Positions 1 through 39,257 of a stretch of DNA of 39,257 nucleotides are shown one piece after another. Positions within the stretch are counted from its first letter, which is position 1. The number at the start of each line of letters is the position of its first letter. The DNA lies in NCBI RefSeq assembly GCF_026241095.1, contig NZ_JAPFGB010000045.1, forward strand, positions 1 through 39,257, read 5' to 3'. Source of the DNA: Saccharopolyspora sp. NFXS83 (GTDB taxonomy: Bacteria > Actinomycetota > Actinomycetes > Mycobacteriales > Pseudonocardiaceae). The notes below the pieces were generated by a model. It was not told where the DNA came from. It made no database searches and saw only the letters and a program-made list of their open reading frames with translations. A program made the translations under genes and the position numbers.

Positions 1-175
1 CTGCCACAACGACTTCCTTCCTCGGTCTGCACGAGCAGACCAGACTCGGAAGCCTCCGGACAAACGGGGGAAGCTCAGGTTCTCAGCTGTCTTCTCGCGA
101 GGACAGCTTTTTCCCTCGTGGCGCAGCCACTAGGGAAAAAGATCCCGCAGCGAGAAGACAGCTGAGGTTCCGCCA
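1..175. repeat. Dispersed nested-hairpin element, copy A
   Basis: This is an intergenic copy of an element also seen near 18763, 24805 and 37168. The outer stem TCAGCTGTCTTCTCGC (83-98) pairs perfectly over 16 bp with 150-165. The inner hairpin (108-122 with 126-140) pairs TTTTTCCC with GGGAAAAA and GTGGC with GCCAC around a 3-nt loop, with one mismatch. The copy ends with the shared CTGAGGTTCCGCC motif (162-174). An alternative stem, AGCTGTC (85-91) with GACAGCT (102-108), would exclude the outer stem. The left boundary is uncertain because similarity fades toward the window edge. No open frame or transposase is present. Confidence 0.75.
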
Positions 176-219
176 AACGACCACCAAAACAAAACGAGCC
201 CGACCCCCCCAAACAACAA

Positions 220-262
220 GAACGGACCGTCCGGTCCAAGGGAGTGGCCGGGCGGTCCGTTC
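220..262 (-). terminator. Terminator hairpin downstream of metF
   Basis: The stem 220-234 pairs with 248-262 over 15 positions with one G-T wobble, around a 13-nt loop. It lies about 40 nt past the metF stop. On the minus strand it is followed by a T-rich stretch (CTTGTTGTTT), which fits an intrinsic terminator. Confidence 0.7.
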
Positions 263-301
263 AGTGCGAGGCGATCCGCGATCGCCGGGTGTCGGCGCGG
301 C

Positions 302-1195
302 TCAGGCCGCCTGGGGCTTCGGCGCCCAGTAGTCGATCATCGCGGCGAACACGTCGAACGCCGGCTTCGAGTATCCGTACGGCGCCTCCAGGTGCAGGCT
401 CAGCGGGAAGCCGAGGTCCACCACGCCGTCGATGACGCGCTTGTAGAGGTCGAGCAGCTTCTGCTTGCGCTCCTCGAAGGTGAGGTCGGTGATGCCCGCG
501 ATGAACTTCTGCTCCGCCTCCACCGCCGGGTTGCCGGGGTCCTGGATGAGCCAGTCGATGAGCTTGCGGCGGCCTTCGACGCCCGGCACGAAACCGAACG
601 ACAGCAGGATCTCCGGGCGGTGCGGCGTCTTGTCCGCGAATTCCTTCAGGAATCCGACGATGGCGTCCGAGTACAGCAGCTGCGTCATGCCGTAGGTGGC
701 GCCGCGCTCGCATTTGAAGTTGAACCGGCCGTGCTCGCCCTCGCGAGTCGGGATGAGGATGGAGCCGCGGTTCGGGACGACGTCCTGGAACTGGGTCAGC
801 GCGTCGGTGGGCGGTAAGCCGCCGCCTTCGCCGTCGGACATGGTGCGCGGCACGCCGACGAACGCGATGCCCTCCATGCCCGCCGCCTGCAGGTCCCGGA
901 TGCGGTCGGTGAGCTGCGGCTTGTCCATGAACGCGGTGACCTGGGTGCACAGGCCCTTCACGTCGCCGATCTCCGGGCGCACCGTGTTCCAGAAGTCGAT
1001 GACGTCCATCTTCGGCTTCATCTCGATCGGACGGTCGTCGTCCTCGGCGATGATGCCGGGAATCATCAGGTGCCCGATGCGGTCGGCGAGCCCGGCGGCG
1101 CGGCTGTTCTCGGCCACCTTGCGGCCTTCCTCCACGGCCCTCTCGTGTCCACCGTCGAGGTCGGGCGGTGCCAATTCGAGTGCGATCGTGTCCAT
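302..1195 (-). CDS. metF: Mycobacterial-type (flavin-independent) methylenetetrahydrofolate reductase
   Basis: Predicted to reduce 5,10-methylene-THF to 5-methyl-THF, the methyl donor for the neighbouring metH. The 297-residue protein does not look like classical FAD-dependent MetF. It matches, from memory, the non-canonical mycobacterial family (M. tuberculosis Rv2172c type): the N-terminus MDTIALELAPPDLD, then IPGIIAEDDDRPI, FVGVPRTMSDGEG, ILIPTREGEHGRFNFKCERG and LLSFGFVPG. I chose the ATG at 1195 because homologues begin at this position and GAGG sits 5 nt upstream; an in-frame GTG at 1228 would add 11 residues. It is the last gene of the methyl-cycle cluster, separated from ahcY by 248 bp with a terminator and a palindrome. 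Flavin independence is family knowledge, not visible in the sequence. Confidence 0.85.
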   Translation of the reverse strand: MDTIALELAPPDLDGGHERAVEEGRKVAENSRAAGLADRIGHLMIPGIIAEDDDRPIEMKPKMDVIDFWNTVRPEIGDVKGLCTQVTAFMDKPQLTDRIRDLQAAGMEGIAFVGVPRTMSDGEGGGLPPTDALTQFQDVVPNRGSILIPTREGEHGRFNFKCERGATYGMTQLLYSDAIVGFLKEFADKTPHRPEILLSFGFVPGVEGRRKLIDWLIQDPGNPAVEAEQKFIAGITDLTFEERKQKLLDLYKRVIDGVVDLGFPLSLHLEAPYGYSKPAFDVFAAMIDYWAPKPQAA

Positions 1196-1341
1196 GTCGG
1201 CCTCAGGTCTTCCTTCCTCGCCGGTCACCGAGCCAGCCCGGCCGCTCCCGCGGGCGGCCGTGAAAGCAGGGACCGTGCAACCGGAAATCGAATTCGAGGG
1301 AGGGCGGAAACGAGATCGAACGCGGATTCCCTCGACAGGTC

Positions 1342-1355
1342 TTCTCGATCGAGAA
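1342..1355. promoter_or_regulatory. Perfect 14-bp palindrome upstream of metF
   Basis: TTCTCGATCGAGAA is a perfect palindrome between the ahcY terminator and metF, 147 bp before the metF start. Its size and place suit a dimeric regulator bound near the metF promoter. No regulator is identified. Confidence 0.35.
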
Positions 1356-1366
1356 CCGGGGGGGGC

Positions 1367-1400
1367 GCCACCGCTCGGACCGACCGGTCCGAGCGGTGGC
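1367..1400 (-). terminator. Perfect 15-bp hairpin downstream of ahcY
   Basis: GCCACCGCTCGGACC (1367-1381) is exactly complementary to 1386-1400 with a 4-nt loop. It lies 43 nt past the ahcY stop. There is no U tract, so it may be a GC-rich actinobacterial terminator or an mRNA-end stabiliser. Confidence 0.7.
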
Positions 1401-1443
1401 GTGCGACCACCGGTCGCTCAAGCCACGAAGCGTGCTGAGCGGA

Positions 1444-2904
<1,461 letters not shown>

Positions 2905-2919
2905 GATTTCCTTTCTAGA

Positions 2920-2971
2920 TTTCCCTGCTCGGGTTTCATCCCTGTCAGGGCGCTTTCCCTGCTCGGGTTTC
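2920..2971 (-). promoter_or_regulatory. Tandem mini-hairpin leader of ahcY
   Basis: An 18-nt sequence, TTTCCCTGCTCGGGTTTC on the plus strand, occurs exactly twice (2920-2937 and 2954-2971). A CCCTGTCAGGG inverted repeat (2940-2950) lies between them. As RNA from the minus strand each repeat can form CCC-N5-GGG, and the central CCCTG can pair with either flanking CAGGG, giving alternative folds. The stretch begins about 16 nt upstream of the ahcY start and its Shine-Dalgarno. It does not match the SAH or SAM riboswitch consensus as I know them. A regulatory role is inference. Confidence 0.45.
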
Positions 2972-2976
2972 CGCGG

Positions 2977-3022
2977 CACGTGCGCGGGCCGCTGATGATC
3001 AACCTTACGGCCCGCGCACGTG
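2977..3022 (-). terminator. Perfect 15-bp hairpin downstream of metH
   Basis: CACGTGCGCGGGCCG (2977-2991) is exactly complementary to 3008-3022, with a 16-nt loop. It begins 3 nt past the metH stop and has no U tract. Confidence 0.65.
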
Positions 3023-3025
3023 GCC

Positions 3026-6000
3026 TCATGTGTTGAAGTACTTCGCCTCGGGGTGGTGGGCGACGATCGCGTCCGTGGACTGCTCCGGGTGCAGCTGGAA
3101 CTCCTCGGAGAGCTCAACGCCGATCCGCTCGCTCTCCAGCAGCTCCACGATCTTGGCGCGGTCCTCGATCTCCGGGCAGGCGCCGTAGCCGAAGGAGTAG
3201 CGGGCCCCGCGGTAGCCGAGCTTGAAGAACTCGGTCACCTCGTTCGGGTCCTCTTCGGACACCGCCCGGCCGCTGGACCACAGCAGTTCCCGCCGGACCC
3301 GCCGGTGCCAGTACTCGGCGAGCGCCTCGGTGAGCTGCACGCCCATCCCGTGGATCTCGAGGTAGTCGCGGTAGGAGTTCTTCGCGAACAGCTCGTTGGC
3401 GTAGTCGGCGATGGGCTGGCCCATCGTCACCAGCTGCATCGGCAGCACGTCGACCTGGCCGGTCTCCAGCGCCTTCTCCCTGGTGCGGTAGAAGTCGGCG
3501 AGGCTGAGCCTGCGGTCGCGCTGCTGGCGCGGGAACGTGAACCGGGTGCGTTCCGCGGCGTCCGGCTCCTCCTTGTCCAGCACGATCACCGAGTTGCCCT
3601 CGGTGACGACCGGGAAGTAGCCGTACACCACCGCCGCGTGCTGCAGGATGCCCGCCGTGGCCAGCTCGTCCATCCAGTAGCGCAGCCGCGGCCGGCCTTC
3701 GGACTCGACGAGCTCCTCGTAGGACGGGCCCTCGCCCTTCTTGGAGCCGCGCAGGCCCCACTGGCCGAAGAACGTGGCGCGTTCGTCGAGCAGCGCCAGG
3801 TAGTCGGCGGTGGGCACGCCCTTGATGACTCTGGAACCCCAGAACGGCGGGGTCGGCACCGGGGCGTCGGCGTCCACGTCGGAGCGGATCGAGTCGTCGT
3901 AGAGGTCGGGCAGCGGACCCTGCTCGGCCTTGCGCTTCTCCGCGATGCGCTTGGAACGCTCGTGGCGCTCCTTGCGCTCGGCCTTCTTGGCCTCCTCCGC
4001 TTCGTTCACCTCGGGGTTGTCGCCGCGCTTGATGGACATCAGGCGGTCCATCAGGTTCAGGCCCTCGAAGGCGTCCTTCGCGTAGCGCACATCGCCCTGG
4101 TAGACCTCGTCGAGATCGTTCTCCACGAAGGACCTGGTCAGCGCCGCGCCGCCGAGCATCACCGGGTACTTCTCCGCGATGCCGCGGGAGTTCATCTCCT
4201 GCAGGTTGTCCTTCATGATCACGGTGGACTTCACCAGCAGGCCCGACATGCCGATCACGTCGACCTTGTTCTCGTCCGCGGCCTCGAGGATCGCGTTCAC
4301 CGGCTGCTTGATGCCGATGTTGACCACGTCGTAGCCGTTGTTGGACACGATGATGTCGACGAGGTTCTTGCCGATGTCGTGCACATCGCCCTTGACCGTC
4401 GCCAGCAGCAGCTTGCCCTTGCCGCCGGAGTCGTCCTTCTCCATGTGCGGTTCGAGGTAGGCCACGGCGGCCTTCATCGTCTCCGCGGACTGGAGCACGA
4501 ACGGCAGCTGCATCTGCCCGGAGCCGAACAGGTCACCGACGACCTTCATGCCCGCCAGCAGGTGCTCGTTGACGATCTGCAGCGGCTTCTTCTCCTGCAT
4601 GGCCGCTTCGAGGTCGACGTCGAGACCGTTGCGCTCGCCGTCGACGATGCGCTTCTCCAACCGCTCGAACAGCGGCAGCTTCGCCAGCTCCTCCGCGCGG
4701 GAGGCACCGGTCGAGGAGGCCGTCTTGCCCTCGAACAGCTGCATCAGCTTCTGCAGCGGGTCGTAGTCCTCGGCGCGCCGGTCGTAGACCAGGTCGAGGG
4801 CGACCTCCCGCTGCTCCCCGTCGATCTTGTTCATCGGCAGGATCTTCGAGGCGTTCAGGATCGCCGAGTCCAGCCCGGCCTCGCGGCACTCGTTGAGGAA
4901 CACCGAGTTCAGCACCTGGCGCGCGGCCGGGTTCAGGCCGAACGACACGTTGGACAGGCCCAGCGTGGTGTTCACCCGCGGGTGGCGGCGCTTGAGCTCC
5001 CGGATGGCCTCGATGGTCTCGATGCCGTCCCGGCGCACCTCCTCCTGACCGGTGGTGATCGGGAAGACCAGGCAGTCGATGATGATCGCCGACTCGTCCA
5101 GGCCCCAGGTGCCGGTGATCTCGGCGATGAGGCGCTCCGCGATCCGCAGCTTCCACTCCGCGGTGCGGGCCTGGCCCTCCTCGTCGATGCACAGCGCGAC
5201 GACGGTGGCGCCGTGCTCGCGCACCATCGCCATCACCTTCTGGAACCGCGAGTCCGGCCCGTCGCCGTCCTCGTAGTTCACCGAGTTCACCGCGCAACGC
5301 CCGCCGAGGTGCTCCAGGCCCGCCTGGATCACGTTCGCCTCGGTGGAGTCGACCATGATCGGCAGCGTCGAGGCGGTGGCAAGCCGGCTGGCCAGCTCGC
5401 GCATGTCCTCGGCGCCGTCGCGGCCCACGTAGTCCACGCACAGGTCGAGCATGTGCGCGCCCTCGCGGGTCTGGGCCTTGGCGATCTCCACGCAGTCGTC
5501 GTAGCGGCCGTCGAGCATCGCCTCGCGGAACTTCTTGGACCCGTTGGTGTTGGTCCGCTCGCCGACGTTGAGGATGCTCGCGTCCTGCTGGAACGGCACC
5601 GCCTGGTACACCGAGGACACCGACGGGACGATCTCCGGGGTGCGCGCCTGCGGGGTGAGCGAGGCGACGGCCTCGGAGACCGCGCGCACGTGCTCACCGG
5701 TGGTGCCGCAGCAGCCGCCGACCAACCGCGCGCCGAAGTCGTTGACGAAGCCGACCAGCGCCTGCGCCAGCTCGTCCGGCTGCAGCGGGTACACCGCTCC
5801 GTTCGGCCCGAGCTCCGGCAGGCCCGCGTTCGGCATCACCGAGATCGGCACGTTCGCGTGCTGCGCGAGCACCCGCAGGTGCTCGCTCATCTCGGCGGGA
5901 CCGGTCGCGCAGTTCATGCCGATCAGGTCGATGCCCAGCGGCTCCAGCGCCGTGAGCGCAGCGCCGATCTCGGACCCGACCAGCATCGTGCCGGTCTGCT

Positions 6001-6619
6001 CGACGGTGACCTGCGCGATGATCGGCAGCCAGCGGCCGGTCTGCTCCATCGCGCGCTTGGCTGCCACGACGGCCGCCTTGGTCTGCAACAGGTCCTGGGA
6101 GGTCTCCACCAGGACCACGTCGATGCCGCCGTCGATCATGCCCAGCACGTTCTCGACGTAGGCGTCCCGCAGGTCCGCGTACGGCGCGTGACCCAGCGTG
6201 GGCAGCTTGGTGCCCGGCCCCATCGAGCCCAGCACGAACCGCGGCTTGTCCTTCGTGGAGAACTCGTCGGCGGCCTCCCTTGCCAGCCGGGCGCCCTTCT
6301 CCGCCAGGTCCCGGATGCGCTCCGGGATGCCGTACTCGCCGAGGTTGGCGAGGTTCGTGCCGAACGTGTTCGATTCGATCGCGTCCGAACCGGCTTCCAA
6401 GAACCCGCGGTACACCCCGGAGACCACGTCCGGACGGGTCTCGTTGAGGATCTCGTTGCAGCCTTCGAGGTTCGCGAAGTCGTCCAACGACAGGTCGTAG
6501 GCCTGCAACGCGGTACCCATGCCGCCGTCCGCGACGAGCACGCGCTCGTTGAGCGCGGTCAGGAACCCGCTCGGGTCGCGCCCCGAGCCGGTATCGCCGT
6601 TCGTGTTGACCCCATTCAT
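3026..6619 (-). CDS. metH: Cobalamin-dependent methionine synthase
   Basis: Transfers a methyl group from 5-methyl-THF to homocysteine through cob(I)alamin, giving methionine for metK. At 1197 residues it has the full four-module order. The homocysteine domain (about 1-325) carries zinc ligands in GMNCATGP (C237) and GGCCGTT (C303, C304). The pterin domain (about 340-620) holds [14 protein letters not shown] and [19 protein letters not shown]. The B12 cap and domain carry the base-off histidine motif [13 protein letters not shown] near residue 745. The C-terminal reactivation domain (about 920-1195) carries [25 protein letters not shown] and the [10 protein letters not shown] loop. The ATG at 6619 was chosen over an upstream in-frame start because GAGG lies about 11 nt before it. 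No B12 riboswitch is visible in the short upstream gap. Confidence 0.97.
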
Positions 6620-6675
6620 GTCGCTGCCTCTTCCCACGCTTGCCTGCGCCACGCCCGATACCCCAAGTGTGCTCG

Positions 6676-6717
6676 CCGGGGGTGGCGCCGGGCTCTCGCC
6701 CCCGGCGCCACCCCCGG
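6676..6717 (-). terminator. Perfect 17-bp hairpin downstream of adoK
   Basis: CCGGGGGTGGCGCCGGG (6676-6692) is exactly complementary to 6701-6717 around an 8-nt loop. It starts 3 nt after the adoK stop. It is the strongest palindrome in the window and fills most of the adoK-metH gap. Confidence 0.65.
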
Positions 6718-6720
6718 AAC

Positions 6721-7695
6721 TCAGCGCAGCTTCGAACCGATCTCGGCGGCGGCGGTGTCGCCGTACGCCTCACCGATGCGCGCGAGGAACGACTCGCGCT
6801 CGACGTCGTACTCCTGCGGCCCGTCGGTCTCCAGCGAGACGGTCGCCAGCGTGCAGCCGAGCTGCAAGGCCCGCTCCACGCCCAGCCCGCCGGACAGACC
6901 GGAGAGGAACCCGGCGCGCAACGCGTCGCCGACCCCCGTCGGGTCGCCCTTCTGCTTCTCCTTGGGCGGCTGCACCTCGAAGGTCGGGGCCGATGCCGAC
7001 TCGACCTTGAGGCCCTTCGCGCCCAGCGACGTGACCCAGCTGCCGACCTCGGCCAGGACCTCGTCGTGGCTCCAGCCGGTGCTCTGCAGCAGCAGGCTGT
7101 GCTCGTACTCGTTCGTGAACAGGTACTCCGCGCCGCGAACCAGCTCGCGGACCGACTCGCCGTCCATCCGGGCAAGCTGCTGGCCCGGGTCGGCGAGGAA
7201 CTTGTACCCGCGCTCCCGGCATTCCTTGGTGTACTTCACCATCGCGTCCGGGTCGTTCGCCGAGACCACCACGAGGTCGAGCCCGCCGACGCGGTCGGCG
7301 ACCGACTTGAGCTCGATCTCCGCGGCCTCGGTCATGGCACCCGGGTAGAACGAGGCGATCTGGTTGAAGTCCTGGTCGGTGGTGCACAGGAACCGGGACG
7401 TGTGCTTGGTCTCCGAGACGCGCACCGAAGCGGTGTCCACGCCGTGACGCTCCAGCCACGTCCGGTATTCCTCGAAGTCCTGCCCGACCGCGCCCACCAG
7501 CAGCGAGGTGACGCCGAGCTTGCCGAGCCCGAAGGTGATGTTGGCCGCGACCCCGCCGCGACGCACCTCCAGCTCGTCGACCAGGAACGACAGGGACACC
7601 GATTCGAGCTGATCGGCGATCAGCTGCTCGGCGATCCTGCCGGGGAAGGACATCAGGTGGTCGGTGGCGATCGACCCGGTCACCGCAATCCGCAC
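6721..7695 (-). CDS. adoK: Adenosine kinase, PfkB/ribokinase family
   Basis: ATP-dependent phosphorylation of adenosine to AMP. The 324-residue protein closely follows, from memory, the mycobacterial adenosine kinase Rv2202c: N-terminus AVTGSIATDHLM.FPGR, the VSLSFLVD and RRGGVAANI lid segment, IASFYPGAM, FLADPGQQLARM, YLFTNEYE, and the PfkB anion-hole and catalytic motif DPTGVGDALRAGF near residues 250-262. It starts at GTG 7695 with AAGGAG about 9 nt upstream. Lying between metK and metH, it most likely removes the adenosine released by AhcY, keeping SAH hydrolysis running and salvaging the nucleoside. Another PfkB sugar substrate is possible, but the context and motifs favour adenosine. 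Confidence 0.9.
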   Translation of the reverse strand: MRIAVTGSIATDHLMSFPGRIAEQLIADQLESVSLSFLVDELEVRRGGVAANITFGLGKLGVTSLLVGAVGQDFEEYRTWLERHGVDTASVRVSETKHTSRFLCTTDQDFNQIASFYPGAMTEAAEIELKSVADRVGGLDLVVVSANDPDAMVKYTKECRERGYKFLADPGQQLARMDGESVRELVRGAEYLFTNEYEHSLLLQSTGWSHDEVLAEVGSWVTSLGAKGLKVESASAPTFEVQPPKEKQKGDPTGVGDALRAGFLSGLSGGLGVERALQLGCTLATVSLETDGPQEYDVERESFLARIGEAYGDTAAAEIGSKLR

Positions 7696-7777
7696 TGCAA
7701 CAACTCCTTATCGGCCGGCCGGCGACATCGTCGGCCACCGGCCCCAAGAACTTCTCGATACCTGGCCCGCACCGGGC

Positions 7778-7806
7778 CGCGGGGCGTGGCCTCGCCACGC
7801 CCCGCG
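7778..7806 (-). terminator. Perfect 13-bp hairpin downstream of metK
   Basis: CGCGGGGCGTGGC (7778-7790) is exactly complementary to 7794-7806 with a 3-nt loop, 31 nt past the metK stop. No U tract follows. Confidence 0.6.
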
Positions 7807-7837
7807 ACAGCCCGTGCGAACGTCCGCATGTGCTCGA

Positions 7838-9040
<1,203 letters not shown>

Positions 9041-9173
9041 GGCTCAACCTCACCTCTCAGCTTCTTTGGCGGCTTCGATCCTTGCGTACGAGCAGCAGTA
9101 ATGTCATGAGTGTCCACTCACTGACACGCCCGCCATCCGGCCCAGCGGGACCGGCCGTACGCATCACTGATGA

Positions 9174-10883
9174 TCATGCACGGGCGTGGATGATGCCCCA
9201 TGCCAGGCTTCCGCCGTTACCGGACTCCACCCAGGCACGCAGGCCACGCTTCATCTTGGTGCGATATTCCTCACTGATCCGGTCGGACAGTTCGGACTCG
9301 CGGGCTTCGAGCACCTCGAGCACCCGCTGGTAGTGCACCGGCAGGTACGAGCTGAGGTCCTCGAAGTCGATCGTCTGCAGGCCCAGCCGAGCCAGTTCGC
9401 GCCGGTAGAAGCCGGGCGAACCCATAGTGTCCAGGCTCAGCCGGTCCAGGATCGGACCCAGGTCCTGTTTGCGGGCGTTGTCGGCTGCCATCGGGTCGGT
9501 GAACACGAACGAACCGCCCTTGCTCAGGACCCGCGTCACCTCTTCCAGCACCCGCTCGCGGTCCCCGCTGTGCAGGATGGCGTCCTGCGACCAGACCAGG
9601 TCGAAGGCGTTGTCCTGGAACGGGATGTCCTCGAAGGAACCGTCCTTGACCTCGATCAGGTCGTCGAGGCCCGCCGCCCGGTTGAACTCGACGTTGCGGG
9701 CGTTCTCGACCTCGCTGAGGTTCAGGCAGGCGACCTTGCAGCCGTAGGTCTTGGCCAGGTAGCGCGCCGCACCACCGTATCCGGCACCGATGTCCAGGAT
9801 CCGGGTCTCCGGCGTGATCTCGACCTTGGCCGCCATGCGCTCGACGGTGCGTCGCGAGGCGGCGTCGATGTCCTCGTCCGGGGTGCTGTAGAGGCCGACG
9901 TGAATGTCGTTGCCGCCCCAGACGTGGTAGTAGAAATTGTCCGCGTCTTCGGAGTTGTAGTAGTCGCGGGCCGTGTGCACCGCGGTCGAGTACACGTCGG
10001 ACAGCTCGTCCTCGGTGCGGTAGTTCTTCTCCGCGACGTGAATGTAGAAGTCCGGGTCCTGGTCCGCGTACGTTTCCTGGAAATCGCCGTAGGTGTCGAT
10101 TCGCTGGAATCCGACCTCGCGCAGCAGGCGCCGAACGTAATTCTTCCGCAACGGGTACATGTTGAGGAAGAATTCGCTCTTGTCCGGGAAGGTGTACTTG
10201 AATCGGGCCAGGCCCTCGTCCACGTGGTCCGGCTCCGCGGACACGTCCTCACCGGCGTAGTAGTACGTGTGCTTGCTGGAGAATCCGTCGTCCAGGATCG
10301 CGTCGTAGTTGCGCTGGTCGATGATCAGAACGCCGTCGTGCTTGAGCATGGCGTAGAACTCGGCCAGGGCCTTGCGCCGGTCGCGCTCGGAGAACAGGTG
10401 CGTGAACGAGTTGCCCAGGCAGATGATCGCGTCGTACTCGCCGTGGACGTCGCGGTTGAGCCAGCGCCAGTCGGCGTGCACGACGCGCAGGATGTGCCCG
10501 CCGTAGGTCAGGCCGTTGCGGAAGGCCTGGGCCAGCATCTGCGGGCTGCCATCGGCGCTGACCGTCTCGAAGCCCTCTTCGAGCAGCCGCACCGAGTGGA
10601 AACCGGTACCGGTGGCCACGTCCAGGACGGACTCCACACCACGGGCTTTGAGCTGGTCGATGAAGAACCGGCCCTCGCTCTCGTAGCGCTTCTTCCAGTC
10701 GATCAGATCGTCCCACTTGTCGACGAATCCACCGACGTACTCGTGCGTGTAATGGTCGGATTCGCGCACTTCCAACGGGTTGTCGCCGAAGACCTGCTCC
10801 TCACGGGCGACCAGTTCGGCCGCGTCCTCGGCCACACCGTTGCGTTCGCCGTGCTGCGCCAGGTCGTCCACGCTCTTGGCCAT
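9174..10883 (-). CDS. Fused glycine/sarcosine and sarcosine/dimethylglycine N-methyltransferase (betaine synthesis)
   Basis: Predicted to convert glycine to sarcosine, dimethylglycine and glycine betaine using three SAM. The 569-residue protein contains two class I methyltransferase domains. The N-terminal GSMT half (about 40-270) has SAM motif SVLDVATGTGFHSVRLLEEG and an acidic DAIICLGNSFTHLF segment, then IIDQRNYD. The C-terminal SDMT half (about 285-569) has RILDIGAGYGGAARYLAKTYG and DLVWSQDAILHSGDRERVLEEV. The N-terminal tail is acidic, as in proteins from salt-adapted bacteria. Separate GSMT and SDMT enzymes are known from halophilic purple bacteria; the fused form is known from the halophilic actinomycete Actinopolyspora halophila. 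ATG 10883 follows GGGAG at a normal distance. It leads the methyl-cycle cluster and has a long leader. Confidence 0.93.
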   Translation of the reverse strand: MAKSVDDLAQHGERNGVAEDAAELVAREEQVFGDNPLEVRESDHYTHEYVGGFVDKWDDLIDWKKRYESEGRFFIDQLKARGVESVLDVATGTGFHSVRLLEEGFETVSADGSPQMLAQAFRNGLTYGGHILRVVHADWRWLNRDVHGEYDAIICLGNSFTHLFSERDRRKALAEFYAMLKHDGVLIIDQRNYDAILDDGFSSKHTYYYAGEDVSAEPDHVDEGLARFKYTFPDKSEFFLNMYPLRKNYVRRLLREVGFQRIDTYGDFQETYADQDPDFYIHVAEKNYRTEDELSDVYSTAVHTARDYYNSEDADNFYYHVWGGNDIHVGLYSTPDEDIDAASRRTVERMAAKVEITPETRILDIGAGYGGAARYLAKTYGCKVACLNLSEVENARNVEFNRAAGLDDLIEVKDGSFEDIPFQDNAFDLVWSQDAILHSGDRERVLEEVTRVLSKGGSFVFTDPMAADNARKQDLGPILDRLSLDTMGSPGFYRRELARLGLQTIDFEDLSSYLPVHYQRVLEVLEARESELSDRISEEYRTKMKRGLRAWVESGNGGSLAWGIIHARA

Positions 10884-11086
10884 ACTTCACTCCCACCACT
10901 CGCGTTGGTCATGCGCCTCATGCACCACTCAGGTCCGCGCGAATCCGCCCCGAGATCAACTCGTAGGTCGTGCGGGGTCGCCAATCGAATAAGGCGACAC
11001 CTGCGCACCGGCGTGGGCGGCCGAAGAACTCAGGCCGCGCACCTGCACCAGCGCTCGCACTCAGTCAGCCCCATTGCCGACCGGGT

Positions 11087-11108
11087 TCGACGCGAATTCG
11101 TGCGTCGA
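11087..11108 (-). promoter_or_regulatory. Hairpin at the 5' end of the GSMT-SDMT leader
   Basis: TCGACGC (11087-11093) is exactly complementary to GCGTCGA (11102-11108), giving a 7-bp stem with an 8-nt loop. It falls where transcription would begin if the proposed -10 at 11115-11120 is right, so it would form the first structure of a leader of about 220 nt. Confidence 0.3.
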
Positions 11109-11114
11109 GTAACC

Positions 11115-11142
11115 AAACTATGCGAATGAGTTGCCGAAGCAA
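11115..11142 (-). promoter_or_regulatory. Candidate promoter of GSMT-SDMT
   Basis: Read on the minus strand there is TTGCTT (11137-11142), a 16-nt spacer and TAGTTT (11115-11120), a fair sigma-70-like match in locally AT-rich sequence. Immediately upstream, 11152-11162 is the inverted repeat AGTGTGACACT, a possible operator. Both assignments are weak pattern matches. Confidence 0.3.
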
Positions 11143-11209
11143 GCGTACAAGAGTGTGACACTGATCACAGCAATGGGATATATGCGTGATTCGGATCGTC
11201 ACCCTGGGT

Positions 11210-11239
11210 GAAAAAATGCGCCGCTACCAGCGTTTTTTC
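11210..11239. terminator. Bidirectional terminator-like hairpin in the gene-free region
   Basis: GAAAAAATGC (11210-11219) pairs with GCGTTTTTTC (11230-11239) with one G-T wobble and a 10-nt loop. The A/T arms give a U run on either strand. It could insulate the GSMT-SDMT promoter from upstream transcription. Confidence 0.45.
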
Positions 11240-11986
11240 CGACCATTTTTCAGACGTGTCACGATCGCATAAGTGCACCGCAGCGCCGATGTGTGTATGA
11301 TCGCGTACGCAGCACTTACCATGACAACATTGAATAACGCAACCGCGAATGCCTACAAAACCGATCACGGGAGGCTCGCGGGGTGATACCGATTTCCCTT
11401 TTTCGCTCGGGAGATCGATCCGGGGGCTCAGGATGTTACGATGCCCGCCCCCGCTGCGCCAGACTTGGGTGGAAATTCCCGGGAGGATCCCTAGTGGACC
11501 CCCTCCCGACCAGGCCCTCCGGGCCACACGGGGGGACTGCCCCGGGCGCCGGCCCGCCCCCTCGGCCACGCGCTCCGACCTGCACCGGGAACCGAGAACG
11601 GGATTCGCGGGACCGGCTTTTCTCGTCTTCGCACAACGCGCGAATGATGGAATTCATTCCGCCATTTCATGAACCGCGATTCGTCGGCGGACGGCGCTCG
11701 TCCGGTACCGGTGAGCGGCGAGGGCACCTGTCACCCACCGGCCGCGGAACGCCCGCCCCCGAGGCGATCACCGCTGCGGAGACAAGTCTCACCGCACCGC
11801 GAGGATTCGCAGCGCACGAACCCAGGGTCGATCTCCGACTCCCCCCGGTGACCGGGCGGACGCCGTCGGCGCGGGGCGTGGTCGCGCCCGGGTGGGCATC
11901 GCCACCGCCCGACGCGGGCCCGGTCGAAGGCGTGACGACATCAAGCGACGAGAGGCGGCGGCCCGTTCGCCCCCGAGCGGCCCCCT
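11240..11986. other. Gene-free stretch between GSMT-SDMT and the PPOX gene
   Basis: I see no convincing coding sequence here. The open frames are proline- and arginine-rich GC artefacts without recognisable domains or ribosome sites. The part up to about 11400 is clearly richer in A and T than the surrounding DNA, while 11440-11986 is GC-rich. A small RNA or distant regulatory sites cannot be excluded by eye. Confidence 0.5.
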
Positions 11987-12004
11987 CGCCGCCCGGGGGC
12001 GGCG
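11987..12004 (-). terminator. Short GC hairpin downstream of the PPOX gene
   Basis: CGCCGCC (11987-11993) pairs with GGCGGCG (11998-12004) with a 4-nt loop, 13 nt past the PPOX stop codon. No U tract follows. Confidence 0.45.
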
Positions 12005-12017
12005 ACCGCGGTATCAG

Positions 12018-12680
12018 CTACCGGCGCCAGCGCGCGTCCAGCTTCAGAGCGGCGTTGAGGACGCGCTCCGGCACCTTCGCGCCCGCTTGGCTCTTCGCGA
12101 TGCGGCCGGCGCTGGGCACCGACTCCCGATCCGGCCAGCGCGCCGGGTCCCACAGCGAGGAGCGCAGGAACGCCTTCGCGCAGTGCAGGAACAGCTCGTC
12201 GATCCGCACCGAGATGGCCAGGTCCGGCCGCTTGCCCTCGACCTCGAGGCGTTCGAAGTACGGCGCTTCCCGCACGATCGTCGCCGTGCCGTTCACCCGC
12301 AGCGTGTCGTTGACACCGGGAACCATGAACAACATCCCCACCTGCGGGTGCCGGAGGATGTTGTGCAGGCTGTCCAGCCGCCGGTTGCCCGGGCGGTCGG
12401 CGAACACCAGCGTCCGGCCCTCGTCCTCCACCAGCACGCCGCCCGCCGGGTCACCCCGGGGCGAGACGTCCAGGGAACCGTCGGAGGACGTCGTCGCCAG
12501 CAGGAAGAAGGGCGAGGCCGACAAGAACAGGCAGGACTGCTCGTCGACCCGGTCGATCGACTTTTCCGCGATCGCGGGATGCGGTTCCTTCACGAGTTCC
12601 CGCAACTCGGCATCCGAGCTCACCGCGGCGATCCCGGTCGTCTCGTCGTGCACGCGCCCCCACCATCCTGTTTCGACCAC
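12018..12680 (-). CDS. PPOX-class flavin-dependent protein (pyridoxamine 5'-phosphate oxidase fold)
   Basis: A 220-residue split-barrel flavoprotein of the type annotated as MSMEG_1061-family FMN-dependent PPOX protein. Supporting segments are a preceding helix with VDEQSCLFLSASPFFLLATT, then SPRGDPAGGVLVEDEGRTLVFADRPGNRRLDSLHNIL, a typical FMN-binding and dimer segment, then PQVGMLFMVPGVNDTLRVNGTA. The C-terminal part has CAKAFLRSSLWDPARW, including the conserved R/S-x-LWDP-type region. The substrate is unknown; members are thought to act as oxidoreductases or flavin/F420-linked enzymes. The start is GTG 12680; an in-frame GTG at residue 10 is possible. An iron-box palindrome sits only 15 bp upstream, so expression is probably iron-controlled. 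Confidence 0.85.
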   Translation of the reverse strand: MVETGWWGRVHDETTGIAAVSSDAELRELVKEPHPAIAEKSIDRVDEQSCLFLSASPFFLLATTSSDGSLDVSPRGDPAGGVLVEDEGRTLVFADRPGNRRLDSLHNILRHPQVGMLFMVPGVNDTLRVNGTATIVREAPYFERLEVEGKRPDLAISVRIDELFLHCAKAFLRSSLWDPARWPDRESVPSAGRIAKSQAGAKVPERVLNAALKLDARWRR

Positions 12681-12692
12681 CCGACCATTTTT

Positions 12693-12711
12693 GATTAGGC
12701 TAGCCTAACTC
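12693..12711. promoter_or_regulatory. DtxR/IdeR-type iron box
   Basis: The core TTAGGCTAGCCTAA (12695-12708) is a perfect 14-bp palindrome. It matches 15 of 19 positions of the actinobacterial iron-box consensus TTAGGTTAGCCTAACCTAA as I remember it. It lies 15 bp before the PPOX start, where a bound repressor would block transcription when iron is plentiful. Confidence 0.75.
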
Positions 12712-12767
12712 GATCGGAGGTCGACTTCCCCGGCCAGCCGACGGCAGCACCCGAGGCGACCGAAAAA

Positions 12768-12806
12768 GCGGACCGACCGCCCGTGGAGATCGGGCGATCG
12801 GTCCGT
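12768..12806 (-). terminator. Intrinsic terminator of the acyl-CoA synthetase gene
   Basis: Stem 12768-12783 pairs with 12791-12806 over 16 positions with two wobble or mismatch positions and a 7-nt loop. It is followed directly on the minus strand by TTTTT. It lies 34 nt past the stop codon and is the most classical Rho-independent terminator in the window. Confidence 0.8.
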
Positions 12807-12839
12807 TCGAACAACGACGAGATCCACGCGGAACCGCCG

Positions 12840-14564
12840 TCAGGATTTGAGGTCGGGGAAGTCCTCCTCGCGGTACTCGCCCGCCGGGGACGGATCCTCG
12901 TGGATCTCCACTTCGCGAGTGCGCAACTGCACCCGCCGGATCTTCCCGGAGATCGTCTTGGGCAGGTCGGTGAATTCGAGGCGGCGGATCCGCTTGTACG
13001 GCGCCAGGTGCTCCCGCGCGAACCGCAGGATCGCCAGCGCCGTGCCATCGGACGGTTCCCACCCCTGCGCGAGCACCACGTACGCCTTCGGCACCGCGAG
13101 CCTGATCGGGTCCGGCGAGGGGACCACCGCGGCCTCGGCGACCGCCTCGTGCTCCAGCAGCACGCTCTCCAGCTCGAACGGCGAGATCCGGTAGTCCGAG
13201 GCCTTGAACACGTCGTCGGTGCGGCCGACGTAGGTGATGTAGCCGTCCTCGTCCACCGATCCGACGTCGCCGGTGTGGTAGTAGCCGCCGCGCAGCACCT
13301 CGGCGTTGCGGTCGGCGTCGTCGGCGTAGCCGGTCATCAGGCCGACCGGGCGCGGATCGACGCGCAGGCAGATCTCGCCCTCGGTGGCCTCCTCCCCGCT
13401 GGCGGGATCGACCAGGGCGACCTCGAAACCGGGCAGCGCCCGGCCCATCGAACCCGGTTTGAGCTCCTGCCCGGGGGTGTTCGCCACCTGGACGCTGGTC
13501 TCGGTCTGGCCGAAGCCGTCCCGGATGGTGACTCCCCACGCCCGGCGAACCTGCTCGACGATCTCCGGGTTCAGGGGTTCACCTGCGCCCACGACCTTGT
13601 TCGGCGGCGTCGCCAGCCCGGTGAGGTCGGCCTGGATGAGCATCCGCCACACCGTCGGCGGCGCGCAGAAGCTCGTCACCTCGCAGCGCTGCATCTCGCG
13701 CAGCAGCGCGAGCGCGTCGAAGCGCTCGTAGTTGTAGAGGAACACCGTCGCCTCGGCGTTCCACGGCGCGAACACGTTGCTCCACGCGTGCTTCGCCCAC
13801 CCCGGCGAGGAGATGTTCAAGTGCACGTCGCCCGGTTCCAGCCCGATCCAGTACATCGTGGACAGATGCCCGACCGGGTAGGAGACGTGGGTGTGCTCGA
13901 CCAGCTTGGGCTTCGCGGTGGTGCCCGAGGTGAAGTAGAGCAGCAGCGGATCCTCGGCCCGGGTCGCGGCGTCCGGCTCGAACGCCGTCGCGGCACCCGC
14001 GCTGTCCGAATAGGACTCCCAGCCGTCCGCGCCGCCCACGGCGATCCGGGTGTAGTCGCCCGGCACGTCCTCGAACTTGGCGGTGTGCGCCGAGGACGTC
14101 ACGACGTGGCGGGCGGCGCCGCGATCCACCCGGTCGCGCAGGTCCTCCGGCCCGAGCAGCGGCGTCGCGGGGATGATGACCGCACCGAGCTTCATCGCCG
14201 CGAGGATCGTCTCCCACAGCTCCACCTGGTTGCCGAGCATCAGGATCAACCGGTCCCCGCGGGACACCCCGAGTCCGCGCAGCCAGTTCGCGACCTGGTT
14301 CGAGCGGCGCGTCAGGTCGGAGAACGTCAGCTTCTGCTCGCTACCGTCGGCTTCGACGATCCACAGCGCGATGCGGTCCTCGCGGTCGGCGATGGTGTCG
14401 AACCAGTCCAGCGCCCAGTTGAACTCGGCCGGGCGCGGCCAGCGGAACTCGGCGCGGGCCGCGGCGTAGTCCTCCCGCTTGCTCAGCAGCAGATCTCGCG
14501 CTGCGAGGAACTCCGCTCCGCCCGGTCCTGCGGCGACTCGGCCGCTCTCCGCTTGCTGGGCCAT
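12840..14564 (-). CDS. AMP-dependent acyl-CoA synthetase (medium-chain/acetoacetyl-type)
   Basis: A 574-residue ANL-superfamily ligase that would activate a carboxylic acid to its CoA thioester through an acyl-AMP. The core motifs appear in order: the phosphate loop YFTSGTTAKPKLVEH, GFGQTETSV, YHTGDVGSVDEDGYITYVGR, the DDVFKASDYRISPFELE hinge, and PKTISGKIRR with the catalytic lysine near the C-terminus. The overall pattern, including MYWIGLEPGD and SSPGWAKHAWS, is that of medium-chain acyl-CoA synthetases (MACS/AcsM). The usual Gly in the SGTTG loop is Ala here. ATG 14564 is preceded by GAGGAGGGA at an ideal distance, so 32 upstream in-frame codons are not used. The exact acid cannot be told from sequence. 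Confidence 0.9.
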   Translation of the reverse strand: MAQQAESGRVAAGPGGAEFLAARDLLLSKREDYAAARAEFRWPRPAEFNWALDWFDTIADREDRIALWIVEADGSEQKLTFSDLTRRSNQVANWLRGLGVSRGDRLILMLGNQVELWETILAAMKLGAVIIPATPLLGPEDLRDRVDRGAARHVVTSSAHTAKFEDVPGDYTRIAVGGADGWESYSDSAGAATAFEPDAATRAEDPLLLYFTSGTTAKPKLVEHTHVSYPVGHLSTMYWIGLEPGDVHLNISSPGWAKHAWSNVFAPWNAEATVFLYNYERFDALALLREMQRCEVTSFCAPPTVWRMLIQADLTGLATPPNKVVGAGEPLNPEIVEQVRRAWGVTIRDGFGQTETSVQVANTPGQELKPGSMGRALPGFEVALVDPASGEEATEGEICLRVDPRPVGLMTGYADDADRNAEVLRGGYYHTGDVGSVDEDGYITYVGRTDDVFKASDYRISPFELESVLLEHEAVAEAAVVPSPDPIRLAVPKAYVVLAQGWEPSDGTALAILRFAREHLAPYKRIRRLEFTDLPKTISGKIRRVQLRTREVEIHEDPSPAGEYREEDFPDLKS

Positions 14565-14889
14565 GTCGGCGTCCCTCCTCGACTCCGGCGGCGGGGATTC
14601 AGCGCTTCGCACGGTCCGGCTCGGACCGCACGCGATGCGCCGGACCAACCTAACCGGCACACCCGATCAGATCCATGGCGTTGCTCCGATGCGCGGGCAT
14701 TCGGGTGGTGCCGTTGACTTCGCGTGTGGTTGTGGTCACTGTTGTTGCTTGTTGTGGTTTCGCATTCGTCCTGATTTCCCGGCTCGACGCCGGGAACTCC
14801 CGACCTTCAGCACTGGGCCTGGACCTGACCTGCTGGAAGCGGTTCGGTGCCTGCCCCGTCCCACTGGTTCGAATCCACCAGGAGGCCAC
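14565..14889. promoter_or_regulatory. Divergent promoter region with inverted repeat 14776-14796
   Basis: This region separates the acyl-CoA synthetase (minus) from the GH2 gene (plus). TTCCCGGC (14776-14783) and GCCGGGAA (14789-14796) form a perfect 8-5-8 inverted repeat, a possible sugar-regulator operator or leader hairpin. TTGACT at 14714-14719 could be a -35 element for the plus strand; no good -10 is evident at 17-18 nt. Confidence 0.35.
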
Positions 14890-16716
14890 GTGCACCGTCG
14901 CGCGTTGACCCGCCGCCCACTACTCCGATTCCGCGTCGGTGCTCTGATCGGCGCCGCTTCGCTCGCTACCGTGATCGGCATGCCCGCTCAGGCGTCCCCG
15001 TCCGCATGGAAACCGCAGGACCCACCGCTGGCGACCCGGTGGACCGACCAGGTCGGACCGGACAACGCACTGCCCGAATACCCCCGCCCGCAGCTCACGC
15101 GCGAACGCTGGCAGAACCTCAACGGCCTCTGGGACTTCGCCGGTGCCGACGCTCCCCCATCGGAGACCTCCGAGCAGATCCTGGTGCCCTACCCGCCGGA
15201 ATCCGGTCTGTCCGGCATCCAGCGCCACGACGACCACCTGCGCTACGAGCGCACCTTCGAGGTGCCCGCCGACTGGGCAGGGCAGCGGCTGCTGCTGCAC
15301 TTCGGCGCGGTCGACCAGAAGGCGACGGTCAGCGTCAACGGCCAGGAGGTCGCCACCCACGAAGGCGGGTTCACCGCGTTCAGCGCGGACATCACCGACG
15401 CCGTCACCGGTAGCGGCCCGCAGCAGCTGACCGTCGCGGTCGAGGACCGCAACGACGCGAACCCCTACCCGGTCGGCAAGCAGCGCAACGAGCCCGGCGG
15501 CATCTTCTACACCGGCGCCTCCGGCATCTGGCAGACCGTCTGGATGGAACCGGTTCCGGAATCGCACATCACCCGCCTGCGCTCCACCCCGGACCTCGAC
15601 TCGAGCAGCCTCATCGTGAACGCCGCCTCCTCGCAGGGCGGGCAGGTCGAGGCCGTGCTCAGCGAACCGGGCGGCGGCGAGGTCGCGCGCACCACCGGGC
15701 CCGCCGGCGAAGACGTGCGCCTGGACGTGCCGGACCCGCACCTGTGGTCGCCGGACGACCCGTTCCTCTACGACCTCACGGTGCGCCTGCTCGACGCGGA
15801 CGGGCAGCCGGTCGACGAGGTCGGCAGCTACGCCGGGATGCGCTCCATCGGACTGGTCGACGACGATCAGGGCAGGCCGCGGCTGGCGCTCAACGGCGAG
15901 ATCCTCTTCCAGCACGGTCCGCTGGACCAGGGCTACTGGCCGGACGGCATCTTCACCGCGCCCACCGACGAGGCGCTGCGGTTCGACCTGGAGCAGACCA
16001 AGGAACTCGGCTTCAACATGGTCCGCAAGCACATCAAGGTGGAACCGGCTCGCTGGTACCACCACGCGGACCGGCTCGGTCTGCTCGTGTGGCAGGACGT
16101 GCCCGCCCTCGTCAACGGCCAGACCCCCGGCGATGAGGCGAAGGCGAACTTCGAGGCCGAGACCGCCGAGATGATCGACCAGCTCGGCAGCTCGCCGTCG
16201 ATCGTGACGTGGGTGCCGTTCAACGAGGGCTGGGGCGAGTTCGACACCGCTCGCGTCGCCGAGCAGGTCCAAGCCCAGGACCCGTCCAGGTTGGTCAACC
16301 CCGCCAGCGGCGTGAACTGCTGCGACTCGTTGCCGGACACGGGAGCCGGGCACATCTACGACGACCACACCTACGTCGGTCCGGGCGCCCCGGACGTCAC
16401 CGGCGACCGCGCCTCGGTGGACGGCGAGTACGGCGGGCTGGGCCTCGTCGAGGACGGCCACCTGTGGCCCGGTGAGCCCTCGTCGTACGAGATCGTCGAG
16501 ACCCGCGAGGACCTGACCCGCCGCTACCAGGAGGTGCACGACGCCCTGGTACGCATCATCGGCGAGAAGGGGATCTCCGCCTCGGTCTACACGCAGACGA
16601 CCGACGTGGAGAACGAGGTGAACGGCTTCTTCACCTACGACCGCGAGATCCTCAAGCCCGATCTGGAAGCGGTCCGCGCCGCGAACCAGGCAGTGATCGA
16701 CGCGGGCAACCCGTAA
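14890..16716 (+). CDS. Exported glycoside hydrolase family 2 (beta-galactosidase/beta-glucuronidase-like)
   Basis: A 608-residue retaining beta-glycosidase. Residues 1-35 form an export signal with RR followed by a hydrophobic run and a PAQA cleavage site; the LTRRPLLRF start could be Tat-type. Next come the GH2 sugar-binding jelly roll (RYERTFEVP, about 115-240, with NEPGGIFYTGASGIWQTVW), an Ig-like domain, and a TIM barrel from about 335 with FNMVRKHIKVEPARWYHHADRLG. Likely catalytic residues are the acid/base E446 in FNEGWG and the nucleophile E513 in DGEYGG. GTG 14890 follows GGAGG. It is followed by an exported aldose 1-epimerase, which suits release of galactose outside the cell. The sugar (galactose, glucuronate or mannose) is not decided by the sequence. 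Confidence 0.87.
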   Translation: MHRRALTRRPLLRFRVGALIGAASLATVIGMPAQASPSAWKPQDPPLATRWTDQVGPDNALPEYPRPQLTRERWQNLNGLWDFAGADAPPSETSEQILVPYPPESGLSGIQRHDDHLRYERTFEVPADWAGQRLLLHFGAVDQKATVSVNGQEVATHEGGFTAFSADITDAVTGSGPQQLTVAVEDRNDANPYPVGKQRNEPGGIFYTGASGIWQTVWMEPVPESHITRLRSTPDLDSSSLIVNAASSQGGQVEAVLSEPGGGEVARTTGPAGEDVRLDVPDPHLWSPDDPFLYDLTVRLLDADGQPVDEVGSYAGMRSIGLVDDDQGRPRLALNGEILFQHGPLDQGYWPDGIFTAPTDEALRFDLEQTKELGFNMVRKHIKVEPARWYHHADRLGLLVWQDVPALVNGQTPGDEAKANFEAETAEMIDQLGSSPSIVTWVPFNEGWGEFDTARVAEQVQAQDPSRLVNPASGVNCCDSLPDTGAGHIYDDHTYVGPGAPDVTGDRASVDGEYGGLGLVEDGHLWPGEPSSYEIVETREDLTRRYQEVHDALVRIIGEKGISASVYTQTTDVENEVNGFFTYDREILKPDLEAVRAANQAVIDAGNP

Positions 16717-16725
16717 TCGCAGCCG

Positions 16726-16754
16726 CCCCCGGCCGGTCCCGCACCGGCCGGGGG
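16726..16754 (+). terminator. 12-bp GC hairpin between GH2 and epimerase genes
   Basis: CCCCCGGCCGGT (16726-16737) pairs exactly with 16743-16754 with a 5-nt loop, 10 nt after the GH2 stop. It may attenuate transcription into the downstream gene or protect the GH2 mRNA end. Confidence 0.5.
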
Positions 16755-16795
16755 TCTCCGTCGCAACAGGACTTCCCGCAACTAGGAGGACAACG

Positions 16796-17848
16796 ATGTC
16801 CGGTGAGCACGTCTCGTCCCGCAAGTGGAGCAGGCGAACGCTGGGTGGTGCGGCGTTGGCCGCGGCGGGAACGGCGGGACTCACCGCCGCCGGCATGTCC
16901 GCGACCGGGCAGCGGCGGGCGAACGCGGAGCCTTCCGGTGCTTCGCTGCACGGCAGGCTCTACGAGCTGCGCTCCGGCAGCCACAGCGCCGTGGTGGCTG
17001 GCGTCGCGGCGACCTTGCTGTCCTGGCAGGTCGACGGGACCGAGATGCTGCTGACGCACGCGGCCGACGAGCTCGGCGAGGGCTGGCAGGGCAAAACCCT
17101 GCTGCCGTGGGCGAATCGCATCGACCAGGGGCGCTACGAGTTCGGCGGCGAGCAGTTGCAGGTGCCGATCAACGAACCGGAGCGGGAGTCGGCGCTGCAC
17201 GGGCTGATGGGCTTCACCGAGTGGACTCCGGTCGAGCACCGGCGCGACCGGGTCGTGCTGGAACACGTGCTGCACCCGCACTACGGCTACCCGTTCCAGC
17301 TGGCGTTCCGCATCGAGTTCGCGTTGGAGGGCAACGGGATTCGCAGCACGCTGTCGGCCCGCAACATCGGGAAGCACGACGCGCCGTTCGCCACCGCCAA
17401 CCACACCTACCTGGCTGCCGGGACGGGCAGCATCGACGACATCGTCTTCGAACTTCCCGCGAGCACCTACTACCTGACCAACGATCGGCTGATCCCCACC
17501 GGCACTGCCCCGGTGGAGGGCGGCGAGTTCGACTACCGCACCGCACGGCCGATCGGCGCGACCGTGATGGACACCGCGTTCACCGACCTGGACCGGGACG
17601 CCGAGGGCACCGCGACCATCCGATTCGGACTGTCCGACGGGAGCCAGGTGGAGCTGTGGGTGGACCGCACTCACGGCTACCTCCAGGTTTACACCGACGA
17701 TTCCCCGGAGGCGGACCGCCCGGCACGCTCCGGCATCACCGTGGAACCGATGACGTGCGCCCCCAACGCTTTCGTCACAGGTGACGGATTGATCGTGCTC
17801 CGCCCTGGCGAGACCCACGAGGGCTCTTGGGGCTACCGCACGCCCTGA
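16796..17848 (+). CDS. Exported aldose 1-epimerase (galactose mutarotase family)
   Basis: Interconverts alpha and beta anomers of an aldohexose. The 350-residue protein starts with a twin-arginine signal (KWSRRTLGGAALAAAGTAGL, ending near ANA at about residue 43), so it acts outside the membrane. The epimerase fold shows GKTLLPWANRI, the catalytic histidine pair in ALHG and NHTYL, and the glutamate region TVEPMTCAPNAF near the C-terminus. AGGAGG lies 7 nt before ATG 16796. It sits 79 bp after the exported GH2 enzyme and probably handles the sugar that enzyme releases. Most epimerases are cytosolic, so export of both proteins is notable. Confidence 0.88.
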   Translation: MSGEHVSSRKWSRRTLGGAALAAAGTAGLTAAGMSATGQRRANAEPSGASLHGRLYELRSGSHSAVVAGVAATLLSWQVDGTEMLLTHAADELGEGWQGKTLLPWANRIDQGRYEFGGEQLQVPINEPERESALHGLMGFTEWTPVEHRRDRVVLEHVLHPHYGYPFQLAFRIEFALEGNGIRSTLSARNIGKHDAPFATANHTYLAAGTGSIDDIVFELPASTYYLTNDRLIPTGTAPVEGGEFDYRTARPIGATVMDTAFTDLDRDAEGTATIRFGLSDGSQVELWVDRTHGYLQVYTDDSPEADRPARSGITVEPMTCAPNAFVTGDGLIVLRPGETHEGSWGYRTP

Positions 17849-17879
17849 CAAGATCAACACCAGGGCTTAAGGTGCGGGG

Positions 17880-18719
17880 GTGGCCGACTACATCGAGATC
17901 CCCACCCCCGCAGGCACCTTCGACGCGCTGAGCGCGGGCGACGAGGGCGACCGGCCGGTGCTGCTCCTGCACGGGTTCCCGCAAGCCGCCATCGAGTGGC
18001 GGGAGCAGCTCGCGGTGCTCGGCGGTGCCGGATGCCACGCGGTGGCCCCTGATCAGCGCGGCTACTCCCCCGGCGTGCGCCCCACCGAGGTCGCCGACTA
18101 CCGGATGGAGGAGCTGGTCTCCGACGTGCTCGCGATCGCGGACCAGCTCGGCTGGTCGCGGTTCGACCTGGTCGGCCACGACTGGGGCGCCGCCGTCGCG
18201 TGGTCGGTCGCGGCGGCCCACCCGGACCGCGTCAAGTCGCTCACCGCGGTCTCCGTCCCGCACCTGGACGCCTTCGCCCGCGCCCTGCGCGAGGACGAGG
18301 ACCAGCAGCGGCGCTCCGAGTACATGCAGGTGTTCCGCCGGTCCGGCTCCGACAAGCTGCTGCTGGAGGACGGGGCGCGGCGGCTGCGGCGGATGTACGA
18401 GCACAAGATCCCCGAGCACCACGTCGAGGAGTACGTGCAGCGGTTCAGCGAGCCGGGCGCGCTGGACGCCGCGCTGAACTGGTACCGCGCGTCGAAGCTC
18501 ACCGAAGCCATCGGCCCGATCCAGGTGCCGACACTCTACGTGTGGAGCACCGACGACGGCGCCCTCGGCTCGACCGCCGCGCTGGCCACCGGCAACCACG
18601 TCACCGCCGACTACCGCTTCGAGATGATCGAAGACGTCTCCCACTGGGTACCGGAACAGGCCTCGGAAGACCTGACCCGAGTCCTCCTGGAACACCTCAT
18701 CGCCCACCAGGACGCCTGA
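17880..18719 (+). CDS. Alpha/beta hydrolase, epoxide hydrolase-like
   Basis: A 279-residue soluble alpha/beta hydrolase. The oxyanion motif HGFPQ (31-35) and the nucleophile elbow GHDWGA with Asp101 instead of Ser place it with epoxide hydrolases and haloalkane dehalogenases. The second acid is probably in WSTDDGAL and the catalytic histidine in DVSHWVPEQ. A lid region lies between about 130 and 220. The PDQRGYSPG segment and GHDWGA are more typical of epoxide hydrolases than dehalogenases. The start is GTG 17880, 31 bp after the epimerase. No signal peptide is present and the natural substrate is unknown. Confidence 0.82.
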   Translation: MADYIEIPTPAGTFDALSAGDEGDRPVLLLHGFPQAAIEWREQLAVLGGAGCHAVAPDQRGYSPGVRPTEVADYRMEELVSDVLAIADQLGWSRFDLVGHDWGAAVAWSVAAAHPDRVKSLTAVSVPHLDAFARALREDEDQQRRSEYMQVFRRSGSDKLLLEDGARRLRRMYEHKIPEHHVEEYVQRFSEPGALDAALNWYRASKLTEAIGPIQVPTLYVWSTDDGALGSTAALATGNHVTADYRFEMIEDVSHWVPEQASEDLTRVLLEHLIAHQDA

Positions 18720-18762
18720 GGATCACAGCGCGCGGATCCCGCCCACTGATCTTTCGGTCGTT

Positions 18763-18926
18763 GTCCTGTCAGCGGCGGAGCCGCTGCGCGGTGACCAGCT
18801 CGAGCAGGGTGACCACCGGCGGGTTCGCAACGGCTTCCCCGCGAGGACAGCGATCTCGCCGTGCCTCGGACGTACGTCAGAAATCGATCCCGCAGCGAGG
18901 AAGCCGCTGAGGTTCCGCCACCCGGA
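18763..18926. repeat. Dispersed nested-hairpin element, copy B
   Basis: It starts with GTCCTGTCAGCGGC-GGA-GCCGCTG (a 7-bp hairpin, 18770-18786), as copy C does. The outer stem CGGCTTCCCCGC (18831-18842) pairs with 18895-18906 at 11 of 12 positions. It ends CCGCTGAGGTTCCGCCACCC. The inner loop differs from copies A and C and carries GACGTACGTC instead. It lies between the convergent epoxide-hydrolase and acetyltransferase genes, with its conserved end 26 nt past the acetyltransferase stop. Confidence 0.75.
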
Positions 18927-18949
18927 CACCTGCGCAGGCACAACTCTCC

Positions 18950-19480
18950 TCAGTCCAGGTCCCCCGGACGAATGCGGTAGACGTGCAAGGTGCGGTCGTA
19001 GTACTTGGTGGTCTCCCCCACCCATTCCATGCCCAGCCGCTGCGCCGTGCGATGGGCGCGATCGTTGAGCGGGTCGACGACCGCGAACAGCTCCACGGCC
19101 TCGTGCGCGAACGCCCAGCGGATCAGTTCCCGCGTCGCTTCCTTCGCGTAGCCCTGGCCCCACGAGTTGGGGCGCAGGTGCCAGGCGACCTCCACGTCTT
19201 CGAAGCGCGGAGGTAGGAGCCGCAGCTCGGCGCCGCCGATGACCGCACCGCTCCCGCGGTGTTCGAACGCCCACCGGCCCAGCGGCGGCGGCAGCTCGCG
19301 CTGCTCCTCGATCCACTGGGACAGCAACCGCCGCATCGCGGCCAGGTCAGCGACGCTCGGCATCGAGGGCACCAGCCAGTCGGTGACCGTGGCGGTGCCG
19401 TACACGGCGAACGCGTCGTCGACGTCGTCGGGACTCCACTCCCGCAGCACGACTCGCTCGGTGACCGGCATCGGGACCAT
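18950..19480 (-). CDS. GNAT-family N-acetyltransferase (RimJ/RimL-like)
   Basis: A 176-residue single-domain acetyltransferase. The N-terminal beta strand TERVVLREWSPDDVDDAF is typical of the RimJ/RimL group. The acetyl-CoA loop is in LRPNSWGQGYAKEATRELIRWAF (Q/RxxGxG/A form), followed by the DPLNDRAHRTAQRLGMEWVGE segment with the conserved Asn of the family. The substrate, a protein N-terminus or a small molecule, cannot be determined. ATG 19480 has no strong ribosome site, and a second ATG three codons later is equally possible. Confidence 0.85.
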   Translation of the reverse strand: MVPMPVTERVVLREWSPDDVDDAFAVYGTATVTDWLVPSMPSVADLAAMRRLLSQWIEEQRELPPPLGRWAFEHRGSGAVIGGAELRLLPPRFEDVEVAWHLRPNSWGQGYAKEATRELIRWAFAHEAVELFAVVDPLNDRAHRTAQRLGMEWVGETTKYYDRTLHVYRIRPGDLD

Positions 19481-19739
19481 GGGGAAACGTTAGCCGCCGC
19501 CGGGGCCGGTGGCAGATTGGATGTTCCCGGCCTCCCTCCCGCACTCGACGGCGGCGAGAAGGTGCGCCGTCCCGGTCGCCTCATGCGTCCCGGTGGTGCG
19601 CACCGGCCGGGTTGCGCCGCACGGACCAGGCCCGTTCGAGCGTTCCCGGCGAGTATGCGACAGCTTCGCCCCGATCGTTGACCGCTGATCGAGCGCGGGC
19701 CGAGACTTCCCGGCGGATGCCGAGAACCCTGGAGGGCCG

Positions 19740-20717
19740 ATGCGCCGTCGCCGTTCCGTTCCGCTGCTGGCCGCCGCGGCCGTGCTGCTCGCTACGGCGG
19801 GCCCGGCCACCGCGGCGCCCCCGGCCGCGACGGGGACCCTCGACTACCTGCGGGCCGTGTCCGGCACGAACACCATCAGCGGGCAGCACAACAAGGAACC
19901 GCTGTCGAACCCGACGCGCTGGACGCAGCAGGTCCACGACATCACGGGGGACTACCCGGGGCTGTGGGGCGGGGACCTGCTGTTCTCCGAGGCCGATGTG
20001 CGCGACCGGCAGAACCTGGTCGACGAGGCGATCAACCAGTGGAACAACGGCGCGCTGGTCAGCCTCACCTGGCACGTGTGCCCGCCGACTCAGGGATCGT
20101 CGTGCACGTGGGACGACGGGGTGCGGGCCGAGCTCTCCGACGAGCAGTGGCGGGAGCTCATCACCGACGGCACGCCGCTCAACCAGGCGTGGAAGGCCCG
20201 GCTGGACGAAGCGGTCCCGTACCTGCGCCAGCTGCAGGACGCCGGGGTGCAGGTGCTGTGGCGTCCGCTGCACGAGATCAACGACGGCTGGTCCTGGTGG
20301 GGCGGGCGCCCCGGACCCGAGGGCAGCGCCGCGCTGTACCGGATCACCCACGAGCACCTGACCGGGCAGGGCCTGACGAGCCTGGTGTGGAACTGGAACG
20401 TGAAGGACTCCGACATCAGCGACCTGGGCTCGTACCGGCCCGCGGACGAGCAGGTGGACGTGGCCTCGATCGACATCTGGGAGAAGGCCGCCCCCACCGA
20501 CGCCGACTACCAGGCCATGCTCGCGGTGGCGGGAGACCGGCCGATCGCGCTCGGCGAGGTCGGCACCACTCCCACTCCGGAACTGCTCGACGCCCAGCCG
20601 CTGTGGACGTACTTCATGCTGTGGGCGGAGTACCTCGACGACCACGACCCGGCGGAGCTCCAGCGCACCTACTGGGACGACCGGGTCCTTGTCCTCGACG
20701 AGATGAGCCGCGGCTGA
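19740..20717 (+). CDS. Exported beta-mannanase, glycoside hydrolase family 26
   Basis: Endo-1,4-beta-mannanase that would cut mannan or galactomannan outside the cell. The 325-residue protein has a Sec signal (RRRR, a hydrophobic core, ATAAP near 26) and a single GH26 barrel without carbohydrate-binding modules. Visible motifs are ISGQHNKEP, WGGDLLFSEADVR, the acid/base E179 in RPLHEIND followed by WSWWGG, VWNWN, and the nucleophile E273 in ALGEVGT. ATG 19740 follows GGAGG with a 5-nt spacer. The exported GH2 and epimerase genes 3-5 kb upstream could act on the same galactomannan, but they are not in one operon with it. Confidence 0.9.
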   Translation: MRRRRSVPLLAAAAVLLATAGPATAAPPAATGTLDYLRAVSGTNTISGQHNKEPLSNPTRWTQQVHDITGDYPGLWGGDLLFSEADVRDRQNLVDEAINQWNNGALVSLTWHVCPPTQGSSCTWDDGVRAELSDEQWRELITDGTPLNQAWKARLDEAVPYLRQLQDAGVQVLWRPLHEINDGWSWWGGRPGPEGSAALYRITHEHLTGQGLTSLVWNWNVKDSDISDLGSYRPADEQVDVASIDIWEKAAPTDADYQAMLAVAGDRPIALGEVGTTPTPELLDAQPLWTYFMLWAEYLDDHDPAELQRTYWDDRVLVLDEMSRG

Positions 20718-20723
20718 CGGCGG

Positions 20724-20898
20724 AAAGGCCCGGAGCTGCTGCGCTGGCAGTTCGAACCGACCTGGTCGTTGTTCGAGCACCCCCTGGAAGCGGATGGCGG
20801 ACGCCGACTTCCGGGAGGAGTCCGCACCGCACTGCTGGACGCTGCGCTCGAGCGCCGGAGGCGGCTGGACGCCGGCGCCCGTCCCCGGGCTCGCCGTG
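20724..20898 (+). pseudogene. Frameshifted remnant of a DinB-family gene
   Basis: Two frames together read like the start of a DinB/maleylpyruvate-isomerase-like protein. Frame one (from about 20733) gives ELLRWQFEPTWSLFEHPLE. After a frame change, 20794-20896 gives MADADFREESAPHCWTLRS, then an SAGGGWTPAPVPGLAV segment. Family members typically read LLRWQFELTWSLFEYHL, then DADFLWEPAAHCWTVR, then VP, as I recall. There is no further domain after 20898, so the gene is both frameshifted and truncated. Assignment rests on recalled similarity. Confidence 0.5.
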
Positions 20899-20899
20899 A

Positions 20900-21994
20900 T
20901 CAGGTGTCGTAGTCGACGGTGACTTCGTCGGTGACGGGCAGGGATTGGCAGGTGAGCACGAATCCAGCGTCCACTTCGGACTGTTCGAGGGCGAAGTTGC
21001 GGCGCATCACGACTTCGCCGGAGGTGACCTGGGCTCGGCAGGTGCCGCAGACGCCGCCCTTGCAGGCGAACGGCAGGTCGGGACGGGACCGCTGAGCTCC
21101 GTCGAGCACCGGGACGTCGCGCGGCAGCGACAGCGTGCTGGTGCGGCCGTCGAGCACCACGGTCACGTCGCTGCGCGCACCGGTCGGTGGGGCGTCCTCC
21201 GGCCGGATCGGGTTCGGCGGCGGCTCGTCGACGTAGAACAGCTCCTGGTGCACCTGCTCGCGGGCGACGCCGAGCCCGGTGAGCACGTCCTGCGCGGCGG
21301 TGACCATGCCGTACGGACCGCACAGCCACCAGTGCGCCTCCCCGTCCACCGGGATCAGCACGCCCAGCAGCGCTTTCAGCTTCGCCGCGTCGAGGCGCCC
21401 GGACACCAGCTCCGACTCGCGCGGTTCGCGGGAGAGCACGTGCACCAGGTCCAGCCGGGCCGGGTAGCGGTCCTTGAGGTCGGCGAGCTCGTCGGCGAAC
21501 ATCACCGTGTCGCTGCGCCGGTTCCCGTACACCAAGGTCACGTCCCCGCCGCTCTCCCGCAGCACGCTCGCCGCGATCGAGAGCACCGGTGTGATGCCGG
21601 AACCCGCCGCGATCAGCACGTGCCTGCCGGTCGCGCTCAGGTCGGGGGTGAACGATCCGGACGGCGGCGCCACGTCGATCAGATCGCCGGGGCGCACCTC
21701 GTCCACCAGCCAGGCGGAGAACAGCCCGTCCGGCACCAGCCGCACCCCGATGCGGGGACGCTCCCCCACCGGCGCGCAGATCGAGTAGGAGCGGCGGTGC
21801 TCGCCGTCGGCTCCGACGCGGCGCAGCGTGAGCGACTGGCCGGGGCGGAACGCGAACTCGGCGGCGAGTTCTGCGGGCACGTCGAAGGTGACGGCGACCG
21901 CGTCCTCGCACAGCCGGTCCACCGCGGCCACCCGCAGCGGGTGGAAACCGGTGCCGCGGCGCGAAGTCACCGGCCCGTCCATCGTGGAAGTCAC
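20900..21994 (-). CDS. paaE: Phenylacetyl-CoA epoxidase, NADPH reductase subunit
   Basis: Passes electrons from NADPH through FAD and a 2Fe-2S centre to the diiron subunit PaaA. The 364-residue protein has an N-terminal FAD domain (RRSYSICAP), a nucleotide-binding domain (LIAAGSGITPVLSIAASVL) and a C-terminal plant-type ferredoxin domain with cysteines in ACKGGVCGTC and LTCQSLP. This is the PaaE layout. I chose GTG 21994, which follows AAGGAG and lies 2 nt past the paaD stop; ATG 21982 is an alternative. It is the last gene of the paaABCDE operon. Confidence 0.95.
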   Translation of the reverse strand: MTSTMDGPVTSRRGTGFHPLRVAAVDRLCEDAVAVTFDVPAELAAEFAFRPGQSLTLRRVGADGEHRRSYSICAPVGERPRIGVRLVPDGLFSAWLVDEVRPGDLIDVAPPSGSFTPDLSATGRHVLIAAGSGITPVLSIAASVLRESGGDVTLVYGNRRSDTVMFADELADLKDRYPARLDLVHVLSREPRESELVSGRLDAAKLKALLGVLIPVDGEAHWWLCGPYGMVTAAQDVLTGLGVAREQVHQELFYVDEPPPNPIRPEDAPPTGARSDVTVVLDGRTSTLSLPRDVPVLDGAQRSRPDLPFACKGGVCGTCRAQVTSGEVVMRRNFALEQSEVDAGFVLTCQSLPVTDEVTVDYDT

Positions 21995-21996
21995 CG

Positions 21997-22506
21997 TCAG
22001 ATCTCCTTGACGTGCTCGAAGGGTTCGGCGCAGTCGGTGCAGCGCCGCAGCGCCTTGCAGGCGGTGGCGCTGAACCGCGACAACTCCTCGGTGCGCGGCG
22101 AACCGCAGCGGGGGCAGCTGACCCGAGCCCGCGGCGGCTCCAGCCGAAGCGGCACCGGGCCGCCGCGGGGCGGTGCGGCGCCCGGTGGGGCGATGCCGTG
22201 CTCGGCGAGCCTGCGCCGCCCGCGCGCGCTGATCCAGTCGGTGGTCCACGGCGGGTCCAGCGCCGTGCGCACCCGCACGTGCTCGAACCCGCCCGCGGTG
22301 AGGCCGCGGTGCACGTCGGCGCGCATCTCGGCCATCGCCGGGCATCCCGAGTACGTCGGGGTGAGCGTCACGACGACGGTGCCATCGCCGGCGATCTCGA
22401 CGCCGCGCAGCACACCCAGGTCCGCCAGGGTGAGCATCGGCAGCTCGGGGTCGGTCACCGCCTCGGCGATCTCCCGGGCGCGGGGCAGTCCGGTCGCGGT
22501 CGTCAC
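21997..22506 (-). CDS. paaD: Phenylacetyl-CoA epoxidase accessory subunit PaaD
   Basis: Iron-sulfur/metal maturation factor needed for the epoxidase (SufT/MIP18-like domain). The N-terminal half carries AREIAEAVTDPELPMLTLAD and TPTYSGCPAM, and the C-terminal half has a four-cysteine ribbon, SCPRCGSP ... CKALRRCTDC. The 169-residue length fits the family. The start GTG 22506 overlaps the paaC stop by 4 bp (GTGA), indicating translational coupling. Confidence 0.94.
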   Translation of the reverse strand: MTTATGLPRAREIAEAVTDPELPMLTLADLGVLRGVEIAGDGTVVVTLTPTYSGCPAMAEMRADVHRGLTAGGFEHVRVRTALDPPWTTDWISARGRRRLAEHGIAPPGAAPPRGGPVPLRLEPPRARVSCPRCGSPRTEELSRFSATACKALRRCTDCAEPFEHVKEI

Positions 22507-23375
22507 CACGTCGCCTCCGGGTGCGCGCGGGCGACGCCCTGGAGTTCCGCGAGCAGCGGGGCGAGGTGCGCGGTGTGCTCGCCGACGCGCCCGGACACCT
22601 CGGCGGCGGGAGCGATCGGCGGGGCGTCCACTGTGGCCGCCGAGCACACCTGCTCCAGCACGGCCGCCACCTCCTCCAGCGTCGCGGCGGGGTCCACGCC
22701 GACGCCCTGCGCGGTCGCGTCGCGTTCGATGCCGCCGGCGGCGAACAGTTCCGGCAGGAAGGGCCGCACCTGGTCGATCCCGGCCCGCATCCGGCGATGC
22801 GATTCGGCGGTCCCGTCGCCGAGCCGCACCACCCACTGCGCCGCGTAGTCGCGGTGGTAGGCGAGTTCCTTGCCGCCCTTCACCGCGATCGCGGCCAGCA
22901 CCGGATCCTTCGACGACGCCAGCCGGGTGAACAGCGCCAGCCGCCAGCTCGACAGCACCAGCAACCGCGCCACCGTCTCCGCGAAGTCGCCGTGCGGCGG
23001 CTCGACCAGCCGCACGTTGCGGAACTCGTGGGCGTCGCGGAAGTACGCCAGCTCGTCCTCGCCGCGCACCGACTCCCCCGTCCGCCCGGCGCGCGCCAGC
23101 AGCAACCGCGCCTGGCCGAGCAGGTCGAGCGCGATGTTCGCCAGCGCCACCTCGTCCTCCAGCTCCGGCGCGCGGGTGACCCACTCGGCGAGCCGCTGCG
23201 AAGCGATCAGCGCGTCGTCGGCGAGCATCAGGCAGTACCCGGACAGCACGGCCGCGTCGACTCCCGGTGGCACGGCGGTGTCCACCCCGGCCAGCGGATC
23301 GTCGAATCCGGTGCCGAACGCCCACCGCGCGTCGTTCTGCTCGGTGAGCGCCTCGTAGGCGTTGTCGAAGGACAT
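22503..23375 (-). CDS. paaC: Phenylacetyl-CoA epoxidase structural subunit PaaC
   Basis: Ferritin-like partner that holds PaaA in the active heterodimer; family members are not thought to keep a working diiron centre. The 290-residue protein shows the PaaC pattern: YCLMLADDALIASQRLAEW, ALANIALDLLGQARLLL, EFRNVRLVEPPHGDFAETVAR and GGKELAYHRDYAAQWVVRLGDGT. ATG 23375 begins 7 nt after the paaB stop. The end overlaps paaD. Confidence 0.95.
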   Translation of the reverse strand: MSFDNAYEALTEQNDARWAFGTGFDDPLAGVDTAVPPGVDAAVLSGYCLMLADDALIASQRLAEWVTRAPELEDEVALANIALDLLGQARLLLARAGRTGESVRGEDELAYFRDAHEFRNVRLVEPPHGDFAETVARLLVLSSWRLALFTRLASSKDPVLAAIAVKGGKELAYHRDYAAQWVVRLGDGTAESHRRMRAGIDQVRPFLPELFAAGGIERDATAQGVGVDPAATLEEVAAVLEQVCSAATVDAPPIAPAAEVSGRVGEHTAHLAPLLAELQGVARAHPEATW

Positions 23376-23382
23376 GGCGGCC

Positions 23383-23685
23383 TCACATGTGCGGGACGTC
23401 GTCGGGAATGTCGTAGAACGTGGGGTGCCGGTAGACCTTGTCGCCGCTGGGCGCGAAGAACGGGTCCTTCTCGTCCGGGCTCGACGCGGTGATCGCGGCG
23501 GCCGGCACCACCCAGATGCTCACGCCCTCGTTGCGGCGGGTGTAGAGGTTCCTGGCGTTGTGCAACGCCATCCGCTCGTCCGCGGCGTGCAGCGAACCGA
23601 CGTGCACGTGGTTGAGGCCGCGCTTGCCGCGCACGAAGACCTCGTACAGCGGCCAGCTCGACCGCGCCTGCTGCTCGTCGCTCAT
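23383..23685 (-). CDS. paaB: Phenylacetyl-CoA epoxidase subunit PaaB
   Basis: Small bridging subunit of the PaaABCE complex. At 100 residues it matches the PaaB pattern [45 protein letters not shown] and a C-terminal [16 protein letters not shown] 23685 overlaps the paaA stop (ATGA), so translation is coupled. Confidence 0.95.
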
Positions 23686-24641
23686 GCCGTCGCCTCCTCC
23701 CGTGCGGCCCGCTTCGCGGCGTGCGCCGCGGCGGCCTCCCGCACCCATTCACCCTGCTCGTGAGCGGACTTGCGGCGTTCCACGCGCTCGGCGTTGCACG
23801 CGCCCTCGCCGCTGATGACGCGCTTGAGCTCCGCCCAGTCCGGCTCGCCGAAGTCGTGCATGCCGCGTTCCGCGTTCCAGCGCAGCTCCGGGTCGGGCAG
23901 CGAGACGCCGAGCGCGTCGGCCTGCGGCACGGTCATGTCCACAAACTTCTGCCGCAGCTCGTCGTTGGTGTGGCGCTTGACCTTCCAGGCCATCGACTGC
24001 CGCGTGTTCGGCGAATCCCCGTCGGGCGGGCCGAACATCATCAGCGACGGCCACCACCAGCGGTCCACCGCGTCGCGCACCATGTCCCGCTGCGCCTCGG
24101 TGCCGCGCATCATCGTGAGCAGCAGTTCGTAGCCCTGCCGCTGGTGGAACGACTCCTCCTTGCAGATCCGCACCATCGCCCGCGCGTAGGGCCCGTAGGA
24201 GCTGCGGCACAGCGGCACCTGGTTGCAGATCGCGGCCCCGTCGACGAGCCAGCCGATGACGCCGATGTCGGCGAAGTTCAACGTCGGGTAGTTGAAGATC
24301 GACGAGTACTTCTGCCGCCCCGAGATCAGCTTCGCGGTGAGGTCGGCGCGGTCGGCGCCCAGCGTCTCCGCCGCCGAGTACAGGTAGAGCCCGTGGCCCG
24401 CCTCGTCCTGCACCTTCGCCAGCAGGATCGCCTTGCGCCGCAACGAGGGCGCCCGCGCGATCCAGGCGCCTTCGGGCTGCATCCCGATGATCTCGGAGTG
24501 GGCGTGCTGAGCGACCTGGCGCACCAGGGTCTTTCGGTAGCCCTCGGGCATCCAGTCCCGCGGTTCGATCCGCTGGTCCCGTTCGATCGTCTCCTCGAAG
24601 GCCCGCTCCGGCGTCGTCACCTCCACCGCGCTGCTCGCCAC
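23682..24641 (-). CDS. paaA: Phenylacetyl-CoA epoxidase catalytic diiron subunit
   Basis: Forms the 1,2-epoxide of phenylacetyl-CoA. Diiron ligands are visible in the ferritin-like pairs [10 protein letters not shown] and [15 protein letters not shown]. Other PaaA signatures are [52 protein letters not shown] and the [13 protein letters not shown] loop. I chose GTG 24641 (319 residues), preceded by GGAGG with 8 nt spacing. The longer ATG at 24695 would begin inside the operator palindrome 24687-24705, leaving no room for a promoter. It is the first gene of paaABCDE. Confidence 0.93.
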
Positions 24642-24686
24642 GTGCGCCACCTCCACCTCTCCGTCCCGATCCCGAACCCGATCCGA

Positions 24687-24705
24687 ACCGACCATTCGGT
24701 CAGTA
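24687..24705. promoter_or_regulatory. Probable PaaR operator in front of paaABCDE
   Basis: ACCGACCATTCGGTCAGTA matches the site at 27149-27167 at 17 of 19 positions. The core is the inverted repeat ACCGA-N4-TCGGT. On the minus strand ACTGACCG-N6-CGGT resembles the palindrome reported for corynebacterial PaaR. It lies 46 bp before the preferred paaA start. Confidence 0.75.
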
Positions 24706-24804
24706 AATTTTCCCGCGCGGTCGGCCGAAAAGCAAGGCGTCCGCCCGTCTTGCCAGCGCGGCCCCGCAGAGCCCGTCCTCGGACTCGCAGACCGTCGTTC
24801 GTCC

Positions 24805-24965
24805 GTGTCCTGTCAGCGGCGAAGCCGCTGAGCAGCGACCACCAGAGCAACCGGCACCGCCGCGGGTTCTCAGCGGTTTCCTCGCGAGGACGGCTTTTCC
24901 CTCGTGGCGGAGCCACCAGGGAAAAAGATCCCGCAGCGAGGAAACCGCTGAGGTTCCGCCACCCG
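24805..24965. repeat. Dispersed nested-hairpin element, copy C
   Basis: This is the best-preserved copy. CAGCGGC-GAA-GCCGCTG (24814-24830) is followed by the outer stem TCAGCGGTTTCCTCGC (24870-24885), perfectly complementary to 24936-24951. The inner hairpin is 24895-24908 with 24912-24925 (one mismatch). It ends CTGAGGTTCCGCCACCC, 33 nt past the paaZ stop. TCCTCGCGAGGA inside the left arm is itself a 12-bp palindrome. It separates paaZ from the paaA promoter. Confidence 0.8.
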
Positions 24966-24996
24966 CCCCCATCGCGCGAAGAGCGGGAAACACGCC

Positions 24997-27045
24997 TCAC
25001 CCGGTCTGCTTGGCGACCAGGGTGAGCACGTCGTACTTCGCCACGGAGGCCCCGTCCTGGTTCGTGACGTCGGCGTCCCAGCGGACCTCGCCGTAGTCGG
25101 CGTTCTGGCGCGGGGTGATCTGCTTCGCCGTCAGGGTCACCGTGATCTCGTCACCGGGATAGGTGGGTGTGAGGAACCGCAGGTTCTCCAGCCCGTAGTT
25201 CGCCAGCACCGGTCCGGGTTCGGGCGAGACGAACAGCCCGGCCGCGAACGACACCACCAGGTACCCGTGCGCTACCTTGCCCGCGAAGAACGGGTTGGCG
25301 CGGGCCGCTTCCTCGTCGGTGTGCGCGTAGAAGGTGTCGCCGGTGAACTCGGCGAAGTGCGCCACGTCCTGCTCGGTCACGGTGCGCGGGCCCGCCACCA
25401 CGGTGTCCCCGGCGCGCAGCTGTTCCAGGTGCTTGCGGAACGGGTGCTCGTCGGTGGCGGTGCGCTCGCTGCCGGGGACCCACTGGCCGGTGATGGCGGT
25501 GAGGGTCTGCGGGTCGCCCTGCACCGCGGTGCGCTGCATGTGGTGCAGCACGCTGCGGATCCCGCCGAGCTCCTCGCCGCCGCCCGCGCGACCGGGGCCG
25601 CCGTGGACCAGCTGCGGCAGCGGCGAGCCGTGCCCGGTGGATTCGGCGGCGTCGTGCCGGTTGAGCACGAGCAGCCGCCCGTGCCGGGAGGCGGCGCCGA
25701 GCACCACGTCGCGGGCGAACTCGGCGTCGGCGGTCACGACCGAGCCGACCAGGCTGCCCTTGCCCAGGCGGGCGAGGTGCACGGCGTGCTCCGTGTCGTC
25801 GTAGGGCAGCAGCGTGCTGACCGGCCCGAACGCCTCCACCTCGTGCGGCTGGGGCTGCTCGGGGTCATCGCAGCGCAGCAGGATCGGCCCGAGGAAGGCC
25901 CCGCGTTCGGCATCGGCGCCGACCGGCTCCACCGAGTCCGGGTCGCCGTGCACGACGCGCGCGACCTCCAGCAGCGACTTCAGCGAGCGCCGCACTTCCT
26001 CCCGCTGGTCCAGGCCCGCCAGCGCGCCCATCCGCACGCCGTCGGCGCCGGGCGCTCCGACGGTGATCTCCGCCAGCTTCGCCGAGACCGCCGCGGCCAC
26101 CTCGTCGATGCGCGGCGCGGGCACCAGCGCCCGGCGGATCGCGGTGCACTTCTGCCCCGCCTTCACGGTCATCTCGGTGACGAGCTGGTCGACGAACAGG
26201 TCGAACTCGGGAGTTCCCGGCTTCGCGTCCGGGCCGAGGATCGAGCAGTTCAGCGAGTCCGCCTCGGCGTTGAACCGCACCGAGTTCGCCACCACCGCCG
26301 GATGCGCGCGCAGCCGCTGCGCGGTGGCGGCCGAACCGGTGAACGACACCAGGTCCTGGTCGGTGACGTGGTCGAGCAGATTGCCCGCACCGCCGCAGAC
26401 CAGCTGCACGGACCCTTCCGGCAGCAGCCCGGATTCGACGATGAGCTCGACCAGCCGGTGGGTCAGGTACGCCGTGCGGCTGCCCGGTTTGATCAGGCTC
26501 GGCACCCCGGCCAGGAAGGCGGGCGCGAACTTCTCCAACGGTCCCCACACCGGGAAGTTGAACGCGTTGATCTGCACCGCGACGCCCTGCAGCGAGGTGC
26601 ACAGGTGCTGGGCGACGAAGGTCCCGCCCTTGCCCAGCGGCTCCACGGCGCCGTCGAGGTATGCGGTGCCGTCGGGCAGTTCCCGGCGGCCCTTGCTGGA
26701 GTAGGTGAACAGCACGCCGATGCCGCCGTCCACGTCGAACTTCGAGTCGCCGCGCGTCGCACCCGTGCGCGCGGACAGCGCGTAGAGCTCCTCGCGGTGC
26801 TCCCGGAGGTACGACGCGAGCGATTTGAGCAGCGCCGCCCGCTGGTGGAAGGTCAGCGCCCGCAGCGCGGCACCGCCGACGCGGCGGCCGTGGTCGAGCG
26901 CGGCCCCCATGTCGATGCCCGCCGAGGAGATCCGCGCGACCGGTTCCCCGGTGACCGCGTCCGGCAGCACCACTCCCTCGTCGGCCGGGGAGTGCCATCG
27001 TCCTTGCACGAAACTGGGCAGAACCTGCACTGGCGCGCTGCTCAT
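24997..27045 (-). CDS. paaZ: Bifunctional oxepin-CoA hydrolase / 3-oxo-5,6-dehydrosuberyl-CoA semialdehyde dehydrogenase
   Basis: Opens the oxepin-CoA ring and oxidises the resulting aldehyde in phenylacetate breakdown. The 682 residues equal the E. coli PaaZ length. The N-terminal aldehyde dehydrogenase domain (1 to about 520) shows INAFNFPVWGPLEKFAPA, SFTGSAATAQ, the glutamate segment RFNAEADSLN and the catalytic cysteine in KAGQKCTAIRRA. The C-terminal MaoC hydratase (about 540-682) shows FAEFTGDTFYAHTDEEAA, with the expected Asp and His, and GKVAHGYLVVSFAAG. ATG 27045 follows GAGGAGG; an upstream GTG would add 58 non-homologous residues. It is transcribed from its own promoter, divergent from paaIKR. 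Confidence 0.95.
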   Translation of the reverse strand: MSSAPVQVLPSFVQGRWHSPADEGVVLPDAVTGEPVARISSAGIDMGAALDHGRRVGGAALRALTFHQRAALLKSLASYLREHREELYALSARTGATRGDSKFDVDGGIGVLFTYSSKGRRELPDGTAYLDGAVEPLGKGGTFVAQHLCTSLQGVAVQINAFNFPVWGPLEKFAPAFLAGVPSLIKPGSRTAYLTHRLVELIVESGLLPEGSVQLVCGGAGNLLDHVTDQDLVSFTGSAATAQRLRAHPAVVANSVRFNAEADSLNCSILGPDAKPGTPEFDLFVDQLVTEMTVKAGQKCTAIRRALVPAPRIDEVAAAVSAKLAEITVGAPGADGVRMGALAGLDQREEVRRSLKSLLEVARVVHGDPDSVEPVGADAERGAFLGPILLRCDDPEQPQPHEVEAFGPVSTLLPYDDTEHAVHLARLGKGSLVGSVVTADAEFARDVVLGAASRHGRLLVLNRHDAAESTGHGSPLPQLVHGGPGRAGGGEELGGIRSVLHHMQRTAVQGDPQTLTAITGQWVPGSERTATDEHPFRKHLEQLRAGDTVVAGPRTVTEQDVAHFAEFTGDTFYAHTDEEAARANPFFAGKVAHGYLVVSFAAGLFVSPEPGPVLANYGLENLRFLTPTYPGDEITVTLTAKQITPRQNADYGEVRWDADVTNQDGASVAKYDVLTLVAKQTG

Positions 27046-27142
27046 GGGCGGGCCGACCTCCTCGTGGCCGGCTGCGCCGCCGACCGGATGGGAACGGGAT
27101 CGCGGCGGGTTGACATCGTGACCGCCGCCACCAACACTGCAA

Positions 27143-27172
27143 TTATTAACCGACTGTTCGGTCAGTACGCAA
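27143..27172 (-). promoter_or_regulatory. paaZ promoter with operator between -35 and -10
   Basis: On the minus strand TTGCGT (27167-27172), an 18-nt spacer and TAATAA (27143-27148) form a good promoter. The spacer is filled by the PaaR-type palindrome, so bound repressor would directly exclude RNA polymerase. Confidence 0.6.
27149..27167. promoter_or_regulatory. Probable PaaR operator between paaZ and paaI
   Basis: ACCGACTGTTCGGTCAGTA has ACCGA-N4-TCGGT arms and is nearly identical to the paaA site. It lies 7 bp before the paaI start and within the paaZ promoter. TTGACA at 27110-27115 may be the paaI -35, which would place the operator at its transcription start. One site could therefore control both directions. 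Confidence 0.75.
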
Positions 27173-27173
27173 G

Positions 27174-27623
27174 GTGGTGGAGCCGTTGAGCACGGCTGAA
27201 GACGTGGCGAGACCGGCACGAGCGATGTTCGACGAGGACGACGCCTCCCGCGCGCTCGGCATCGAACTGCGCGCGGCGGCCGACGGGCGGGCCACCGCCC
27301 GCATGACCGTCACCCCGGCGATGGTCAACGGCCACGGCATCGCGCACGGCGGCTACGTGTTCCTGCTCGCCGACACCGCGTTCGCCTGCGCGTGCAACAG
27401 CCACGGCCCGGTGACCGTCGCGGCGAGCGCCGAGATCACCTTCGTCGCACCCGCCCACGCCGGCGACGACCTGCACGCCGAGGCCGCTGAGCGCACCCGC
27501 TTCGGGCGCAGCGGGATCTACGACATCACCGTGCGCCGCGGCGCGGCACCGGACGCACCGGTGATCGCCGAGTTCCGCGGCCACAGCAGAACCCTCAACG
27601 GCGGGAAGGAACCGAGGCCATGA
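27174..27623 (+). CDS. paaI: Hydroxyphenylacetyl-CoA thioesterase PaaI (hotdog fold)
   Basis: Releases CoA from stalled or hydroxylated phenylacetyl-CoA derivatives, a safety step of the pathway. The up-to-149-residue hotdog protein has the PaaI motif NGHGIAHGGYVFLLADTAFACACNS with the catalytic Asp in LADTAF, and VAASAEITFVAPAHAGDDL. The start is uncertain: GTG 27174 and 27177 lack a spaced ribosome site, whereas TTG 27186 has AAGGTGG 8 nt upstream. It overlaps paaK by 4 bp (ATGA) and heads the paaI-paaK-paaR operon. Confidence 0.9.
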   Translation: MVEPLSTAEDVARPARAMFDEDDASRALGIELRAAADGRATARMTVTPAMVNGHGIAHGGYVFLLADTAFACACNSHGPVTVAASAEITFVAPAHAGDDLHAEAAERTRFGRSGIYDITVRRGAAPDAPVIAEFRGHSRTLNGGKEPRP

Positions 27624-28930
27624 CGGGGACGACGGCGTCGGCCACCACCGCGCCCGGCGAGTCCGGGCGGTTCGGCGAGGACGAACTCCGCGCCCTGCAA
27701 CTCGAACGCCTCCAGTGGACGCTGGAGCACGCGTACCGCAACGTTCCCTTCTACCGCGCCAAGTTCGACGCCGCCGGGGTGCACCCGAGCGACTGCCGGA
27801 GCCTGGCGGACCTCGCGAAGTTCCCCGCGACCACCAAGGACGACCTGCGGGCCAACTACCCCTTCGGCGGATTCGCCGTCCCGCGCGAGCAGGTCAGCCG
27901 CATCCACGCCTCCAGCGGCACGACCGGGCAGCCCACCGTCGTCGGCTACACGCGTCACGACCTCCAGGTGTGGGCCGAGGTGGTGGCCCGCTCGATCCGG
28001 GCCGCGGGCGGCGGTCCCGGCGACCTGGTGCACATCTCCTACGGGTACGGCCTGTTCACCGGCGGGCTCGGCGCGCACTACGGCGCGGAGCACCTCGGCT
28101 GCACGGTGGTCCCCGCTTCCGGCGGGATGACCGCGCGCCAAGCGCAGCTGATCCGCGACTTCCGCCCGGATCTGATCATGGTGACGCCGACCTACATGCT
28201 CACCCTCATCGACGAATTGCGGCGCCAGGGCATCGATCCCCGCGACACCGGGCTGCGGGCGGGGATATTCGGCGCCGAGCCGTGGACCGAGGACATGCGC
28301 CGCGAGATCGAGCAGGCGCTCGCCATCGACGCGGTCGACATCTACGGCCTGTCCGAAGTGATGGGCCCCGGCGTCGCGGCCGAGTTCGCCGAGACCAAGG
28401 ACGGCCTGCACATCTGGGAGGACCACTTCTACCCCGAGGTGATCGACCCCGTCCTGGGCGATCCGCTGCCCGACGGCGAATCCGGGGAGCTGCTGTTCAC
28501 CTCGTTGACCAAGGAAGCCCTGCCGATCATCCGCTACCGCACCCGCGACCTGACCAGGCTGCTGCCGGGGACCGCGCGCCCGGCCATGCGGCGGATGGAG
28601 CGGATCACCGGGCGCAGCGACGACCTGATCATCCTGCGCGGCGTCAACGTCTTCCCCACCCAGATCGAGGAACTCGTGCTGCGCGCCGACGGGCTGTCGC
28701 CGCACTTCCAGATCACGTTGTCCCGCCGCGAGCGGATGGACCACATGACGATCCGCGTCGAAGCGCTCGACGACACCACCGCCGACCAGCGCCAGGCCGC
28801 GCCGGAATCACTGACCAGGGCGGTGAAGGACGCGGTGGGCATCACCGCGGAGATCACCGTCGTCGACCCCGGCACGCTCGAACGCTCGGTGGGCAAGCTG
28901 CGCCGGGTGCGCGACGAGCGCGGCTCATGA
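27620..28930 (+). CDS. paaK: Phenylacetate-CoA ligase
   Basis: Activates phenylacetate to phenylacetyl-CoA with ATP, the entry step for PaaABCDE. The 436-residue protein has PaaK landmarks: the YRNVPFYRAKFDAAGV start, the phosphate loop HASSGTTGQPTVVGYT, SYGYGLFTGGLGAHYGAE, GAEPWTEDMRREIE, DIYGLSEVMGPGVA, and TGRSDDLIILRGVNVFPTQIE with the hinge Asp. The C-terminal lysine motif appears as ERSVGKLRRV. It is translationally coupled at both ends, to paaI (ATGA) and to paaR (ATGA). Confidence 0.95.
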   Translation: MTGTTASATTAPGESGRFGEDELRALQLERLQWTLEHAYRNVPFYRAKFDAAGVHPSDCRSLADLAKFPATTKDDLRANYPFGGFAVPREQVSRIHASSGTTGQPTVVGYTRHDLQVWAEVVARSIRAAGGGPGDLVHISYGYGLFTGGLGAHYGAEHLGCTVVPASGGMTARQAQLIRDFRPDLIMVTPTYMLTLIDELRRQGIDPRDTGLRAGIFGAEPWTEDMRREIEQALAIDAVDIYGLSEVMGPGVAAEFAETKDGLHIWEDHFYPEVIDPVLGDPLPDGESGELLFTSLTKEALPIIRYRTRDLTRLLPGTARPAMRRMERITGRSDDLIILRGVNVFPTQIEELVLRADGLSPHFQITLSRRERMDHMTIRVEALDDTTADQRQAAPESLTRAVKDAVGITAEITVVDPGTLERSVGKLRRVRDERGS

Positions 28931-29529
28931 CCCGCGGACGTGGCAGGCCCGGCCACGACGTGGACTCGCTGCTGCGCATCGCGGCCGTGGTCTTCCACGA
29001 ACGCGGCTACGACGGCACCAGCATGGAGGAGCTGGCCAAGCGGCTCGGCATCACCAAGTCCGCGATCTACCACCACGTATCCGGCAAGCAGGAGCTGTTG
29101 CGCCGCACGGTGAACCGCGCGCTGGACGCGCTGCTGGCCGTGACCGCCGAACCGGAATCCCGCGAGGGACCCGCGATCGACCGGTTGCGCCACGTGGTGC
29201 GGCGCAGCGTGCACGTGCTCGTCGAGGAGCAGCCGTTCGTGACGGTGCTGCTGCGGGTCCGCGGCAACAGCGAGGTGGAGCGCGCCGCGCTCGCCCGCAG
29301 GCGTGAGATCGACGCGTTCCTCGGATCCCTGGTGGCGGAAGCGGAGCGCGACGGCAGCCTGCACCCGGACCTCGACCCGGCGCTGACCAGCCGGTTGCTG
29401 TTCGGGACGGTCAACTCGATCATCGAGTGGTACCGCCCGCAGCCCGGCCTGGACGCCGCCGCGCTCGCCGACGCGGTCACCAAGCTCACCTTCGAAGGGA
29501 TCGAGCGCTGCTCCGGCGAACGGCCTTGA
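28927..29529 (+). CDS. paaR: TetR-family repressor of phenylacetate genes
   Basis: A 200-residue TetR regulator. The N-terminal HTH is clear: IAAVVFHERGYDGTSMEELAKRLGITKSAIYHHVSGKQELL. The C-terminal domain is of the TetR_C type seen in PaaR proteins (VEEQPFVTVLLRVRGNSEVERAALARRREIDAF). It overlaps the paaK stop (ATGA), so ligase and regulator are co-made. In actinobacteria PaaR is released from DNA by phenylacetyl-CoA, the product of PaaK. Its likely targets here are the two palindromes at 24687 and 27149, and through the second it would control its own operon. Confidence 0.9.
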   Translation: MTRGRGRPGHDVDSLLRIAAVVFHERGYDGTSMEELAKRLGITKSAIYHHVSGKQELLRRTVNRALDALLAVTAEPESREGPAIDRLRHVVRRSVHVLVEEQPFVTVLLRVRGNSEVERAALARRREIDAFLGSLVAEAERDGSLHPDLDPALTSRLLFGTVNSIIEWYRPQPGLDAAALADAVTKLTFEGIERCSGERP

Positions 29530-29941
29530 TCAGTCCTGTTCGGATTGCGCGATCGACCGCGGGGACCCGTGATATGCCCGTGGCAGGGCCGTTGGCCGGT
29601 GCTCCGCGGATCACGACGCCGGGCCGCCTCCACTCTCCCCTCACCGGTCACCGGAGTCCTGCTGGGCTGTGAGCCGGAAGCAGGATCGCTGCCCGGTTGG
29701 AACCAGGGACCATGGACCGTGTCGGTTCAGCGCGGCGCGCGGCTAGCGTGGAAGCGCGTTGCGGCAAGGGCTGCGCGATGCGAAACCGATCGACGCGCGC
29801 TCGAAGCACGCCCTCCGAGGGGCCGTGCGGCTTCAGGTGGACAGCCCGTACCGCGCCTGTCGGCGTGCGATATGCGGGTGCACGCTTCCAGCGGTTCGGC
29901 GCCGTCCCCGCCGCAGTCCGGTTCCAAACGGGGGTTCAACC
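29530..29941. other. Intergenic region upstream of the LuxR-type regulator
   Basis: I see no coding sequence in these 412 bp. Short frames are low-quality GC artefacts. No clear promoter, terminator or repeat stands out, although the promoter of the regulator at 29942 must lie here. Confidence 0.5.
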
Positions 29942-30676
29942 ATGATCGAGGTCGCCGTCATCGCCCCGAACCGGTTCTACCGGGAGGGCCTGGCGCTCAT
30001 CCTGCGCAACATCGGCGGTTTCCGCGTGATCGCCGCCGTGTCGCGGCCCGAGGAGATCGCACCGCTCTCAACGGTGCGCGGAGTGATCCTGCTCGACGTG
30101 GTGGACTCCGGTGACGGGCTCGGCGCGGTGAGTGCGCTGGCGGCCCGGAATCCCGGACTGCCGATCGTCGTGCTGGGCGTGTCCGAGAACGAGGTCGACA
30201 TCATCGCGTACGCCGAGATGGGCGCCGCCGGTTACCTGACGCGGGAGCAGCCGATCGCCGAATTGGGACGCACCATCGAAAGCGCCGCGACCGGCGAGCT
30301 GCGCTGTTCTCCCCGGGTCGCGGCGGCCCTGAGCCATCGGGTGGCCGAACTGACCGCCGAGCTGCGGCCCGGCGGTCCGCTGGAGCCGTTGAGCGGGCGG
30401 GAAGCCGAGATCACCGAACTGCTGGAGCAGGAGTTGTCGAACCAGGAGATCTCCAGGCGGCTGTGCATCGCGTTGCCGACGGTGAAGAACCACGTGCACC
30501 ACATCTTGGACAAGCTCGGGCTGCGGGCGCGCACCGAGGCCGCCAGCTGGGCCCGCCGCCAGCGCCTCAACCACTCCGCGCTGATCCGGTCGAACAGCGG
30601 CGTTCGAGCGAACGGCGCGGAGACCGCCCTGCACCGGGCCGACGCGCGAGGCGGCCCGGCCTCGGCCCGGAGCTGA
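29942..30676 (+). CDS. LuxR-family response regulator with degraded receiver pocket
   Basis: A 244-residue NarL/FixJ-type protein. The receiver (1 to about 120) keeps the phospho-acceptor position D52 in VILLDVVD. The acidic pair normally at residues 8-9 is AP, the Thr/Ser site is Gly (VVLGVSE), and the conserved Lys is Arg (YLTRE). The C-terminal HTH is intact: LSGREAEITELLEQELSNQEISRRLCIALPTVKNHVHHILDKLGLRAR. There is no partner kinase beside it. It probably works without phosphorylation, through another ligand or partner. ATG 29942 was chosen because the receiver starts there; upstream in-frame codons do not look real. Confidence 0.88.
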   Translation: MIEVAVIAPNRFYREGLALILRNIGGFRVIAAVSRPEEIAPLSTVRGVILLDVVDSGDGLGAVSALAARNPGLPIVVLGVSENEVDIIAYAEMGAAGYLTREQPIAELGRTIESAATGELRCSPRVAAALSHRVAELTAELRPGGPLEPLSGREAEITELLEQELSNQEISRRLCIALPTVKNHVHHILDKLGLRARTEAASWARRQRLNHSALIRSNSGVRANGAETALHRADARGGPASARS

Positions 30677-31032
30677 CAACCGCGTCCCCCGGCCTCCGAC
30701 CATCGGTCCCGGCCGCCACCGACTCCTGCCGCGCAACCGCCGCTCCAGCCGCGCCGAGCCCGCCCAAGACCGTTCAGACGCGGTTCGCCCGCGCGCCGGT
30801 GGTCTGAGCGGACACGAGCGCAGCGGCGCTCACCGACTGATCGGGACGCGGCTCGACGCCGGTGCGTGATCCGCGCGGCGGGTCCCGGCACGCGCCAGGA
30901 CCAACCCCCAATGAACCCGCCGGACCATTTCGGCCGCGTGCGCACGGAGGTGTACTCGGGACGGGTTTCCACATCGGCGGAGGGGCCGCCGAAGCCCGCC
31001 ACCCGATCCGGACACCTCATCAGGAGGACGCC
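30677..31032. other. Intergenic region before the LysM gene
   Basis: These 356 bp contain no recognisable gene. The last bases carry AGGAGG before the LysM start. I could not identify a convincing promoter or terminator by eye. Confidence 0.45.
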
Positions 31033-31377
31033 ATGACGAACTGCAACACCTACCGCGTCCAGACCCACGACACGCTCAGCGAAATCGGCGTCTGGTTCCA
31101 CGTTCCGTGGCAGGAACTCGCACGGATCAACAAGATCGCGAACCCGGACCACATCGAGGTCGGTGAGTTGTTGTTCCTGACCGAGGACGAGGACGTGTGC
31201 AACGCCTACCAGATCAAGTCCGGCGACACGCTCTCCGAGCTCGCCGAGCGGTTCCACGTCGGGATGCGGCAGCTCGCCCACTACAACCACATCCTCAACC
31301 CGGACCAGATCCAGGCCGGAGCCACCCTCTGCGTTCCGCTGCCCGCCCACGTGGGCGTGGGACAGCCGCAGGCGTAG
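31033..31377 (+). CDS. Small protein with two LysM domains and no signal peptide
   Basis: A 114-residue protein made almost wholly of two LysM repeats, about residues 6-51 (YRVQTHDTLSEIGVWFHVPW ... HIEVGELLFL) and 57-104 (YQIKSGDTLSELAERFHVGM ... QIQAGATLCVPLP). LysM domains bind N-acetylglucosamine polymers such as peptidoglycan and chitin. There is no signal peptide, transmembrane segment or catalytic domain, which is unusual for a wall-binding module. AGGAGG lies 6 nt before ATG 31033, so the short start is well supported. It may be a cytosolic or non-classically exported protein; its function is unknown. Confidence 0.85.
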   Translation: MTNCNTYRVQTHDTLSEIGVWFHVPWQELARINKIANPDHIEVGELLFLTEDEDVCNAYQIKSGDTLSELAERFHVGMRQLAHYNHILNPDQIQAGATLCVPLPAHVGVGQPQA

Positions 31378-31398
31378 CGGGATCAAGTCGTGATCGAC

Positions 31399-31437
31399 TC
31401 CCCGCCGCACCGAGCGCTTCATCCGGTGCGGCGGGGA
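31399..31437. terminator. Bidirectional terminator between LysM and PucR-type genes
   Basis: A 13-bp perfect stem (31400-31412 with 31424-31436), extended by one T-A pair, lies between two convergent genes. A second perfect hairpin, CGGGCGCTC with GAGCGCCCG (31450-31469), lies nearer the PucR stop. Confidence 0.65.
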
Positions 31438-31474
31438 TCCGCTCGGGAGCGGGCGCTCCTGAGCGCCCGGACCG

Positions 31475-32980
31475 TCAGGACCTGCCCTGCCCGGCCTCGA
31501 CGGTGCCGCTGTCGTGCAGCCGCAGGGCGAAGTGGAGGTCGTAGCGGACCGACGGGCCGTGCAGCAGGGACCGTTCGAGCAGCCGCTCGATGCGCAGGAT
31601 CCGCTTGCGCACCGCCGGAACCGACAGTCCCAGCGTGCGCGCCGCCGCCTCCAGCCGGGCCCCGCCGCCCAGCCACGCGCGGAGCGTGTCGAGCAGGTGC
31701 TCCTCGGCGTGGCGCAGCGGTTCGAGCTGCCGCGCCGTCCAGGCCCGGACCGCGTCGGTCTCCAGCAAGCCCGGGAGGTCCGCCTCGGCGGGCTCTACGA
31801 GCGGTTCGGCGGACCGGGCAGCCAGGTGCAGCGCCAGGTGCAGCCGGGCCTGCGTGGGCAGGTCCCGCACGTCGCAGCCGAGGATGCGGTCGAGCTGTAC
31901 CAACCTGGACCTCAACGTGTTTCGGTGGATCTTGAGCTGACGGGTGGCACCGGTGCCGAAGTTCAGCCACGACCCCAGCGTCTGCTCCAACGTCGCCGCG
32001 TCCGGGTCCTGGGTGCGGGCGGGCACGAACGCGCGCAGCGGCGCCAAGACCCGCGCGGCCCAGGCCTCCCCCGCCGACCCGACGATCCCGGCGAGGCTCT
32101 CCTGGAAGGCGAACACCTCGAAGGGACCGGCCCCGCCGCGGGCCGCGGCCAGCGCGTGGAAGGCCTGCTCGTAGCCGACTCCGACTTCGCGCAGCGACAC
32201 GACCCGGCTCACGCCCACTCGAATCCGCTCCTGCCCGGCCACGACCTCGCGCACCAGGTCCTCGACGGCGTCCGCCGGGTGGTGGTGTTCGTGCCTGCCC
32301 GCGGGAACCAGCGCGATCAGGTGCTTGACGTACACCGGGCAGTGCACGATCCACGCCCGGCCGCCGGTGAGCCGCGCGATCCGCGCCGCGAGCGAGTCCC
32401 GATCGACCTTGTCCGCTTCGATCACGTAGAGCGTGAGGAATGCGGGCAGCCGCGGGGTGAGGGTGCTCGCGACCCGTTGCGCGCCGTCGGTGTGGCCCAT
32501 CAGCAGCAGGTGGATCACCACCTCGCGGATCGCGGTGGCGGCCTGGCCCACGCGCTGCGCGGCCCGCAGCGCCTCGTCGGAGCGCCAGCGCATCGACAGC
32601 AGCCGGGCCGCGTCCGCGATGAGCCGGTCGACGCCCTGGTACGCCGCCGCCCGCGCCGAGATCAGCAGGATCGGCGCGTCCGCGCCGAGGGCCTGCGCGG
32701 AGATCATCCGATCATCGTGGTGCACCGCCGCGGAACGCGCGCGTCCCGCCCGGATCCGGTCCAGCTCGGGCCCGATCGCGGCCACCGCGGCCGGATCCAT
32801 GGAAGAGCCTTCCGCGACCGCTTCACCATCGGCGTCGATCAGCGCCGCCGCACCGCGCACGGCGTCGGCGACACGGCGGATCAGCAGTCTCGTGCCGTCG
32901 GGGCTCATCGCGTCGTGGTGCAGACGGCGGAGCCGTTCGGCGTCGCCGTCCGGTTCGGTGTGTGAGGTCCGCTGCTGCAC
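31475..32980 (-). CDS. PucR-type transcriptional regulator with two C-terminal HTH modules
   Basis: A 501-residue regulator. Residues 1-150 form an uncharacterised, possibly GAF-like sensory region. About 150-300 is a degenerate GGDEF-like region as in CdaR/PucR proteins (RIRVGVSRVVSLREVGVGYEQAFHAL). About 320-385 is the PucR-type HTH (TLEQTLGSWLNFGTGATRQLKIHRNTLRSRLVQLDRILG). A second, similar HTH follows at about 430-485 (LLDTLRAWLGGGARLEAAARTLGLSVPAVRKRILRIERLL). Most family members carry only one. GTG 32980 is the most upstream plausible start. The regulated genes are unknown; the citrate-transport genes next door have their own two-component system. Confidence 0.83.
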   Translation of the reverse strand: MQQRTSHTEPDGDAERLRRLHHDAMSPDGTRLLIRRVADAVRGAAALIDADGEAVAEGSSMDPAAVAAIGPELDRIRAGRARSAAVHHDDRMISAQALGADAPILLISARAAAYQGVDRLIADAARLLSMRWRSDEALRAAQRVGQAATAIREVVIHLLLMGHTDGAQRVASTLTPRLPAFLTLYVIEADKVDRDSLAARIARLTGGRAWIVHCPVYVKHLIALVPAGRHEHHHPADAVEDLVREVVAGQERIRVGVSRVVSLREVGVGYEQAFHALAAARGGAGPFEVFAFQESLAGIVGSAGEAWAARVLAPLRAFVPARTQDPDAATLEQTLGSWLNFGTGATRQLKIHRNTLRSRLVQLDRILGCDVRDLPTQARLHLALHLAARSAEPLVEPAEADLPGLLETDAVRAWTARQLEPLRHAEEHLLDTLRAWLGGGARLEAAARTLGLSVPAVRKRILRIERLLERSLLHGPSVRYDLHFALRLHDSGTVEAGQGRS

Positions 32981-33089
32981 GGCCGTCGACCTTATCGGCC
33001 GTGCGCGAAGCTCGGCGCGATCGGGCCTGGACAGCGCAGGGCCGCGCTGTCATATTCCAAGAGCCGCGATCTCTCATCCACGCAGCAAT

Positions 33090-33119
33090 TTATTACCGGA
33101 ACTTCCGTCGGCTGGGCAA
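33090..33119 (-). promoter_or_regulatory. Candidate promoter of the PucR-type regulator
   Basis: On the minus strand TTGCCC (33114-33119), 18 nt and TAATAA (33090-33095) suit a sigma-70-like promoter about 110 bp before the gene. The spacer carries the inverted repeat CGGAA-C-TTCCG (33097-33107), a possible autoregulatory operator. Confidence 0.4.
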
Positions 33120-33177
33120 GATGAAACTTTCCCGCGAAGTGGATCAAGCTCTAACCTTGGTCCCTCGCAGGGGGCAT

Positions 33178-33210
33178 CGAGTTCGGGCGACCTGGGGGCG
33201 CCCGAACTCG
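33178..33210. other. Perfect 12-bp hairpin
   Basis: CGAGTTCGGGCG (33178-33189) is exactly complementary to 33199-33210 with a 9-nt loop. It lies between the citrate transporter terminator and the PucR promoter, and may be a second terminator or insulator. Confidence 0.45.
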
Positions 33211-33252
33211 GTCAACTACAGCCTCGCTCCGATCACGAGCGGGCCGCTACTT

Positions 33253-33294
33253 CACGCGGCAGGCGGGACCCTCCCCGGACTCGCCTGCCGCGTG
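33253..33294 (-). terminator. Terminator hairpin of the citrate transporter gene
   Basis: CACGCGGCAGGCG (33253-33265) is exactly complementary to 33282-33294 with a 16-nt loop. It starts 4 nt past the stop codon and has no U tract. Confidence 0.6.
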
Positions 33295-33298
33295 GAGA

Positions 33299-34660
33299 TC
33301 AATGCACCGAGATCAGGCCCAGCGCCAGCCCGGCCGCGATGACGACCAGCGACACCAGCAACGCCCACTTGATGGCGAAGCGGTGCTGGTCGCCCAGATC
33401 CACCTTCGCCAACCCGATCAGCACGTACATCGCGGGCACCAGCGGGCTGAGCATGTGGATCGGCTGGCCCAGCAACGAGGCCCGCGCGACCTCCATCGCC
33501 GAAATCCCGTGCTGCGCCGCCGTTTCCGCGAGGATCGGCACCACGCCGAAGTAGAACGCGTCGTTGCTCATGAAGAACGTGAACGGGATGCTCAGCACCG
33601 CGATCACGATGCTGAAGTACGGGAACAGCGCGTCCGGCATGCCGTGCAGCAGGTACTGCGCCATCTGCTCGATCATCCCGGTGCCCGAGAGCACCCCGGT
33701 GAACACCGCGGCGGCGAACACCATCGACACCACCGCGACCACGCTGTCCGCGTGCGAGGCGATGCGGGCCGCCTGCTCCTTGATGCTCGGGTAGTTCACG
33801 ATCAACGCGATCCCGGTGCCGATCATGAACAGCACCGCGATGGGCAGCACGCCGGCGATCAGCGCGATCAGCAGCGCCGCGGTCAGCGCCGTGTTGAACC
33901 AGATCAGCTTCGGCCGCAGGCTCTCGCGGTCCGGGGCCAGCACGTCGAAGTCCCCACCGGTGCCCGGCGCGTCACCGGCACCGGACTCCGGTCCGCCCAG
34001 ACCACCACCCGCGCCCACACCGGCCAGCGCCGGTTCGGCGCTGCGAGCCCGCAGCTTCGCCCGCTCCCGCAGACCGAGCACGTAGGCGATCACGAACACC
34101 GTCACCAGCCCGGCACCCAGCGCCGGGATCATCGGCACGAACATCTCCTGCGGGTCCAGGCGCAGCACGCTCGCCGCCCGCGCCGCCGGCCCGCCCCACG
34201 GGACGATGTTGAGGATCGCGTTGGTCATGCAGGCCAAACCGGTCATCAGCACCGGACTGACCTCGAGCTTGCGGTAGATCGGCAGCAGCGCCGACACAGT
34301 GATCATGAACGTCGTGGTGCCGTCGCCGTCGAGCGAGACCACGGCGACCAGCGCCACCGTTCCCATGATCAGCTTCAGTGGATCGTTGCCGGTGAGCCGG
34401 ACGACCACTCGCGCCACCGGGTCGAACAACCCCGCGTCGATCATGATTCCGAAGTAGAGGATGGCGAACATCAGCATCGCCGCGGTCGGCGCCAGCGAGG
34501 TGATGCCCTCGGTGACCATGTCGCCCAGATCAGGGGCGAAACCGGCTATCACCGCGAAGATCGCCGGAATGACGATCAACGCGACCATCGGGGCCAGGCG
34601 CTTGCTCATCACCAGATAGAGAAAGACCGCCACCATTGCCAACCCGAGCAACGCGATCAA
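33299..34660 (-). CDS. citM: Citrate-metal:proton symporter, CitMHS family
   Basis: Inner-membrane transporter of citrate complexed to a divalent metal (Mg or Ca type), driven by protons. The 453-residue protein has about 11-12 hydrophobic helices. Family segments include MIALLGLAMVAVFLYLVMSKRLAP at the start, LMFAILYFGIMIDAGLFDP, the conserved SLDGDGTTTFMITVSALLP, NIVPWGGPAARAASVL, and FFMSNDAFYFGVVPIL near the end. A hydrophilic Gly/Pro-rich loop (about 195-235) separates the halves. I chose TTG 34660 because family members start exactly there and AAGGGGGG lies upstream; GTG 34702 would add 14 residues. It is divergent from the CitA/CitB-type system that probably induces it. Confidence 0.92.
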   Translation of the reverse strand: MIALLGLAMVAVFLYLVMSKRLAPMVALIVIPAIFAVIAGFAPDLGDMVTEGITSLAPTAAMLMFAILYFGIMIDAGLFDPVARVVVRLTGNDPLKLIMGTVALVAVVSLDGDGTTTFMITVSALLPIYRKLEVSPVLMTGLACMTNAILNIVPWGGPAARAASVLRLDPQEMFVPMIPALGAGLVTVFVIAYVLGLRERAKLRARSAEPALAGVGAGGGLGGPESGAGDAPGTGGDFDVLAPDRESLRPKLIWFNTALTAALLIALIAGVLPIAVLFMIGTGIALIVNYPSIKEQAARIASHADSVVAVVSMVFAAAVFTGVLSGTGMIEQMAQYLLHGMPDALFPYFSIVIAVLSIPFTFFMSNDAFYFGVVPILAETAAQHGISAMEVARASLLGQPIHMLSPLVPAMYVLIGLAKVDLGDQHRFAIKWALLVSLVVIAAGLALGLISVH

Positions 34661-34706
34661 CGCACTACCCCCCTTCGAACCACGACGTGGCCCACGTAAC
34701 ACCGTT

Positions 34707-34723
34707 GTTCCATTTCGCGGAAC
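34707..34723. promoter_or_regulatory. Inverted repeat in the citM-citAB divergent region
   Basis: GTTCC-N7-GGAAC (34707-34723) is a perfect 5-7-5 inverted repeat 47 bp upstream of the preferred citM start. A second palindrome, ACCGCCGCC with GGCGGCGGT (34811-34819 and 34829-34837), lies just before the kinase gene. Either could be the CitB-type regulator site. Confidence 0.35.
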
Positions 34724-34861
34724 CGTAGGTGCTGGGCGCCCGGGACGGGAGGGTTGCGGACCTTGTACGCCTATTCCGCGTTCGGCGCGTTCTGCTCGTT
34801 CTGCTCACCGACCGCCGCCGTGCGTCCCGGCGGCGGTGAAACGGCTGGGTAGGGTCGCGGC

Positions 34862-36481
34862 ATGTCCCGCCGCCCCATGCGGTTCGCCCGGCAGGTGCTC
34901 GCGTTGCAGATCGGGCTGATCGTCCTGGTCACCGGCATCGGTTTCGCGATCGCCGCAGTCCTGCTCGACCGCGGTCTCGTCGAGCAGTACGGGCAGCGCG
35001 CGCTCGGCGTGGCGCGCTCGGTCGCCGCCGACGACGAACTCGCCCGCGGCGTCGCCGACCCCGCGCTGCACCCGCTGGTCGCGACCAAGGCCGAACGCGT
35101 CCGAGCCGCCACCGGCGCCCTGTTCATCGTCGTCACCGACATCCGCGGGGTCCGGCTCTCGCACCCCGTTCCCGAGGAGATCGGCGACCCCGTCAGCACC
35201 GACCCCTCGGCGGCGCTCACCGGGCACGAAGCGGTCGACGTCCAGCGGGGCACGCTCGGGTGGTCCGCGCGCGGGAAGGTACCGCTGCGCACGGCCGACG
35301 GCACCGTCGTCGGGCAGGTCAGCGTCGGGTTCGACGCGCAGGAGATCGACATCGCCTTCCTGCGCCTGCTGGGCACCTCCGCCGCGCTGGCCGCGGGCGC
35401 GCTGCTGCTCGGCATCGCCGGTGCCGCGCTGCTCACCAGACTGCTCAAGCGGCGCACGCTCGGCCTCGAACCGCACGAACTCGCCGAGCTGGTGCGGCAA
35501 CGGGAGGCCGTGCTCTACGGGATCGGCGAAGGCGTGCTCGCCCTCGGCGCCGACGAGCGGGTCACGGTGTGCAACGCGGAGACCGAACGGCTGCTGGGCC
35601 GCCCCGTCGAACCGGGCACCCCGGTCCGCGACCTGGACCTGCCGCCCCGGTTGTGCTCCGCCCTGCTGGATCGGCGGCCGGTCGACAACCTGATCACGGT
35701 GACCGCGGACCGGGTGCTGGTCGTGCACCACCGCCCGGTGCGCCGCGACGGCGTCGACCTCGGCGCGGTGGTCACCTTGCGCGACCGCACCGACCTGGAC
35801 AAGCTCACCCGCGAACTGGACGCGGTGCGCGGCACCGCCGACGTGCTGCGGGCGCAGCGCCACGAGTTCACCAACCGGCTGCACGCGCTGTCCGGCCTCC
35901 TGCAGACCGGACACCGGCAGGAAGCCGAGGATTACCTGCAAGCGCTGTTCAGCGGCTCGATCGCCGGGCTGGGGCCGGCGGCCGACGCGGTGCGGGATTC
36001 CTACCTGGTGTCCTTCCTCGGAGCGAAGAAGGCCGCCGCCGGGGAGAAGGACGTGGCGCTGGAGCTCGGCGAGACCAGCTGGGTCGCCACCGGCGTGGTC
36101 GCGCCGGTCGAAGTGACCACGGTGCTCGGCAACCTGGTCGACAACGCCTGCGACGCCGCCCGCGCCGGCCGCACCCGACCGGCTCGGGTGGAGGTCGACC
36201 TGCTCTCGGACGGCACCGCGCTGCACCTGTCGGTGCTCGACAGCGGCGACGGCGTACCCGCCTCGATGCGGGACGAGGTGTTCTCCGAAGGAGTGTCCAC
36301 GAAGGACGACGAGGGCCACGGAATCGGCCTCGCACTGGCCCGGCAGGCGGCGCGCAGCCTCGGCGGCGAGGTCCGGCTCGCCGACCCCGGCGGCCAAGGC
36401 CGCGGCGCGCTGTTCGTGGCCCGGCTGCCCGGCGCGCTGGCCGCGACCGACGACCCCACCGAACAGGAGACGAAGCGATGA
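34862..36481 (+). CDS. Sensor histidine kinase, CitA/DcuS family
   Basis: A 539-residue membrane kinase that senses citrate or a related di/tricarboxylate. The order is TM1 (about 14-36), an extracytoplasmic PAS sensor (about 40-165) with the family segment ATGALFIVVTDIRGVRLSHP, TM2 (about 168-192), a cytosolic PAS domain (about 205-310), then the kinase core. The phospho-accepting histidine is in RAQRHEFTNRLHALSGLLQ, the N box is NLVDNACDAA, and the ATP-lid motifs are DSGDGVP and GHGIGLALAR. It overlaps the response-regulator gene by 4 bp (ATGA). Divergent citM suggests citrate as the signal. Confidence 0.93.
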   Translation: MSRRPMRFARQVLALQIGLIVLVTGIGFAIAAVLLDRGLVEQYGQRALGVARSVAADDELARGVADPALHPLVATKAERVRAATGALFIVVTDIRGVRLSHPVPEEIGDPVSTDPSAALTGHEAVDVQRGTLGWSARGKVPLRTADGTVVGQVSVGFDAQEIDIAFLRLLGTSAALAAGALLLGIAGAALLTRLLKRRTLGLEPHELAELVRQREAVLYGIGEGVLALGADERVTVCNAETERLLGRPVEPGTPVRDLDLPPRLCSALLDRRPVDNLITVTADRVLVVHHRPVRRDGVDLGAVVTLRDRTDLDKLTRELDAVRGTADVLRAQRHEFTNRLHALSGLLQTGHRQEAEDYLQALFSGSIAGLGPAADAVRDSYLVSFLGAKKAAAGEKDVALELGETSWVATGVVAPVEVTTVLGNLVDNACDAARAGRTRPARVEVDLLSDGTALHLSVLDSGDGVPASMRDEVFSEGVSTKDDEGHGIGLALARQAARSLGGEVRLADPGGQGRGALFVARLPGALAATDDPTEQETKR

Positions 36482-37137
36482 TCCGGGTACTCGTCGTCGA
36501 GGACGACTTCCGCGTGGCGCAGGTGCACGCCGAGTTCACCGACCGCGTGCGCGGCTTCCGCACCGTCGGCATCGCGCACTCCGCGGCCGAAGCGCGCGAC
36601 CTCATCGCCGAGCACCGGCCCGAACTGGTCCTGCTGGACAACTACCTGCCGGACGGGCCCGGCATCGCACTGCTCGCCGAACTCGACATCGACACCATCA
36701 TGCTCACCGCCGCGTCCGACCCCGCGTCGGTGCGCGCCGCGCTCGCCGCCGGAGCGTTGAACTACCTGGTGAAGCCGTTCACCGCCCACCAGCTCAAGGA
36801 CCGGCTCACCGCCTACGCGCACTACCGGTCCCGGCTGCCCGCCACCGACGGCACCGTCGACCAGGAGGAGATCGACCGGGCCATGCGGTCGCTGCGGGAA
36901 GGCGACCGACCCGGTTCGCCCAAGGGCCAGTCCAGCATCACCACGAAGCTGATCACCGACGCGCTGCGCGCCGCCGCCGCACCGCGATCCGCCTCCGAGG
37001 TCGCCGACGAGCTCGGCATCGCCCGCGCCACCGCGCAGCGCTACCTCGCCGGACTCGCCCAGGACGGCAAGGTGACGATGACCCTTCGCTACGGAGCCAG
37101 CGGACGGCCTGAGCACCAGTACGAACTCGACGGCTGA
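36478..37137 (+). CDS. Response regulator, CitB/DcuR family
   Basis: Partner of the upstream kinase, 219 residues long. The receiver (1 to about 120) has an intact pocket: VEDD at residues 7-10, phospho-acceptor Asp in LVLLDNYLPDGPG, and Lys in YLVKPF. The C-terminal domain has the CitB-type HTH (SASEVADELGIARATAQRYLAGLAQDGKV ... GRPEHQYEL). The start overlaps the kinase stop (ATGA). The most likely target is the divergent citM promoter at 34661-34861. Confidence 0.94.
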   Translation: MIRVLVVEDDFRVAQVHAEFTDRVRGFRTVGIAHSAAEARDLIAEHRPELVLLDNYLPDGPGIALLAELDIDTIMLTAASDPASVRAALAAGALNYLVKPFTAHQLKDRLTAYAHYRSRLPATDGTVDQEEIDRAMRSLREGDRPGSPKGQSSITTKLITDALRAAAAPRSASEVADELGIARATAQRYLAGLAQDGKVTMTLRYGASGRPEHQYELDG

Positions 37138-37167
37138 CTCCGCGATGAACTCCTCTTGCTCGGAGCC

Positions 37168-37266
37168 GGGTGGCGGAACCTCAGCGGCTCCGCCGCTGAC
37201 GAGGCAGACCAGGAACGCTGCTCACCGGAAGGACGAGATCAAAGACAGGACGTGAGGTTCCGCCGC
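37168..37266. repeat. Dispersed nested-hairpin element, short copy D
   Basis: A short derivative with perfect 12-bp inverted ends, GGCGGAACCTCA (37172-37183) and TGAGGTTCCGCC (37253-37264). Next to the left end is CAGCGGC-TCC-GCCGCTG (37182-37198), the reverse complement of the hairpin in copies B and C. The long stem and inner hairpin are missing. It lies between convergent genes, with its ends about 31 nt and 22 nt past the flanking stop codons. Confidence 0.65.
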
Positions 37267-37287
37267 CTACCCCGGATCGACAGCCCG

Positions 37288-37824
37288 TCAGCTGCGGGGC
37301 TGCACGCCTGCTCCGGCGAGGTGGTAGTCGCGCATCACGTGCAGCATCGCGTGCAAGGAGAGGTCGCCGGGGTGACGCAGGCGGGCCTTCTCGGATGCGC
37401 ACAGGACCGTCGCGGAGTTCATGCCCAGCGCGCGCATCCAGCTGACGAAGTCCGGGTGCGGCATCGTGCCCTCGGCCGCGGTCGGGCTCAGCTCCAGCAC
37501 GGCCTCCAGCACCGGCAGGAGCATCCGGTTGAACGCCGCCTCGCCCTGCTCGAAGAGCAGGTTCTCGCAGGCCTGGTGGAAACGGTCCCGGCTGATCGTC
37601 GCTCCCGCCGCGGCCGTGAGCGCGATCTGCTCGAACAACCAGCACAGCGAATTCCGCAAACGGCTCGTGTCCATCGTGGATCCCGCCCGGAATTCGCGGA
37701 CCACGCGATCCGCCTCCACCGCCCAGTCGCAACGTTGCAACACGGCTTTTCCCGTCAGGCTCCGCACCGCGGACCGCGGTTCACATCTGCGACTCATCAC
37801 GACATGCCCCATGACCCCCACCAT
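37288..37824 (-). CDS. Calerythrin-like EF-hand-fold protein without calcium ligands
   Basis: About 178 residues, with no match to a named enzyme. The core CENLLFEQGEAAFNRMLLPVLEAVLEL followed by PDFVSWMRALGMN and a C-terminal LHVMRDYHL aligns, from memory, with Saccharopolyspora calerythrin (ENLIFEQGEASFNRVLGPVV, FAAWLTALGMS, LLTAVRDFHF). Where calerythrin has acidic EF-hand loops this protein has SPTAAEGTMPH and RLRHPGDLSLH, so the calcium-binding Asp/Asn residues are gone. The first EF loop appears deleted. The start is uncertain: ATG 37824, or ATG 37797, or a GTG between them; homology begins only after about residue 25. It lies 38 nt after the DUF4239 gene on the same strand, so co-transcription is likely. 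Function is unknown. Confidence 0.7.
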   Translation of the reverse strand: MVGVMGHVVMSRRCEPRSAVRSLTGKAVLQRCDWAVEADRVVREFRAGSTMDTSRLRNSLCWLFEQIALTAAAGATISRDRFHQACENLLFEQGEAAFNRMLLPVLEAVLELSPTAAEGTMPHPDFVSWMRALGMNSATVLCASEKARLRHPGDLSLHAMLHVMRDYHLAGAGVQPRS

Positions 37825-37862
37825 TTCTCCCCTGCATTCGGACCGAGGCTGCCACGCTCGAC

Positions 37863-38639
37863 TCATTCGGTCGCCGATGTGCCCCCCGGCAGCGCCTCCA
37901 GGAATGCGCGGAAGGAATCAGGATCGACGCCGAACGGTCCTTGCAACGGATGCATCAGTTGCACCGAGAGATAAATGGTGAATCCGAGGGTCAGCGTGAG
38001 CAGTGCCATCGTCACCACGTTGGCCGGGCGAGCGCTCAACCCGACCAGCAACGGGAACGCGATCATCAGCACCGCGCCGAGGATGCTGCCGACGAGCAGC
38101 ACCAGGTTGAAGCTCTGATCATCGGTGGCCACGTCGACCCGCTCCCGATGCCCTTCGTCGATCTGGCGCACGTCGGCGAGCACCTGCTCCCGCGCCGACT
38201 TCAGGACTTCGGTGTCGGCGGGAAGCGCGATCGCCTCCGCGCGCAACCCGACGAGCAGGCGGTCCGCCTCCGCATCGCCGCGCCCCTGGCCCAGCGCGGC
38301 CCACTCGTGCTCGGCGACCCGGTGCGCGTACTGCTCGGCCAGCGAGCGGATCGACGCAGCCTGCTCCGCTGGAACCGCACCGACCTGCCAATACGCATCG
38401 TTGAGCGCGTTGACCTCTTGCTGCGCAGCCTTGTCGACGTCGTCGCCGTTCTGCCACGCGAACACGATGTAGAACGCCAGCAGCACGGTGAACAACGCGT
38501 TGAGCACGCCGCCCACGAACGACTGCGAGTCGGAGTCGGAGCCGCCGGCGGCCACGGCTTCACGTCGAGCGCTCAGCAAGGTGACCGCGGCGACGGCCGC
38601 GGTGAGCAACACGAGCACCAGAAAGATGAGGAAGATCAC
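37863..38639 (-). CDS. DUF4239 (bestrophin-like) membrane protein
   Basis: A 258-residue membrane protein. Hydrophobic helices lie at about 1-20 (FLIFLVLVLLTAAVAAVTLL), 43-63 (LNALFTVLLAFYIVFAW), 180-203 and 208-232. Between helices 2 and 3 is a soluble acidic and Gln/Ala-rich region (about 65-175), probably helical. The pattern, with NDAYW and a C-terminal FRAFL, is that of DUF4239 proteins, whose function is not established. The start is GTG 38639 with a weak ribosome site. The calerythrin-like gene follows on the same strand. Confidence 0.8.
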   Translation of the reverse strand: MIFLIFLVLVLLTAAVAAVTLLSARREAVAAGGSDSDSQSFVGGVLNALFTVLLAFYIVFAWQNGDDVDKAAQQEVNALNDAYWQVGAVPAEQAASIRSLAEQYAHRVAEHEWAALGQGRGDAEADRLLVGLRAEAIALPADTEVLKSAREQVLADVRQIDEGHRERVDVATDDQSFNLVLLVGSILGAVLMIAFPLLVGLSARPANVVTMALLTLTLGFTIYLSVQLMHPLQGPFGVDPDSFRAFLEALPGGTSATE

Positions 38640-39097
38640 GAGATATCCGTTCCTGACGGCACGACCGAGCGGGAACGCCCGGCTGCCATGACCGGGCGAG
38701 GTCGACTTCTGCTGTGCGATGACCGGGACCGGGCCGCACGGAATGATGCGCCCGAAGGGGAACGGATCCGGAGGTCGACTGGAATCCCCGGTCCGCCGCG
38801 AAGAACCCTACCTGCCACGCTGCGTTAAAAGGAGGAACTTTCCAAGCACCAGGCGTGAGATTCACCAAATAGAGTGATCTTGAACGATTCCCGAAACCGA
38901 TAACAGGTCCCGCCCATTCCGCGCACTCCGACAAAATTCGCACATCGCCGCTGGTCAGCAGTCCCTTTTGGCCAATGTGGACTTTCCGCAAAGTGCGATC
39001 GTGGTTCGAATTCCGAGTGCTACGGTTTTCCCGGCAGTCGATAAGGCCGTGCCATCTCCAGTCATTCCACCGTTTTCCACGCGTCCGAGGGGGTGAG
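38640..39097. other. Divergent intergenic region
   Basis: These 458 bp separate the DUF4239 gene (minus) from the partial exported-protein gene (plus). The part from about 38820 to 39070 is AT-rich for this window and should hold promoters. I see no coding sequence, repeat or riboswitch. Confidence 0.5.
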
Positions 39098-39257
39098 ATG
39101 TTGCGGAAGCAATCCATTGTGAACCGATGCGCCCCGCGCCCTCCTGGACGACGGGCGGCGCCGCGGCGTTCCGCGGTGCTGTCGTGCTGCGGACTGACCC
39201 TGCTGATCCCGCTGCTGACGTCCGCGTACATCCCCCCGCGACCGCCCACCCCCGCAC
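39098..39257 (+). CDS. Partial gene for an exported protein
   Basis: Only the first 53 codons are in the window. The product begins MLRKQSIVNR, has an arginine-rich stretch (PPGRRAAPRRS) and a hydrophobic segment (AVLSCCGLTLLIPLLTSAYI), then a proline-rich PPRPPTPA, which looks like a signal peptide or membrane anchor followed by a linker. ATG 39098 is preceded by GAGGGGGTGAG. The layout is common in actinobacterial wall hydrolases, but nothing in the visible part identifies the family. Confidence 0.6.
   Translation, partial: MLRKQSIVNRCAPRPPGRRAAPRRSAVLSCCGLTLLIPLLTSAYIPPRPPTPA

Follow-up and report, generated by a model that had tools for sequence, protein, structure and literature searches.

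What keeps the two arms of a long hairpin in step when the hairpin differs from one copy to the next? This question is raised by a folded DNA repeat of about 175 bases, three copies of which (A, B and C) lie in the 39,257 nucleotides of Saccharopolyspora sp. NFXS83 DNA analysed here (the window). Selection for a folded RNA or DNA is one possible answer, and the way in which such a repeat is copied is another. The analysis described below suggests that the repeat is probably a small non-autonomous mobile palindrome, similar to REPIN and ERIC elements, with an as yet putative mobiliser.

Architecture and spread of the repeat

At the core of the element is a nested hairpin some 107 nt long. Its internal loops are asymmetric and conserved, its stem is paired but variable, and hairpin modules usually stand in front of it. 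The following features were located in the window.

73..179, plus strand: core hairpin of copy A (cmsearch R1, 113.6 bits)
18769..18787, plus strand: 5' hairpin of copy B, TCAGCGGC-GGA-GCCGCTGC (sequence and alignment of copies)
18817..18924, plus strand: core of copy B (cmsearch match and context)
24813..24831, plus strand: 5' hairpin of copy C, TCAGCGGC-GAA-GCCGCTGA (sequence and fold)
24860..24965, plus strand: core hairpin of copy C (cmsearch R1, 124.2 bits)
24869..24885, plus strand: copy C, 5' arm of outer stem S1, CTCAGCGGTTTCCTCGC; the variable segment is the middle 8 bases, 24874-24881
24886..24894, plus strand: copy C, 5' side of the internal loop, nearly invariant (family form GAGGACRGC)
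24895..24926, plus strand: copy C, inner stem S2 and apical hairpin GTGGC-GGA-GCCAC (folds and family pair counts)
24927..24935, plus strand: copy C, 3' side of the internal loop, nearly invariant (family form GATCCCGCA)
24936..24952, plus strand: copy C, 3' arm of S1, exact complement of the 5' arm
37166..37199, minus strand: short derivative, an inverted match in which the element tail is fused directly to one small hairpin, with no core

The element reaches past its core, as the 5' hairpins of copies B and C show. Copy A, which lies outside the span 18763-24965 given in the first-pass annotation, lacks the usual 5' hairpin and its basal clamp is unformed. Its outer arms are CTCAGCTGTCTTCTCGC at 82-98 and the exact complement at 150-166, and its RNA fold has a z of -7.66 relative to shuffles. 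The folds of A and of C (z -5.90) both exceed chance. The arms of copy B (18826-18842 with 18895-18911) form a third version of the stem, with 3 broken pairs out of 17, so copy B is taken to be a decayed copy. Its fold is not exceptional (RNA z -1.55; 16 of 200 shuffles fold equally well). The first-pass annotation described the outer stems as paired in copy-specific versions; this holds for A and C, whose arms are exact complements, but only in part for B.

The same annotation proposed that copies be gathered from the genome and its relatives, and doing so places A, B and C in one large dispersed family. At least 150 copies are dispersed through the home genome (G000), where all 150 scored candidates match the family model (7549 at a first look), and the same is true of the 150 scored in G001. 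Of 200 genomes from the same bacterial family, 54 matched the repeat, which occurs in 13 of the 46 genera sampled. Matches duplicated on the opposite strand were removed from every repeat count. A literature search by titles and the beginnings of abstracts found no description of this repeat family.

Placement, presence and the search for a mobiliser

None of the 148 copies examined (home, G001 and other species) overlaps a predicted gene. The right-hand gene reads towards the element at 47 of 60 home copies, 24 of 30 copies in G001 and, in other species, 51 of 58 distinct copies, the home sample being 60 of at least 150 places and that of G001 the best 30 of 150 scored, with genes called by a simple codon-usage predictor. 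The stop codon of this gene is 15-45 nt away at 38, 22 and 41 of these copies, respectively, where random intergenic placement would give 3.7%. Thirteen of the 60 home copies depart from the orientation rule, and nine of the other 47, copy A included, depart from the distance rule. In the window, 26 nt separate the end of copy B from the stop codon of a minus-strand gene (18950-19480) and 32 nt separate the end of copy C from that of another (24997-26973); the minus-strand gene to the right of copy A ends 123 nt off. The short derivative, on the plus strand, starts about 30 nt (33 nt from 37170) past the stop of a plus-strand gene ending at 37137. In G001, 55 of 150 copies are oriented with the replication fork and 95 against it, assuming a terminus opposite dnaA. 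This bias is weaker than the gene-oriented bias and replication orientation is therefore taken to be secondary.

The presence of copies varies between strains and species. Site C is filled in the home genome and in two close species (G001 and G002), and it is absent between the same flanking genes in six more distant relatives (G003, G004, G005, G010, G017 and G018). Site B is filled in G001 and empty in G002. G004 and G005 form a near-identical pair; of 12 copy flanks in 400 kb of compared sequence, 11 show 99-100% identity and one shows 94.7%. G004 has clean extra copies relative to G005 at C29:167390, L190 and L192. Nine G004 copies, preselected for a score difference between the two strains and thus giving no rate, were checked in G005: three are present, two are cleanly absent, one lacks only the core, one lies in a rearranged stretch and two gave no clear result. 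At the L192 site the outgroup G003 shows one flank only and G017 shows pieces of that flank. The differences between G004 and G005 may represent either gain or loss of copies. The three clean sites have no target duplication in common (one has a 4-bp CCTA repeat, another has none, and at the third about 22 nt are replaced), and the constant target-site duplication expected of a MITE was not found at them.

The search for a mobilising enzyme covered two families, Y1_Tnp and RVT_1. A TnpA_REP-type (Y1) transposase, which the first-pass annotation proposed to look for, was not found in five copy-rich genomes: Y1_Tnp (PF01797) has no match in G000, G001, G002, G003 and G018. Matches were found in G004 (one), G005 (two), G010 (four pieces) and G017 (one). 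A reverse transcriptase, as would mobilise a SINE-like retroelement, was not found in six genomes (RVT_1 is absent from G001, G002, G003, G004, G005 and G018), and G000 has one match. In the two cases examined for an autonomous element between inverted copies (L069 and L018), the enclosed genes read as ordinary genes from their translations. The observation that no transposase is attached to the copies stands, and a REP/MITE-like nature, with presence varying between strains, is supported.

Could the repeat instead belong to the genes that it follows? It would then be a structured 3' UTR or terminator-like RNA, kept by the host to end or stabilise the transcript of a gene whose stop codon is some 30 nt ahead, and its sense strand would be the reverse complement of the orientation in which copies A to C are listed. 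The preferred orientation and distance to the stop codon in all three samples and the occurrence in 13 genera agree with such a role. The gene-sense RNA of copy C is also lower in energy than that of the listed orientation (-113.9 versus -99.9 kcal/mol) with a similar z (-6.05 and -5.90), its internal loop being partly paired through G-U. However, the full hairpin has no T-run after it as an intrinsic terminator would, and a scan of 18600-25200 for canonical T-run terminators gave a single site with 5 pairs, which falls within copy C (minus strand), where shuffles gave a mean of 1.7. Six relatives do without a copy at site C, single copies keep their pairing no better than their loops, and the stem wobbles described below lean to the other strand, although unclearly within the home genus. 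A host-kept 3' UTR or terminator-like element is considered unlikely.

Stem variation and decay of copies

In an alignment of 48 cores (51 references minus L048, which is identical to L035, and L014 and L022, which have damaged arms), 95.3% of the stem cells pair. Both sides have changed in 135 stem cells compared with a mean of 34.1 in shuffles, a count that ignores the relatedness of the copies and, through these omissions, leans towards intact stems. The compensatory changes noted at first are supported. Most diversity falls within an 8-bp segment of the outer stem and the unpaired loops are almost constant, in a comparison that omitted short or out-of-register cores and whose 46 G001 matches include some places fetched twice.

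Among the 53 home-genome copies in register (short and out-of-register cores were left out), departures per site are 0.029 in the loops, 0.029 in the fixed stem and 0.028 in the variable stem, the last being half the pair mismatch rate. Since these rates are equal, single home copies look neutral, with rates as neutral decay after copying would give. A perfect 17-bp outer stem is present in 30 of the 53, so commonly broken stems, which the first-pass annotation named as evidence against selection for a folded form, are found in part. The fold is conserved across the family, and selection for it is only partly supported; the paired changes do not prove selection on the fold of each copy.

Wobble pairs were used as a test of which strand acts as RNA. 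The 97 distinct arm pairs (distinct sequences only, 34 of 205 unique cores being left out as out of register) contain 64 G-T and 16 A-C mismatches in the listed orientation, which looked decisive at first. However, a single stem position accounts for 27 of the 64, and the test became weak once split by genus and stem: with a slightly looser filter there are 34 G-T and 20 A-C in the home genus, 38 and 3 in other genera, and 20 and 16 in the inner stem. These mismatches do not decide between an RNA and a DNA form of the fold.

The paired changes could also be a side effect of the mutability of palindromes, in which template switching between arms and gene conversion between copies rewrite both arms at once with no selection for the fold. 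A template-switch mechanism has been published for RNA hairpins (PMC8794818). The variable stem differs between orthologues, with both arms matching, at two of three sites where both flanks are at least 91% identical. These are site C (home versus G001) and position 263391 of a G001 piece versus 260012 of a G002 piece; at the latter, 10 of the 11 differences in the core are in the two arms. In two copies compared between G004 and G005, the apical hairpin changed from TAT..ATA to TAG..CTA as one cluster. One apical loop flipped from GGA to TCC, in a pair for which the right flank is the only anchor. In 5 of 225 matches, which include some places fetched twice, the base has become a perfect palindrome. 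Both the matched block changes and the loop flip are compatible with template switching or gene conversion as their source. On the other hand, the variable stem at site B is identical in the home genome and G001, and the stem of the G002 copy at site C does not fully match, as from a change in a single arm. Across genera the unpaired internal loops and a GTT/GTT mismatch persist and have rarely turned complementary, which argues that something conserves the non-palindromic parts. Mutability by itself accounts for neither spread nor placement, and as a full explanation it is rather improbable. A functional small RNA family, antisense to the right-hand gene in the listed orientation, draws on the G-T excess but is very improbable given the uneven split of those counts, the absence of any Rfam family at gathering score in the window, six chance-level matches far under gathering scores in a loose Rfam scan of 24750-25010, and no promoter-like site by a sigma-70 consensus ill suited to this genome.

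A mobile palindrome and its relation to known repeats

How might a mobile palindrome of this kind spread? To be copied, source copies would need to adopt the hairpin fold, either as single-stranded DNA or in transcript form. A putative enzyme may recognise the conserved loops and the GGTTCCGCCACCC foot, and the new copy would be set with this foot facing the 3' end of a gene. Each copy would decay neutrally once inserted, and template switching or conversion between copies may rewrite both stem arms together. If the 3' UTR of the gene is affected at all, this would be a secondary effect. A bolder and so far doubtful proposal is that this is a new mobility system, in which a folded hairpin is recognised through its unpaired loops and delivered one-way to gene 3' ends, independently of Y1 transposases and reverse transcriptases, with its stem pairs rewritten in blocks during spread. 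With two nearly identical strains and a strong placement rule at hand, both the mobiliser and its targeting are open to direct testing. The family also offers a natural case in which to distinguish fold selection from template switching.

Several known systems resemble the repeat in part. Integron attC sites also follow stop codons. Mycobacterial MIRU are small repeats at gene ends in the same bacterial order, but to our knowledge they are not nested hairpins. The ERIC/RU units are palindromic, and their mobiliser is, as far as we know, unclear. They are enterobacterial, 127 bp long, intergenic and MITE-like (PMC2759123). The present repeat is of the same size class and is likewise intergenic and MITE-like; it is set apart by description in its lineage, its stop-codon spacing and its variable paired stem. 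The CGTC-tagged REPs are a palindromic family without a dedicated transposase, as the present one appears to be, but they have 8-9 bp stems and a CGTC tag (PMC3733652) rather than a nested hairpin of about 107 nt. The gene-sense foot of the present repeat reads GGGTGGCGGAACC (reverse complement of the consensus).

REPINs have conserved ends and a hairpin in which a change on one side is compensated on the other (PMC3116915). Here too there are many copies (150 of 150 scored candidates) that are extragenic (0 of 148 overlap genes), inverted conserved parts flank a hairpin, the ends are conserved and the variable part changes on both sides. The present repeat differs in that it is longer, has conserved asymmetric loops and has a preferred orientation relative to the stop codons to which it is tied, and the Y1 (RAYT) transposase of the REPIN-RAYT system was not found in several copy-rich genomes. 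The main text of a REP survey (PMC3733652) contains no occurrence of Actinobacteria. The present repeat brings a family of actinomycetes into the range of REPIN-like hairpin repeats. It adds two features absent from the portions of the literature on known families considered here, a tight anchoring behind stop codons with a preferred orientation and matched block changes in one segment of the stem.

Anatomy and range of the hairpin family

The window is the entire contig G000:C40 (39,257 bases) of the 6.9-Mb home genome. It contains three cores read on the plus strand and one core-less short derivative.

73-179, core of copy A, covariance-model match
18817-18924, core of copy B, covariance-model match
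24860-24965, core of copy C, covariance-model match
37166-37199, core-less short derivative, some 30 nt past a stop codon

No other core-less derivative was found by the same pattern in the window or in 400-kb pieces of two relatives' genomes, G001 and G002. The fold of copy C and the alignment of copies show that the base of the core is a GCGG/CCGC clamp followed by a GTT/GTT mismatch. Above these are an outer stem of 17 bp, an asymmetric internal loop (GAGGACRGC / GATCCCGCA) and an inner stem whose tip is GTGGC-GGA-GCCAC in most aligned copies. A small hairpin, TCAGCGGCGRAGCCGCTGM, lies 5' of copies B and C and is missing from copy A; before many home copies a row of small GCGAAGC-type hairpins replaces it. 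In the rows left of the cores at loci L066-L095, the mini-hairpin stems also vary in matched blocks (TATGCGC/GCGCATA, TAAAGCGC/GCGCTTTA and TAATCGC/GCGATTA) in copies with near-identical cores. To the right of the core, six copies (L067, L068, L074, L075, L090 and L093) share an extra 80-100 nt or so, beginning GAGCCGTGGAAGC, that holds another small inverted repeat; the adjoining genes are unrelated. Home contigs C14, C20, C21, C35 and C69 start or end inside a core copy, and the window starts 72 bases ahead of copy A. The assembly was probably broken by the repeat, since several home contigs start or end within a core.

The first-pass annotation had proposed a dispersed family, and a genome-wide collection with the covariance model bore this out. 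The home genome gave 7549 first-look candidates; 150 were scored and all matched, so the total is at least 150. All 150 scored candidates from G001 also matched. The near-identical strains G004 and G005 have fewer copies than either genome, at 38 and 33 places respectively after merging hits on opposite strands. Of 200 genomes drawn from the same bacterial family, screened with stricter filters and 19 candidates scored per genome, 54 gave matches, in 13 of 46 genera. Among the matches listed, the named sources are Saccharopolyspora, Saccharomonospora, Halopolyspora and Amycolatopsis rhizosphaerae, taxa that place the repeat family in Pseudonocardiaceae.

Origin of the paired stem changes

Compensatory stem changes, also claimed from the three copies in the window, were confirmed in 48 cores, with 135 double-change cells vs 34.1 in shuffles, controls that ignore relatedness. 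Standard pairs make up 95.3% of pair cells in these cores (85.9% in shuffles), and 18 pairs are changed on both sides (10.9 in shuffles). For 97 distinct arm pairs, drawn from 171 of 205 unique cores, Watson-Crick pairing covers on average 15.8 of the 17 outer stem positions, vs 12.4 with the arms shuffled, and is perfect in 28. Diversity was computed for 82 unique 107-nt cores taken from the home genome, G001 and G002. It reaches 0.344 in the variable stem, made up of the 8 central bp of the outer stem, and stays at 0.01-0.04 across the remaining outer-stem positions and at 0.02-0.06 on the two sides of the internal loop. The variable segment is perfectly complementary in 40 of 57 home copies (21 versions), 7 of 13 G002 copies (9 versions) and 44 of 46 G001 hits (15 versions of the 5' arm), a set that leans to intact copies because it was fetched mostly as the best-scoring ones.

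The further claim that paired changes reflect selection for the fold is supported only in part. Of 53 home copies in register, 30 have a perfect outer stem. In this set the rate of departures per site is 0.029 in the fixed stem, 0.029 in the loops and 0.028 in the variable stem, the last taken as half the pair mismatch rate. Since pairing is no better kept than unpaired loops, single copies seem, on these sequence comparisons, to decay neutrally once made. Given such decay, the paired variety must stem from source copies or from rewriting of both arms.

At two of three sites with flanks at least 91% identical, the variable stem differs between orthologous copies in both arms, and the arms still match. 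The first is site C, the locus of copy C, where the home and G001 versions differ with both arms matching; the G002 copy there has a variable stem without a full match. At the second, position 263391 of the G001 piece vs 260012 of the G002 piece, 10 of 11 core differences fall within the two arms. The variable stem is the same at site B, the locus of copy B. Six copies that G004 and G005 have in common are the same in the outer stem save one base, and in two of them the apical hairpin is altered as one cluster. A flip of one apical loop separates G001 from G002, in a copy pair anchored by its right flank alone. Template switching may be the source of such both-arm changes, and PMC8794818 describes it as such. 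That the unpaired loops remain conserved and unpaired speaks against it as the sole cause; the base has turned into a perfect palindrome in 5 of 225 hits.

Placement behind genes and the folded strand

With each copy read in the orientation of the first-pass annotation, the gene on its right points towards the element in 47 of 60 home copies, 24 of 30 G001 copies and 51 of 58 distinct copies of other species. Out of the same 60, 30 and 58 copies, 38, 22 and 41 have that gene's stop codon at 15-45 nt from the end of the core, vs an expectation of 3.7% from same-length random placement in intergenic gaps (400 kb of G001). None of 148 copies examined overlaps a predicted gene. Where the left gene reads towards the element, the spacing to its stop is not constant and ranges from 76 to 496 nt in home copies. 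Copies B (26 nt) and C (32 nt) keep the placement rule, and copy A (123 nt) breaks it. In G001, fork movement opposes this orientation in 95 of 150 copies, a weaker bias that can be explained by gene orientation. Five predicted minus-strand genes at 20900-24695 in the window resemble a phenylacetate degradation operon.

Stem mismatches in the first-pass orientation are 64 G-T vs 16 A-C, an excess that alone would favour a folded RNA of this strand. A slightly looser filter gives 34 vs 20 in the home genus, 38 vs 3 in other genera and 20 vs 16 in the inner stem. Of the 64 G-T mismatches, 27 fall at a single stem position, and the folds of the two strands give opposite hints in the internal loops; the folded form may be RNA or DNA.

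Gain, loss and comparison with known systems

The home genome, G001 and G002 carry the element at site C, and G003, G004, G005, G010, G017 and G018 lack it there; at site B the home genome and G001 carry it and the G002 site is empty. Six G004 copies lie in the 400 kb compared with G005, which shares four of them, lacks one entirely and has another only in part. Nine chosen candidates from this pair gave two more clean absences and one in which just the core is lacking. The differences within this strain pair may be gains or losses. At the G005 counterpart (L201) of G004:C21:567824 (L193), both side modules are kept and no more than the core hairpin is lacking, as expected of hairpin excision. 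The three clean junctions show a 4-bp CCTA repeat, no repeat, and replacement of about 22 nt; alignments read by eye place the latter two insertions where the neighbouring gene's reading frame ends or slightly within it. An apparent transposon insertion lies inside a gene at L195 (G005:C1:4640001-4660000), near the place that corresponds to G004 copy C30:69571, in a region rearranged between the strains.

Y1_Tnp (PF01797), the domain of the RAYT transposases suggested as partners, was not found in G000-G003 or G018, and the reverse transcriptase domain RVT_1 was not found in G001-G005 or G018, all of them element carriers. Two genes enclosed by inverted copies look ordinary in translation, which speaks against an autonomous element at those two places.

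No Rfam family scored above its gathering score in the window, and copy C otherwise gave chance-level matches only. A literature search limited to open-licence PMC texts found no paper on this hairpin family. The family differs from a RAYT-driven REP system in the enzyme, which was not found in G000-G003 or G018; palindromes that lack a dedicated transposase have a precedent in the CGTC-tagged REPs (PMC3733652). Of known repeats, REPINs come closest, with conserved ends around a hairpin in which compensatory changes are common (PMC3116915). The present hairpin family appears to work like a REPIN.
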